NCBI GenBank assembly: GCA_020720045.1
Contig: DYPH01000023.1
Coordinates: 1-55,074, forward strand
Length of the DNA stretch: 55,074 nucleotides
Direction of reading: 5' to 3'
Origin: Sorangium cellulosum
GTDB taxonomy: Bacteria > Myxococcota_A > Polyangia > Polyangiales > Polyangiaceae
Position 1 is the stretch's first letter. Every line of letters begins with the position of its first letter. Made by a program: the position numbers and the translations under genes. The notes below the pieces were generated by a model. That model saw nothing but the letters and a program-made list of their open reading frames with translations. It had not been told where the DNA came from and made no database searches. Below, one piece after another: positions 1 through 55,074 of the stretch.

Positions 1-52
1 GAGGCGGGCAGCGTAACCGGATTGCGGAAATGTGATCGGTTTGGGAGGAGCC

Positions 53-1333
53 TCACGGTGAGGAACCGGCGAGCACGAATGCAGCGGCACCGGCCGATCG
101 CCGCGCCTCCTCGCTCCAGCCGCCCAAGAGGAGAAGCGGCACGGCGGCACCAATCGCCGCAACGACGAAAACCGGGCCGCGCCCCACGTGATCGGCGGCA
201 AGCCCGCCCAGGAGTCCCGCTACGCCGATGCCGAGCGCATTTCCGCTGACGAGAAGGGTGTAGTGACCGCCGGCGGCGTCCTTGCGCGTCGCCGTCATCA
301 ATGCGGCAAACAGGATCGTCGTTCCGGCGGCGCTCGCGCCATGCTCAAGGGCGAATGCGATGGTTGTCGGCCCGAGGGGCGCATGAACTCTTTCAAGGAA
401 AAAGAGCGGTATGCAGGCAAGGGTCTGCAGAACGGCTCCGAGCTTCAAGGCCTGTTCTTCGCGGAACAAACGATGAAGGAGCCCGCCGAGCCCGGCACCG
501 AGGAGGCTCGCGACCGTCCCGACGGTCACGACGGCGAAGCCGATCTGGTCCCGCTTCCAACCGGCATCGACCACCATCGGCTTCAGCAGGCCCGACGCCA
601 GGTGAAGCCCAAATTTATAGGCAATTGCAACGATGATCGGCAACCGTTGACCGGCCCGCAGCACCTCCGGGACCAGCGCCTTGAGCGGCACGTGGGGCCC
701 CTTCTGGGCGCGGGCTTCTTCCAGGAGGTCTTCCGCTTCGGCGGGCGTGAATCCGTCGCGAAGCGCGAATGATGCTCCGGAAGCGACGAGAATAAAGAGC
801 GAAAGAAGTGCGATCGGGAGCATGTCCCCGAGTCGCGACGAAGCCCACAAAAGACCGCCGCCACCGGCAAGCATGCCGAGCCGGTAGCCGGCTACCTGGG
901 CGACGTTCCCGGCGCCGCGCCCCTCCGCGGAAAGGGTGCGGACGGCGAGGGCGTCGACGAAGAGATCCTGGGTCGCGGCGACGAGCGCGGCGACGCCGGT
1001 GAGCACGAACCAGAGTGTGCGCGCTTCGTGGAAGGGGAAGATCGCGTAGCCGAGGACCGTCCCGGCGAGGAGCACCTGGAGCGTGAGGAGCAGCCCGCGC
1101 GCCCGGAGCTGAAACAGCGGACGATCGACGATCGGCGCCCAGAGGACCTTCGCATACCAAGGGATCTGAAGCAGCCCGACGAGGGCCAGCGTGAACTGGG
1201 TGACCTGTTTTTCGCGAAGAAGAACAGGGAGAACCTCGACGGCGATCCCGAAGGGGATCCCCTGGGCCGCGTAGAGCAACGCAAGCAGTGCGACCGTCTT
1301 GCCGGCCCCGCGCGGCAAAGAAGCCGAGAGCAT
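53..1333 (-). CDS. AmpG-like MFS permease
   Basis: This gene encodes a 426-residue polytopic inner-membrane protein made almost entirely of hydrophobic helices joined by short basic loops, as expected of a 12-helix major facilitator. The N-terminal stretch YAAQGIPFG followed by a conserved LQIPWYAKVLWAP region resembles the AmpG/PAT subfamily, whose studied members import anhydromuropeptides for cell-wall recycling; other members carry acetyl-CoA or unknown solutes. The length fits the family. The ATG at 1331-1333 is the natural start because the first helix begins about 12 residues later. The gene diverges from the metallo-beta-lactamase-fold gene with a very short shared upstream region. 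No ampD or ampC neighbour is present, so the muropeptide substrate is an inference; the MFS fold is much surer than the AmpG role. Confidence 0.8.
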   Translation of the reverse strand: MLSASLPRGAGKTVALLALLYAAQGIPFGIAVEVLPVLLREKQVTQFTLALVGLLQIPWYAKVLWAPIVDRPLFQLRARGLLLTLQVLLAGTVLGYAIFPFHEARTLWFVLTGVAALVAATQDLFVDALAVRTLSAEGRGAGNVAQVAGYRLGMLAGGGGLLWASSRLGDMLPIALLSLFILVASGASFALRDGFTPAEAEDLLEEARAQKGPHVPLKALVPEVLRAGQRLPIIVAIAYKFGLHLASGLLKPMVVDAGWKRDQIGFAVVTVGTVASLLGAGLGGLLHRLFREEQALKLGAVLQTLACIPLFFLERVHAPLGPTTIAFALEHGASAAGTTILFAALMTATRKDAAGGHYTLLVSGNALGIGVAGLLGGLAADHVGRGPVFVVAAIGAAVPLLLLGGWSEEARRSAGAAAFVLAGSSP

Positions 1334-1369
1334 TTGCGGCGATCTACACGGTTGCTACTTTCGCCGCCG

Positions 1370-2563
1370 ATGAAACGCGTCAGGGTCGAACTCCGCGCCG
1401 TCTCCCGCTTCGCGGACGGACGCGTTCTCCGATCCGTCGTCTCGCCGGGCGGAGACAAACGCGTCTGCTCGCCGTTTCCTCACCGCCTTCGGCGGTTCCG
1501 GGCGGACGAGCAGTTGCGCGTCACCGTCGCCGCGCTCGGCGTTCTGGCCGTGTTGGCGGGCGCCTGCGTGCCGACGGGCCCCGTCGTCCACGCCCCCGTC
1601 AGCGATCACTTCGATGGCGCCCGTTTTCACAACGTCCCTGAAGTCGGCAGTCGCGGCCTGGGGGATGTCCTCGCCTGGCAGCTCTTCGCAAAATCGGGGG
1701 TCCCCTGGCCCGATTGGATTTCGACGCCGCCCGGGGAAAAGCCGCCCGTCCGCGTGACGGAAGGGGTCCGGATCACACCGATCGGCCACGCGACGATATT
1801 GGTGCAGTTTGCAGGTATCAATGTGATGACCGACCCGATCTGGTCCGAGCGGGCGAGCCCCTTCGCCGGGGTTGGGCCCCCTCGCCACCGGGATCCGGCG
1901 CTCCGGCTCGAGGACCTCCCGCCCCTCGATGCGATCGTGATCAGCCACAATCACTACGATCACATGGATCTACCGACGCTTCGCGCGCTCGCCCCTCCGG
2001 GATCGCCGACGAAGATCTTCGTGCCGCTCGGCAACGCCGCCTTTCTCGCCGAGCAAGGCATCGAGGCGACCGATCTCGACTGGGCGACCGGCCCGGAGAG
2101 CTGCGCGTCGCTTGGCGGCCTGTCCGTCTGCGCGGTCCCCGCCCAGCACCATGCGACGCGGAGCTTGACCGACGAGAACCGCTCCCTCTGGAGCGGCTGG
2201 TACCTCCAGCGGGTCGGCTCGGCGGAGTCTGTGTATTTTGCAGGCGATACCGGCTTTGGGCCCCATTTTTACGGCATCCGCGAACAGTTCGGGAGCCCGT
2301 GCGTCGCTCTTTTGCCGATTGGGGCCTACCTGCCTCGCCCGTTTATGCGGATCCACCACATGGACCCGAAAGAGGCGGTCGTCGCGTTTGACGTCCTCGG
2401 CGCGAAGCACGGCGTCCCCATGCATTTCGGGACCTTCGACCTCTCCGATGAAGGCGTAGACGATCCGACCCGCGAGCTCGAAGCGTCACGCACGAAGGGG
2501 CGCGTCCGCGATTTTCTCTTTCCCGGTTTCGGCCACGGGCGCACCTTCCGCTGCGTGGACTGA
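1370..2563 (+). CDS. Metallo-beta-lactamase-fold lipoprotein (UlaG/NAPE-PLD-like hydrolase)
   Basis: This is a predicted zinc hydrolase of the MBL superfamily. The metal motif HNHYDH (HxHxDH) falls at residues 193-198 counted from the ATG at 1370, and it is followed by QHHATRS, the FAGDTGFG strand and a late MHFGTFD histidine, as in NAPE-PLD/UlaG-type enzymes. A hydrophobic stretch ending in LAVLAGAC is a good lipobox, so the protein is probably an envelope lipoprotein. The start is uncertain: the first 48 codons from ATG 1370 are mostly repeat DNA (1376-1463), whereas a TTG at 1514 would give a compact 17-residue signal peptide with the Cys at position 18. The gene's 3' end overlaps the convergent ferritin-like gene by 78 bp. 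The substrate cannot be told from the sequence. Confidence 0.85.
   Translation: MKRVRVELRAVSRFADGRVLRSVVSPGGDKRVCSPFPHRLRRFRADEQLRVTVAALGVLAVLAGACVPTGPVVHAPVSDHFDGARFHNVPEVGSRGLGDVLAWQLFAKSGVPWPDWISTPPGEKPPVRVTEGVRITPIGHATILVQFAGINVMTDPIWSERASPFAGVGPPRHRDPALRLEDLPPLDAIVISHNHYDHMDLPTLRALAPPGSPTKIFVPLGNAAFLAEQGIEATDLDWATGPESCASLGGLSVCAVPAQHHATRSLTDENRSLWSGWYLQRVGSAESVYFAGDTGFGPHFYGIREQFGSPCVALLPIGAYLPRPFMRIHHMDPKEAVVAFDVLGAKHGVPMHFGTFDLSDEGVDDPTRELEASRTKGRVRDFLFPGFGHGRTFRCVD
1376..1463 (+). repeat. Dispersed repeat, A unit followed by B unit
   Basis: Two modules lie head to tail between CGCG tetranucleotides at 1376, 1421 and 1460. Module A is 45 bp and contains GCGCCGTCTCCCGCTTCGC at 1395-1413. 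Module B is 39 bp and contains a near-palindrome GTCTCGCCGGGCGGAGAC at 1439-1456. The same modules recur with identical periods at 40184-40271 in inverse orientation, and B alone recurs as a tandem pair at about 25010-25087. The array lies at the 5' end of the metallo-beta-lactamase-fold gene and may be read as its first codons. Confidence 0.8.
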
Positions 2564-3958
2564 ATCCCCCAAGAGACCGGCAAGGATCGGCGCCACGATG
2601 GAAGCGACGCTGGCCGGGATCGTTACGTCGACGACGACCGGCACGACTTCCCTCGGGAACGCCTTCAAGAGCCACCCGAGTGTGCGGAACGCGAGCGCGG
2701 CGTGGCGTGCTTCGTCACGCGACAGATCTGTGTAAAACGCAGAGAGTTCCTCGGTCGGTGCCTCGGAAGCGTCGGTCGGCGAAGCGGGAGACGGCGCCGA
2801 TTTCACGGCAAACGCGCGTTCGAGGAGGCGAATGGCCGCCTCGGTTTCGCCGAAGCATCCGCCGCGAAGCACCGAGCGCGCGAGATCGGCGGCAAGCGTA
2901 TCGGGCGAAGAAAATCGAGCGGTTGCGGCGAGAAAGAGGCCCGGTTCTCGCGGGCTACCGGCCGCGCGCGCGAGGGCGAAGGCGAGCTCGGCGTGGCGAA
3001 TCTCGTCGGCGAGCGCCTCCTGGGTCTCTCGCAGCAAATCGGGCGGCGCGCCGAGGGCGATCAATTCGACGATCGTCCGCGCGAACGCGCCGATGCTCGC
3101 ATGCTCCTCGGCCGCCGCACGCGCGGCCGCCGCGCCGAGGCTTTCATCCGGCGAGACCGACAAGAACGTATATTGCCGACTCCAAGAGCCCGAAATAGAA
3201 CGAAGATCGGCGGTCTGTGGAACCTCGTCGACGTACAGCGGGCGCCCTTCCATGCATTGCGATTCCTCTTCGCATTCGAGCCCGTTTGCGCCCGGCATGC
3301 ATTTCATCCCGCCGGTGCAGTCGCGGTCCGACTTGCAGGAGTCCTTGTCGGAACCGCACACAAACGTCGCGGAGGTCGAGCAGCCGACGTCACGAACGAC
3401 GAGGAGACATTCCCCGGTGAAATGGGGATTCGCCGGCCCCGGCGCGCAGTCGGCGTCGGTGTGGCATCCGGCGTTCATGCAGGCGCCTCGCCCTTCTTGG
3501 TCGACGCTTCCGTAGTGAAACGCGGCGCGCTCGTCGGTGCTGCAGTTGCAAATTTGGTTGGCTCCACAGTCGCTGTCGGCGGCGCACGTACTCGTACATG
3601 CACAATAACTTTCCCCGAGAGCGCGACATGCCGTGCCGGGAGCGGTGCACTCTGCATCGGAATGGCACCCCGTTGATTGTGGCCCGCAGCGGGGGTCGGG
3701 GCTGTCGCTGCAACTCTCCGCTTCCGGTCGGTGGCGCCGGCCGTCCGCTTCGAGGGCGAGGAGCACCTTTTTCCGCGGCGGCGGCTCGGTTCCGTGCACG
3801 CTTGTTGCCGTCGGCGCAATCTGGACGGCGAACGGCTCAGGGACTTTCGTCGTCGGTGCGGCCGTCTCCGCGGCATGGCAGGCGGAGACGCCGAGGGCGC
3901 TCAGAATCCACGATTGAACCAAACGCACCGAAGCGGCCCGTCGCGACGAGGGGATCAT
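2486..3958 (-). CDS. Cys-rich ferritin-like lipoprotein, paralogue 1 (third in the operon)
   Basis: This 490-residue protein begins with a signal peptide whose LGVSAC sequence is a lipobox (Cys 27), then has about 200 residues with many spaced cysteines (patterns such as CHSDAEC, CAADSDC, CHTDADC), and ends in a ferritin-like helical domain. The predicted diiron ligands are all there: EEHAS near residue 286, EIRHA near 318, GETEA in helix 3 and DEARHA near 414. The ATG at 3956-3958 is chosen because the upstream extension overlaps the preceding gene and lacks a signal peptide, and it starts just after that gene's stop. Between helices 3 and 4 it has an extra Ser/Pro/Ala-rich loop encoded by DNA resembling the dispersed A repeat (2768-2816). 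The role is unknown; envelope iron or redox handling is an inference. Confidence 0.82.
   Translation of the reverse strand: MIPSSRRAASVRLVQSWILSALGVSACHAAETAAPTTKVPEPFAVQIAPTATSVHGTEPPPRKKVLLALEADGRRHRPEAESCSDSPDPRCGPQSTGCHSDAECTAPGTACRALGESYCACTSTCAADSDCGANQICNCSTDERAAFHYGSVDQEGRGACMNAGCHTDADCAPGPANPHFTGECLLVVRDVGCSTSATFVCGSDKDSCKSDRDCTGGMKCMPGANGLECEEESQCMEGRPLYVDEVPQTADLRSISGSWSRQYTFLSVSPDESLGAAAARAAAEEHASIGAFARTIVELIALGAPPDLLRETQEALADEIRHAELAFALARAAGSPREPGLFLAATARFSSPDTLAADLARSVLRGGCFGETEAAIRLLERAFAVKSAPSPASPTDASEAPTEELSAFYTDLSRDEARHAALAFRTLGWLLKAFPREVVPVVVDVTIPASVASIVAPILAGLLGDSVHAAEGAPVAETGKEKIADAPLRA
2768..2816 (-). repeat. Degenerate A-type repeat module inside a coding gene
   Basis: GCGAAGCGGGAGACGGCGC at 2779-2797 and CGGCAAACGCG at 2806-2816 are identical to the two halves of the A module at 40195-40213 and 40222-40232, with the same 27-bp offset between the half starts; only the bases between have diverged. 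It encodes part of a Ser/Pro/Ala-rich loop in the ferritin-like domain that the two paralogues lack. Confidence 0.65.
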
Positions 3959-3962
3959 CGAC

Positions 3963-5255
3963 TCACGCTGCCAGAAATTCGCCCACGAGAGGGAGGACGA
4001 GTGCACGAAGCACGGAAGATGCCCTCGTCTGCGATGCCGGGGAGTCCTCGGAGCCGGCAACCAGCCCGAGTTCTTCACGGACAATGCAAGCAACTACCGC
4101 CGGTTCCCGCGCATGGAGCCAGCGGAGCGTCTTCCAGGCGAGGGCCGCGTGGCGCGCCTCGTCGTCGGCGATTTCTCTGTAAAATGCACGCAACTCGGGA
4201 CCTCGCGCCTCTTGGGCACGGGTCGCGGCGTCGACGGCGGCGTGGGTTTCGCCGAGGCATCCGCCACGAAAAACGCTGCGCGCGAGCGATCCGACGAGCG
4301 CCTCCGGGGCGGCGAAGGGGGCCAGCGCCTCCGGGAAGGGGCCCGGTTCGACGTGGGCCCCCGCCGCACGTGCGAGCGCAAAACAGAGCCGCGCATGGCG
4401 GATCTCGTCGGCGAGGGCCGCCTGCGTCTCGCCAATGAGCGTCGGAGGTGCGCCAAGTGCCAGCAATTCCACAAGTGTTCGGGCAAAGGCCGCGATGCTT
4501 GCATGCTCGTCAAGGGCGTCCCTCACTGCCGTTTCGGCGAGGCTGGCGCGGGCGTCCGCGGAGAGGTCGCGGAGGTCGAAATTCCACCCTTCCGCGGTCC
4601 AACGGTCACCGTCGCGGATCGCCGCCGTTTGCGGACGACCATCGACATAGAGAGGGCGCCCCTTCACGCAGGAGTTATGGCCACAGTGAAGGCCGCCTCG
4701 GAAGGTGTCGCCAAGGCAGACGTCGGAATTGGTGCAATCTGCATCGTTGTGACAGGTGTCGTTGGCGGTTCGGCAGGCAAATCCAGGGGTCGTGTCGCTT
4801 CCGCAACCGGCGGTGAACTGAACGAGCGCGCATTCGGGGACGGTAGCGGCGGTCGGGAGCGTCGCGCACTCGCTGTCGTTTCGGCAGCGGGCGGGGATGC
4901 AGGTGCCGGCGCCCCCTTCCGCGCAATGGCAGGCGCTGCGGGCGTCGCAGTCGCCGTCGGTGGCGCAACGATGCCCGCGACTTTCGCCGCGTTCGACGGT
5001 GAAAGGGGCGCAAGTTTCGCCACTTACGCGGTGCCCGGTCCCGCCGCCGGCGCTCACAAAGCCGACTTGCGCCCGGGGTGGCGGCTCGGGGGAGGCGCTT
5101 TGGGCGGAGCCGACCACGAGCGTCGTCGCGACGAGCGTCGTCGCCGCTGGGGGCGCACTTGAGGACGCCACCTCGGGACTCCCCGCTCGGCAGGCGCCAA
5201 GGCCGAGAGCCGCAAAAAGGACGCTACGAACCTGCGCGATCGGCGGCGACGTCAT
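3963..5255 (-). CDS. Cys-rich ferritin-like lipoprotein, paralogue 2 (middle of operon)
   Basis: This 430-residue protein has the same plan as its two neighbours: a signal peptide ending ALGLGAC (lipobox Cys 22), a Cys-rich middle with repeated C-x4/5-D-C spacings, and a C-terminal ferritin-like bundle. Diiron ligands are DEHAS near residue 251, EIRHA near 283, GETHA in helix 3 and DEARHA near 365. The helix 3-4 loop is short, unlike paralogue 1. Its start overlaps the end of paralogue 3 by 32 bp and its stop lies 4 bp before the start of paralogue 1, so the three are almost certainly co-transcribed. Tandem duplication is the simplest origin. The Cys-rich part could bind metal or form disulfides outside the cytoplasm; no enzymatic assignment is possible. 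Confidence 0.85.
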   Translation of the reverse strand: MTSPPIAQVRSVLFAALGLGACRAGSPEVASSSAPPAATTLVATTLVVGSAQSASPEPPPRAQVGFVSAGGGTGHRVSGETCAPFTVERGESRGHRCATDGDCDARSACHCAEGGAGTCIPARCRNDSECATLPTAATVPECALVQFTAGCGSDTTPGFACRTANDTCHNDADCTNSDVCLGDTFRGGLHCGHNSCVKGRPLYVDGRPQTAAIRDGDRWTAEGWNFDLRDLSADARASLAETAVRDALDEHASIAAFARTLVELLALGAPPTLIGETQAALADEIRHARLCFALARAAGAHVEPGPFPEALAPFAAPEALVGSLARSVFRGGCLGETHAAVDAATRAQEARGPELRAFYREIADDEARHAALAWKTLRWLHAREPAVVACIVREELGLVAGSEDSPASQTRASSVLRALVLPLVGEFLAA

Positions 5256-6564
5256 AACGGTTCAGAATACCGCGCTCTTCCGCCCCTGCCGAGCGCTTCC
5301 CGGCGATCGCCGCCAAGAGGGGCTCCACAAGCGCGCTTCGAAGGGGATCGTCGGTTTGGGCGGCCAGCGTCTTGGCGATGGTCGCCGGCACACCGGGAAC
5401 GTCCCACAGCCAATCGAGGGTGCGCCAGGCGAGGGAGGCATGGGAGGTCTCCTCGGCGGCGAGTTCTTCATAAAACGCGCGCAGATCGGGGAGGGGAGTG
5501 GCATCCGCATCTGCCTGGGCGGCGAGCGCGGCGGCCGCTTCACCGAGGCATCCACCGAGGAAAACCGAAGACGCGAGATTGCTTGGAAGGTCATCGGCCG
5601 AGGCAAATGGCGTTAGGGCGGCTGCGAAGCGGCCCGGTTCGACGGCGCCCGTCGCGTCGGCCGCCGCCGCAAGGGCGAAGGTGTCCTGGGCGTGCCGGAT
5701 CTCTTCTCCGAGCGCCTTCTGCGTCGCGAAGAGCAGGTCGGGCGGTGCCCCCAACGCCATCAATTCCGCGATCGTACGCGCAAAGGCGGCGATACTCGCG
5801 TGCTCGTCGAGGGCCGCCCGCCGCGCCTTCTCCGCGAGCGCCCGGCGATCGGCCTCGGGCAGCGCGCGAAGATCGAAGCGACGGGCACCGTTCCAACGAC
5901 CGCCCTCGCGAAGCTCGGCGACCTGGGGGACCGCCTCTACATAAAGGGGGCGCCCACGAACGCAGTAGTGGATGCGCGCGCAGTGGAAACCGCCCTTCTC
6001 GTCGCCGAGGCATCGAAGCCCCTTTTCGCAATCGCCGTCGGCGACGCAGGTGTCGCTCGCCGTTCGGCACACAAAGGCTTCTCGCGTATAACAGCCGCCA
6101 GAAATGGAGGCAAATGCGCAGATATGCGCGCCATTCTTCCCCGCTTCGCAGTCGTCGTCGCTGCGGCAGGAGGCGGCCATGCAGCGTCCGGTTCCGTCGG
6201 CATCGCAGTGGCACGCCTCGGTGGCCGGGCAATCGTCATCGGTTGCGCAGAGACCTCGCCGCCCCTCGCAGGCCTCCGAGCTGTCGTCTTCTTCGCGGCA
6301 GGCGGGCCCCAGAAGCGGGGTGCATCGCTCGCCATGCACACGATGCGACCCAAGCAGATCCGAAACGAATCCAGGGGTATCCGTGCGATGGGGTGGTTCG
6401 GCGGCGAGCGTCGCGGAGGCATTCGGTCGCGAAACACTCACGGCAAGAACGGGAACTTCCGAAGTCCTTTCGGTAGTTTGCACGCCGGCGGTCCTGCACG
6501 CGCTTACGCCGATCGCGGCAAAGAGCGTCGTTCGGAGGAGCGCGAGCGTTTCAGGGCGGTGCAT
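5224..6564 (-). CDS. Cys-rich ferritin-like lipoprotein, paralogue 3 (first in operon)
   Basis: This 446-residue protein has a signal peptide with lipobox-like GVSAC (Cys 23), a linker containing an acidic CREEDDSSEAC segment, a Cys-rich domain (CHCDADGTGRC, CRSDDDC, CVADGDC) and a ferritin-like domain. Ligands are DEHAS near residue 255, EIRHA, GEAAA in helix 3 and EETSHA (an E-x2-H pair) in helix 4. It is the promoter-proximal gene of the three. A C-terminal tail of about 15 residues overlaps the start of paralogue 2. Upstream lies the divergent ribosomal operon across a 324-bp gap. Ferritin-like folds include iron stores, oxidases and hydroxylases; which applies here cannot be told. Confidence 0.85.
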   Translation of the reverse strand: MHRPETLALLRTTLFAAIGVSACRTAGVQTTERTSEVPVLAVSVSRPNASATLAAEPPHRTDTPGFVSDLLGSHRVHGERCTPLLGPACREEDDSSEACEGRRGLCATDDDCPATEACHCDADGTGRCMAASCRSDDDCEAGKNGAHICAFASISGGCYTREAFVCRTASDTCVADGDCEKGLRCLGDEKGGFHCARIHYCVRGRPLYVEAVPQVAELREGGRWNGARRFDLRALPEADRRALAEKARRAALDEHASIAAFARTIAELMALGAPPDLLFATQKALGEEIRHAQDTFALAAAADATGAVEPGRFAAALTPFASADDLPSNLASSVFLGGCLGEAAAALAAQADADATPLPDLRAFYEELAAEETSHASLAWRTLDWLWDVPGVPATIAKTLAAQTDDPLRSALVEPLLAAIAGKRSAGAEERGILNRYDVAADRAGS

Positions 6565-6888
6565 CGAGGTTGATCATCGCCCCGATCGGCCCGATCCGGC
6601 CCAAAAAACGGCCTCCGAGAGCCTGAGATCGATCGGACCCAGCGTTTTCCCGATCGCCGATCCCGCAGCGTCCATGCGGCGCGGTAAAAATCGACCTATC
6701 CGATCGAACATCCTGCCTCTTTCCCCTTGATAAAATCTCCCCCGCGAGTACTTTCCGCGCTCCCGAAGCCCCTTCGGGCAGGTTTCTAAGCCTGATTTTC
6801 TAACGGTCTCGGCGGCCGTAACGGCCTGACGAACGAATCCCTTCGAGTCAGGTACGACGGCGCCAACGTCCACACAGCAAGGGTCATC
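6565..6888. promoter_or_regulatory. Divergent intergenic region upstream of rplV
   Basis: This 324-bp gap separates the ferritin-like operon (-) from rplV (+) and must hold both promoters, since no other gene lies upstream of rplV here. Visible structure: several GATCG words between 6582 and 6705; a perfect 7-bp stem CCCGAAG/CTTCGGG with a CCC loop at 6762-6778; and an inverted repeat GGCCGT-A-ACGGCC at 6814-6826. A purine-rich CAAGGG at 6878-6883 is a plausible ribosome binding site for rplV. I cannot name a -10/-35 pair with confidence. The hairpins may form an attenuator or r-protein leader. Confidence 0.45.
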
Positions 6889-7230
6889 ATGGTCAGCAAG
6901 GCGATCGCCCGCTTCGCGCGCATCAGCCCGCGCAAAGCCACTGTAGTCGTGAACTTGGTCCGCGGCCGTCAGGCCGGGGAAGCTCTCCAGCTCCTCGAGT
7001 TCACCAACAAGGCTGGCGCACCGGTGTTGAAGAAGGTTGTTGAGAGTGCGGTCGCAAATGCGAAGAACCTCGACCCGGCTCTCGATCTCGACAAACTCTT
7101 CGTCGAGACAGCCTTCGTAGACAAGGCCCCGAACAAGCACATGCGACGCTGGCGCCCACGCGCCATGGGTCGTGCGACGCAAGTTCAAAAGGGGATGAGC
7201 CACATCACCGTGATCCTCGGGACGCGCTGA
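6889..7230 (+). CDS. rplV: 50S ribosomal protein L22
   Basis: L22 binds 23S rRNA and its hairpin lines the exit tunnel. The 113-residue length is standard, and the N-terminal AIARFARISPRKA segment and C-terminal KGMSHITVILG hairpin end are diagnostic. An SD-like CAAGGG precedes the ATG. It is the first gene of this operon, whereas rpsS and the earlier S10-operon genes normally stand immediately upstream. It is separated from rpsC by 12 bp. Confidence 0.98.
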   Translation: MVSKAIARFARISPRKATVVVNLVRGRQAGEALQLLEFTNKAGAPVLKKVVESAVANAKNLDPALDLDKLFVETAFVDKAPNKHMRRWRPRAMGRATQVQKGMSHITVILGTR

Positions 7231-7242
7231 AAGAGAAATACG

Positions 7243-7938
7243 ATGGGACAGAAAGTTCATCCCTACGGCTTCCGCCTGGGCGTCATCAAGACCTGGAACT
7301 CGAAATGGTTCGAGGACAAGAACTACGCGAAGTGGCTCCACGAAGACATCCGCATCAAGCGGGCCGTCAAGGAGTACCTCATGAACGCGAGCATCGCGTC
7401 GATTGAGGTCGAGCGCGCCGCGAACAAAGCCAAGGTTGTCGTCTACACCGGTCGTCCCGGTATGGTCATCGGCAAAGGCGGCAAGGGGATTGAAATCCTC
7501 AAGACCGGCAACGTCGGAACCGCCGCAAAAGGCGAGACCGTCTTCCCGGGCGTCCAGTCCTACACGGACAACGAAGTCTTCATCGACGTCCAGGAAGTCC
7601 GCCGCGTCGAGACCTCCGCGCAGCTCGTTGCCGAAAACGTCGCCACCCAGCTCGAGCGCCGCGTGGCGTTCCGCCGGGCGATGAAGAAGGCGGTCGCCAC
7701 GGCGATCAAGACGGGCGCCAAGGGTATCCGTCTCCGCTGCTCGGGTCGTCTCGGCGGCGCAGAAATGAGCCGCGTCGAGACCTACCGCGAAGGTCGCGTC
7801 CCCCTCCACACGCTCCGTGCGGACATCGAGTTCGGCATGGCCGAAGCACGTACCAAGTACGGCATCATCGGCGTCAAGTGCTGGGTCTTCAAAGGCGAGG
7901 TTCTTCCGCGCCGTAACCGCCGCCCGCAGGCCGGCTGA
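7243..7938 (+). CDS. rpsC: 30S ribosomal protein S3
   Basis: S3 lies at the mRNA entry site of the small subunit. The 231-residue protein starts [13 protein letters not shown], has the KH-domain loop [10 protein letters not shown] near residues 76-85, and ends with the [13 protein letters not shown] strand typical of the C-terminal domain. The ATG is well placed after rplV, and rplP follows after 17 bp. Confidence 0.98.
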
Positions 7939-7955
7939 GATAACGGAGAACTCCG

Positions 7956-8372
7956 ATGCTTTCCCCGAAGCGTACCAAGTTCCGCAAAATGCAGAAGGGC
8001 AACAACCGCGGTATTGCCTACCGTGGTTCAGATGTCGCGTTCGGTGACTTCGGCATGCAAGCCGTTGAGCCGGGCCGCATCACTGCCCGTCAGATCGAAG
8101 CCGCACGTATGGCGATTACCCGCCACGTGAAGCGCGTCGGTAAACTCTGGATTCGCGTCTTCCCACACCGTCCGGTGACGAAGAAGCCGCTCGAAGTCCG
8201 AATGGGTGGAGGCAAGGGCTCTGTTGAGCTCTGGGCCGCCGAGATCCAGCCGGGTCGCGTGATGTACGAAATCTCCGGGGTTGACGAAGTCACCGCCCGC
8301 GAAGCGTTCCGCCTCGCCGGTCACAAGCTCCCCGTCGGTTACAAGTTTCTCGCTCGTGGAGTGGTGCAATGA
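7956..8372 (+). CDS. rplP: 50S ribosomal protein L16
   Basis: L16 organises the A-site region of 23S rRNA. The 138-residue protein opens [11 protein letters not shown], the family signature, and contains [12 protein letters not shown] and the MGGGKG loop that approaches the peptidyl transferase centre. Its stop overlaps the rpmC start by ATGA, implying translational coupling. Confidence 0.98.
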
Positions 8373-8584
8373 AAGCCAGTGAACTCAACGCCAAGAGCGT
8401 CGAAGAGCTGAAGGCTCTCGAAGGCGACCTTCGCAAGCAGCTGTTTCAAAACCGCTTCGCGAACTACACGAACCGGCTCGATTCCACCGCGAAGATCCCG
8501 GCCACGCGCAAAGATATCGCGCGCGTCCTCACGGCTCTCCGGCAGAAGGAAATTCTCGCCGCAACCAAGAGCGAGGGTAAGTGA
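8369..8584 (+). CDS. rpmC: 50S ribosomal protein L29
   Basis: This 71-residue protein has the two-helix pattern of L29: [15 protein letters not shown], then KQLFQNRFA and a basic region [17 protein letters not shown]29 sits near the tunnel exit and helps bind trigger factor and SRP. It overlaps rplP by 4 bp, and its TGA abuts the rpsQ start region. Confidence 0.96.
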
Positions 8585-8586
8585 TC

Positions 8587-8865
8587 ATGAGCGAGCAGAC
8601 CCAGAACGAGCGCGGTTTTCGCCGCACCATGAGCGGCAAAGTCGTCTCGGACAAGATGGACAAGACGGTTGTCGTCGAAGTCGTCTCCCGCACCCGCGAT
8701 GCCCTCTACGGAAAGTACGTTCGCACTCGGAAGCGCTTCAAGGCGCACGACGAGACGAACCAGTACAAGACCGGTGACGACGTCGAGATCACCGAAGCGG
8801 CACCGATGTCGCGCCACAAGCGCTTCGTCGTGACCAAGCTGGTCAAGAAGTTCATCCAGGAGTGA
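8587..8865 (+). CDS. rpsQ: 30S ribosomal protein S17
   Basis: S17 is a primary 16S rRNA-binding protein. The OB-fold signature [16 protein letters not shown] and the later [14 protein letters not shown] and MSRHKRFVV strands identify it. ATG 8587 gives 92 residues; a GTG at 8581 that overlaps the rpmC stop is an alternative adding two residues. The short N-terminal extension before GKVVSD is mildly longer than in E. coli. Confidence 0.97.
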
Positions 8866-8872
8866 GGCTGCC

Positions 8873-9241
8873 ATGATTCAGATGCAAACCACGCTGGAAG
8901 TTGCAGACAACTCCGGCGCGAAGAAGGTTCAGTGCATCAAGGTGCTCGGCGGCTCACGTCGTCGGTACGCCTCCGTCGGTGACGTCATTGTCGTCTCGAT
9001 CAAGGAAGCGATCTCGGGCACCAAGGTGAAGAAGGGCGACACCGCGAAGGCGGTTGTGGTCCGTACCACGCGGGAAATCTCGCGCCCTGACGGCAGCTAC
9101 ATCAAGTTCGACGAGAACAGCGCCGTCCTCATCAACGCGCAGCTCGAGCCGATCGGGACCCGTATCTTTGGACCGGTCGCCCGCGAACTCCGCGCGAAGA
9201 AGTTCATGAAGATCATCTCTCTCGCGCCCGAGGTGCTGTGA
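8873..9241 (+). CDS. rplN: 50S ribosomal protein L14
   Basis: L14 forms part of an intersubunit bridge. The 122-residue length is canonical, and [17 protein letters not shown] and the [14 protein letters not shown] segment are diagnostic. Its TGA shares the A with the rplX ATG at 9241, so the two are translationally coupled. Confidence 0.98.
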
Positions 9242-9591
9242 TGGCTGCGCGTATTCTCCAGGGCGACACCGTTGTCGTCATCAGCGGCAAAGACAAGGGC
9301 AAGACCGGCAAGGTCACCCGCGTCATCGCAGACTCCGACAAGGTCATCGTCGAAGGCATCAATGTGGCCAAGCGCCACACGAAGCCGAGCCCGCGCAACC
9401 AGCAGGGCGGCATCCTCGACAAAGAAATGCCGCTCCATGCGTGCAAGGTGATGCCGGTCGACCCGAAAACGGGTAAGGGGACGCGCGTCTCTTTCAAGAC
9501 CGACGACAACGGCAAGAAGGTTCGCGTCGCCAAGAGCGGCGAGGCCCTTCCGAACGCCGCAGCCGCCAAGAAGGCAAAGGCGGAGGGCTGA
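9241..9591 (+). CDS. rplX: 50S ribosomal protein L24
   Basis: L24 is an assembly initiator of the large subunit. A KOW motif ([18 protein letters not shown]) occupies residues 8-25, and [10 protein letters not shown] and the [15 protein letters not shown] segment follow. ATG 9241 is preferred over the overlapping GTG at 9238. At 116 residues it is slightly long owing to an Ala/Lys-rich C-terminal tail. Confidence 0.97.
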
Positions 9592-9596
9592 GGATC

Positions 9597-10226
9597 ATGG
9601 CCACGACCAAGAAAAAGGGCGACAAAGCCCAGGCCGTTGCAGACGGCGCCATCGCGAAGGGGACGTCCAACACGACGGCCATCGCACCCCGATTGCGCGA
9701 CAAGTACAAGGCGGACGTTGTTCCGGCGCTTGTCAAGCAGTTCGACTACAAGAATCCGATGGAGGTTCCGCGCCTCCAGAAGATCGTGGTCAACATGGGT
9801 CTCGGCGCTGCCGTGCAGAACCCGAAGATCATCGACGCAGCGGTTATCGAACTCGGCGCCATCACCGGACAAAAGCCCGTCGTGACCCGCGCTCGTAAAG
9901 CGATTGCAGCCTTCAAGCTCCGCGCGGGTCTCCCGATCGGTGCCGTGGTGACTCTCCGCGCAGAGCGCATGTGGGAGTTCCTTGACCGCCTCGCGAACCT
10001 AGCTCTCCCCCGGACCCGCGACTTCCGCGGCATCTCGCGGAAGGCATTCGACGGCAAGGGGAACTACACGCTCGGCCTCAAAGAGCAGATCATCTTCCCC
10101 GAAATCAATTACGACCGCATCGACGTGATCAAGGGGATGAACATCTCCTTCGTCACGACGGCCCGGACGGACGAAGAAGCGCGCGCGCTCCTGCAGCACC
10201 TCGGCATGCCCTTCCGGGCAGCCTGA
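9597..10226 (+). CDS. rplE: 50S ribosomal protein L5 with N-terminal extension
   Basis: L5 binds 5S rRNA and contacts the P-site tRNA. The core, from [19 protein letters not shown] through [31 protein letters not shown] and [15 protein letters not shown], is canonical. The protein is 209 residues against about 180 usually, because roughly 30 Lys/Ala/Gly-rich residues precede the core. The ATG is in frame with good coding usage and follows rplX by 5 bp, so the extension looks real, although a shorter start cannot be excluded. Confidence 0.97.
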
Positions 10227-10276
10227 CGGGCACCGTCATTCAATCGCGTTCGACCGCATAAGGCGAGGAATTCAAA

Positions 10277-10462
10277 ATGGCGCGTGCCAGTCAATTTGTG
10301 AAACTCAACAGCGTACCGAAATTTGCGGTACGCGCGAAGAACCGGTGCAAGCGCTGCGGGCGCGCCCACGCGTATTACCGCAAATTCGAGCTTTGCCGTA
10401 TCTGTCTCCGGGAGCTCGCGCTCCGGGGTGAGATCCCCGGCGTGATCAAGGCCAGCTGGTGA
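10277..10462 (+). CDS. rpsN: 30S ribosomal protein S14, zinc-binding (type Z) form
   Basis: This is the short 61-residue form of S14 with a zinc ribbon: C24-x2-C27 and C40-x2-C43. The C-terminal [18 protein letters not shown] is diagnostic. It helps assemble the 30S head. A 50-bp gap with an AGGCGAGG purine stretch precedes the ATG. Confidence 0.98.
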
Positions 10463-10466
10463 AGCC

Positions 10467-10868
10467 ATGATGACCGATCCGATTGCAGACATGCTCACGC
10501 GCATCCGTAACGGTGCGCTTGCCCGCCACGACCGCGTGGAAATGCCCTACTCTGTCCTTAAGGAGCGCATCGCCGTTGTCCTTAAGGCAGAAGGCTTTAT
10601 CGACGATGTGCGCTCTAGCGCACCGTCCGCCGAAGGTGCGCGTACGCTCACCCTCGTGCTCCGCTACGGCAAGGAACGTCAGAGCGCCATCGATGGCCTC
10701 CGCCGCGTTTCGACGCCTGGGCGCCGCGTCTACGTCCGTCACGACCGCATCCCGCGGGTTCGTTCGGGCTTGGGCATCTCGATCCTCTCGACCAGCCGTG
10801 GTGTCATGACCGACACCCAGGCGCGTGAGCAGCGCGTCGGTGGCGAGCTCCTCTGTGAGGTGTGGTGA
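10467..10868 (+). CDS. rpsH: 30S ribosomal protein S8
   Basis: S8 binds the central domain of 16S rRNA, and in E. coli it is the autogenous regulator of the spc operon. MTDPIADMLTRIRN at the N-terminus and GLGISILSTSRGVMTD near the C-terminus are signatures, and the length (133) is normal. ATG codons at 10467 and 10470 are both possible. Its TGA shares the A with the rplF ATG at 10868. Confidence 0.97.
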   Translation: MMTDPIADMLTRIRNGALARHDRVEMPYSVLKERIAVVLKAEGFIDDVRSSAPSAEGARTLTLVLRYGKERQSAIDGLRRVSTPGRRVYVRHDRIPRVRSGLGISILSTSRGVMTDTQAREQRVGGELLCEVW

Positions 10869-11458
10869 TGGTTACGGAAACCCTCCAAATCCGGCAGTCC
10901 CGCGTCGGGAAGCGCCCGGTCGCTCTTCCGAAGGGCGTCTCCATCACCGTCGGCGACGGTCAGATCAAGGTTCAGGGGCCGAAGGGCCAGCTGGCCAAGA
11001 AGCTGCCGCCGAACGTTGACGTTAAGATCGAAGGCGCGACGGTCTCCGTCCTTCCGACGATCTCCGGTCGAGACGGTGCTCGTTTTCAGGGGCTCGTTCG
11101 CGCACTCGTCAATACGATGGTGCTCGGCGCCTCTGAGGGCTACACGAAGACGCTCGAACTCCACGGGACCGGCTATCGCGCCGAACTCAAGGGGGCCGTC
11201 TTGAACCTCGCTCTCGGCCTTTCGCACCCTGTGAACTTCCCGGTTCCGGCGAGCATCACGGTGCAGATCCCCGCCGACTCGAAGGGGACGATCATCGTCC
11301 TCACGGGCCCCGACAAGGAAGTCATGGGCCAGACCGCGGCAACGATCCGCGGGTTCCGTCCGCCGAGCCCCTACGGTGGCAAGGGCGTGCGGTATCGCGG
11401 AGAGAAAATCCGCGAAAAGGCGGGTAAGGCCGCCGGCGGTAAGGGCGGAAAGAAGTGA
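10868..11458 (+). CDS. rplF: 50S ribosomal protein L6
   Basis: L6 lies at the factor-binding site of the large subunit. The two-domain protein of about 196 residues shows VQGPKGQL early, the central GYTKTLELHGTGYRA segment and the C-terminal IRGFRPPSPYGGKGVRY. The tail ends in a Lys/Gly-rich stretch. ATG 10868 is chosen over upstream GTGs at 10862 and 10865 because it forms the coupled TGATG junction with rpsH. Confidence 0.97.
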   Translation: MVTETLQIRQSRVGKRPVALPKGVSITVGDGQIKVQGPKGQLAKKLPPNVDVKIEGATVSVLPTISGRDGARFQGLVRALVNTMVLGASEGYTKTLELHGTGYRAELKGAVLNLALGLSHPVNFPVPASITVQIPADSKGTIIVLTGPDKEVMGQTAATIRGFRPPSPYGGKGVRYRGEKIREKAGKAAGGKGGKK

Positions 11459-11472
11459 AGGAGTCCTGAGTC

Positions 11473-11832
11473 ATGGCTATGCGAATCGTCGGGCGCGAGC
11501 GCCGCAAACTGCGCATCCGCCGCAAGATCTCCGGTACTTCGGAGCGTCCGCGGCTCACCGTTTTCCGCAGCACCAAGCACATCTACGCCCAGGTCGTGGA
11601 CGACGCCGCCGGTGCAACCGTCGCGCACGTCTCCACGCTGTCGCGTGACGTCCGCGGCGAAATCGGCGAAGCGACCAAGACCGACGCGGCCAAAAAGGTC
11701 GGTTCGGCGGTCGCCAAAGTCCTTATCGCTAAGGGCATCGACAAGGTCGTCTTTGACCGCAACGGGTACCTCTATCACGGCCGGATTCAGGCGCTTGCTG
11801 ACGCGGCGCGTGAAGCGGGCCTCAAGTTCTGA
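11473..11832 (+). CDS. rplR: 50S ribosomal protein L18
   Basis: L18 binds 5S rRNA together with L5. The 119-residue protein has [18 protein letters not shown] and the strand [14 protein letters not shown], then [26 protein letters not shown], all canonical. It follows rplF after 14 bp with a GAAGGAG ribosome binding site. Confidence 0.97.
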
Positions 11833-11850
11833 CGGAAGCGAGACGAGCCA

Positions 11851-12414
11851 ATGGCATTCGAAGTCGACGAGGAAAAGCTCAAGGAGCGGATCATCCACAT
11901 CAACCGCGTCGCGAAGGTCGTCAAGGGCGGCCGTCGCTTCTCGTTCGCGGCCCTCGTGGTCGTGGGCGACGAGTCGGGTCACGTGGGGGTCGGCCTCGGT
12001 AAGGCAAACGAAGTCCCCGAAGCGATCCGCAAGGGGAACGATCAGGCCCGCAAGAACATGTTCAAGGTTCCGCTTTCGGGCGTAACCATCCCCCACGAAG
12101 CCCACGGGATCTTCGGGGCGGGCAGCGTGTTCCTCAAGCCCGCTTCCCCCGGTACCGGCGTTATCGCCGGTGGCGCGGTTCGCGCGGTTCTCGAGAGCGC
12201 TGGCATTCAGGACATCCTGTCGAAGAGCCTGAACACTTCGAATCCGCACAACGTCGTCAAAGCGACTCTTGCCGCCCTTCGGCAGCTCAAGAGCCTCGAG
12301 ATGATCGCGACGAAGCGCGGCAAGCAGGCGTCGGATCTGAAAGACTACCAGGACAAGTCCAGCGGTGGCCGCAAGATCAAGGCTAAGGCTGCGACGGAGG
12401 CGCGTGCGCAATGA
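11851..12414 (+). CDS. rpsE: 30S ribosomal protein S5
   Basis: S5 contributes to translational fidelity. The dsRBD-like N-terminal domain contains [18 protein letters not shown], and the second domain has AGAVRAVLE-like and [16 protein letters not shown] segments. At 187 residues it is slightly long, with a Lys/Ala-rich tail. It overlaps rpmD by ATGA. Confidence 0.97.
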
Positions 12415-12593
12415 AGGCGAATTTGAAGGTGGTTCAACACCGTAGCGTAATCGGTCAGACGTTCTTGATGCGTGAGCGCATCAAGGGCCTCGGGCTGAAC
12501 GGCCCCGGTAGCGAAGTGGTTGTGGCGAACACCCCGGCTTTCCGTGGCGCCATCAAGAAGGTCCTGCACCTCGTCACTGTCGAGGAAGTCTGA
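12411..12593 (+). CDS. rpmD: 50S ribosomal protein L30
   Basis: This 60-residue protein has the L30 pattern: a first strand [12 protein letters not shown], the helix, then a [25 protein letters not shown] ending. It is coupled to rpsE by a 4-bp overlap and followed by rplO after 3 bp. Confidence 0.96.
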
Positions 12594-12596
12594 GTC

Positions 12597-13058
12597 ATGG
12601 CCAACACGCTTAGCAATCTCGTCAAGCCGGCTGGCGCGACGAAAGAGAAGACCCGCGTCGGTCGCGGTCCGGGCTCCGGACTCGGCAAGACCTCTGGCCG
12701 CGGCCAGAAGGGTCAGTACGCGCGGTCGCGCGGCTTCAAGCCCCACTTCGAAGGCGGTCAGACGCCCCTGCATCGCCGTATGCCGAAGCGCGGCTTCAAG
12801 AATCCCTTCCCCACGAAGGTGGCGGAAATCAACGTTGGCGCCCTCGAGCAATTCGAAGCTGGCACCAAGGTGAATGAGACGGTCCTTCGCGAGGCTGGCC
12901 TCGTGAAGGGGTACTGCGACAAGATCAAGATCCTTGGAAACGGCGAGCTCACCAAGAAGCTTACCGTCGAAGCGGAATCTTTCTCCAAGTCTGCAGCGGA
13001 AAAGATCGCGAAGGCCGGCGGTACGGTTTCCGTCCTCGGCGGCGAAGAAGCGAACTGA
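12597..13058 (+). CDS. rplO: 50S ribosomal protein L15
   Basis: L15 is a late assembly protein of the 50S core. The Gly/Arg-rich N-terminus RVGRGPGSGLGKTSGRGQKG and the following GFKPHFEGGQTPLHRRMPKRGF are diagnostic. The length of 153 is usual. secY begins 5 bp downstream, as in most spc operons. Confidence 0.98.
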   Translation: MANTLSNLVKPAGATKEKTRVGRGPGSGLGKTSGRGQKGQYARSRGFKPHFEGGQTPLHRRMPKRGFKNPFPTKVAEINVGALEQFEAGTKVNETVLREAGLVKGYCDKIKILGNGELTKKLTVEAESFSKSAAEKIAKAGGTVSVLGGEEAN

Positions 13059-13063
13059 CTTCG

Positions 13064-14386
13064 ATGTCGGCCTTCGCCGGATTCGCGAACATTGCCAAAG
13101 TGCCGGAGCTGCGCAAGCGGCTCCTGTTCACTATTGGGCTGCTCGCGGTCTACCGGATCGGTGTCTTCATCACCATACCGGGAGTCGATCGCGCTGCGCT
13201 CCACGCGAGCATGGCGACCACGGCCGGCGGCCTCGGCGGGCTTCTGAACATGTTCAGCGGTGGAGCGCGCGGAAACGCATCCGTCTTCACGCTGGGCATC
13301 ATGCCCTACATCACTGCAAGCATTGCGATGCAGCTGTTGGGGATGGTCTTCAAGCCGCTCGAAGAAATGCGGAAAGAAGGCGAGCAGGGGCAGCGAAAGC
13401 TGAACCAGTACATGCGTTATGCAACCGTTGGCATAGCGCTTGTCCAGGGGCTCTTCGAAGCGAACCGCCTCCAGCAGGCGTCGAGTAACGAACTTGGAGA
13501 CGTCGTCCTCCATGGCGGGCCGGCCTTCGTCGCTATGACCGCGTTGTCGTTCACGACCGGCACGATACTTTTGATGTGGCTCGGTGAGCAGATTACCGAG
13601 CGTGGGATCGGGAACGGAACGTCTCTTCTGATTTTCGCGGGTATCGTTGACGGAATCCCCGGCGGCGTTGCTGGCTATGTCCAGGCGAATCTCGGTAGTC
13701 TTCAGCCTCTCAATCTCGCAGCGGTTCTTGCTGTCATCCTCGGAACGGTCGCTGTGATCGTGTTTTTCGAGCGTGGCCAGCGGCGGATTCCGATCTACTA
13801 CGCTCGCCGAATTGTCGGTCGTCGCGTGTATGGCGGACAGACTGCCCACCTCCCGTTGAAGGTGAACACCGCCGGAACAATCGGTCCGATCTTTGCGTCC
13901 TCGCTCCTTGCTCTTCCGCAGAGCCTAGCGAGCTACAAGATTCCCGGAATGGCCGAACTCGCCAACGCGATGACGCGTGGCGACTGGCTCTCCAACGTTT
14001 TCTATATCAGCCTCATCATCTTTTTCTGCTTGTTCTACACTGCGGCGACCTTCCCGGCCGTCGACCTTGCGGACAACCTGAAGAAGCAGCAGGCCTTCAT
14101 CCCCAGCGTTCGTCAAGGAAAGGCGACTGCGGAGTACATCGATCGCGTGCTAACGCGAATCACTCTTGGCGGAGCGATCTACGTCGCCGCCGTCTGTGTG
14201 GTTCCCACGTTCCTCGCTGAAGCGCTCCGCATCCCGTTCCGCTGGGGAGGCACTTCAATCATGATCGTCGTCGGCGTTGCGCTCGACACGGTCGCTCAAA
14301 TTGAATCCCATCTCTTGACCCGGAACTACGAAGGTCTTTCCGGCGGCGGCCGCGCCACCCGCGTCCGCGGGCGGAGGGACGCATGA
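13064..14386 (+). CDS. secY: Preprotein translocase subunit SecY
   Basis: SecY is the channel of the Sec translocon in the inner membrane. The 440-residue protein has ten predicted membrane helices, the N-terminal LRKRLLFTIGLLAVYRIGVFITIPG, the plug region with GLLNMFSGG, the FERGQRRIPIYYARR cytosolic loop and a C-terminal helix before RNYEGLSGGGRATRVRGR. Length and position after rplO are canonical. It overlaps adk by ATGA. Confidence 0.98.
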   Translation: MSAFAGFANIAKVPELRKRLLFTIGLLAVYRIGVFITIPGVDRAALHASMATTAGGLGGLLNMFSGGARGNASVFTLGIMPYITASIAMQLLGMVFKPLEEMRKEGEQGQRKLNQYMRYATVGIALVQGLFEANRLQQASSNELGDVVLHGGPAFVAMTALSFTTGTILLMWLGEQITERGIGNGTSLLIFAGIVDGIPGGVAGYVQANLGSLQPLNLAAVLAVILGTVAVIVFFERGQRRIPIYYARRIVGRRVYGGQTAHLPLKVNTAGTIGPIFASSLLALPQSLASYKIPGMAELANAMTRGDWLSNVFYISLIIFFCLFYTAATFPAVDLADNLKKQQAFIPSVRQGKATAEYIDRVLTRITLGGAIYVAAVCVVPTFLAEALRIPFRWGGTSIMIVVGVALDTVAQIESHLLTRNYEGLSGGGRATRVRGRRDA

Positions 14387-15006
14387 GGATTGTGTTCGTG
14401 GGACCCCCCGGCGCAGGCAAGGGGACCCAAGCTAAGATTATCTGCTCGAAGAACCACATCCCGCAGGTCTCGACCGGCGATATGCTTCGGGCGGCGAAGG
14501 CGAACGGTCTGCTCCCCGCGGACCTCGTCGCCAAGATGGATCAGGGGGGGCTAGTACCCGACGAGGTTGTTATCGACCTCATTGGGCGAAGGACCTCCGA
14601 GGAAGATGCTGCTAACGGCTTCCTCCTCGATGGGTTCCCCCGCACTGTCCCGCAGGCAGAGGCGCTTTCCGAACTCTTGGAGAAGCGTGGAACCAAGCTG
14701 GACGTCGTCCTCGCCCTTGATGTTCCCGAAGAATTGCTCGTCGAGCGAGCGATCTTTCGTAGGACCGACAAACGGACTGGACAGGTCTATCATTTGAAGT
14801 ATAACCCGCCGCCTTCCGATGCCGAACTCGAGCATCGGAAGGACGACCAGGAAGACGTGGTTCGCAATCGCGTTCGCGTCTACCAGGCCATGACGAGTGC
14901 ACTCCTTCCGTTTTATGCGGAGCGGGGCCTCCTGGTCCAGGTCGACGGCGTAGGCAGTGTCGACGAAGTCACCCACCGGGTGCTCGCGGCCCTCGAAAAG
15001 GTCTGA
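14383..15006 (+). CDS. adk: Adenylate kinase
   Basis: This enzyme interconverts ATP + AMP and 2 ADP. The P-loop [10 protein letters not shown] lies at residues 7-16, STGDML and the LIGRR segment bind AMP, and LDGFPRT is the DGFPR signature. The lid is of a shortened type, reading [15 protein letters not shown] where the long E. coli form has a more extended DDVTGE-containing segment, and it lacks zinc cysteines. No map gene follows, unlike many Gram-positive clusters; infA comes next after 37 bp. Confidence 0.96.
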
Positions 15007-15043
15007 ACAGCGTGTCTTCGGTTCAAGAACAAGGGTGTGGTCG

Positions 15044-15286
15044 ATGAGTGAGCGTCGGGCGCCCAAAGAGCCTAAAGGCGACAAGCTGGAGTTCGATGGC
15101 GTCGTCCAGGAAGCTCTGCCGAACGCCATGTTCAAGGTCAAATGCGACAACGGATTGGGGGTTCTCGCCACCATCAGCGGTCGTATGCGGCAGTTCTACA
15201 TCCGCATCCTTCCCGGGGACCGTGTCACCGTCGAAGTGAGCCCTTACGACCCCAGCCGTGGGCGTATTACCTACCGCCACAAGTGA
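15044..15286 (+). CDS. infA: Translation initiation factor IF-1
   Basis: IF-1 occupies the A site during initiation. The 80-residue OB-fold protein contains [36 protein letters not shown] and [13 protein letters not shown], which match the family closely. The ATG at 15044 gives a short charged N-terminal extension of about eight residues. The start follows GGGTGTGG, a weak ribosome binding site. Confidence 0.96.
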
Positions 15287-15293
15287 GAGTGTC

Positions 15294-15407
15294 ATGAAGG
15301 TCCGTCCCTCCGTGAAAAAGATTTGCGACAAGTGCAAGGTTGTCCGCCGCAAGGGCGTCGTTCGCATCATTTGCGATAACCCGCGGCACAAGCAGCGCCA
15401 GGGCTGA
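15294..15407 (+). CDS. rpmJ: 50S ribosomal protein L36, zinc-binding form
   Basis: Read directly from the sequence: ATG at 15294 and TGA at 15405-15407 give 37 residues beginning [15 protein letters not shown]. It has the zinc set C11, C14, C27 and H32 of the C+ form. Its place between infA and rpsM is canonical. Confidence 0.97.
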
Positions 15408-15448
15408 GCCCATAGCCGTCCACGCGCAAGGAAGAAAGTAACCGCATC

Positions 15449-15832
15449 ATGGCTCGTATCGCTGGCGTCGACCTCCCCAAGGACAAGCAGCTCGCCTTCT
15501 CGCTCCCGTACCTCTATGGTATCGGCCGCAAGACCGCGCTTGAGATCTGCGAAAAGGCCGGCATTTCGCCGACCAAGAAGACCGCAGAGCTCACTGAGCT
15601 CGAAGTCCGTAAGATTCGTGAGATTCTCGAAGCGGAATACAAGGTCGAAGGCGACCTCCGCCGCGAGGTCCAGATGAACATCAAGCGCCTCATGGACCTC
15701 GGCTGCTACCGTGGCCTCCGCCACCGTCGCGGCCTCCCGGTCAACGGGCAGCGGACCCACACCAACGCGCGTACCCGCAAGGGCCCGCGTAAGGGGACCG
15801 TGTCCCGCGGTGGTTCCAAGGTGACGAAGTGA
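15449..15832 (+). CDS. rpsM: 30S ribosomal protein S13
   Basis: S13 forms intersubunit bridges in the 30S head. [13 protein letters not shown], the [19 protein letters not shown] helix-hairpin-helix and the C-terminal [22 protein letters not shown] are diagnostic. The length of 127 is usual. rpsK follows after 35 bp. Confidence 0.98.
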
Positions 15833-15867
15833 TCTCGACTGTCAGCTCGAAGGATTTGGAGTAACGC

Positions 15868-16275
15868 ATGGCTACCGCGAAGACCGCTGCCGCTAAGGGC
15901 AAGGTGACGAAGAAGAAGGTGAAGAAGAACGTTGGAACGGGCATCGCCCACATCCAATCAACGTTCAACAACACCGTGGTCACCATCACCGACGTGAACG
16001 GCAACGCGATTGCGTGGTCGAGCGCCGGTGCACGTGGCTTCAAAGGCTCGCGCAAGAGCACGCCGTTCGCGGCGCAGCTTGCCGCCGAAGAGGCCGGACG
16101 TCGCGCAATGGAGCACGGTATGCGCTCTGTCGCCGTGTTCGTCAAAGGCCCCGGCGCCGGTCGCGAGAGCGCCCTTCGTGCCCTCCAGACCGTCGGCTTC
16201 AAGGTCACCTTGATCCGTGACGTTACGCCGGTCCCGCACAACGGTTGCCGCCCGCCGAAGCGCCGCCGCGTGTGA
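15868..16275 (+). CDS. rpsK: 30S ribosomal protein S11
   Basis: S11 lines the mRNA path on the 30S platform. [18 protein letters not shown], the [20 protein letters not shown] segment and the C-terminal [13 protein letters not shown] identify it. Its Lys-rich N-terminal extension is modest. Instead of rpsD, a terminator and two unrelated genes follow. Confidence 0.98.
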
Positions 16276-16316
16276 CCGCATCCTCGGCGGCGAAAGCCAC
16301 CGGGAGACGTTGAAGA

Positions 16317-16348
16317 GCGAGAGTCTGGTTTCCAGGCTCTCGCTTTTT
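16317..16348 (+). terminator. Intrinsic terminator after rpsK
   Basis: A 12-bp stem GCGAGAGTCTGG/CCAGGCTCTCGC with one G-T pair and a TTT loop is followed at once by five T residues. It ends the ribosomal operon right after rpsK, and so separates rpsD-rpoA-rplQ into another unit. Confidence 0.9.
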
Positions 16349-16360
16349 CGCGTGAATCGA

Positions 16361-16759
16361 ATGGAACTCTCGGTCTCCTGCGTCACGCTTGTCGTCCCCA
16401 ATGTGGCCACGGCAGCGCGGTTCTATGCTGCACTCGGTTTCTCCGTACGCGAGCGTGGACCGGTCGCCTACCTCGGTAGTGATGCCACGCCGGCCATCGC
16501 TCTTGCCACCTCGGAGACGCTCGCGACGCTTGGTCTCACCGACGACCGCGCCACCGCGCTCCTCTCCTGCAACCTCGCCGACCGTGCTGCCGTCGAAACA
16601 CTCTTTGACCGCGCTGTCGCCCTCGGCGGGACCGCGCTCGCCGCGCCCCACGCGGTCCCCTACGGGATCGCCGCCTGGCTCCGAGATCCCTTCGGCCACC
16701 GCTGGGAATTCGTATGGAATCCCGCGAGGGACCCGGTCACTCCTCCATCCGCTCGATGA
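16361..16759 (+). CDS. VOC-superfamily (glyoxalase-like) protein
   Basis: This 132-residue protein has the paired beta-alpha-beta-beta-beta modules of the vicinal oxygen chelate fold. It starts VTLVVPNVATAARFYAALGFSV and ends AAWLRDPFGHRWEFVWNP, the latter with the DPFGHxWE signature common in glyoxalase/bleomycin-resistance-like members. The ATG at 16361 follows the rpsK terminator by 12 bp and has no obvious SD, so it may depend on read-through or a leaderless message. Its end overlaps the convergent lipoprotein gene by 23 bp. The substrate is unknown; such small VOC proteins often lack enzymatic activity. Confidence 0.8.
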   Translation: MELSVSCVTLVVPNVATAARFYAALGFSVRERGPVAYLGSDATPAIALATSETLATLGLTDDRATALLSCNLADRAAVETLFDRAVALGGTALAAPHAVPYGIAAWLRDPFGHRWEFVWNPARDPVTPPSAR

Positions 16760-18434
16760 CCGGAATCCCGCAGACGCGGCTCACCTGGTTTGCGGGGAAC
16801 GCCTTGGCTACTTCGTCACGCTTCCCTTCAAATTCTTTCGGGAAAGCCACGAGGACCTTTTCGGTACCGTCGTCAAATCCCGTTCCGACGACGACGCGCG
16901 GCTCGGCGATCGCGGCACGAACCCGTTTTGTTTCGACGCCGGCGATCGCCAGGTAGGCGCGTGCGCAGCCTTTTTCCGTCCCCGCGGGATGGCTCCGAAG
17001 CACCGTCTTCGCGCGGTCGACGACCGCATCATCGATCGACAGGCTGCTCGCTGCGCCGCGAGTGGAGCCCGACTCTCCGCCAGTGCGTAAGATCGCGCCG
17101 TCTTCGTGGCCGTAGCGGCGTACCAAGAGCCACAGGTCGTCGTCCGCCTTCGCGACGATCCGAACCGGCACGAAATTTCCCCCTTCGACCTTTGTGCTTT
17201 CACGAAGAAGTGCGGTGTCATCTTCGTAGAGCGCGAGACCGTTTCGCATGCGATCGCGAAGGTCCGGTAGCCGCTCGCTCGTTGCGGCGCCCGCGCTGTG
17301 CAGAGTTATCAAACGCCCCTCTTCCTGGGTTGTGGCCGTCACCACCCGAACGCCAACAAAGCGCGTACCGGACGGAGCGACCGCCAAAGAGAACGCTTCG
17401 ACGTGGTCGAGGGGGGCGTCGATTTCTTTAAAGGTTCCAGTCGGATCCCAGTGGAGCAGCACCGACTTCAGCGTTTTCGGCTCAGGCCGAAGCGGTGCGA
17501 GCAACACATCGAGCCCTCCATCGGCGGTCGCGACGGCATCGACGATTCGCAACTTCTCGTAAACAGGCGGCAAATCGACGCGCTTTTGCCCTTCGCTCGT
17601 CATCCGGAGGAACGCAGGGCCCCCTTCGCCGGGCCACGCGTCGAGGGCGCTCCAATCCATGCAATTTGCACCGATTGCGAACAGCGCCTCGTTCCGCGCA
17701 AGCAGCCTCGTCGGGCAAAAATCGCTAGGAATCTTCGGTAGCGCCGCGACGCCAGCGAGCACCTCCAAGCGAATGGAGCCCTTCTTCGGAAGCAGGTCCT
17801 GCGTCGGTTCACTTCGCAAGCCGACGGTGACCGCATTCGCGCCCATCTTCCAGGTCGCGATCGAGCTGTACAGCGCCCCAACCATCACCGGTCGCGGCGC
17901 TTTCCCCGCCGATGTCGCAACGAATTCACTCGTCGAAATCGTTCTCGAGGAGTCTCCTCCCGGCGGAAGCGGCGTCATCCAGACCGAGGTTCCGTCGCCA
18001 ACGACCGACGCATCTCGGAAATAATCGAGAGACATCGGACTCTTGCCGGTAAGGAAGCCCTCGACAACGGGGCCTACTGCGAGGTGTTGCAGGGCGATCC
18101 CCCTTCCGCTCTCGCGCCCAAAGACACCGCCCGCGGAAAACCAGACGCCACTCGGTGCGAGGTCGAGGGCCGCCGTCTCCAGGTAGGGGGCGTGATCGGC
18201 GGGCTCTTCGACCCACGCAACTACCGAAAAGCGTGATGGAAGTTCGCTCCCACCGTCGGTCGGCAGGGCTGCCCCGCCGCCATCGCCGGTCGAGAACGCC
18301 CCCTTCCCGCCATCGGTCGCCGAGGGGCGGGAAGGGGTACCTCCGCAGCGACTGCTGCAACCGGCGACGGTCGCGAGCGTGGCGAGGGAGAGGGCAAGAA
18401 GGGCAGGGGCGGGGCGACGGGCGGTCTTGTGCAT
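16737..18434 (-). CDS. Lipoprotein of unknown function
   Basis: This 565-residue protein starts with a lipoprotein signal peptide (lipobox TVAGC) followed by a Gly/Asp/Ser-rich linker of about 35 residues and a large domain dominated by short beta strands (VVAWVEEPADHAPYLETAALDLAPSG and many similar stretches), which suggests a beta-propeller-like fold. No catalytic motif is recognised. ATG 18432-18434 is chosen because the 32 codons upstream in frame lack signal-peptide character. It is convergent with the VOC gene and divergent from rpsD, so it is an insertion inside the usual alpha operon. Exported Asp/Gly-linker lipoproteins of this kind are frequent in myxobacteria. Confidence 0.8.
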   Translation of the reverse strand: MHKTARRPAPALLALSLATLATVAGCSSRCGGTPSRPSATDGGKGAFSTGDGGGAALPTDGGSELPSRFSVVAWVEEPADHAPYLETAALDLAPSGVWFSAGGVFGRESGRGIALQHLAVGPVVEGFLTGKSPMSLDYFRDASVVGDGTSVWMTPLPPGGDSSRTISTSEFVATSAGKAPRPVMVGALYSSIATWKMGANAVTVGLRSEPTQDLLPKKGSIRLEVLAGVAALPKIPSDFCPTRLLARNEALFAIGANCMDWSALDAWPGEGGPAFLRMTSEGQKRVDLPPVYEKLRIVDAVATADGGLDVLLAPLRPEPKTLKSVLLHWDPTGTFKEIDAPLDHVEAFSLAVAPSGTRFVGVRVVTATTQEEGRLITLHSAGAATSERLPDLRDRMRNGLALYEDDTALLRESTKVEGGNFVPVRIVAKADDDLWLLVRRYGHEDGAILRTGGESGSTRGAASSLSIDDAVVDRAKTVLRSHPAGTEKGCARAYLAIAGVETKRVRAAIAEPRVVVGTGFDDGTEKVLVAFPKEFEGKRDEVAKAFPANQVSRVCGIPVIERMEE

Positions 18435-18461
18435 CGATTTCTGCGCGGGGGAACGAAACAC

Positions 18462-18489
18462 TTGCCAAGCGGCGAAGCTCGGGTAAAAG
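18462..18489 (+). promoter_or_regulatory. Possible rpsD promoter
   Basis: TTGCCA at 18462-18467 and TAAAAG at 18484-18489 are 16 bp apart, in the 190-bp gap between the divergent lipoprotein and rpsD. A promoter is needed here because the upstream gene is on the other strand. The match is loose; the rest of the gap shows no other clear signal apart from the GAGAAAAAGG ribosome binding site near 18610. Confidence 0.25.
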
Positions 18490-18624
18490 GCGCGCTCCCT
18501 ATTGGTCTTGGCCCATTTTCCGTGTTTCACGGAGAGGGGTGCGAGGCCCCCGGGATGACGCGGATTCGGTAACGGTCCGTGTAAACCGGTTTTCTACAGA
18601 ACTACTGAGAAAAAGGCACATTCG

Positions 18625-19254
18625 ATGGCTCGTTATACCGGTCCGGTTTGTAAGCTCTGCCGCCGCGAAGGCATGAAGCTGTTCCTCAAGGGTGATCGCT
18701 GCGAAGGCGAAAAGTGCGCCTACACGCGCCGCCCCTACCCGCCGGGCCAGCACGGCCAGGCCCGCATCAAGCTCTCCGAGTACGCCGTCCGCCTCCGCGA
18801 GAAGCAGAAGGTCCGCCGCGTGTACGGCATCGTCGAGAAGCAGTTCCGCCGCTACTACTTCGAAGCGACGCGCCGCAAGGGCCGCACCGGCGAAGAGATG
18901 TTGAACCTCCTCGAGAGCCGCCTCGACAACGTCGTGTACCGCCTCGGGTTCTCGCAGACCCGCGCGGAAGCCCGCCAGGTTGTGAAGCACAATCACATCC
19001 TCGTGAACGGCAAGCGCCTCAACATCCCGTCGTACGTCTGCAAGAAGAACGACAAGATCGAGATCCGCGAAGAATCCCGCAAGATCCCGGGCATCACGCT
19101 CGCTCTCGCCGCCTTCGACAAGCGCGCCGCCATCTCGTGGGTTTCCCTCGACAAGGCGAACTTCGCCGGCACCTTCACCGGCACCTTCGCCCGCGAAGAG
19201 CTCAACGCCGTCTCCATCCGCGAAAACCTCATCGTCGAATACTACTCGCGCTGA
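18625..19254 (+). CDS. rpsD: 30S ribosomal protein S4, zinc-binding form
   Basis: S4 initiates 16S rRNA assembly and, in E. coli, represses the alpha operon. The 209-residue protein has a zinc set C9, C12, C26 and C31, the PPGQHGQAR segment and an S4 RNA-binding domain with RLDNVVYRLGFSQTRAEARQVVKHNHILVNGK. It is preceded by a plausible AAAAAGG site. It normally follows rpsK directly, but here it starts a new unit. Confidence 0.98.
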   Translation: MARYTGPVCKLCRREGMKLFLKGDRCEGEKCAYTRRPYPPGQHGQARIKLSEYAVRLREKQKVRRVYGIVEKQFRRYYFEATRRKGRTGEEMLNLLESRLDNVVYRLGFSQTRAEARQVVKHNHILVNGKRLNIPSYVCKKNDKIEIREESRKIPGITLALAAFDKRAAISWVSLDKANFAGTFTGTFAREELNAVSIRENLIVEYYSR

Positions 19255-19436
19255 TTCTCGCCCCCGCCGGTCGCGCCCGTCGCGATCGCGGGGATTTCGA
19301 GCATCGCGAAGTGCAGCCCTCGGTGCGCACAGCCACGAACACGGTCAGGCGACGGAACCGCTCGGCGAGCAGGTTCAAAGACGGTTCGAGATCGCCGCGT
19401 GAAACCCTGAAACCCTGAAGAACGAAGGAAAATAGG
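19255..19436 (+). promoter_or_regulatory. Long rpsD-rpoA spacer
   Basis: This 182-bp spacer is unusually long for these genes. It holds the palindromic TCGCGATCGCGG near 19281, an octamer TGAAACCC repeated at 19400 and 19409, and a good AAGGAAAATAGG ribosome binding site before rpoA. An internal promoter or leader is possible, but no clear -10/-35 pair was found. Confidence 0.35.
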
Positions 19437-20462
19437 ATGAATATCGTCACCAAGAATTGGCGTGATCTGATCCGTCCCCGCGGTGTGCAGGTCGAGCTCG
19501 AAGAGCGCGACGGCAAGTTCCACTACGGCAAATTCACCTGCGAACCCCTCGAGCGCGGCTACGGCATCACCGTCGGCAACTCGCTCCGCCGGGTTCTCCT
19601 TTCGTCGCTCCAGGGTGCGGCGATCACCGCCATCAAGATCGATGGCGCCCTCCATGAGTTCACGTCGGTCGCGGACGTTGTCGAAGACGTCTCCGACATC
19701 ATCCTGAACCTCAAGGAAGTCGTCCTCAAGGCTGCTCAGGCGAAGACCTACACGGTCCACATCAACAAGGAAGGGCCGGGGCCCGTTTACGCGAAGGACA
19801 TCCAGCTCGTCGACGGGCTTGAGGTTCTCAACCCCGACCACCTCATCGCGACCCTCGATAAGAAGGGCCCGCTTGTGATGGAACTGACCGTGAACGTGGG
19901 GCGTGGCTACGTCCCCGCCGACAAGAACAAGACGGCGAACATGTCGCTCGGAACCATCCCGATCGACGCGCTCTTCTCGCCGGTCCGCAAGGTGAACTAC
20001 ACGGTCACCAACGCCCGCGTGGGTCAGGTCACCGACTACGACAAGCTCACCCTCGAAGTCTGGACGAACGGCGCTGTCGGCCCCGAGGACTCCGTCGCCT
20101 ACGCGGCGAAGATCCTCAAGGAGCAGCTCACGATCTTCATCAACTTCGAGGAGACCGACGAGACCAACTACCCGACGGCGACCACGGAAGAAGAGCCGCT
20201 CAACGAGAACCTCTTCCGCTCCGTCGACGAGCTTGAGCTCTCTGTCCGCTCGGCGAACTGCCTCCAGAACGCGAACATCACCCTCATCGGCGAGCTGGTT
20301 CAGCGCACCGAGCAGGACATGCTCAAGACGAAGAACTTCGGCCGCAAGAGCCTCAAAGAGATCAAGGAAATCCTTGCTCAGATGGGCCTCTCCCTCGGCA
20401 TGAAGATCGAGAACTGGCCGCAAATGGTCGAGCGCTGGAAGGCGCAGCAGTCGCAGAACTGA
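19437..20462 (+). CDS. rpoA: RNA polymerase alpha subunit
   Basis: Alpha assembles RNA polymerase and contacts promoters and activators. The 341-residue protein has the N-terminal dimerisation domain ([33 protein letters not shown]), a linker, and the C-terminal domain with [22 protein letters not shown] and [15 protein letters not shown], including the UP-element-contacting Arg region. Length and domain order are canonical. It is separated from rplQ by a structured 130-bp spacer. Confidence 0.98.
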
Positions 20463-20463
20463 A

Positions 20464-20560
20464 TCGAAAGCCCCAAGAGTGGCGCCACTTTGCGCGCCCT
20501 CGGGGATTTCGAATCACGAATTCACGGTTCGCCGGAGCTTCCCGTTTCCAGGGCGAATCC
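20464..20560 (+). promoter_or_regulatory. Structured leader between rpoA and rplQ
   Basis: Two potential stems lie in the spacer. The first pairs TCGAAAGCCCC (20464-20474) with GGGGATTTCGA (20502-20512) over ten of eleven positions and encloses the palindrome AGTGGCGCCACT (20478-20489). The second pairs GGTTCGCC (20526-20533) with GGCGAATCC (20552-20560), with one bulged base, and is followed by AAGTTTTGAAT. The first could be a terminator or attenuator and the second an RNA leader for rplQ. Neither is demonstrated. Confidence 0.5.
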
Positions 20561-20592
20561 AAGTTTTGAATCTTTGCTGAGGATTTCGAGTC

Positions 20593-21069
20593 ATGCGTCA
20601 CAAGAACTCCGGTCGTAAGTTCGACCGCAACACCAGCCATCGCCTCGCGATGTTCAAGAACCTCACTGCGAACCTCGTCCTCCACGAGCGCATTGAGACG
20701 ACGGAAGCCAAGGCCAAGGAACTTCGCCGCACCGCGGAGAAGCTCATCACCAAGGCCAAGCGCCTCGGTAAGGTCGCCTACACGCCCCAGGCCGAACTCA
20801 CGGATGCCCAAAAGGCAGACCGTCTCGCCGCCTCGCGCGCCGTCGCTTCCTACATCCCCCGTTTCGGCACCCGCACGGAAAAGGGCGGCGAGCTCAAGAC
20901 CGTCGACCTCGTCGAGAAGCTCTTCCTCGACCTCGCCAAGCGCTTCGATGGCCGCCCCGGTGGCTACACGCGCATCATCAAGATCGGCCCCCGTCGCGGC
21001 GACAACGCCCCGATGGCGCTGATCGAGTTCGTCGGCGAGCTCAAAGAAGTGGCAGCCGCCGCCGAGTGA
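20593..21069 (+). CDS. rplQ: 50S ribosomal protein L17
   Basis: L17 lies near the tunnel exit. The 158-residue protein starts MRHKNSGRKFDRNTSHRLAMFKNL and ends with GYTRIIKIGPRRGDNAPMALIEFVGE, both signatures. It is longer than the 127 residues of E. coli because of a central segment (about residues 60-105) rich in Ala/Arg. It is the last gene of the cluster and is followed by a terminator. Confidence 0.97.
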   Translation: MRHKNSGRKFDRNTSHRLAMFKNLTANLVLHERIETTEAKAKELRRTAEKLITKAKRLGKVAYTPQAELTDAQKADRLAASRAVASYIPRFGTRTEKGGELKTVDLVEKLFLDLAKRFDGRPGGYTRIIKIGPRRGDNAPMALIEFVGELKEVAAAAE

Positions 21070-21106
21070 GCCCGAGCGAAGCACGGGCGACCGAGGCTTC
21101 GTAGCG

Positions 21107-21138
21107 AACACCCCCTCCGGAAACGGTGGGGGTGTTTT
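21107..21138 (+). terminator. Intrinsic terminator after rplQ
   Basis: A perfect 9-bp stem AACACCCCC/GGGGGTGTT with a 12-nt loop is followed by TT and then CC. It lies 38 bp after the rplQ stop and closes the rpsD-rpoA-rplQ unit. Confidence 0.85.
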
Positions 21139-21202
21139 CCCTTTGTCGCCGCCCACCGAGAATTCGCGGAATGGGCGCAAGTGCGGTAGGCGTTCGCCCG
21201 CC

Positions 21203-22765
21203 GTGAAGACCCCGTTTCGCCCCGCGTCGTCGCTCCCCCTCGCGCTCGCGTTTGTGCTCGCCGCCGGAGCCGCCGACGCGCAGGATAAGGCGAAGGTCGC
21301 CCCTGCGGGGGCCCCCGCCGTTTCTTCACCGGCAAGCGCCTCGGCCAAGGGGAAGGCGGAGGCCGCCCCCAGCCCGCAGGTGCCGGTACTGCTCACCCAC
21401 GAGAAAGCAGGTCCGCGTACCGATCTCGAAGCCTCTCTCGCCGAGGTCGATGCCGCGCTTGCCCCCCTCCTCGACGAGAAGGCGGCGAAGGGGGACCGCC
21501 TCGCGGCCGCCAAGAAGGTCGAAGAGCTTGGCCCCGACGCCGTCCCCGCGATCGGCAAGCGCCTCGGCGAACTGCGCAAAGGGCCGACGGGGGCGGTGCA
21601 CGCTGTTTTTAAGCAACTTCGCGAAGATGGGGGGAAGAAGGCCGGCGACTTGCTCACCGCCGTCCTCGATCTTCCGAAGACCGACGGCCCCGGCGCGAAG
21701 ACCACGCTCGCGACCGTCGCCCTCGCACGAGCGCTCGTCAAAGGGCAATCCGTGCAAGGTGCACGCGAATGGGTGCAGCTCGCCGGCGATCACGACGGCC
21801 TGTTCCGCCCGGAGCTGACCCGCCAGACGAAAGCCTTTGGCGAGCCGGCGATTCCGGCACTCATGGAGGCGCGGAAGGCGGCCGCAAGCGCGGAAGCGAA
21901 GCGCTGGGCCGCCCTCCAGCTTGATGCCCTGGGCAAGCGAACTCCCGGCGAAGCGGTCCAGGTCGCGAGCCCTGAGGTCCTCGCCGAAGTCCTCGCCGCC
22001 TTCGGAAAAACGAAAGATAACGATGCGATCGCCGTCATCGTCTCCTTCGTGAACACCGACCGCACCCAGGTCCGTACGGCAGCGCGCGCCGCCTTGGCGA
22101 CCTTCGGCGGCGACGCGATTTGGAAACTCCGTGAGGCCTACACGAATCTCGTCGGCAAGCAGCCGCCGGAGACCTGGGGGGCCGAGCAGGTCGCCAAGGA
22201 GCTCTACGCGAGCTTCGACAAGGTGCGCCTCGAGGAGGTCCTCAAGCAGCTCGACGAAGGGCTCGCCAAGGAAAAAGCGGGCGATCACGAAGGGGCGGTT
22301 GCCCTGTTCGACGGCGTCCTCGCGCGCCAGCCGCTCCTCGATCGCCGCACCGAGACGGTCGCCGCTTACGTGGCGCGCGCCCAACAGATCGAAGACGAGA
22401 AGCCGGCGGAGGCGCTCGCCCTCTACCGAAAGGCCCGCGCTCTCGACCCCGACGGGCCACGAGCCGGCGTCGTTGGGGGCGCAATCGCCTTCCTCGAAGG
22501 GAAACAAGGGCTTGCCCGCGGGATTGCCGATTCGGCCGCCTTCAAGCATGCCCTCGAACTCGACCCCGGCCATCCGAAGGCGCGCGCCGAACTTGATCGC
22601 CTGGAAGCCGATCTCGAAGAGAAGCAGGCCCGAATTCGCCGCTTCGCCGCCGGTGGCGCCATTCTCGCCGTGGCGATTGCCTTATTGATTTTCTTCGGCG
22701 GGTCGAAGTCTACGCCGCGCCCGAAGGGGCCGAAGACCGACGTTCCGCTCCGCGAAGGCGCCTAG
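21203..22765 (+). CDS. Secreted or membrane-anchored HEAT/TPR-like protein
   Basis: This 520-residue protein starts with a signal peptide (PLALAFVLAAGAADAQ), then has an Ala/Pro/Ser-rich linker, alternating alpha-helical repeats (for example LATVALARALVKG, AALATFGGDAIWKLREA, HEAT-like), a TPR-like region (HEGAVALFDGVLARQP, ALALYRKARALDPDG) and near residue 485 a hydrophobic helix followed by a basic tail. The GTG at 21203 is chosen because the earlier TTG adds residues without signal character. Its position after the ribosomal terminator suggests its own promoter. The C-terminal helix could anchor it with the repeats in the periplasm. The role is unknown. Confidence 0.75.
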   Translation: MKTPFRPASSLPLALAFVLAAGAADAQDKAKVAPAGAPAVSSPASASAKGKAEAAPSPQVPVLLTHEKAGPRTDLEASLAEVDAALAPLLDEKAAKGDRLAAAKKVEELGPDAVPAIGKRLGELRKGPTGAVHAVFKQLREDGGKKAGDLLTAVLDLPKTDGPGAKTTLATVALARALVKGQSVQGAREWVQLAGDHDGLFRPELTRQTKAFGEPAIPALMEARKAAASAEAKRWAALQLDALGKRTPGEAVQVASPEVLAEVLAAFGKTKDNDAIAVIVSFVNTDRTQVRTAARAALATFGGDAIWKLREAYTNLVGKQPPETWGAEQVAKELYASFDKVRLEEVLKQLDEGLAKEKAGDHEGAVALFDGVLARQPLLDRRTETVAAYVARAQQIEDEKPAEALALYRKARALDPDGPRAGVVGGAIAFLEGKQGLARGIADSAAFKHALELDPGHPKARAELDRLEADLEEKQARIRRFAAGGAILAVAIALLIFFGGSKSTPRPKGPKTDVPLREGA

Positions 22766-22788
22766 AACGCCGTTCCAAAGAGCCGAAA

Positions 22789-23067
22789 TCAGTCGAGAAT
22801 TGCGAACTCATAGAATTCGCCCGTGTAGCCACGCCAGCGGACGTCGACGTGATCGACGCGCGCCGCCGAGGGGCCATGGTAGGACCAGCTCGACAGTTCT
22901 TTGACCGCCTCTTCTTCCCCTTCGGCGAGCATCTCAATGCTGCCATCGGTCCGATTTTTCACCCAACCGGTGAGGCCGAGTCTCCGGGCTTCCCGTTGGG
23001 TCGCCGCGCGAAAGAAGACCCCCTGGACGCGACCGCGGACGACGAGGTGGACACGCTTGTTCGCCAT
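22789..23067 (-). CDS. acyP: Acylphosphatase
   Basis: This 92-residue cytosolic enzyme hydrolyses carboxyl-phosphate bonds. GRVQGVFFR supplies the catalytic Arg at residue 20, and GWVKNRTDGS holds the catalytic Asn at residue 38; both are in the expected places. The C-terminal strand YTGEFYEFAILD matches the family. It is divergent from lpxC with 29 bp between the starts and convergent with the HEAT-like gene. Confidence 0.93.
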   Translation of the reverse strand: MANKRVHLVVRGRVQGVFFRAATQREARRLGLTGWVKNRTDGSIEMLAEGEEEAVKELSSWSYHGPSAARVDHVDVRWRGYTGEFYEFAILD

Positions 23068-23096
23068 GACGAAAATTTCCAGTAACAGAGCGCTCG

Positions 23097-23909
23097 ATGA
23101 CGCTGCAAGCGACCTTGGCCGGCGTCGGCCTCTTCACCGGGGAAACATGCACTGTGCACGTACGTGCGAGCGGCGGGGCGCCCGTTTCTCTGAGTGTGGC
23201 CGGCGGTGAGGCGTTCCCCCTTTCCGCATTGTCGCTCGCGCGAACGGTCCTCTCCACCGGCGTGCGCCTCCCGACCGGGGCGACCGTGCTTACCGTGGAG
23301 CACCTGTTTGCAGCGCTCGCCGGCCTCGGGATCCGGACTGGGGTAACGCTCGACGTCGTCGGCCCTGAAATCCCGCTCATCGACGGCTGCGCCCGCGCCT
23401 TCGTGACGGCGCTCCTCCCGTTCGCCGGCCCGCGTCCATCGAGGCCTTCCGTACGGGTCGCGCGCCTGGCGACGCTCGCCATCGACGACAGTCTCTATCG
23501 GTTTTCGCCGGGCGATTCTGTCGTTGTTTCGGTCTCTTTTCAATCCTCAAATCCTGCCATCGTTTCCGACGCGCGCTGGGAGGGGAGCCCCCACCACTTT
23601 CGGACCCGGATCGCTGGCGCACGGACGTTTGCCACCCAGGAAGATCTTGAAAAGTATGCCGCTCGCGGCGTGCGGGCGACGCTCTCCCCCGAGCATCTGG
23701 TGGTAATCGGGCCCGAACGGCTCTTTTCTGCCGGAGAGCCGGCGACCGCTGACGAGCCGGCGCGGCACAAGCTTCTTGATTTGATCGGCGACCTTTACCT
23801 GCATGGCGGACCCTTCGAAGGGGCGATTCATGCGACGCGACCGGGCCACGCGCGCACCCATGAAGCGATCCTGCGCGCCTTTCGCGAGGGGATTCTGCTT
23901 CCGCGGTGA
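23097..23909 (+). CDS. lpxC: UDP-3-O-acyl-N-acetylglucosamine deacetylase
   Basis: LpxC catalyses the committed step of lipid A synthesis and so implies an outer membrane. Zinc ligands H69 (VEHL), H224 and D228 (RHKLLDLIGD) and the catalytic H251 (RPGH) are all present, as are Glu 68 and the substrate-loop ARTF. At 270 residues it is shorter than the E. coli protein (305), mostly through a trimmed N-terminal and insert region. GVGLFTG replaces the usual GVGLHTG near the N-terminus. No other lpx gene is adjacent in this window. Confidence 0.93.
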   Translation: MTLQATLAGVGLFTGETCTVHVRASGGAPVSLSVAGGEAFPLSALSLARTVLSTGVRLPTGATVLTVEHLFAALAGLGIRTGVTLDVVGPEIPLIDGCARAFVTALLPFAGPRPSRPSVRVARLATLAIDDSLYRFSPGDSVVVSVSFQSSNPAIVSDARWEGSPHHFRTRIAGARTFATQEDLEKYAARGVRATLSPEHLVVIGPERLFSAGEPATADEPARHKLLDLIGDLYLHGGPFEGAIHATRPGHARTHEAILRAFREGILLPR

Positions 23910-23937
23910 CCCGGAAGTGTGATGGATCGCTTTCGCA

Positions 23938-25002
23938 ATGAAGGCACTCCGCTACCTCGGTCCTAAGCAGGCACTCGCGCTCCAAGAGGTCCCCGTCCCT
24001 GAGCCGAAAGCGGGCGAAGTTCGCGTGAAAGTCGCGGCGAGCGGCCTCTGCCACACCGAGCTCCACTTCCAGAGCGGGCTGCTGGATATCGGCGTTCATG
24101 GCGTCACGATGGGCCATGAAGCGGTCGGTCACATCGACGCCGTCGGTCCGGGAGTCGACGGCGCCCGCATCGGTGAACGCGTCATTGTTTATTACTATTT
24201 CGGCTGTGGGGTCTGCGAAGCGTGCCGCCGTGGTGACGAACAAATCTGCGCGGCCCCCCGCGCCCAATTCGGCTTTGTCAGCGATGGCGGTGACGCCGAA
24301 TACCTCACCTGCCCGGCACGCAACGCCGTCGTGCTCCCCGCCGGGATCTCCGACGTCGAAGCGGCCCCGATCGGCTGCGCGGTCACGACGGCGGTCCACG
24401 CGTCGAAGCTCGCCGAGGCCCAGCCCGAGGAGTGGGTCGTTGTCTACGGCATCGGCGGCGTCGGTCTCGCGCTCGTTCAGCTCGCAAAGAGCCGCGGTCA
24501 GCGCGTGATCGCCGTCGGCCGCGATCCGCGAAAGCTCGCCCTCGCGAAGGAACTTGGTGCAGAGTACACGCTGTCGCCCATCGGCATCGATGTCGCCACC
24601 ACCGTCGGGAGCCGCGTCGACTCGATCGCCCCCGTCCCCGATCTCCCGACGCGCATCAAGGCGCTCACGGGCGGCGGCGCCGACGTCATTTACGAGTGCG
24701 TCGGCAGCCGCGAGACGATGGACACGGCGCTCGCATCTCTCGGAAAACGTGGGCGTCTTGTCATGATCGGCTACTCGGAGGCGAGCCTCACCGTCCACCC
24801 GATCCAGCTCATCGTCCACGAGCAGAAGGTCCTCGGCTCCGTCGGCGCTACCCTCCAAGACCTCCACGAAGCCATCGATCTCGTCGCGCGCGGCGTCGTC
24901 CGCAACCCAATCGCCCGCACCGTGAAGCTTGAGGCCCACGAAGAGGCGCTCGCCGCCCTCGCCGCCGGAGACGTCGTCGGCAAGATCGTCTTCGTCCCGT
25001 GA
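23938..25002 (+). CDS. Zinc-dependent alcohol dehydrogenase (MDR family)
   Basis: This 354-residue enzyme has the GroES-like domain with catalytic zinc residues C38 (SGLCHTE) and H60/E61 (MGHE), the structural zinc set C90, C93, C96 and C104, and a Rossmann motif GIGGVGLALVQLA. These define the MDR zinc alcohol dehydrogenase family, which oxidises alcohols with NAD(P). The substrate is not deducible from neighbours. The following gene may overlap it by a GTGA if its upstream GTG is used. Confidence 0.92.
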   Translation: MKALRYLGPKQALALQEVPVPEPKAGEVRVKVAASGLCHTELHFQSGLLDIGVHGVTMGHEAVGHIDAVGPGVDGARIGERVIVYYYFGCGVCEACRRGDEQICAAPRAQFGFVSDGGDAEYLTCPARNAVVLPAGISDVEAAPIGCAVTTAVHASKLAEAQPEEWVVVYGIGGVGLALVQLAKSRGQRVIAVGRDPRKLALAKELGAEYTLSPIGIDVATTVGSRVDSIAPVPDLPTRIKALTGGGADVIYECVGSRETMDTALASLGKRGRLVMIGYSEASLTVHPIQLIVHEQKVLGSVGATLQDLHEAIDLVARGVVRNPIARTVKLEAHEEALAALAAGDVVGKIVFVP

Positions 25003-25004
25003 CG

Positions 25005-26060
25005 ATGGGTGCGTTCTCCGATCCGGCGTGTCGCCGGGCGGAGACAAACGTGTTCTCCGATCCGGCGTGTCGCCGGGCGGAGACAAGTGGGTCCCGGCCC
25101 GCAGGGCCGAGACCAGCACCGGGGCGATTCATCGGGTGTATCGCCCCAGCGAATGCTGCCTTTTTCCTGCTCGTTGTCGCCTTTTGGAGCGCACCTGCCG
25201 GTGCCGCGTCGAGCGATCCGACGGAGCCGATCCATCCCGCCAACGCCTCGGCCACCCTCCATGGTCGCCCGGAACTTGGGGTCGCCGTCGCGGGCGGCTT
25301 CGGTGTTGGGCGTTTCGGCGGGGGCCTGCGACCGCTCGCCCACGGCCGGATGGCGGTCGAGTTTCCACTGCGTCCACTCCCGATTTACCTCGGTTTTTCC
25401 TATGCGGGGGGCCTCGGCGCCGCCGATGGCCTCGCCCCACGACCGGCAACCGGCGCCATCGCGCTCGGCGGGCGCGCCGCGTGGGGATCGGCGATGGGCT
25501 TCGCCTTTGGCGGCGGCTTCGATGTGCTTGTCCCGACGCGCCTCCGTGGCGACGACCGCTTCCGCGATGCCGATCCGGTCGGTCCCCTTGCGATTCGTTC
25601 CGCGTATCGGGGCGCCGCCGACCGCGTCGCCACCTTCGCCGGCCCGGAAGCCGATGCTTTCTGGCCGCGCGGCGTCGTCTTTCGCCCCTCCGTCGACCTC
25701 CGCCTGGTCACCGGCCGTTTCGTCTTTCAGGCCCGCGAAGCGATCGGCCTCGCGATCGACGCCCGCGCCCCCTTCGGCACCGAGGCCCAGAGCCGAATCA
25801 CGGCGAGTTTGACGCTCTACGCCGCCTACCGGCTCAGCTCCGCCGTCGCGATCGACCTTGAAACTGCTGAGTTTTACCTCGTAAGTGGCACCGAGACGAC
25901 CGAGGACGGCCGCCGCGCCCGCTTCCTCGTCACCCCCGGCCTCCGCCTCCTCGCCCTCCGCGGAACGCCTACCCTCAGCTTCCCGATCGCCCCCCGTCCG
26001 ACCGCCGACGACGCCCAGGCGGCCTTCGGCGTGAAGGCGGGGATGACCTTCGTCTTTTAG
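25005..26060 (+). CDS. Putative outer-membrane beta-barrel protein
   Basis: This exported protein of about 351 residues has a hydrophobic core AFFLLVVAFWSAPAGAA as a signal-like segment near residue 51, then alternating amphipathic strands rich in Gly, Ala and aromatic residues (GFSYAGGLGAADG, AIALGGRAAWGSAMGFAFGGGFDV), and ends AGMTFVF. A C-terminal Phe is a typical outer-membrane barrel signature. The start is doubtful: ATG 25005, GTG 24999 and GTG 25050 are all possible, and all lie before or inside a tandem pair of dispersed B repeats, so the first 30 residues would encode a repeated peptide. No substrate is visible. Confidence 0.65.
   Translation: MGAFSDPACRRAETNVFSDPACRRAETSGSRPAGPRPAPGRFIGCIAPANAAFFLLVVAFWSAPAGAASSDPTEPIHPANASATLHGRPELGVAVAGGFGVGRFGGGLRPLAHGRMAVEFPLRPLPIYLGFSYAGGLGAADGLAPRPATGAIALGGRAAWGSAMGFAFGGGFDVLVPTRLRGDDRFRDADPVGPLAIRSAYRGAADRVATFAGPEADAFWPRGVVFRPSVDLRLVTGRFVFQAREAIGLAIDARAPFGTEAQSRITASLTLYAAYRLSSAVAIDLETAEFYLVSGTETTEDGRRARFLVTPGLRLLALRGTPTLSFPIAPRPTADDAQAAFGVKAGMTFVF
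25010..25087 (+). repeat. Dispersed repeat, two tandem B units
   Basis: Two copies of the 39-bp B unit, each with TCTCCGATCCGG, GTGTCGCCGGGCGGAGACAA and a near-CGCG junction (CGTG at 25049-25052), lie in direct tandem with a 39-bp period. It is the same unit as at 1421-1463 and, inverted, at 40229-40271, and it sits at the start of the putative outer-membrane gene. Confidence 0.8.
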
Positions 26061-26271
26061 CCCCCCCGAATCGCCCGCGAATCGCCCATCGGGCGCGCTT
26101 GAAAGGTGACCTACGGTTGCGCATGGAGGTACCCTGCGGCCCCCTCGCGCCGGCTTTGAATCGCTGGCTTCGGTACCGCCCTTCGGGAAGGTTTCGAATG
26201 CATCGCCTGACCATGTACCGCTCGACGCGGTGCGCGCCGGGCGGCCGTGGTCGCGGGGCTCTGAGGCCATC

Positions 26272-29200
26272 ATGGAGAGCACGCCCGAGACCACGCCCCT
26301 CTTCTCTTTCGACGAGCCGCTCGACAAGCTCGATGACGTCCTCGTCTCGATGTTGACGGTGCATTCGGAGCTCGGTTCCGCCGATCCTGCGCAGGCGCAC
26401 GGCGAAACTCGGGGCCTCGACGACGACACGTGGGAGCGCCTCTACGCGGCCGCGGACCGTGATGGCAAACAGGCAGAATTGCTGAAGCTTTTTGATGGGC
26501 TCTCCGTCAACAAGCGGGTCAAGGCGCTCTCGACGCTCGCCCAGGCGGAGGCGTTTCTTCGCGCCGCCCACTACGGGCGTCGGTCCGGCCAGGACGACAA
26601 CCTCGTCCGCAAGAACCTTGAGCGCGCCGTCCAGGCCGACTCTTCGGTGTATTCTGCATGGGATGCCTTGGCCGAGGTGATGGTCGCCGAGCGCCCGCGC
26701 TTTCTCGAAATGATCCTCGCCGCTGCGACGAAGCGCGCCGAGATCAAGAGCGCGCTGTTCCTCCGTGCCCGTCACGCGCTCCCCGAAGAGGGGGTCCCCG
26801 ATCCGCTCCGCTTTAAGGTGCTCGGGCCCTATGTCGCCGAGCACCCGGAAGACGAAGCGGCGTTTGCCGATCTCGATGGTGCCCTCACGCGCATGGGCCG
26901 CTTCTCGGACCTCGCCGCCCTCCGCGAGCAAAAGCTCGCCGCCGAGACCGACCCTGCCCGAAGGATTCCGCTCATTGAAGCGCTCCTCGACGTCTACGCG
27001 GAGCGCCTTCGGGATGCCTCCAAGGCGCTCGGCCACGCGGAGGCGCTCGTCGCCCTCGACCCGAACCATCCGGGGGCGATCGCGCTCCTCCGCCGCACCT
27101 CCCAGCAGAAGCCGCTCGCCGCTCGCGCTGCAGAAGCTCTTGCACTTGCTGCAAATTTGCGTGGTGACGTCGGCGAAGAAGAGCAGATGTACGGCGTGCT
27201 CCTCGAGACCGTCCGCGGTCCGAAGCGCAAGGAGATCTTGGAGAAGGTCTATGCGCTGAAGGTCAACCGCGGCGATGGCCGTGGCGCCCGGGAAGCGCTT
27301 GAAGGGTCGCTCGCCATCGAGCCGGCCGACGACGCAGTGCGTGCACTCTACAAGGATGCCGTGCGTGCCGAGGGGATCCTCGCCGATGGCGCCAAGTACC
27401 TGGTGAAGGTCTCGACGGCTGCGAAAGAGCCCGATGGAAAGGCGCGCGTCGCCCTCGATGCCGCCGAACTTCTTCGCGAAGCGGGGGAAGTCCGCCGCGC
27501 CAAACAGAACCTCACCTCCCTCTTCGGCGCCGACGCGATCTCCGACGACACGAAGGGGAAGATCGCCTGGCAGCTCGTCCTCGTCGCCGAAGCCGAGAAT
27601 GACGGCGCCGCCCTCGCCGATGCCCTTGCGAAGGTTTTCACCTTTGAGACCGATCCGGAGCGCCGCGCTGAGGCCGGTCTTCGGGCGGCCGAAATGGCGT
27701 TTGCCGAGGGGGACTTCGACCGCGCCGCCGACGCGTTTTCCAAGCTCGAAAATTCCGCCCACGGCGTCTATGCCATGGCGAAGCTCGCCGAGATCGCCGA
27801 GGGGCGTGAGGACTGGCTCGGCCTCGCCGATGCCTACGGACGGCGGGCGGCACTGACCGCGGAAGTTGAAGATAAGAAAGCGCTTTTGCTCGCCCGCGGC
27901 TCCGTGCTTGCCGAGCGCCTTCAGGATGCCCCCAAGGCGGCCGCCGCCTACGGCGAATACGTCGACGCCTTTGGCGCCGATCGCGGCGTTCTGGACGCGA
28001 TCTTGGCGATGGCGCCGCCCGGCGAAGAGCGACTCAAATACGGATTGCTCCGGATCTCGGTCGCCATTCCCGAGGAGATCCGCGCCATCCGTCTCAGTGT
28101 CGGGGCCGATCACGTCGCGCTCCCCGGCACCGGCGCGTCGACCGGCGAAGTGGCGGCGACGATTGCGGAAGAGCTCCTCGCCGAGCACACCGACGAAGAG
28201 GTCCTCGCGTTCGCCGAGTCGGTCCTCGCCATCGAGCCGGAGAGCCCCCGCGTGGCTGCCGAGGACGGTTCGTTCGCGGTTTCCGCCCGCTCGCGCGTCG
28301 CTGGCGCCCTCGAACCAGTGTATCTTGCACAGAACGAGATCCAGCGTGCCGTCGACGCGATCCGTCTCCAATCGGCCGACGCCACCGATCCGACGACCCG
28401 CGAGTTTCACGCAGCCCGTGCCGCCCAGATCGCCGAAGAGCGGATGCCGGAACTCTGGCCGTCTCTCGTCGCGGAAGCGCTTGTTTTTGCGCTAAATGAT
28501 AGCGCAGTCGCCGAGGACCCGGAGGCGACCGTCGCCCGCGACGGTGGCGCCACCAGCCCCCGCGAAGCCGACGCGGGCCGTTGGCTCGCAACCCTGCGCA
28601 CCGCCACCGAAGGGCTCGACCCGGCCAGCCGCCAGGGGATCTGGTCCTGGGTTGCTGAAGGGCGCGAGGCGGTCTCGGCGGTCCACAGCGAAGTCCTCCG
28701 CGAAGCGGCCGCCGGCGATGCGGTCCTCGGCGAGGCGGAAAAGGCTGCCGGCGCGCTTGCGCGGGTCGCAGCGAGCCCCTTCGGCGAGCCTCGCGACGTC
28801 GACGCACTCGATGCGGTCTACATCGATCTTGCCGGGGGCAGCGAAGTCGACGGAGCTGCCCGCGCCTGGACGGAGGCGCGGGTCGCCCTCCGTTCCACCT
28901 GGGCATCGTCCCCGCACGGGGCGGAATCGGCCAAGCAGCGTCTTGTGGAAGCTGCTGATATTGCTGAAAATGAGCTCCAGGAGCCTGCCCAAGCTGCCGA
29001 CCTGTGGGCGCGGGCAGGGGCCCTCGAGCCGGACGACGACGTCGTTCTCGAAGCGGAGCTCCGGTGCCGAGAAGCGGCCGGCGACGACGACGGCATTTTC
29101 GCGATGATGGAAGCGCGCGTTGCTGGAGGCGCCGCCGACGCACCCCGCACCCGTGACCTCCAAAACCGCGAACTCGAACTCGCCGCCGACAAAGGGCGCG

Positions 29201-32200
29201 GACCGCTCTTTGAAGCGAAGGCGCTCGCCTTCCTTGGGGCGTGGTCCCCGAGCGCCGAAGACCTCGATCGCCTCGCCGACCAGGCGGAACGCGCCCCTTC
29301 GGCGAAGATCCTCCGGACGGTGACCGCCCAGGCAGCCAGCACCGCCGACGACCCGGAACGGAAGGCGCGCTCCTTCTACCGGCTCGGGCTCCTTGCCGAA
29401 GAAGATCGGGATGTTGGCGCCGCGGCGACCCACTACCTCGAGAGCTACGAGCTCGCCGCCGCGATCCCGGTTGCCGCCAGTTCCGAGGTGGCCGAGTCCC
29501 GAAAAATTGCGGCGCGTGCCCTAGGGCGTGCCCATGCCCTCGGAGCCACCAGCGACGCGGAAGAAGAGGCGCTCGCGACGCTCCTCGAAGCGAACGGCGA
29601 CCCGAAGGGGGCCCGTCTCGTCCTCGAAGCGCGCGCCAAAGGGAAGCCGGCCTCCGTCGCCCGCGGCCACCTCGTGCGCGCCGCCGCCCTCGCCCGGACC
29701 CAGGAAAACAACGCCTTCGCCGCGTTCGCTGCCGCCCAAGCGGCGCTCACCGTCGCCCCGGCCGATGCCGAAGCGCTCGCCTGGTACACCGACGCCGCCG
29801 AGACCGAGCGCGCCCTCGAAGGGGCAAACTTCCTCGCCCAGGAACGGCGGCGCTCTTCCGACGCCGCCGAGCGCCGCCGCCTCACGATCGCCGAAGCAGA
29901 ACTGCGCGGCCGCCTCGATGAGACCCGCGCCGTTTCACTTGCACTCTACAAGGAACTCGTCGACGCGCCGAACGCCCGAGACGAGGCCGACGACGAAGCG
30001 GTCGTAGCCTCCTATGCGGCAGTCGTCGCGGTCGCCTTTGAGGCTCAGGACGCGGCCGTGAAGCCGTACCTCCGCTACCTGGCGCTCGCCCAGATCGCGC
30101 GCGCCACCGGCGATGCCGTCGTCCCCGCCCTCCGATCGCTCGCCCGCGCCGACGAAGCCGATGCCGCCGCCCTCGGCCTCGCCTCCTGGCAGAAGGTCCT
30201 CGATGCGGCGCCGGGCGATGCGGAAGCACTAACCCATATTGCTGATCTTGCAGCAAAAACGGGCGATGCCGACGGAAGCGAACTCGCCTACGAAGAGCTT
30301 TGGACCGTCGCCGATGGGGCCGACGGGAAGGCGACTGCCGCCCGCGACGCGACCCGCACCCTCCTCGCGCTTGGCCGAGGGGACGCCGCCGTTGGCTTCG
30401 CCGAACGTGCCTTCGCGGAAGCCCCGCTCGCTGCGGCGACCCAAGAGGCACTTGCCGCGCTCCTTGCTGACGAAACGACCAAAGGGGCTGCCGCAAAACT
30501 CGTCGCGGCCGCCCTCGCTGGGTTGGAAGCCTCCGGGGCTGATGTCGGATTGATTCATGCCGTTGAAGAGCGTTTGATCGTCGCCCTCGACCCGGGAGTG
30601 CTCGACGCCGCGACGATGCTTCACCGCGTCGTCGGTTGGGTTGCCCGCGAGAAGGAGCGCGGGCTCGCTGAAGGGCTCGCAGCCGCCCTTCGTGGAGCGA
30701 CGCTCTTCCCGCGGGAAGACGAGATCCTCACCCTCGCCGAGGGGCTCGTCTTTGAGGCGCGTGAACCGGCGCCGTTGTATGAACTCTACATGCAAGTGAC
30801 CGAGACCCTCGACCGCGAGGAGCCCGAGTCGCGCGCTCTTCTTGAGCGAGCGCTTGCATTTACCGAAGAGTGGTTCGATGACGACGACAAGCGTGTCCCC
30901 CTCCTCGACCGCCTTTTCTCCCTCGATCCCGAGGACGGCGTCGTCTTCGATCGGCTAAAGCTCGTCTACGACGCCGCCGCCCGCTGGGACGATCTCTTCT
31001 CCCTCTACGACCGCGTCTTGGCGGTCGCAAAGGGGAGCCTTCGTATCGAGACCCTCGAAGATGCGGCGCGCACGGCGAAGGACTTCGCCAAGGACGAAAA
31101 GCGCTCCATTTTCTACTTCGAAGAGCTCCTCGCGGCGCGGCCTGGCAATGCGAAGATCGAGGCGGCTCTGGAGCGCCTCTATGAGCGTACCGGCGACGTC
31201 GACTCCCGCGTCCGCCTCTACGAAAGCCGCGAGGCACGGAGCTCCGGCGCGGAGGCCTTCGAGTGGGGCTTGAAGGCGGCCCGCCTCCGCTTTGAGCGCT
31301 TCCTCGAGGTGCCGGTACCGGTCGTCGGCGACGACGGGATCGCCGCGGAAGTAACCGATCTCCATGGAGATCTCGGGCTCGCTCGTCAGAAGGCAGCGAC
31401 CCTCCTCGATGGGCTCCCCCTCCTCGACGACGCCGAGCGGAACTCGGAACTCGAAGCGCTCCTCCGCGACCTTCTCGCCCAGGGGGATGCGCGCGCCCAG
31501 CACGCCGAGACCCGCGAGGTCTGCCTGCTTCTGGAGCGCCTCCTCGAAGAGCTTGGTCGCGACGCGGAGCGCGTCCCCGTCTGGGAGACGCGTTACACCC
31601 ATTCCGACGACGACGAAGAAAAGCTCGGTCTTTTGGACGAGTTGGCCGCTTATGCTGACGGCGCCGACGATCATGAGCTCCGCGTGAGCGTCGCGCTTCG
31701 CGCCGTCCGTCTTGCCCCGACGTCGACGCGCCGTCGCGCGGTGGTCGCCGCCTGTCGGACGCCGGAAGCGGCTTCGCGGGGCGTCGCCGTCCTGGTGAAG
31801 CTCGGCCGCGCGCAAATCACCGCCGACGAGGCGGCCCCCTTCTACCAGGAGGCGGCGGCACTCACCGAGGCGGTCCGCAACGACCTCGCTGAGGCGGCCG
31901 GCATCCTCGACGAAGCGCGCAAGCGTGACGGGCTGACCGCGGAGCTGGCGCTCCCGATCTCGTTGGAATTGCAGCGTTATCGCGAGGCGCTCGGCGACGA
32001 GCCGGGCCTCCTCGATGCGCTGGAGGCTGCCGCCCAACTGACCGATGACGCCGTTGAGAAGCGTGAACGTTGGGGGGCCGCCGCCGCCCTCGCGACCAAG
32101 CTCGGCGACGCCGACCGAGCCGCCGCCGCTTGGCGCGAGCGGGTCTCTCTCGACGCGCAAGATCTTGTCGCCCTCGACGCGCTCGTCACCATCCATGAAG

Positions 32201-35200
32201 CGCGTGCAGAACGGGAGCCGCTCCTCGACGCCCTTCGCAAGCGTCGCGCGGTGCGTGGTCGGAAGGCGACGGAACGCCAGGCCGATACGCTGGCAATTGC
32301 TCGTCTTTTGCGCGAAGATGGCGCCCGCGAAGAGGCGCTTGCCGCCTGGCGTCTCTACGAGTCAGACGCCGGCGAGTCCCTCGAGAGTCGCGTCGCCATC
32401 GCCGATCTCGAAGAGCGTGGCGACGCCGCCGCCCTCGCCGCCGAAGCCCTCGAAGGGGCGCTCCCGCTTGCGACCGACCTTGGCGTCCGTGCCTCCCTCG
32501 CGCTCCGCCTGGCGAACCTCCACGCGACGCGTACGGGCGACCTCACCCGCGCGATCCCTTCGTTTGCCGCCGCTGCCGAGGCCCCAGCGCTCCTCGACGC
32601 CGCCCTCGACGGACTCATGCATGCTGCAAACGTCGAGGAGGTTCGCGAAGAGGCGCTTGCGGCGCTCTTGCCGCTCCTTCGCGCCCATCGACCGGCAAAA
32701 ATTCCGGCGATTACCGAAGTCCGCCTCTCCGTCGTTCAAGACGGTGCCGCCCGCGCGCTTGTGCTCCTCGAGAGCTTGGCGATGGTCGAAGCCCACGGAG
32801 CGACCGCGGAAGACGGCTCCGACGCCCCCTTCGGGCTCGCCCTCCGCGCCTACGAGTCGTACGCCACGATGACGACCGAGTCGGCGCTCTTGCGATTGGC
32901 CGTCGGCGAGCACTTTGCCACGGGAACTTCCGCCATTGATAATGCCCTCACGGAGGGGCGTGTCGGTAAAGAGACTCCGGAAAAAGTACGTTTGACGCTC
33001 CTGGTCGCTGCGCGATTTGCGCAGCAGAATCAGGGCGCTATTGCGCGCAACCGTTACCGGAGCGTCAGTCGTGTCGATGCGGAAAACGTCGACGCGCGCT
33101 TCGGGCTTGTCCGCGCCGCCGTCGCTGCGGAAGACGTCGCAATCCTCGCCACGTCCCTCGTGGAAACGGCCAGCCTCACGACCGACCTGTTCGATGCCGT
33201 TCGCGACGCCTCTGCCGCCGCCCTTGCCGGCGCCGTCGAACTTTGGGGGCCGTTCCTCACCGCCCTGGAAGCCCAGGCTGCTGCCTGTTCGACGGCCCCC
33301 CTGCGCGGGCTACTCTTTGTGACCGTCGGTCGCTGGTATCGAGACATTGCCAGCGACCTCCCGAGCGCCGATCGCGTCTTCTCCCAGGCCTGGACAGAGG
33401 CACTGGAAGATGCCGATCTTCTTTCGGAACTCGTCGATTTGCGTCGTTCCCGCGGCGCCAGCGAAGCGCTCGTCGATGCCCTTGAAGCGCTCTCGCGCTT
33501 GGAAGGCGGCGATGCGGCCAAGCTTCGCGAGGCGAACGTCGTCGCGGCTGAGTCGGCGCTCACGGCCGACCGCCGGCTCGCCCTCGCCGACGAACTCCGC
33601 CGTGTTGCCCTTTCCGTACGCGACGCCGGCATGGCCCCGTCCGACGCCGGCGCCGAGCTCGACGATGTCGACTTCGCGACGACGACGCTCCTCGCCGTCC
33701 AGCGAGAGCGCGGGGATGCTGCCGCCGCCCTCGCGATCGCCGAAGAAGGTGCGGGATACACACTTCTTCCCGAGCGTCGCCGGGCGCTTCTCCTCGAGGC
33801 GGCGCGCCTCGCCCGCCAGGAATGCAACGACATTGATCGTGCCGACACCTTCTACCGAACGCTCTTTGAAGAGCGCCCAGAAGACGAGGCGCCCCTTGAC
33901 GAACTCTACGCCGCCTACGTCGCCGCTGATGACGTTGAGAGCATGCTCTCCGTCGAACGGGATCGCTTCCGTGCCCGCAAAGATCCTGCGCGAAAGGCCG
34001 AAACTGCTCTCGGAATTGCCACCCTTGAGCTGAGGACCGGTCGCCGCGACGCTCGCCTCGCCGCCCTGCGTGAAGCACTTGGCTTGGCGCCGAAGAACGT
34101 CGCAATTCAAACGGAGATCTTTGCCGCCCTTGAATCGGAAGGTCTCCACGCGGAAGCGGCCGATAAGCTCGCCGATCTTGCCGAACTCCACGCCGGAGAC
34201 GGCGAGAGTGCCGTCGCCGCCGTGCTTCACGCCCGCGCCGCTCAGATCGCGCTGACGGCCCTCAGCGACGACGTGCGCGCCAAGCGTCACCTCCTCGCCC
34301 GTTACGCGCTCGACGGCTCCGCGGAGGCCCTCGACCAGCTCTCCGCGATCGCCATCAACCGGCGCGCGTTCGGGGAGGCGGCCTCCTACTTGGAGAAGCG
34401 CCTCGCCGCCGCAGAAGGCGACGAACGCGCACCGGTCGCGCTCCGCTTGGCGAACGCCCTCGTGCGCGCCGCGCAGAAGGAGCGCGCGGAAAAGGTCCTC
34501 GCGCTTGCCTTCGACGACGACGCCTCCCACCGCGGCGTCTCCGATGCCCTCTTGGTGCGTCTCCGCGACCGGGGTGACGAGGCCGACCTCGCCGCGTTCC
34601 TCGTCCGTCGGGGCGCGTCTGTCCTTGCCGCCGATGGCACCCTTGATAGCGATGCCGCCTTCGCCGCCTTTTCGGAAGCGGCCGAAATTTATGGTCGAAC
34701 GGAAGGGCGTCAGGAGCTCGCCGTCGACGTTGCCCGTCGCGCCGTCGCCCTAAAGCCGGACGATGTACGTGCGCAGTACACGCTTTCCGACGCCCTCGCC
34801 GACAGCGGTTCTCCCGCGGAAGCGCGTGCCATTCTCGGGAAGATCATCGACAGCTTTGAAGGGCGCCGCCCGAAGGAGCGTGCCCGAACCCACCGCCACC
34901 TCGCCCATGCATGGCTGCGGGAAGGGGAGCGTCAGAAGGGACTCGAAGAGCTTGAACTCGCAAGCAAAATCGATGCGACGAACCCAGAGGTTCTCGCGTC
35001 GATGGCGGCGCTTGCCCGCGACGAAGAGGCCTGGGATCGCGCCGAGCGCGCCTATCGAGCCCTCCTCACCGTTCTCCGCCGCGCGACCGCTGGTCGCTCG
35101 GGAGAGGCCGATGAAGGGCCGCGCCGGATCGCGAAGACGGAAGTCCTCCTCGAACTCGCCCTGATCGCGACGAAGAAGGGGGAGGGGGAGCGCGCCGAAG

Positions 35201-38200
35201 AAATCCTCGAATCGGCCTTTGAAGCGGCCGACGAAAGCCCGGAAGAAGCCGTCCGTTTTGAGAAGCTCCTTCGATCCCGCGGCGACCGGACGACGCTCGT
35301 CCGCTCGCTGAAAAAGCGGCTTGAGAAGGGGATCAAGAATCGCGAACAGGCGCGTGCGGCCCTTGAGCTTGCCGCCTTCGAGACCGACGGAACAGACGCT
35401 GCTTCCGACGGCAAAGAGACGCGGCAGCGCGTGTTCCTGGCGCTCACGCTCTTCCCCGAAAATGCGGAAGGGCGCGCCCTCGGCGAGGGCCTGGCCCGGG
35501 ACGCTGCGAACGGTTCCAAGGAGCCGCTCCGCGACTACGTGAAGGTCCTCGAGAAGGGCCTCGGCGCCCTCGCCAACGATCGCGAAGAGGCCGATCCGAA
35601 CGTCCGCGTCGAAGAGCTCCGGGGGCCGATTGTGGCCGACCTCGGCCGCATCCTCGCCGATGACCTCGAAGACGCGACCGCCGCGATCCCCTGGCTCGAG
35701 GAGGCGCAAGGGCTCTTCCCCGAGGACGAAGTGCTCCGGGAGCGTCTCGCGGCCGCCTACGAAGCGACCGGAAACGACGATGCTCTCCTCGCGCTCCTCC
35801 GCGACGCCGTCTTCTCGGGCTCGATGCAAGATGCACCTTTCGCCCGCCGGGAACGCCTGGCGCGCCTGTTGGTGCGGACGGAAGATGGCGTCGACGAAGC
35901 GTGCACCCTCCTCGACCGCGCCTTCGAGACCGCCGACGAAGCGGCCGCCGTCGCGACGATCATGGAGTCGGCCCTCGACACCTGGCCCGATCAGGGGACG
36001 GCACTTTCGCTCTTTGAAAAGGCGGCGAAGCGTAGTGGTCAGACGAAGCTTGCGGTGACTGCGCTCTTGCGGGTCGGCGCCTTCGAAAAAACGCGTGCCC
36101 CCTTTGAACAGGCGATGCTCCTGGCCCAGGAAGCGGGCGATGGCTCGCTCGCCGAGACGGCGCTTCGCGAAGCAGCCGACGCCTTCGACGACCCGACGAC
36201 GGTGGGGGAGCGCGCTTGGGCCCTCACCAAGCTCGCCGAGATGCGCTTGATTCGCGGCGAGGCAAATAGCGGACTCTCCCTCTTCCAAGAGGCAGCCTCC
36301 CTCCTTGACGACGAAGAAGCAAAGCTCGCCCTTCTCCAGCAGGCGGCGGCCCTTGCCAACGAGCACGGCCACGCGAATGTGGCCCAGGGGATGCTCGAAA
36401 GCATCTACCAGGAGCTCGGGCGGGAGGACCTCGGTCTGGAACTCGCGAAGAGCTACGAGCGAACCAAACAATGGGATAAGGCGGCCGAACTTCTTTCGAC
36501 CCTCGCCACGAACGCCGAGAGCCCCACCGCTCGCGATGAATTGCGGAAACGCCATATCGCCGTACTCCGCGATGGCCTTCGTTACGACGACAGCGCCCTC
36601 CGTGCCGCTCTCGAGAAGGTCATCGATGAGCGCGCAGACGACGCCGTCGCTCTCGCCGAACTTGCCGAACTCCACGCCGACGCCGGCGATGACGTTGCCC
36701 TCGCCGCGGTCCTCGACCGCTCCCTCGACACCCTCCGCGACCTCGACGATGGGGCACCGTTCGCGGCGACGGCCCTCCGCCGCGCGAAGATTCATCTCCG
36801 CAAGAACGAGATCGACGACGCGCGTGCGCTCTTGCTCCAAGCGACGGAACGTGCACCGGAAAATCGTGAGATTGCTCTAACTTTGGTCGATCTCGAGCGC
36901 CGCCACGGCGACGCGAGCGGCCGCGCGGAAGCAATTGAGCGCCTGCTGGCACACGCCCGCGGCGAGTGGACGGCGGCCCACACCCTCGACCTCGTCGCCC
37001 TTCGGGAAGCCGACAACGACGACGCCGGCGTCCTCCGGGCCCTCGACCTCGGCCTCGTCGCCGACCCAAGCTCGGAAGCGCTCCGGAGCCGCCTGGAGAG
37101 CTTCTGCCGCGACAAGGGGGAGTGGGAGCGCCTTGCAAACCTCCTCCGCCAGTCGGCCCTCGCGGCGACGACTTGGGACGCGAAGGTGCTTCGGTTCCGC
37201 GACGCCGCAGCGATCCATCGCGACACGCGCGAGGACCCTGCCGCCGCCGCTGCTGTCATCCGCGAAGCGCTCGCAGAAGTCCCCGAAGGAGATGACACCG
37301 TCCGCGCGCTTCAATTGGAATTGGTGGGCCATTTGCGCGCCGCAGGCGCCCTCGACGAGGCCTTCGCGACCGTCGAGGACGCTCTCGCCAACGATACCGG
37401 CACGCACCGCGCGGCTCTCCTTCGGGAACGCGCTGATCTTGCAGGGGAACTTGGCGATGACGACGCCGCGCTCGAGACCGCTCGCGCCGCCGTCGCTGCT
37501 TCCGCGGAGCCATCGCTTCTGCGCGATCTTGTCCGTCACCTTGAGCGGGCCGCTTCGAAAGAGCACGCCGCATCGATGCGTGGAAAAGAGCTCCGCCTTG
37601 AACTCGTCGACGTGCTCGCGCGCCTCGGTGAAATCGACGAAGCTCGCGCCTTCCTCGAGCCGCTCCTCGCCGCTGCCCCCCAGCCGGACGTCTACCTCGC
37701 CCGTGCCGAGCTCGAGCGCCGAGACGACCGGTTTGAGGACGCGCTCCCCTACTTCCGGGCCGCACTCGGAGGCCTCGAAGGCGAGCTGCTCCTGCGTGCC
37801 TCCCTCGGTGCCGCCGACTGCGCGCTAGCCCTTGGAAGCTTGGATGATGCACGCGATTCCTTGCTCTATGCACGGAGCGCCGACCCGGCAAACGCCGACG
37901 TCCTCCGCCGCCTCGCCGACGTGCTCGCTCAGCTGGGCGACGAAGAGGGGCGCGGGGAAGTCCTTGCAATTCTTGCGACTCTGGTGATCGATCCCGAAGA
38001 GCGCGGGCGCCTCGCCCTCGACACAGGGATTGCGCTCTACACGCAAGGACGCCTGGAAGAGGCCCTCGACGCGCTCGCCCAGGCCCGCGAGGCGCTCCCC
38101 GACGACCTCGATGCGATCGCCCTCTACGCCGATACGCTCACAGCTCTCGATCGCCTCGATGACGCGAAGGCGGTCCTCGACGACGAACTCGGACGCCACA

Positions 38201-38580
38201 AAGGCCAACGAACGAAAGAACTTGGCGCGCTCTACTACCGCGTCGGGCGGATTGCCCAGGCCCGCGGCGATGAGGCTGGCGAGCTCAAGGCGCTCTCCAC
38301 CGTGCTCGATATGGACCCCCAGAACGGCGCCGCCGCCGCCGAACTGGCCGATCTCGCCCTTCGCGTGGGGCAGTCGGTTTTGGCGACGAAGGCCCTTCGC
38401 GCCATCACCATGCTCAAAGAAGAGTCGCCGATGCCGAAGGCGAACGCCTACTTCCACCTCGGCGAAATCGCCTATCAAGAAGGGGATGCCGTCAAGGCTT
38501 CGATGATGTTGAAGCAGGCACTGGACGAGGATCCGAGCCTCGGTGAGGCGCGCGATCTCCTGCGAATCGTCGGCGGCTGA
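26272..38580 (+). CDS. Giant TPR-repeat protein
   Basis: This single open frame encodes 4,102 residues (roughly 440 kDa), without interruption. It has no signal peptide or membrane helix, so it is probably cytosolic. From the N-terminus (MESTPETTPLFSFDEPLDKL) it consists almost wholly of helix pairs of the TPR/HAT type, with many A-x2-L-x-A patterns such as AYFHLGEIAYQEGDAV and LKQALDEDPSLGEA at the C-terminus. It is very rich in Ala, Glu, Asp, Leu and Arg. The ATG at 26272 is preferred because the 14 upstream codons lack coding character. Such proteins usually scaffold other proteins; no enzymatic domain is visible. A 211-bp gap with no gene precedes it, holding a CGCCC/GGGCG hairpin but no clear promoter. 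Confidence 0.93.
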   Translation: MESTPETTPLFSFDEPLDKLDDVLVSMLTVHSELGSADPAQAHGETRGLDDDTWERLYAAADRDGKQAELLKLFDGLSVNKRVKALSTLAQAEAFLRAAHYGRRSGQDDNLVRKNLERAVQADSSVYSAWDALAEVMVAERPRFLEMILAAATKRAEIKSALFLRARHALPEEGVPDPLRFKVLGPYVAEHPEDEAAFADLDGALTRMGRFSDLAALREQKLAAETDPARRIPLIEALLDVYAERLRDASKALGHAEALVALDPNHPGAIALLRRTSQQKPLAARAAEALALAANLRGDVGEEEQMYGVLLETVRGPKRKEILEKVYALKVNRGDGRGAREALEGSLAIEPADDAVRALYKDAVRAEGILADGAKYLVKVSTAAKEPDGKARVALDAAELLREAGEVRRAKQNLTSLFGADAISDDTKGKIAWQLVLVAEAENDGAALADALAKVFTFETDPERRAEAGLRAAEMAFAEGDFDRAADAFSKLENSAHGVYAMAKLAEIAEGREDWLGLADAYGRRAALTAEVEDKKALLLARGSVLAERLQDAPKAAAAYGEYVDAFGADRGVLDAILAMAPPGEERLKYGLLRISVAIPEEIRAIRLSVGADHVALPGTGASTGEVAATIAEELLAEHTDEEVLAFAESVLAIEPESPRVAAEDGSFAVSARSRVAGALEPVYLAQNEIQRAVDAIRLQSADATDPTTREFHAARAAQIAEERMPELWPSLVAEALVFALNDSAVAEDPEATVARDGGATSPREADAGRWLATLRTATEGLDPASRQGIWSWVAEGREAVSAVHSEVLREAAAGDAVLGEAEKAAGALARVAASPFGEPRDVDALDAVYIDLAGGSEVDGAARAWTEARVALRSTWASSPHGAESAKQRLVEAADIAENELQEPAQAADLWARAGALEPDDDVVLEAELRCREAAGDDDGIFAMMEARVAGGAADAPRTRDLQNRELELAADKGRGPLFEAKALAFLGAWSPSAEDLDRLADQAERAPSAKILRTVTAQAASTADDPERKARSFYRLGLLAEEDRDVGAAATHYLESYELAAAIPVAASSEVAESRKIAARALGRAHALGATSDAEEEALATLLEANGDPKGARLVLEARAKGKPASVARGHLVRAAALARTQENNAFAAFAAAQAALTVAPADAEALAWYTDAAETERALEGANFLAQERRRSSDAAERRRLTIAEAELRGRLDETRAVSLALYKELVDAPNARDEADDEAVVASYAAVVAVAFEAQDAAVKPYLRYLALAQIARATGDAVVPALRSLARADEADAAALGLASWQKVLDAAPGDAEALTHIADLAAKTGDADGSELAYEELWTVADGADGKATAARDATRTLLALGRGDAAVGFAERAFAEAPLAAATQEALAALLADETTKGAAAKLVAAALAGLEASGADVGLIHAVEERLIVALDPGVLDAATMLHRVVGWVAREKERGLAEGLAAALRGATLFPREDEILTLAEGLVFEAREPAPLYELYMQVTETLDREEPESRALLERALAFTEEWFDDDDKRVPLLDRLFSLDPEDGVVFDRLKLVYDAAARWDDLFSLYDRVLAVAKGSLRIETLEDAARTAKDFAKDEKRSIFYFEELLAARPGNAKIEAALERLYERTGDVDSRVRLYESREARSSGAEAFEWGLKAARLRFERFLEVPVPVVGDDGIAAEVTDLHGDLGLARQKAATLLDGLPLLDDAERNSELEALLRDLLAQGDARAQHAETREVCLLLERLLEELGRDAERVPVWETRYTHSDDDEEKLGLLDELAAYADGADDHELRVSVALRAVRLAPTSTRRRAVVAACRTPEAASRGVAVLVKLGRAQITADEAAPFYQEAAALTEAVRNDLAEAAGILDEARKRDGLTAELALPISLELQRYREALGDEPGLLDALEAAAQLTDDAVEKRERWGAAAALATKLGDADRAAAAWRERVSLDAQDLVALDALVTIHEARAEREPLLDALRKRRAVRGRKATERQADTLAIARLLREDGAREEALAAWRLYESDAGESLESRVAIADLEERGDAAALAAEALEGALPLATDLGVRASLALRLANLHATRTGDLTRAIPSFAAAAEAPALLDAALDGLMHAANVEEVREEALAALLPLLRAHRPAKIPAITEVRLSVVQDGAARALVLLESLAMVEAHGATAEDGSDAPFGLALRAYESYATMTTESALLRLAVGEHFATGTSAIDNALTEGRVGKETPEKVRLTLLVAARFAQQNQGAIARNRYRSVSRVDAENVDARFGLVRAAVAAEDVAILATSLVETASLTTDLFDAVRDASAAALAGAVELWGPFLTALEAQAAACSTAPLRGLLFVTVGRWYRDIASDLPSADRVFSQAWTEALEDADLLSELVDLRRSRGASEALVDALEALSRLEGGDAAKLREANVVAAESALTADRRLALADELRRVALSVRDAGMAPSDAGAELDDVDFATTTLLAVQRERGDAAAALAIAEEGAGYTLLPERRRALLLEAARLARQECNDIDRADTFYRTLFEERPEDEAPLDELYAAYVAADDVESMLSVERDRFRARKDPARKAETALGIATLELRTGRRDARLAALREALGLAPKNVAIQTEIFAALESEGLHAEAADKLADLAELHAGDGESAVAAVLHARAAQIALTALSDDVRAKRHLLARYALDGSAEALDQLSAIAINRRAFGEAASYLEKRLAAAEGDERAPVALRLANALVRAAQKERAEKVLALAFDDDASHRGVSDALLVRLRDRGDEADLAAFLVRRGASVLAADGTLDSDAAFAAFSEAAEIYGRTEGRQELAVDVARRAVALKPDDVRAQYTLSDALADSGSPAEARAILGKIIDSFEGRRPKERARTHRHLAHAWLREGERQKGLEELELASKIDATNPEVLASMAALARDEEAWDRAERAYRALLTVLRRATAGRSGEADEGPRRIAKTEVLLELALIATKKGEGERAEEILESAFEAADESPEEAVRFEKLLRSRGDRTTLVRSLKKRLEKGIKNREQARAALELAAFETDGTDAASDGKETRQRVFLALTLFPENAEGRALGEGLARDAANGSKEPLRDYVKVLEKGLGALANDREEADPNVRVEELRGPIVADLGRILADDLEDATAAIPWLEEAQGLFPEDEVLRERLAAAYEATGNDDALLALLRDAVFSGSMQDAPFARRERLARLLVRTEDGVDEACTLLDRAFETADEAAAVATIMESALDTWPDQGTALSLFEKAAKRSGQTKLAVTALLRVGAFEKTRAPFEQAMLLAQEAGDGSLAETALREAADAFDDPTTVGERAWALTKLAEMRLIRGEANSGLSLFQEAASLLDDEEAKLALLQQAAALANEHGHANVAQGMLESIYQELGREDLGLELAKSYERTKQWDKAAELLSTLATNAESPTARDELRKRHIAVLRDGLRYDDSALRAALEKVIDERADDAVALAELAELHADAGDDVALAAVLDRSLDTLRDLDDGAPFAATALRRAKIHLRKNEIDDARALLLQATERAPENREIALTLVDLERRHGDASGRAEAIERLLAHARGEWTAAHTLDLVALREADNDDAGVLRALDLGLVADPSSEALRSRLESFCRDKGEWERLANLLRQSALAATTWDAKVLRFRDAAAIHRDTREDPAAAAAVIREALAEVPEGDDTVRALQLELVGHLRAAGALDEAFATVEDALANDTGTHRAALLRERADLAGELGDDDAALETARAAVAASAEPSLLRDLVRHLERAASKEHAASMRGKELRLELVDVLARLGEIDEARAFLEPLLAAAPQPDVYLARAELERRDDRFEDALPYFRAALGGLEGELLLRASLGAADCALALGSLDDARDSLLYARSADPANADVLRRLADVLAQLGDEEGRGEVLAILATLVIDPEERGRLALDTGIALYTQGRLEEALDALAQAREALPDDLDAIALYADTLTALDRLDDAKAVLDDELGRHKGQRTKELGALYYRVGRIAQARGDEAGELKALSTVLDMDPQNGAAAAELADLALRVGQSVLATKALRAITMLKEESPMPKANAYFHLGEIAYQEGDAVKASMMLKQALDEDPSLGEARDLLRIVGG

Positions 38581-38602
38581 TCGGCTGCCTGATCGGGAAA
38601 GA

Positions 38603-38637
38603 AAACCCCGCAGCCTCGTAAGAGGGTGCGGGGTTTC
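38603..38637. terminator. Bidirectional intrinsic terminator
   Basis: A 10-bp stem AAACCCCGCA/TGCGGGGTTT encloses a 14-nt loop. It ends in TTTCTTA downstream on the plus strand and gives TTTTCTTT on the minus strand, so it can end both the giant TPR gene (+) and the convergent PRPP synthetase gene (-). Confidence 0.85.
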
Positions 38638-38665
38638 TTATCGCCGGAAGGGGGTTTGAGTTGTG

Positions 38666-39601
38666 TCAGTCGTGGGCGCGGATTCGGGCTGCGATCAGCC
38701 CCGCGCAGCTCTCGACGTGCAAGAAGCCGCCGGCCGTCTGGGCCAGTTCGACGGCCCGAGGATGGCTGTCGGTGACGGCAATTTTCTCAAAAATCTTCGA
38801 GGCGGCGAGCCGTTCGAGGGAATCGCCGGGCATGATGCCGTGGGTCGCGATGGCGGCGACACGTGCCGCCCCGGCGTCGAGGTAGGCGCGTGCCGCCTGC
38901 ATCAACGAGCCGCCCGTTCGGATCATGTCGTCGTAGATGACAACGGTCTTTCCGTGGACCTGAGCGCTCACGGCAGTGATCTGGGTGGTCGCGCCATCAA
39001 TGCGGCGTTTGAAGACGAAGGATGCCGGGACACCGAGATCGTTGGCGAGGGATTCGACCCACTTGGCGCGGCCGGCATCGGTGCAGGCGAGAACGAGATT
39101 CTCGGTGCCGTTTGCCATCTCTTTGGCGACGCGCAGGACGAAATCTTTGCCGTACACGTGCACGGGAACAATCGACCCTTCAAAGTAGTAGGGGAGCCCC
39201 TCGGTGTGGGCGTCGAGGAGGAAAATACGATTCGGCGCGTCCGCTTGAGGGATCGACGAGAGGAGCCGCGCGCGGTTCTTCGCCGTCACGATTTCGCCGG
39301 CGTCGGTCGCGCGTTCCATCGTCGCGTACCCAAAGTAGGGGACGACGAGCGAGAGCGAACGTGCCCCATACTTCACGATTCCGGAAGCAAGATCAAAGAG
39401 TTCGAGCGTATCCCCTTCCGTGGGGGTGCCTCCCACGAGTACGACGTCGCGGCCCCGGACGTCGCTCCGGAGGCGTAGGTACCTTTCCCCATCCGGAAAG
39501 CGCCGCCGCTCCACGGAACCGACCTCCCCACCGAGAAGGGAGGAGAGACGCCCCCCGAGCGCCTCGTAGCTTTCGACCGAGTAGACGAGCTTTTCGCGCA
39601 T
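38666..39601 (-). CDS. Ribose-phosphate diphosphokinase (PRPP synthetase)-like protein
   Basis: The enzyme would make PRPP from ribose-5-phosphate and ATP. The 311-residue protein has the N-terminal [10 protein letters not shown] region, a [10 protein letters not shown] segment matching the PYFGYARQDR loop loosely, [13 protein letters not shown] in place of the usual DLHAGQIQGFF, and the PRPP loop [14 protein letters not shown] in place of VDDMIDTAGT. Fold and length fit; several conserved residues differ, so it may be a class III-like or non-canonical form. I omit a gene symbol because a second, canonical prs elsewhere is quite possible. It ends at the shared terminator and diverges from the J-domain gene. 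Confidence 0.8.
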
Positions 39602-39637
39602 GGGACCTCACCGCTGGTCGTATACTTCTAGGCAGCC

Positions 39638-40150
39638 GTGTCGCAAGATCCCTTCACTCGCTGGCTCGATGCCATCAAGACGCAGACCTACTACGGGATG
39701 CTCCGGCTCACGCCCCAGGCATCCCCGGCCGACGTCAAACGTGCCTTCCACGAACTTGCCCTGCACTTTCATCCCGACCAATACGCGGGGCGCGATCCGG
39801 CGATCGCTCGTTCGGCGGGGGAGGTGTTTAAGCGCATCGTTGAAGCTTACAACATTCTCTCTTCGCCGGAATTGCGCGCGAAGTATCATCTTTTCCTCGC
39901 CGTAGGGAAGATCCGGATGGACCCGAACGAGCGTCCGCCCGAGAAGAAGAAGGCCCGCGTCCGCACCCTGGAAGAGATCGCGCAGGATCCGCGGGCGAAG
40001 AAATCGGCAAAGAAGGCCGATGCCTTCCTCGACAACGGAAATCTAGAAGCGGCCCGTCTCGCGCTCACAGAAGCGTGCAATGGGGAGCCGTTCAATCAGG
40101 AACTCAAAGACCGCCTTCGGATGATCTACGAAGCGATCGCCCTGGAGTAG
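39638..40150 (+). CDS. J-domain protein
   Basis: This 170-residue protein has an N-terminal J-domain (YYGMLRLTPQASPADVKRAFHELALHFHPD) with HPD at residues 45-47, the motif that stimulates Hsp70 ATPase. A charged linker (PPEKKKARVR) leads to a C-terminal helical pair (AFLDNGNLEAARLALTEACN) resembling one TPR, with no zinc finger or peptide-binding barrel of full DnaJ. The start is GTG at 39638. Its partner DnaK is not in the window. It diverges from the PRPP synthetase gene across 36 bp. Confidence 0.88.
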   Translation: MSQDPFTRWLDAIKTQTYYGMLRLTPQASPADVKRAFHELALHFHPDQYAGRDPAIARSAGEVFKRIVEAYNILSSPELRAKYHLFLAVGKIRMDPNERPPEKKKARVRTLEEIAQDPRAKKSAKKADAFLDNGNLEAARLALTEACNGEPFNQELKDRLRMIYEAIALE

Positions 40151-40183
40151 CGCGCAGCGAGCGCGTGACCGGAGGCCGCTCGA

Positions 40184-40271
40184 CGCGTCCGTCCGCGAAG
40201 CGGGAGACGGCGCGGAGGTGTCGGCAAACGCGTTTGTCTCCGCCCGGCGAGACGCCGGATCGAAGAACGCG
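40184..40271 (-). repeat. Dispersed repeat, A and B units (inverse)
   Basis: On the plus strand the complement of A (CGCG at 40184 to CGCG at 40229, 45 bp) is followed by the complement of B (40229 to CGCG at 40268, 39 bp). The module lengths equal those at 1376-1463; read on the minus strand the order is B then A. It lies 15 bp before the start of the adenylate cyclase gene. Confidence 0.8.
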
Positions 40272-40286
40272 TAGCCTTCGTCGCCT

Positions 40287-42143
40287 ATGGTCGCTTCCGT
40301 TACCGGGTCGGTCGCTGTCACGATCCATGTGCCGCGCGAACAAGTGTGGCCGTTTGTGGCCGACACCGACCGCGTCAATCGGGTCCTCGGAAATGCAGCG
40401 GTCGACATCTTGCCCGTCGACGACGCGGCAAAAGAGCGCGGTGTGATGTTCGTCGGAGCGACCCACTTTGGGCCGTTGAAGATTGTCTACGACGAGTACC
40501 CTTTTGACTTTGTCACGGGGCGCTATTTTTCCGTTCGGCGCATTCTTCGGAGCGGGCCCGTCGAGGAAATATCCTATCGGGTCGACCTTCGCGATGATCC
40601 AAACAATCGGGATGTTTGTGTCGTCGAGGTCGTACTTTCCCTCCTCCCGCGAAACGCCCTTGTATCGCCGGTTAGTCACCTTGCAGTTCGCGAAGTGCTC
40701 GCAAAGAATCGGAAGTTCCTTGAGGAACTCGACGCGCATCTCGTCGTTGGCGGGAGTCATCCCTTTCAGGTCGACGCCATCCACGGTCTCGATGATGACC
40801 GCTACCAAATTGCCCGGCGAAGCCTCCTCGCCCATCAGCCGGGGCCCCCGCGTGTGGCCGAGAAAATCGCGGAATATCTTGCACATGCGCCCGACGCAGA
40901 CGTCGTAAAGCTCCGCCCCTACGAGGTCGCCGACGCGCTGAATCTCGACCGCCGCGAGACCCTCGTCGCCCTGCTCGCCGCCGTCCCCGCCGGCCTCGTC
41001 GAACTTCGCTGGGCGGTCGTTTGCCCTTCCTGCCAGGCCCCAAGCGGGACGTTTCCGAACCTCGACGCCTTTGCGCCGCCCGGCCATTGTGACCTTTGCG
41101 ACCTCACCTACGCGGTCGCCCTCGATGAGGCGATCGAGGCGGTTTTCGTGCCCCACCCGGCCGTCCGGCGCATTGAGGCTCGGCCGTACTGTCTCGCCGG
41201 GCCCGGCCGCCTCCCCCACGTGGTCGCTCAAGCGATGGCACCCCCCTCCGGGGAAGCGGCTCTTGTCGTCGCGGCGAATCCTGGGCGATTCCGGCTCTTT
41301 GCGCGCGGTGGCTTCTACCGTGCGGTGACCGTTGAGGAAGGGGCCCCGACCGATCTGCGTGTGCCACTGAGCACCCTCGATCCCCTCGATGCGGGCGAAA
41401 CAGCTACGAGGTCGCAGCGGCCGCCCCGGCGCGTCGCCCCCGGTGGGACGATTTATGTGCAGAATACAGAAGCTGTCGCGCGCCCGGTGAAGCTGGAGCA
41501 CCTTCAGTTTGCGAGCCGGGCGGCAACCGCGCTTGCGGTGAGTCAACTCCCAGAATTTGCGCGACTTGTAGGGCGAGATCTCCTGCGGCCAGGCACCCCC
41601 CTTTCCGTGGCGAGGGTCGCGTTACTTTTCAGCGACCTCGTCGGATCGACGGCGCTCTACGCGAGCGTCGGCGATGCGGCTGCGTTCCGACTCGTCGCCG
41701 ACCATTTCGACGTGCTGAAGGCGGCGATGGAGGCGGAGGGGGGCGTCGTCGTGAAGACGATGGGGGATGCGGTGATGGCGTCGTTCCCCGAAGAGGGGGC
41801 GCTCGTTCGCGCCGCCGGGAAAGCCCTTGAAGCTTTTGAAGAATTTTGCAAGCGCACGCCGAACGGCGCCGCCGTTGGGCTGAAGCTCGGCGGCTACGCG
41901 GGCCCGTGCTACGTGGTTCGCGCCAACGAAACCCTCGATTACTTTGGGCAAACGGTCAATGTCGCCGCGCGCCTCCAAGGACTCGCCGGGGCCGGCGAGC
42001 ACATCGCACTCGCAAGCGCCTGGGACGCGATAGGGGATCACGGATCGCTCGTTGAGTTGGAGCGCTTCACGGCCAAGGTGAAGGGCGTCCCCGAGGCGCT
42101 CGTGCTCGTCCGCGCCCGCCGCGAACGCACCGCACCCCCTTGA
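40287..42143 (+). CDS. SRPBCC/zinc-finger/class III adenylate cyclase fusion
   Basis: This 618-residue protein would make cAMP (or cGMP). It begins with an SRPBCC-like region (TIHVPREQVWPFVADTDRVNRVLGN), then a helical section and a small zinc-finger-like module C246-x2-C249 ... C268-x2-C271 (DUF5939-like architecture), and ends with a class III catalytic domain. Catalytic features are the metal Asp in FSDLVGST near residue 449, KTMGDAVMA near 490 with the second Asp, and FGQTVNVAARL near 553 with the transition-state Asn and Arg. The Lys and Asp pattern favours ATP. It has no membrane helix. Signal inputs to the N-terminal part are unknown. Confidence 0.88.
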   Translation: MVASVTGSVAVTIHVPREQVWPFVADTDRVNRVLGNAAVDILPVDDAAKERGVMFVGATHFGPLKIVYDEYPFDFVTGRYFSVRRILRSGPVEEISYRVDLRDDPNNRDVCVVEVVLSLLPRNALVSPVSHLAVREVLAKNRKFLEELDAHLVVGGSHPFQVDAIHGLDDDRYQIARRSLLAHQPGPPRVAEKIAEYLAHAPDADVVKLRPYEVADALNLDRRETLVALLAAVPAGLVELRWAVVCPSCQAPSGTFPNLDAFAPPGHCDLCDLTYAVALDEAIEAVFVPHPAVRRIEARPYCLAGPGRLPHVVAQAMAPPSGEAALVVAANPGRFRLFARGGFYRAVTVEEGAPTDLRVPLSTLDPLDAGETATRSQRPPRRVAPGGTIYVQNTEAVARPVKLEHLQFASRAATALAVSQLPEFARLVGRDLLRPGTPLSVARVALLFSDLVGSTALYASVGDAAAFRLVADHFDVLKAAMEAEGGVVVKTMGDAVMASFPEEGALVRAAGKALEAFEEFCKRTPNGAAVGLKLGGYAGPCYVVRANETLDYFGQTVNVAARLQGLAGAGEHIALASAWDAIGDHGSLVELERFTAKVKGVPEALVLVRARRERTAPP

Positions 42144-42177
42144 CGCATCGCCGCACGCTTCCTATACCGGCGCCGCC

Positions 42178-43131
42178 GTGGATCACCCTCCCGCCGTTGA
42201 AGAAATCGCACCGAATTCGGCCCGTTCAACGACGGTCTTCGCCGACTATGTCGCGCTCGCGAAGCCGGGAATCACGATCTTCAACGTACTTACCGCGCTC
42301 GGCGGCCTTTGGCTGGCCCACGAGCGGGGCGGGATTGGCGCGTCGAAGGTGCCCGTGTCGGGCGGTACTGTCCTTGCGACGCTCGTCGGAACGACGCTGA
42401 TCGTCGCCGGCGCAAACACGCTGAATCAGTACATCGAGCGGAACATCGACGGCTTGATGAGCCGCACGAAGGATCGCCCGCTCCCGACGGGGCGTGTCAC
42501 GGCTCGCGCCGCATTGATCTACGGCATCGCCCTCTCGGCGCTTGCGGTGCCGGTGTTTGCCGTCGGTACAAACGCACTCACGACGGCGCTCGCTGTGTTC
42601 GCCAACCTCGCGTATGTACTCGCATATACGCCGATGAAGCAGCGCTCCCACCACTCGCTGCTTGTCGGGGCCGTCCCGGGGGCGATGCCGCCGCTCCTCG
42701 GGTGGGCGGCCGCCCTCGGGATGAATGCGCTCCATCCCGGCGCGAGCCTCGGCGGGCTCGTGCTTTTCGCGACGATGTTCCTCTGGCAGGTGCCCCACTT
42801 CCTCGCGATCACCCTCTTCCGCAAGCACGACTACGCCCGCGCCGGCCTCATCGTGATGCCGAACGTCCGCGACGATCGTGAGGTGAAGCACACCATCGTC
42901 CGGTACACGTTCGCGCTGGTCGCGACGAGCATGCTCCTCTACCCGCTCGGCGTCTCGGGGCTCTTCTACGCGGGGGCTGCTCTCGCGCTCGGCGTGGTGT
43001 TCTTCGTGTGGGGTCTCGTCGGCCTGAAATCGGAAGACGTCGGAATTCCTTGGGCAAAATCGCTCTTCGGCGTTTCACTCCTCTACCTACTCGCCCTCTT
43101 TGGTGCGATCGCGATCGACGCCGTTCTCTGA
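42178..43131 (+). CDS. ctaB: Heme O synthase (protoheme IX farnesyltransferase)
   Basis: This inner-membrane prenyltransferase farnesylates heme B to heme O for cytochrome oxidases. The 317-residue protein has about nine helices and the first polyprenyl-binding motif NQYIERNIDGLMSRTKDRPLP, and AYTPMKQRSHHSLLVGAVPGA for the second. The first motif has Glu in place of the common first Asp. The GTG at 42178 gives a normal N-terminus. No ctaA or cytochrome oxidase gene is adjacent. It is 34 bp downstream of the cyclase gene and may be co-transcribed. Confidence 0.95.
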   Translation: MDHPPAVEEIAPNSARSTTVFADYVALAKPGITIFNVLTALGGLWLAHERGGIGASKVPVSGGTVLATLVGTTLIVAGANTLNQYIERNIDGLMSRTKDRPLPTGRVTARAALIYGIALSALAVPVFAVGTNALTTALAVFANLAYVLAYTPMKQRSHHSLLVGAVPGAMPPLLGWAAALGMNALHPGASLGGLVLFATMFLWQVPHFLAITLFRKHDYARAGLIVMPNVRDDREVKHTIVRYTFALVATSMLLYPLGVSGLFYAGAALALGVVFFVWGLVGLKSEDVGIPWAKSLFGVSLLYLLALFGAIAIDAVL

Positions 43132-43202
43132 TTTCCGCCCCGCCCCGACAATTCGCGTAGCGCCAGCGCACCTTTCCCCAAGGTGTCGCGTACACTCCGC
43201 CA

Positions 43203-45416
43203 ATGCTTCGATTGTCCCTGCGCTCGCGCCGTCTGGCCCTGTTGTTTCCGTTCCTCGCTGCAGGCATGGTCGGCTGCAGTCCCGAGGCACGGGAGGCCGG
43301 GCTCCTCCTCAGCGTGACGACCGATATGGCGGTGCCGGCGTCGGTGCGCGAAATTGGGATTGTCGTGCGCGGCGCCGACACGGGGACCGTGTATTTTGCA
43401 CGGAGATGGCCGGTCGTCGCGGGGGCGGTCGAGCTTCCGGCATCGCTAGGGATTCGGCACCCGGAAAATGTGGAACGAATTCTGGTAAGTGCCGTTGCCT
43501 ACCGCCAGTCGCTTCAGGGGTCGCTCGAGCCCTTTGTACTCCGTGAAGCGCTGACCTCGGTGCCGACGACGCGTGTCGCGGTCCTCCCGCTGCCTCTTGA
43601 GTGGATCGGTTGGGGGAGCGCGGTCGCCCTGAAGCCGCTCACGCCGGCGGCGCCCGACGCACCAAGCACCCAGTCGGTCGGAGCGACGCTCGCCCTCCTC
43701 GGGGGCGTTCGCGAGGGGGTCGCCATCGACCCGGATGCCGAGTTTGCACGCACCTGCGCGGCGGGGACGACCTCGGTGGCGGGAAGCTGTATCCGTTCGG
43801 AAATTCAGGAAGATCGTCTGCCCGATGCCCCCTCCGAAGGCGCGGTGATGGCGCCGAGTTCCTGTTTCGATCCCGTTGCCTGCTTCAACGGCGGGAAGCC
43901 GACGCTCCTCGACACCGCCCATGAGCGCACCGGCGATCCGGCGTCCCCCTGCCTCGCCACGCGCGCCAACGAACCGTTTTCCGCGAAAGACACCTTTCTC
44001 AACGTCGCGCTCCGCGCCCGCGACGGCAGCGGCTGGGTCTGGCACGTCCAGGATCGCGCCGCCGCAGACCCGGTTGGCGCCGCCGAGGAGGCGCGTGCCG
44101 ACCTGTACACCGGGGTTCCGCCGGTTCGGTGGTCGCTCAACGCGGCCGGACAGATCGTGCTTCCTGCATCAATTTGTGAACGAATTGAAGAAGATCGCCG
44201 CGCGGTTGACGTCTTTGCGCGCACGGAGGGGGCTCCGATCCCTGAGCGCGGCACCGTAGGCGTGTACGCGATGACGACCTGCGACAGCGTGAAGAGTCGC
44301 ATCCTCAACGGCTGCGTGAACGCGGCGCCGGGGACCTCCCGTGTCGGGAGCAACGCCGAGGCGGCACTTGTCGCGGATGCCACAGGGCCGACCGGCCCAG
44401 GCAGCCCATTGCCGTACCGGGGTTTGACCAATCCGCTGTACGGGACGCAAAACGTCGACGCCAGCGAGACCGATCGAACCGCACAAACGCGCGAACTTTT
44501 TGGATGTTCCGAAGCGGAAAAGGTCGCCGACCTCCCGCCCGGCCTGCCCGTCCGCGGCCTCGACGCTTCGACCAATGGCGTCATCCTGCTCCGGACCGGC
44601 GTCGGTGCGTGGGTCCTCCCCGGCGGCACGCCGCTTACGTTTTCGCCGCCGCCCGCCGGCCTCCGCGGCGGGCATGTCGTCGGCACTACGCTCGTCGCCC
44701 AGACCGACGCCGGCGCTCGTGCCTTCGCCCTCGAGGGAACTACCGCGACAGGTACGACCGTATTTCTCGGAAATACGGCACCTTCGGTCCTCGTGCCGGT
44801 CGCGTATCCGCGCAGTGCTCTCGATTTTCGAACGCTCGACGTTGGAGCAAATCCGGCGATCCGCCTCCCGGATGGAGTTCGGAGTTGGCACGTAACCGGA
44901 GGAGAGTCCCCGCTTTTCGGCGCCCTTGGTGCTGCGCAAGCGCTCCCCGTCATCGCCGGCACCGCGACGACCTTGGAGAGTCGTCAGCTGGTCAACACGA
45001 AGAATCCGAGCGCCACCGCCCGTTCCGCGTTCCGCGGCGTCGCCTTGGATGCGAAGGCACTCTGGGCCCAAGATGGCGATCATCTTGTCAAATTTCCAGT
45101 CTCCGGCGCGACCGTTTCTTTCGAGGCCCGCGAAGAGGTCGCCCACGCCGTTCCGAGCTTCGCCGACGACCTCCCCTTCGAGCTCCTCGAAGGGGATCTC
45201 ATCGCTGCCACCCGCGGTCACGGCATCCTCGTCCGTCCGCCCATCGGTGCGGCCCAGCTATGTGTCCCCTATTGGCGTCACAACGGCCAGACCGGCCTGC
45301 CGGAAATCACCGGGTTTGCTATCGGTCGGTCGGTCGAGGGGAAGACTTACGCTTACTGGACGGAAGCGAACTCCGGAAAACCGAAGCTTTTCCGGGTGGA
45401 ACTGCTCTATCGCTGA
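43203..45416 (+). CDS. Large lipoprotein, first of a paralogous pair
   Basis: This 737-residue protein has a lipobox (GMVGC) and an N-terminal domain (SVTTDMAVPASVREIGIVVRG, then FARRWPVVAGAVELPASLGI) that is homologous to the start of the next gene (TSDIAAPVDLKEVGLIVRG, then YARRWLV and QLPATFGI). Matching C-x6-G-x-C and CFNGGK-like patches also occur in both. The C-terminal 350 residues have a beta-rich, propeller-like repeat pattern with no equivalent in the second protein. A CACCTT/AAGGTG hairpin (43169-43185) lies upstream. The function is unknown; it is probably exported and linked to the DUF1592/DUF1552 genes. Confidence 0.8.
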   Translation: MLRLSLRSRRLALLFPFLAAGMVGCSPEAREAGLLLSVTTDMAVPASVREIGIVVRGADTGTVYFARRWPVVAGAVELPASLGIRHPENVERILVSAVAYRQSLQGSLEPFVLREALTSVPTTRVAVLPLPLEWIGWGSAVALKPLTPAAPDAPSTQSVGATLALLGGVREGVAIDPDAEFARTCAAGTTSVAGSCIRSEIQEDRLPDAPSEGAVMAPSSCFDPVACFNGGKPTLLDTAHERTGDPASPCLATRANEPFSAKDTFLNVALRARDGSGWVWHVQDRAAADPVGAAEEARADLYTGVPPVRWSLNAAGQIVLPASICERIEEDRRAVDVFARTEGAPIPERGTVGVYAMTTCDSVKSRILNGCVNAAPGTSRVGSNAEAALVADATGPTGPGSPLPYRGLTNPLYGTQNVDASETDRTAQTRELFGCSEAEKVADLPPGLPVRGLDASTNGVILLRTGVGAWVLPGGTPLTFSPPPAGLRGGHVVGTTLVAQTDAGARAFALEGTTATGTTVFLGNTAPSVLVPVAYPRSALDFRTLDVGANPAIRLPDGVRSWHVTGGESPLFGALGAAQALPVIAGTATTLESRQLVNTKNPSATARSAFRGVALDAKALWAQDGDHLVKFPVSGATVSFEAREEVAHAVPSFADDLPFELLEGDLIAATRGHGILVRPPIGAAQLCVPYWRHNGQTGLPEITGFAIGRSVEGKTYAYWTEANSGKPKLFRVELLYR

Positions 45417-45531
45417 CCCGCCTCGGACGCGCTTGGCAACGAAGTCAAGCGGCCGAACCAGGTCTGTCGGTTTTGCCGTCGAAGCGACGGGCGCACGACC
45501 CATCTCCCTGTATCGTGAAGGTGGCCTACCG

Positions 45532-46680
45532 ATGAATCCCCGAACCCTTCATGCATTCGCCGTTCTTGGCGCCCTCTCCATCCCGATGTTCGCCGCCTGC
45601 GCGACGGACGAATCGCAGGCGGGCGTGCAGGTTTTTGTGACGTCGGACATCGCCGCGCCGGTCGACCTCAAAGAAGTCGGCCTGATCGTGCGCGGTTCCG
45701 AGAGCCCGCACACGGTGCTCTACGCGCGTCGTTGGCTCGTCCGCGAAAAGGCGGCGATTCAGCTCCCGGCGACCTTCGGTATCGCCCCCAGTGGCGGCGC
45801 CACGTTTACGATTGAAGTCGTCGGGTATCGCGACGACGGTGCCCGGCGGGTCCCCTTCGTGCTCGCCTCGGCGACGGTGAAGCCGCCGGAAGCGAGCGTG
45901 CGACGCCTCGATATTCCACTCTATTTCGATACCTGGGGCTCCGCGAAAGAGGGGAGCGGCGGCGGTCTCGCCCTCCAAAGCCTCGACGGGGAGCGCGGCT
46001 ATTCCGACGGCCTCGATTACAGCCGCCGCTGCCCCTTTGGGACGACGGCGCAGGGCACGGGTTGCGTCGCCGACGCGCGAAATGCCGACGATCTCCCGGT
46101 TTGGAACGCCGAGGAGGCGTTCGGTGCGTCGTCGGCGGCAGCGGGGCGTTGCTTTGACAGCGCCTGCTTCACGTCGGGAAAACGCATGGAAATGTTCGAG
46201 AATTGCAGGGTCGAGGTCGCCGACTCGGTCGGAGTCACCAATATCGCTGCGGAATTTACGCTAGCCGGCACCACACGTCTCGTCCCGATCGCCGCGGGGG
46301 GCCAAGCGGGATGGGTACCCGACGGGAAGTTCATCAAGCTCCCAGTCGCGCTTTGCGCCGTGGCTGCACCAGACCCCCAACTCACCGCCGTCTTCGTCGA
46401 CTCCACATGCAATCCGCGTCCGGCGTCGATGCCGGTCTGTGGCGGGGCAACTGCCCCCCAGAATCCCTACGGCGACCCCTCCCAGCCGCCGCTCACGAGC
46501 GCTGATGCAGGCTCGACCGCTACGGACGGCGCCCCCTCGTTGCCGATCGACGCCGGAACCGACGCCCGACCCGAAGGCCCCATCGATGTCCCCATCGATT
46601 CCGACGCCGCCGTCGTTGACAGCTCGGTCATTGCGCCGAACCCGAAGGACAGCGGCGTCGTCCCAGTTGTACTCCCTTAA
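45532..46680 (+). CDS. Lipoprotein, second of a paralogous pair
   Basis: This 382-residue protein has a signal peptide ending MFAACA (lipobox-like) and the same N-terminal domain as the preceding gene. After about 280 residues it ends in a Pro/Asp/Ser-rich tail (SADAGSTATDGAPSLPID and similar), typical of flexible exported tails. The ATG at 45532 follows an AAGGTGG ribosome binding site, and the longer open frame upstream is antisense to nothing real. Its stop TAA overlaps the ATG of the next gene, so the genes are coupled. Confidence 0.82.
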   Translation: MNPRTLHAFAVLGALSIPMFAACATDESQAGVQVFVTSDIAAPVDLKEVGLIVRGSESPHTVLYARRWLVREKAAIQLPATFGIAPSGGATFTIEVVGYRDDGARRVPFVLASATVKPPEASVRRLDIPLYFDTWGSAKEGSGGGLALQSLDGERGYSDGLDYSRRCPFGTTAQGTGCVADARNADDLPVWNAEEAFGASSAAAGRCFDSACFTSGKRMEMFENCRVEVADSVGVTNIAAEFTLAGTTRLVPIAAGGQAGWVPDGKFIKLPVALCAVAAPDPQLTAVFVDSTCNPRPASMPVCGGATAPQNPYGDPSQPPLTSADAGSTATDGAPSLPIDAGTDARPEGPIDVPIDSDAAVVDSSVIAPNPKDSGVVPVVLP

Positions 46681-48332
46681 TGCACCGTATCTTTTCAGGT
46701 TTTCTTGCAGCTGCCCTCGGCGCCGCGGCCTGTTACGAGGCGCCCCCGGCCGCGATCCCCTCCGACGCCGACGGCGGAGTCATCGATCGGTCGAGCGACG
46801 AAACGATCCACACGCTCCGTTTGACGCGTGACGAGTACGACCGCACGGTGCGGGATCTCTTCGGACTGAGCACGGAGGGGCCGCGGCCGTCCGATGGGCT
46901 TCCCGACGACGATCTCATCGAAGGTCTCCGCTACGGCACGGCCGTTACTGCCCTTCATATCGAGAAGGAGCGCGCCGCCGCCGAGCGCATCGCCACTCAG
47001 GTCCTCGACCTGGTCATGTTCGTTTGTGTGTCGATTTCCGACGACGAAGCATGCGGCGAGAAGGTGGTAGAAAAGTTCGCGCCACGCGCATTTCGTCGCC
47101 CGTTGTTGGACCGTGAATCGAGCGAGCTCCTCGCGCTCTATCGCTCGCAGGTCCCGTTCGGTCGTCGAGAAGCGGTCCGCACGGTCACCGAAGCACTGCT
47201 ATTTTCTCCACAATTCCTCCTAAAGGAGCCCCGGCAGGAACCAGCAGCGAACGGATCTTCCGCATGGGATAGCTTTACGCGAGCAAGCCGCCTCTCCTAT
47301 TTTTTGACCGGCTCAATGCCAGATGATGCGCTCTTTATAGCCGCAGCAACTGGGAAGCTCGCTACAAAGAGTGGCGTCCGCAGCGAAGCAATCCGTCTTC
47401 TAGATGGTGCCCGTGGACGCGCCTACCTCCCAGAACTCTATCGGCAGCTTTTCCGGAGCGAGCGAATCGCGGGAATTGGCCGAGACGCTCGCCTCTATCC
47501 GGGACTCACTCCCGCGGCGGCGGCCGATCTCGCGCGGGGTTTTGATGCTTTCTTACGCGATGCCATCCTCGGGACGTCGAAGGAAGCCCCGGGGACCGTC
47601 GACACGCTCTTTCGAGGAAAGCAGATCTACTTTACAGGGACGACGGCGCCGCTTTTCGGCGTTCCAGGGGCCTTCGATGCGCAGCCGCGCGGCGTCCCCT
47701 TCGAGCCGGACCTGCGCGGCGGAGTCCTCCTTCAACCAGGATTTCTCGCCCTCCAGGCGCGTTTCGATGGGTCGGACCCGATCCATCGGGGCGTCTTCGT
47801 CCGTCGCCAGATCTTGTGCGGAAATCTCGCGGATCCGCCGCCGAATATTCCCGTTCAAATTCAGTCAGCTATCGATGCATCCGTCCCTACGACACGGCAG
47901 CGGTTTTCTCAGCATACCGATCCGAGTCATCCTGCCTGTTACAGCTGCCACCAAGACATCGACCCGATCGGTTTTGCTTTTGAAGGCTTCGACGGAATCG
48001 GCCGCTCCCGAACGACGGAAAATGGCGCATTCGTTGATACGTCCGGGCAAATCACTCACACATCCGCCACGGACGGCCCCGTCGCGAATGCCCAAGAAAT
48101 GAGTGAACGATTCGCGACCTCGCCCGACGTCGCCCACTGCATGGCCCGGCACACCTGGCTTTGGGCACTCCGTCGCCCCCGAACGGCCGGCGACGACGCC
48201 GTGGTCGACCGGCGTTTCACCGCCGTTCTCATGCAAGGCGACGCAACTACCGGGGATTTGCCCGGATTTCGGTCACTTGCCCTCGCTATCGCGACCGACG
48301 ATGCGTTCCTCGGCCCGGAGGCGGCGCGATGA
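46680..48332 (+). CDS. DUF1592/DUF1588/DUF1585-type protein
   Basis: This 550-residue protein has a signal peptide with lipobox-like GAAAC and the DUF1592 architecture common in Planctomycetes and myxobacteria: a DUF1587-like start (LTRDEYDRTVRDLFGL), an FAPRAFRRPLLDRE segment, LSYFLTGSMPDDAL (DUF1592), VFVRRQILCGNL (DUF1588) and a C-terminal DUF1585 region. SHPACYSCHQDIDPIGFAFEGFD contains one CxxCH heme-c-like motif. Such genes are nearly always beside DUF1552 genes, as here. The function of the family is unknown. Confidence 0.9.
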   Translation: MHRIFSGFLAAALGAAACYEAPPAAIPSDADGGVIDRSSDETIHTLRLTRDEYDRTVRDLFGLSTEGPRPSDGLPDDDLIEGLRYGTAVTALHIEKERAAAERIATQVLDLVMFVCVSISDDEACGEKVVEKFAPRAFRRPLLDRESSELLALYRSQVPFGRREAVRTVTEALLFSPQFLLKEPRQEPAANGSSAWDSFTRASRLSYFLTGSMPDDALFIAAATGKLATKSGVRSEAIRLLDGARGRAYLPELYRQLFRSERIAGIGRDARLYPGLTPAAAADLARGFDAFLRDAILGTSKEAPGTVDTLFRGKQIYFTGTTAPLFGVPGAFDAQPRGVPFEPDLRGGVLLQPGFLALQARFDGSDPIHRGVFVRRQILCGNLADPPPNIPVQIQSAIDASVPTTRQRFSQHTDPSHPACYSCHQDIDPIGFAFEGFDGIGRSRTTENGAFVDTSGQITHTSATDGPVANAQEMSERFATSPDVAHCMARHTWLWALRRPRTAGDDAVVDRRFTAVLMQGDATTGDLPGFRSLALAIATDDAFLGPEAAR

Positions 48333-49717
48333 AGCTCACCCGGCGAAACACGCTCGTTGGACTCGCGGCCCTGGCTGGCGGAGCCCTCGCTCCTGGCCTC
48401 TCGCGGCGAGCCGAGGGGGGCGATCCGGCGCCGCGAAAGCGTTTTGTCGTCTGGTACACGCCGAACGGCACCTGGGAATCGGCGTTTCGGCCGACCGGCG
48501 GCGAGACGACATTCGTGCTTCCGGAGATCCTCGCCCCCCTTGAACGCCACCGCGATCAATTGCTCCTTCTCGGCCCCGCAGCCGCCGACCGTTTCGAATT
48601 GGGCGCGCTTGGACGCCGCGGAGACGCGGCCGCCGAACGGGGAATTTCCATCGTGGTAGAGCCGGGGGTCCGCTCGGAAGGGCATGGAAACCTGAAACAT
48701 TTGACCGGTTGGGCCCCGCAGCTGATCGACGGACTGGCGCACCCCGGCGGCATCTCTCTCGATCAACGCATCGTCCAAGCGCGAACAAACAACGATCTAA
48801 TTTCGAGCCTAGAGCTCGGGATTCGAATGGAAGGGACGCTCGATTCCTACCTCGCCTGGGAGTCGATCGCCCAGCGTCGGGAGATTGAGAGCGATCCGCT
48901 GGCCGCCTACGAGCGCGTCTTCGCGACCGGGCGTACGGACGATCCTCGAAGCGTCGCACGCGATGCCCGGCGCGCCGCCGTCCTAAAGTTCGCACAATCG
49001 CAAGTGGGGGCGATGCGCGAGCGCGTCCCCGCCACCGACCGGGATCGCCTCGATCGGCGCGCTGCGGGAATCGTCGCGCTTCAGCAACGCCTCGGGCGCT
49101 CGGCCTCGTGCGTGCCGCCGCCCTCGCTCCCCGAAGATGATGCGTACTACCGCGAAGATTTTCAACATTTTGAGCGAATGCCGCTCGCCGCTGCCGCCCA
49201 GCTTGCGACGATGGCTGCGGCGCTCGCGTGCGGGATCACCCACGTCGGTCTCCTGCAATTCACCTGGTCGGCCGCCTTCGGGTCCCACCCGTGGCTCGGA
49301 ATTTCCGACAGTCATCATCAGCTCTCCCACGACGCAATAGCTGGCGGCGTCGCTGCGCCGGAAGCGGTCGCGAAACTCGTCGCGATCAATCGCTGGTACA
49401 TGGAGCAACTGGCCCATTTTCTCGATCTGCTTGCCGGCTATCCGGAGGTCGATGGAAGCTCGGTGCTCGATCACACGACGGTGCTCGTCATCAATGAATT
49501 GTCGGTCGGCGCCTACCACACCCACCAGAATATGCCGTGGTTCCTCGCCGGGAACAGCAAAGCGCGTGGCGGCACACTTCGGACGGGTCGCTACGTCACG
49601 CTCGCGAATCGAACACACCAAGATCTCCTATTGAGCTGCCTGCACAGCCAAGGAATCTTTGATGACAGTTTCGGAGATCGTCGCTTCTGCACCGGTCCGA
49701 TTCAGGAATTGTTCTAG
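48329..49717 (+). CDS. DUF1552 protein with Tat-like signal
   Basis: This 462-residue protein starts MKLTRRNTLVGLAALAGGAL, a twin-arginine-like leader, and has the DUF1552 signatures FVVWYTPNGTW, HGNLKHLTGW, SLDQRIVQ, GISDSHHQLSH and NELSVGAYHTHQNMPWFLAG. The family (a DUF1501/sulfatase-like fold) probably binds metal through these histidines, but its activity is not known. ATG 48329 overlaps the end of the preceding gene by 4 bp. It nearly abuts the convergent receiver gene (3 bp). Confidence 0.9.
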   Translation: MKLTRRNTLVGLAALAGGALAPGLSRRAEGGDPAPRKRFVVWYTPNGTWESAFRPTGGETTFVLPEILAPLERHRDQLLLLGPAAADRFELGALGRRGDAAAERGISIVVEPGVRSEGHGNLKHLTGWAPQLIDGLAHPGGISLDQRIVQARTNNDLISSLELGIRMEGTLDSYLAWESIAQRREIESDPLAAYERVFATGRTDDPRSVARDARRAAVLKFAQSQVGAMRERVPATDRDRLDRRAAGIVALQQRLGRSASCVPPPSLPEDDAYYREDFQHFERMPLAAAAQLATMAAALACGITHVGLLQFTWSAAFGSHPWLGISDSHHQLSHDAIAGGVAAPEAVAKLVAINRWYMEQLAHFLDLLAGYPEVDGSSVLDHTTVLVINELSVGAYHTHQNMPWFLAGNSKARGGTLRTGRYVTLANRTHQDLLLSCLHSQGIFDDSFGDRRFCTGPIQELF

Positions 49718-49720
49718 GAC

Positions 49721-50068
49721 TCAGAGCCGCGCCAGGATCGATTGGGCGAGATCGTCGACATCGACAGGCTTTTCAAAGCGAAGGTCCCAGCGCCCGCCGC
49801 TCGCGCTGTCGGCGGGGGCGCCGCTGACGACGACCCGGAGCGATCGAAGGGGGGCGAGGAGGGAAATTCCGTTGCCGTCCGGAAGCGCCGCATCGGCGAC
49901 AACAACTGGAAATTGCTGGCCTCCCAGCGCCTCGCGGGCCGCCGCACAGGAGGTCACGGTCGTCACCAAGAAGCCGTGATTGGGGAGGACCGTCTCCAAG
50001 AGCAGCAGGAAGTCTTCGTCGTCGTCGACGTACAACAGGGGGACGGGCTGCGCGCGAGTCGGTTTCAC
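49721..50068 (-). CDS. Stand-alone receiver (REC) protein
   Basis: This 115-residue protein is a single receiver domain. LLYVDDDEDF gives the acidic pocket, VVADAALPDGNG holds the phospho-acceptor Asp near residue 59, VVVSGAP the switch Ser, and FEKPVDVDDL the Lys. It has no output domain, as in CheY-like or phosphorelay intermediates. Its ATG overlaps the stop of the degenerate kinase gene by ATGA, so it is the last gene of the minus-strand operon. Confidence 0.9.
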   Translation of the reverse strand: MKPTRAQPVPLLYVDDDEDFLLLLETVLPNHGFLVTTVTSCAAAREALGGQQFPVVVADAALPDGNGISLLAPLRSLRVVVSGAPADSASGGRWDLRFEKPVDVDDLAQSILARL

Positions 50069-50733
50069 GGAAGCTCCAACAAGAGGGTGGATCGTGGCTC
50101 CGAAGGCGGCCCTTCAATCGTGAAACTTCCCCCCATTTGGTGGGCGCCGAGACGCAGCAAGGCAAGGGGAACGTGGTCGTCTTCGGCGAGGTCGTCGACA
50201 GAGGTGAGGCGCCCGCGTGGATGTAACGGAACTTCCAGGCGAAATGTCAGTGCGTCTTCCATGTTGGGCCCGGTGGCGGTCTTGCCCTGAACACTGACAT
50301 CGAGGTGGGACGGGCCGTGGGCGTGACGAAGTCCGAGCGCCAGGAATTCGGCAAGTACCGCGGAAAATAGCCGGGGAGGGAGCGGTTTTACCCAGGGAAT
50401 TCCGTCGCTTCGAACGCGGACGTCCGGGGCGATCAGCGGGTGCCTCGGCCCAAGGGCGTTCGCCTCGGCGACCGCCCGAACGACCGCGTCGGGGATCCCA
50501 AGCGGCATCACCGTTTCCAAATCGCTCTTTGTGCGCAGGCGATGCACCGCCGCCGCCGTTTCTGTTCGCCGAAGCAGCCGCGCGAGCGTCCGCACGCCCG
50601 CCTGCGCAAGCGGGTTTGCGCCGTCTTCGGGGGCGAGTTTCGCGAGGGCGAGGAGCGCCTGCGTCCCGGTGCCGACGGCGCCACGAACGTCGTGGACGAC
50701 GCGGTCAAACAGTTCGAGATCTTGGTCGGTCAC
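50065..50733 (-). CDS. Degenerate histidine kinase / phosphotransferase-like protein
   Basis: This 222-residue protein has a DHp-like helix with a candidate phospho-acceptor His 14 (DRVVHDVRGAVG), and a C-terminal part that retains the fold cues of an HATPase (VLAEFLALGLRHAHG and GAHQMGGSFTIEG) but lacks the N-box Asn, the DxGxG box and the GxGLGL box. It therefore probably cannot bind ATP normally. This resembles ChpT-type phosphotransferases, which shuttle phosphate from a receiver to another. Its GTG start overlaps the restored stop of the NtrC-type regulator by GTGA. No sensory domain is visible. Confidence 0.8.
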   Translation of the reverse strand: MTDQDLELFDRVVHDVRGAVGTGTQALLALAKLAPEDGANPLAQAGVRTLARLLRRTETAAAVHRLRTKSDLETVMPLGIPDAVVRAVAEANALGPRHPLIAPDVRVRSDGIPWVKPLPPRLFSAVLAEFLALGLRHAHGPSHLDVSVQGKTATGPNMEDALTFRLEVPLHPRGRLTSVDDLAEDDHVPLALLRLGAHQMGGSFTIEGPPSEPRSTLLLELP

Positions 50734-52168
50734 GATGCGCTCGCCGCTCCGAGGGCATTCGAAGAATGTTCTTCTTTTTCGGGATGCTCAAAGTGCTTTC
50801 GCTTCTCGGCGCGGAAGAGATCTTCCGCGTCGTAGCGCTCGAGCTTCCGGTACAGAGTTCGACGGTCGACACCTAAGAGAACAGCGGCCTTCGATTTGTT
50901 CCCCCGCAGACCTTAATCACGCGGCGGATGTAACGTTTTTCCAGCTCCTCGACCGGAAGGATCTCGGTCGTCTCATCGATGGCGACGACGAACTGATCGG
51001 GCACGTGGCGTTGAATCTTCTCCGGAAGATCGTCGGCGGTTACCGCATTGAAGCGCGCGAGCGCAATCGCCCGTTCCATGCAGTTCTCCAGCTCGCGCAC
51101 GTTCCCCGGGAAGTCGTAGGCTAAGAGCTTTTCCGCCGCCTGGGGCGAAAGAGACGCGACCGCTTTTCCAGAGCGCCGTGCGAACTTCTCGAGAAAATAG
51201 GAAGCGAGATCAAGAACATCGGCACCTCGCGCTCGCAGCGGCGGGAGGTCAATGCGGACAACGTGAATACGGTAGTAGAGATCCTCCCGGAAGCGCTTGT
51301 CGTAGACATCCGTTTCAAGATCGCGATTCGTCGCCGTAACGAGCCGCGCATCAAAGGGTGTTTCTTGGTTCGAACCGACGGGGCGCACCGTGCGTTCTTG
51401 GAGAGCGCGTAAGAGCTTCGGTTGAAGTTCTAACGGAAGTTCGCCAATCTCATCGAGGAAGAGCGTTCCGCCATGGGCCTCAAGGAAGAGCCCGCGCCGT
51501 TCGCTCCGTGCGTCTGTGAATGCTCCTCGGGTGTGCCCAAAGAGTTCACTTTCGAGGAGCGTTGCCGGCAAGGCCGCGCAATTGATCGCCACGAAGGGAC
51601 CTTTCCGGCCCGACGCATCGTGAAGCGCTCGCGCGATTCGTTCCTTGCCCGTGCCGGTCTCTCCATGAACCAAAATACTCGCATCACTCGGGGCGACCCG
51701 CTCAACAAGCTCGTACACTTTGCGCATCGCGGGGCTCTTCCCAACAATGCCCCCATGCCCGATGGCCGATCCCCCCTGCCGGAGGCGAAGGAGTTCCTGT
51801 TGGAGGCGCCGCTCGTTGGCTGCCCGGGAAACGGCGTGCGCAAGTACTTGTAAATCAACAGGTTTTGTTGTGAAGTCGTAGGCGCCCGCTCGGAGTGCAG
51901 CGACGGCGGTTTCGAGGCTACCTTGCCCGGTAAGCACGACGACGGGGAGATCGGGGCGAATCTCTTGGACGCGCCGACAAAGCTCGATCCCGTGCATTTC
52001 GCTCATGCCGAGATCGGTCACAACAACAGCAAAATCTTCGCTCGCAATCTGGTCGAGCGCTTCATGGGGGGACGTCGTCGTCGTGACCCGAAAGCCGGCC
52101 GCCTCGAGCCCTTGGGAGACGAGCGCACAGGCGGCATCGTCGTCGTCTACAAAGAGTATGTGCTCCAT
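50730..52168 (-). CDS. NtrC-family sigma-54 response regulator with apparent frameshift
   Basis: This regulator has a receiver domain (acceptor D52 from ATG 52166-52168), an AAA+ domain with Walker A GETGTGKE at about 169-176, the sigma-54 loop written GAFTDA near 215-220, Walker B LFLDEIGE near 237-244, then a Fis-type HTH. As written, the frame ends at 50873 after [13 protein letters not shown]. With one more G in the five-C run at 50901-50905, it continues as [25 protein letters not shown], the expected HTH, to a stop at 50730-50732 that forms GTGA with the next gene. The longer start at 52297 lacks coding character. It would activate sigma-54 promoters. Confidence 0.9.
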
Positions 52169-52221
52169 CGGGTCTTCGCTCCGACTCCTGGATCTAACAC
52201 CGCCCCTCGCCAGCCCATCGT

Positions 52222-52282
52222 GGCAGATTGACTCGGTCGGCGATCTGCCGCGTATTCTTTTTCGCACCCCCCATGCAGGGGG
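52222..52282. promoter_or_regulatory. Inverted repeat and hairpin in divergent regulatory region
   Basis: GGCAGAT at 52222-52228 and ATCTGCC at 52243-52249 form a 7-bp inverted repeat with a 14-bp spacer, followed by a T-rich stretch; a second hairpin CCCCC-ATGCA-GGGGG lies at 52268-52282. Both sit in the 210-bp gap between the divergent regulator and sensor kinase genes. The first could be an operator or a weak terminator-like structure. No consensus sigma-54 site was found. Confidence 0.4.
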
Positions 52283-52378
52283 CACCGCCCGCCTCACCGA
52301 CGTGCTTTCACGGTTGCCTTGCGAGTGCTGGCTGCGCTCGATGTCCCCTCGGCCCCGCGGTTGCGTCTTCTCTCATTG

Positions 52379-55074
52379 ATGAGGTTTTTTGTGCTCTTGG
52401 GCAGCATTCGCTTCCGGTTGGCTGCAAGCATTGGTGCCCTTTTGGTGCTCCTGCTCGCCGTATCGTGGACGTTCCACGAGTCCTTTGGCCGTTTCGATCG
52501 AGCTGCCCAGGGGGCGCGTTCGGCACGAGAGGCCTCCCGAGGCTGTCGCGAATTGTCACGCATGCTGGTCGATGCCGAGTCGGGCCAGCGCGGCTATGTG
52601 ATCACTGGGCGCGAGGAATACCTCCGCTCCTACCGGGAGGCGCTCCGTCGCAGCGACGCCAACCGCATCGACGTCCGCAGCGCTCTCGCCACCGATCCGA
52701 TCCTCGCTCAGCGCAGCGATTCGCTCGATCGTCTCGTCGGGCGCAAGCTCGATGAGCTGGCGGTGACGATCACCGTCCGCCGCACCGAAGGCCAAGCGGC
52801 CGCTACCAAGCTGGTGGGGGCCGACGATGGTCGCATTTTGATGGACGATATTCGCGTCGAACTCGACGGGATTATGGCTCAATTGGATATTGAGGCCGCC
52901 GGAATTGAACGCACACTTGTTATTGAGCGCGACAAGTTCGATCGGGTGCTGTTTGTCGCCGCTTTTGGCAGCATTATCCTCTTCTTGGCCGTCGGAATCA
53001 TCCTCTCCAAGAGCATCACCGGCCCGCTCGGCGAGCTCGCGCTTGCCGCGAGACGCATCGGCGAAGGGCGTTTTGACGAACGGATCCCGATCCGCGGAGA
53101 TGACGAAGCAACGTCTCTCGCACGCGCCTTCAACGACATGGCTTCCCAGCTCGCATCCGCACGAGCGATTTCGGAAGAACATGATTGGATTCAGGAGGAA
53201 CTCGCAAAGATCTCGGTGTGGCTACAGGAGTGTGCAACCCTCGAAGAGCTCGGTGAAAAGGTACTTTCCCCGCTGGTCCTTACGCTCGGTGCAAGCCAGG
53301 GAACCCTCTTTGTTCGTGGGGAAGACGATGGAAAAGCCCTCGAGCGCCGGTGGGCGTTCGCCGATGATGAGAAGCTTCCACGACGGATCGCCTATGGTGA
53401 GGGCCTCGTCGGCGCGGTTGCCCGCGACGGGAAGCCGATTGTCCGAGATGGCTGCGACCTAGGGACGGTCCTAACCGGCACCGGAATCGTTACACTTCGA
53501 GCGGTTGCGCTCGTGGCGGCCCGTTTTGAAAACGAAACTTTTGGCGTCCTGGAAGTCGGCGTCACGACCCCGCTCGCGCACCGCGCCGAGGAACTCCTTC
53601 GTCGCACCGCTGAGCCGCTGGGTCTTGCCCTACGCGCCTTCCGTACCCAGGAAGCGCTCCGCCGTGCGCTCGCCGCTGCCCAGGTTCTTTCCGAGGAGCT
53701 CAAACGCCATACCGACGAACTTATTGCTCGTGGTCATCAGCTTCAAGAAGCCAACATTACGCTCGAAGACCAGCGCGCAGAGCTTACTCATTCAGAAAAA
53801 TTGCTTCGTGTACAGCAGCAAGAACTCTACTCACTCAATGAAGAGCTGGAGGAGAAGGCTCAGCTTCTCACCGCGCAAAACAGTGAATATGAGCGAAAGA
53901 ACAAGGAACTAGAAGCGGCGCGTGCCGAGCTTGGTTCCAAAGCAGAGCAGCTCGAAAAGGTCTCCCGCATCAAGTCTGAGTTCCTTGCAAACGTTTCCCA
54001 CGAGCTAAGGACGCCCCTAAATAGCCAGCTCATTCTTTCGAAGATTCTCGTCGAGAACAAAGATGGGAACATGAGCGAGAGGCAGGTCGACTACCTCCGG
54101 ACAATCTACACAGCGGGGATCGACCTGCTTCGCCTGATCGATGATGTCCTCGACCTCTCCAAAATCGAGTCGGGCCGGCTAGACGTTCACGTCGCGCCGA
54201 TCACTGTCTCTGCGCTTGCGAGCACCCTCGACGGGACCTTCTCCGTGATGGCGCGCGAGAAAAAACTCACCTTCGAAGTCGTCGTCGCTCGCGAGGGGGA
54301 GGTGGTGACCGACGTGTCGAGGCTCCGGCAAATTCTCACCAATCTCGTTGGGAATGCGCTCAGGTTTACGCACGAAGGTGGAGTGTGTGTGCGTCTGTCG
54401 GCGCAGGAAAATGTATTTGTTGCAACCGTTGAAGATACCGGAATTGGCATTCCGCCCAATCAACAAGAGTCGATCTTTGAACCCTTCCGGCAAGGGGACG
54501 GAAGCACCAGCCGCGCCTACGGGGGGACGGGCCTGGGACTCTCGATCAGCCGTCAATTGGCCACGCTTCTTGGGGGCACGATTCGGCTCGTTCGGAGTCA
54601 GGCGGGCGACGCGCACAACGGCGATGGGCGCGGTCGTCGTGGCTCTATGTTCTGCGTGCGCCTCCCCCCGGGAATTGTACCAACGAGACTCCGACGGGCA
54701 TGGAGGGAGTGCCATCCGGGCCGAATTCGTGCCCCCGGTCGCACAGGAGGTTCCGTCGCGAGAGGCGGCGGGCCCCTCGAATTTGTTGCTGGAAGCGTCG
54801 CGCGAAACCGCGCCGGCGAACTCTCTGACGGCGTCGCGAGAGGTGGCGGGCCCCCAAGCGCCGCCAAGCGCGCGCGCTCCGCGATCGTCGTCGACGCTCC
54901 TTCGGGTTCGCCCCGACAGCCCCTTGCAAGGGGCCGCCGCGACCGCCCGGCCCGTTGCCGGCAGCGACGGTCGAAGCCTCTTTGAGTGGTCGCTCGCCGG
55001 CACGCTCGTTCCGTTCCGGGGCCCTCGCGACGGGCGCCCGCTGTGGCGCGCTGCCCTTGGCGACGAGGGGAACT
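52379..55074 (+). CDS. Membrane sensor histidine kinase with apparent frameshift; partial at window end
   Basis: From ATG 52379 the protein has an N-terminal helix (ASIGALLVLLLAVSW), a CHASE3 sensory domain (SGQRGYVITGREEYLRSYREA-like), a second helix, HAMP, GAF, a long coiled coil, HisKA with phospho-acceptor H541 (VSHELRTPLN) and an HATPase with the N-box Asn near residue 659, DTGIGIPP and GTGLGLSIS. As written it stops at 54985, but from a six-C run at 54664-54669 codon quality switches frame: minus one C gives RELYQRDSDGHGG and an open frame to the window edge, Pro/Ala/Ser-rich with three SREXA repeats. It probably pairs with the divergent regulator locus. The upstream ATG-like start at 52319 is less likely. 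Confidence 0.9.

Follow-up and report, generated by a model that had tools for sequence, protein, structure and literature searches.

Ferritin-fold dimetal oxidases are mostly cytoplasmic enzymes, and a few of them offer useful comparisons for the three array proteins described here, w1, w2, and w3. Cyanobacterial aldehyde-deformylating oxygenase (ADO), a cytoplasmic enzyme without signal peptide or Cys-rich region, resembles the ferritin-like domain of these proteins in size and fold and ranks among the first Foldseek rows for either model, but shares only 11 to 20% identity with it. The tRNA hydroxylase MiaE, which is likewise cytoplasmic and has no Cys-rich part, was the best single-sequence PDB match, covering helices 3 and 4 at a nonsignificant E value of 0.05. 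EncB, an encapsulin cargo protein from Myxococcus xanthus and hence from the same phylum, superposes on the domain through one hairpin (0.8 Å over about 56 residues, 34% identity), but it is short, contributes a single helix hairpin, and lacks both lipobox and Cys module. R2lox is the best structural match for the domain alone and likewise combines four Glu with two His in its dimetal site, yet identity is about 15%, and the lipoprotein anchor and the Cys-rich region belong to the w1-w3 family. In R2lox, the Tyr that forms the cross-link is Y162, and the third Glu ligand, E167, follows five residues later (PMC6399176). Among the residues listed for the equivalent position 337 there is no Tyr, this residue being Glu or Asp in 123 of 133 family members and Gly in w1, w2, and w3 (E337G), and membership in R2lox is therefore not claimed. 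TraA and other proteins with TIGR04201 repeats share Cys-rich repeats with the family, but where w1-w3 have a dimetal domain and a lipobox, TraA carries a PA14-like domain and MYXO-CTERM. The best explanation for the array, to which we assign a probability of about 0.5, is that its products are envelope-anchored dimetal proteins that activate O2 or peroxide and are carried on a disulfide-rich stalk.

The array lies on the minus strand of the window (the whole 55,074-nucleotide stretch analyzed), and the three tandem genes have the coordinates and strand given by the sequence-only reading. The first gene, w1 (5224-6564), encodes a lipoprotein of 446 amino acids with a Cys-rich region and a ferritin-like domain, followed by w2 (3963-5255; 430 amino acids) and w3 (2486-3958; 490 amino acids from its ATG, with a possible extension of the open reading frame to a TTG at 4093 in the list of open reading frames). 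The genes are arranged head to tail, and because w1 runs 32 bases into w2 and only 4 bases separate w2 from w3, they probably form one cotranscribed operon; a promoter scan gave no signal above chance. A metallo-β-lactamase (MBL)-fold protein and an MFS-like transporter are encoded to the left, and a ribosomal protein cluster with rplV at its head lies to the right. Among the array neighbors inspected, none encodes a reductase, a rubredoxin, or another redox partner, which counts against an oxidase role, and no iron uptake genes adjoin the array. The gene for the MBL-fold protein (Lactamase_B_2; window 1370-2563) is convergent with the array and carries a lipobox-like LAGAC near its start; the start at 1028 in the list of open reading frames is too early.

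The lipobox, the Cys-rich region, and the E/ExxH/E/ExxH series that had been noted earlier are present in all three proteins. Each has a signal peptide that ends in a lipobox Cys, as in bacterial lipoproteins, namely Cys23 in w1 (VSAC; 6496-6498, minus strand), Cys22 in w2 (LGAC; 5190-5192, minus strand), and Cys27 in w3 (VSAC; 3878-3880, minus strand). A stricter automatic lipobox pattern accepted w3 alone, since in w1 and w2 an Arg stands 12 positions ahead of the Cys. We expect each gene to give rise to a lipid-anchored extracytoplasmic protein.

The Cys-rich regions, all read from the minus strand, span 5962-6324 in w1, 4668-5012 in w2, and 3254-3712 in w3 and contain 18, 16, and 22 Cys, respectively, which are also the numbers from the lipobox to the GRPL motif and are even each time. 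Across the family, the most common number of Cys after the lipobox is 24 (41 of 119 members), with far fewer in some. In an alignment of 59 members, Cys columns 144 and 214 are both occupied in 40, both empty in 17, and singly occupied in 2, while columns 182 and 216 are both occupied in 57 and both empty in 2. The even counts together with the joint loss of these columns suggest that the Cys are paired in disulfides. Some family members have weak matches to the Myxo_Cys_RPT or Dickkopf_N models; for Myxo_Cys_RPT (TIGR04201), 15 of the 59 members match at an E value of 1 or below (best, 3.5e-5), and w1-w3 have no match at an E value of 10 or below. In the myxobacterial receptor TraA, Cys-rich repeats were proposed to act as a display stalk (PMC6372800). 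By analogy, we infer that the Cys-rich region of w1-w3 is a stalk as well, in which a disulfide-rich module of CxxDxDC-type repeats would provide stable support for the ferritin-fold domain.

This domain, together with the GRPLYV motif that precedes it, extends over 5227-5955 in w1, 3966-4661 in w2, and 2489-3247 in w3 (all minus strand). The ligand residues, on the same strand, are E254 (5803-5805), E288xxH291 (5692-5703), E342 (5539-5541), and E372xxH375 (5440-5451) in w1; E250 (4506-4508), E284xxH287 (4395-4406), E336 (4248-4250), and E366xxH369 (4149-4160) in w2; and E285 (3104-3106), E319xxH322 (2993-3004), E371 (2846-2848), and E416xxH419 (2702-2713) in w3. Conservation in homologues had been named beforehand as the point on which the proposed site could fall, and the proposal held, as all six ligands are kept in 131 of 131 complete relatives; 2 of the 133 aligned members are fragments that end early and were left out of this count. 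Because the 80 named loci were chosen by a pattern that already contains the first Glu and the His that follows it, only the other ligands provide unbiased evidence in these loci; the genome search picked its loci on whole-protein similarity. The Asp residues of the DExxH motifs beside the ligands are also conserved in the family alignment. Conservation, predicted fold, and ligand placement together support well the earlier view as far as a ferritin-like lipoprotein with two metals and a Cys-rich region is concerned; the metals, iron in that view, may instead be Mn or Mn/Fe. One distant paralogue encoded elsewhere in this genome (L154; G000:C129:60794-61411), which was found by the profile alone and is outside the 133 aligned members, has apparently lost several ligand residues, reading FAHASV, having no ExxH at the second position, and reading AHDGTAH at the fourth; judged by these residues, it may bind no metal.

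The isolated w2 domain was confidently predicted to be a four-helix bundle (pLDDT 93.1, pTM 0.90) with the ligands in mid-helix (model numbering, E52 in helix 35-68, E86 and H89 in 73-99, E138 in 119-151, and E168 and H171 in 155-185), and the full-length model of w1 has the same fold. By predicted fold and ligand set, the domain is a member of the ferritin-like superfamily, and the four Glu and two His would make up a putative two-metal site for Fe/Fe or possibly Mn/Fe. For the other point named beforehand, that the four ligand positions should face one site, the model gives indirect support. All 50 of the best 50 VIA-align entries for the w2 domain have a ferritin fold, in the order R2lox, ADO, R2, PaaA/PaaC, VlmB, and bacterioferritin, with the first two above the ferritins. 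The R2lox fold with its extra C-terminal helices aligned over 204 residues (6qrz; Z 15.3, 3.6 Å), within about 1 to 2 Z units of ADO (Z up to 14.1, 180 residues) and the others, among them R2 (Z 13.6), while bacterioferritin aligned over 145 residues of the core bundle alone (Z 13.2), and the spread in Z among R2lox, ADO, and bacterioferritin is only about 2. Helical bundles can reach a Z of about 13 to 14 through their common arrangement, and the domain scores near that level; since in addition no Foldseek row, including the top rows of acyl-ACP desaturase and ADO, had an E value of 0.001 or below, the enzyme class is a matter of inference. No natural protein of solved structure had a sequence match at an E value below 0.001.

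Oxidation with O2 or peroxide seems the most likely activity, because the domain is nearer to the O2-activating branch (R2lox, ADO, R2, and acyl-ACP desaturase) than to the iron-storing cages; an iron-storage cage is less favored, the R2lox and ADO matches being longer than the bacterioferritin match. A surface ferroxidase that handles iron, oxidizing Fe(II) outside the cell for capture or detoxification as do ferritins, bacterioferritins, and EncB-type proteins, would find some support in the E/ExxH/E/ExxH ligand set, which bacterioferritin also carries, in the presence of bacterioferritin and Dps among the structural matches, and in weak EncB matches in w1, in w2, and, for EncB_fam, in 18 of 59 members. 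We nevertheless consider it unlikely, given that the ferritin matches are confined to a core bundle of about 145 residues against about 180 to 204 for ADO and R2lox, that no iron uptake genes border the array, and that the EncB matches span one helix hairpin and lie far below the curated cutoffs (14.8 versus 210 bits for NF058678 in w1 and 17.9 versus 90 bits for NF058679 in w2). An oxidase on the cell surface, as we favor, would use O2 or peroxide to oxidize an envelope target, which may be a lipid or a small molecule.

Residues around the site set the array apart from its relatives. One turn of the helix ahead of the third Glu lies a Cys (w1 Cys339, 5548-5550; w2 Cys333, 4257-4259; w3 Cys368, 2855-2857; all minus strand). 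This position, three residues before the Glu, is Cys in 127 of 133 members, and the residue is probably free, since w1 and w3 have no other Cys apart from the lipobox one and the even-numbered set of the Cys-rich region. Position 247 is Trp in 115 members and Ala in all three array proteins (W247A), and w1 has the further changes D287E, T343A, and D371E. Beside the site, therefore, the copies depart both from the family and from one another, with all six ligands retained. The Glu or Asp common at position 337, near the third ligand, could serve as an additional carboxylate, as might be expected of a rubrerythrin-like envelope peroxidase that removes H2O2, and weak matches to the Rubrerythrin model (PF02915) occur in 26 of 59 members. 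However, this carboxylate is the very residue lost to Gly in w1-w3, the PF02915 match stays below the cutoff in w2 (18.8 versus 22.8 bits) and is absent in w1 and w3, and there is no rubredoxin domain or neighbor, which makes a peroxidase of this kind less probable still than surface iron handling.

No Pfam or NCBIfam model reached its cutoff in w1-w3, the 59 members compared with these collections have only scattered weak matches to several diiron families, and a literature search found no paper describing the family. We therefore place w1-w3 in a known superfamily, as a family not described before and with a new architecture, since they have the superfamily fold and ligands and lack the R2lox Tyr and cutoff-level matches to the Rubrerythrin and EncB models. 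The sequence-only reading had called such proteins uncommon, which the family's distribution contradicts: with w1 as a single query, matches were found in 40 of 59 relatives and in 118 of 282 genomes drawn from Myxococcota, often as many copies per genome, and a domain profile search gave 8 matches in the own genome and up to 23 in a relative. One peptide pattern retrieved 416 encoding stretches from the GTDB collection, the best 80 of which include Sorangium, Polyangium, Nannocystis, Enhygromyxa, and Plesiocystis. The sole non-myxobacterial name among these best 80 of 416 loci is that of a contig labeled Klebsiella pneumoniae (L107), whose member branches with Myxococcota genes and which is probably a mislabeled MAG. 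PLSDB plasmids held no family relative, and none of 16 pattern matches in IMG/VR was one, which argues against a mobile origin. The own genome also encodes ferritin-like paralogues with different, Cys-poorer N termini (L144, 2154-3551; L145, 18-1535; L153, 997-2109), at least two of which have a lipobox-like Cys.

The many divergent paralogues per genome, the Cys-rich repeats of the kind found in the recognition protein TraA, and the lack of a redox partner among the neighbors would also suit a structural or adhesive surface protein whose copies have diverged to serve recognition, in the manner of TraA, with any metals just stabilizing the bundle. Six fully conserved ligands, the DExxH Asp residues, and a near-invariant Cys exceed what a structural site usually needs, and we rank this as the least probable of the explanations considered. 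Extending the oxidase reading to the family as a whole, we tentatively suggest, as a possibility with the odds against it, that these are undescribed dimetal oxidases of the Myxococcota outer surface, present in many divergent copies per genome, that use a near-invariant free Cys beside the metal site and perform O2-dependent chemistry on envelope or prey molecules outside the cytoplasm. If this is true, a lipid-anchored family behind a Cys-rich stalk, with up to 23 matches in one genome and no Pfam or NCBIfam model, would account for a sizeable, unassigned share of the surface chemistry of myxobacteria.

Three tandem copies are an unusual arrangement, found in this genus only; adjacent members occur at 2 of the best 80 of the 416 loci (L079 and L122). 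The Polyangiaceae contig of L122 (3991-7672) carries two or three adjacent copies, and L037 (2-2112, from the genome search), which belongs to a different member of the order, carries two. A sister species of the same genus (G001) carries this array too, in matching surroundings, with 95% DNA identity over 15 kb. Nei-Gojobori dN/dS values against this species are 0.115 for w1, 0.156 for w2, and 0.166 for w3, and the two species share 20 of 20, 19 of 20, and 24 of 24 Cys, respectively, indicating that all three genes are maintained as proteins. A quick tree built from 133 domains groups the six array proteins of the two species with one gene from another genus in a single set (SH-aLRT 100%); the place of the seventh gene within it is weakly supported, and its surroundings differ from those of the array. 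The simplest reading of these sequence relationships is tandem duplication within this lineage followed by divergence of the three copies, in which case diversification would have centered on the surroundings of the site.

Full-length identity to w1 is 48% for w2 and 42% for w3, and domain identity to w2 is 50% for w1 and 55% for w3. It had been proposed that three copies imply dosage or diversification, and of these, diversification is favored by the 42 to 55% identity, the purifying selection, and the shared derived second-sphere changes, whereas dosage as the main reason is not, because copies kept for dosage are expected to be alike and w1-w3 are too divergent, differing even beside the site. 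When the neighbors of the 80 loci were clustered, the clusters fell among close orthologues, plus one kinase-like cluster in 8 loci; kinases are abundant in myxobacteria. Almost no neighbor recurs beyond close orthologues in these 80 loci, which speaks against a conserved genomic partner, and adjacency to rplV/rpsC is confined to the sister species among the loci checked, so that a link to the ribosomal locus was also rejected. Between rpsS and rplV, the S10 ribosomal operon is broken: rplV heads the cluster in the window (6889), while rpsS lies on another contig (L157; G000:C342:9755-10042), followed by nonribosomal open reading frames. In relatives, the two genes are on separate contigs in G006, G014, and G019, and are separated by about 11 kb in G021 and by 1.6 kb in G033.
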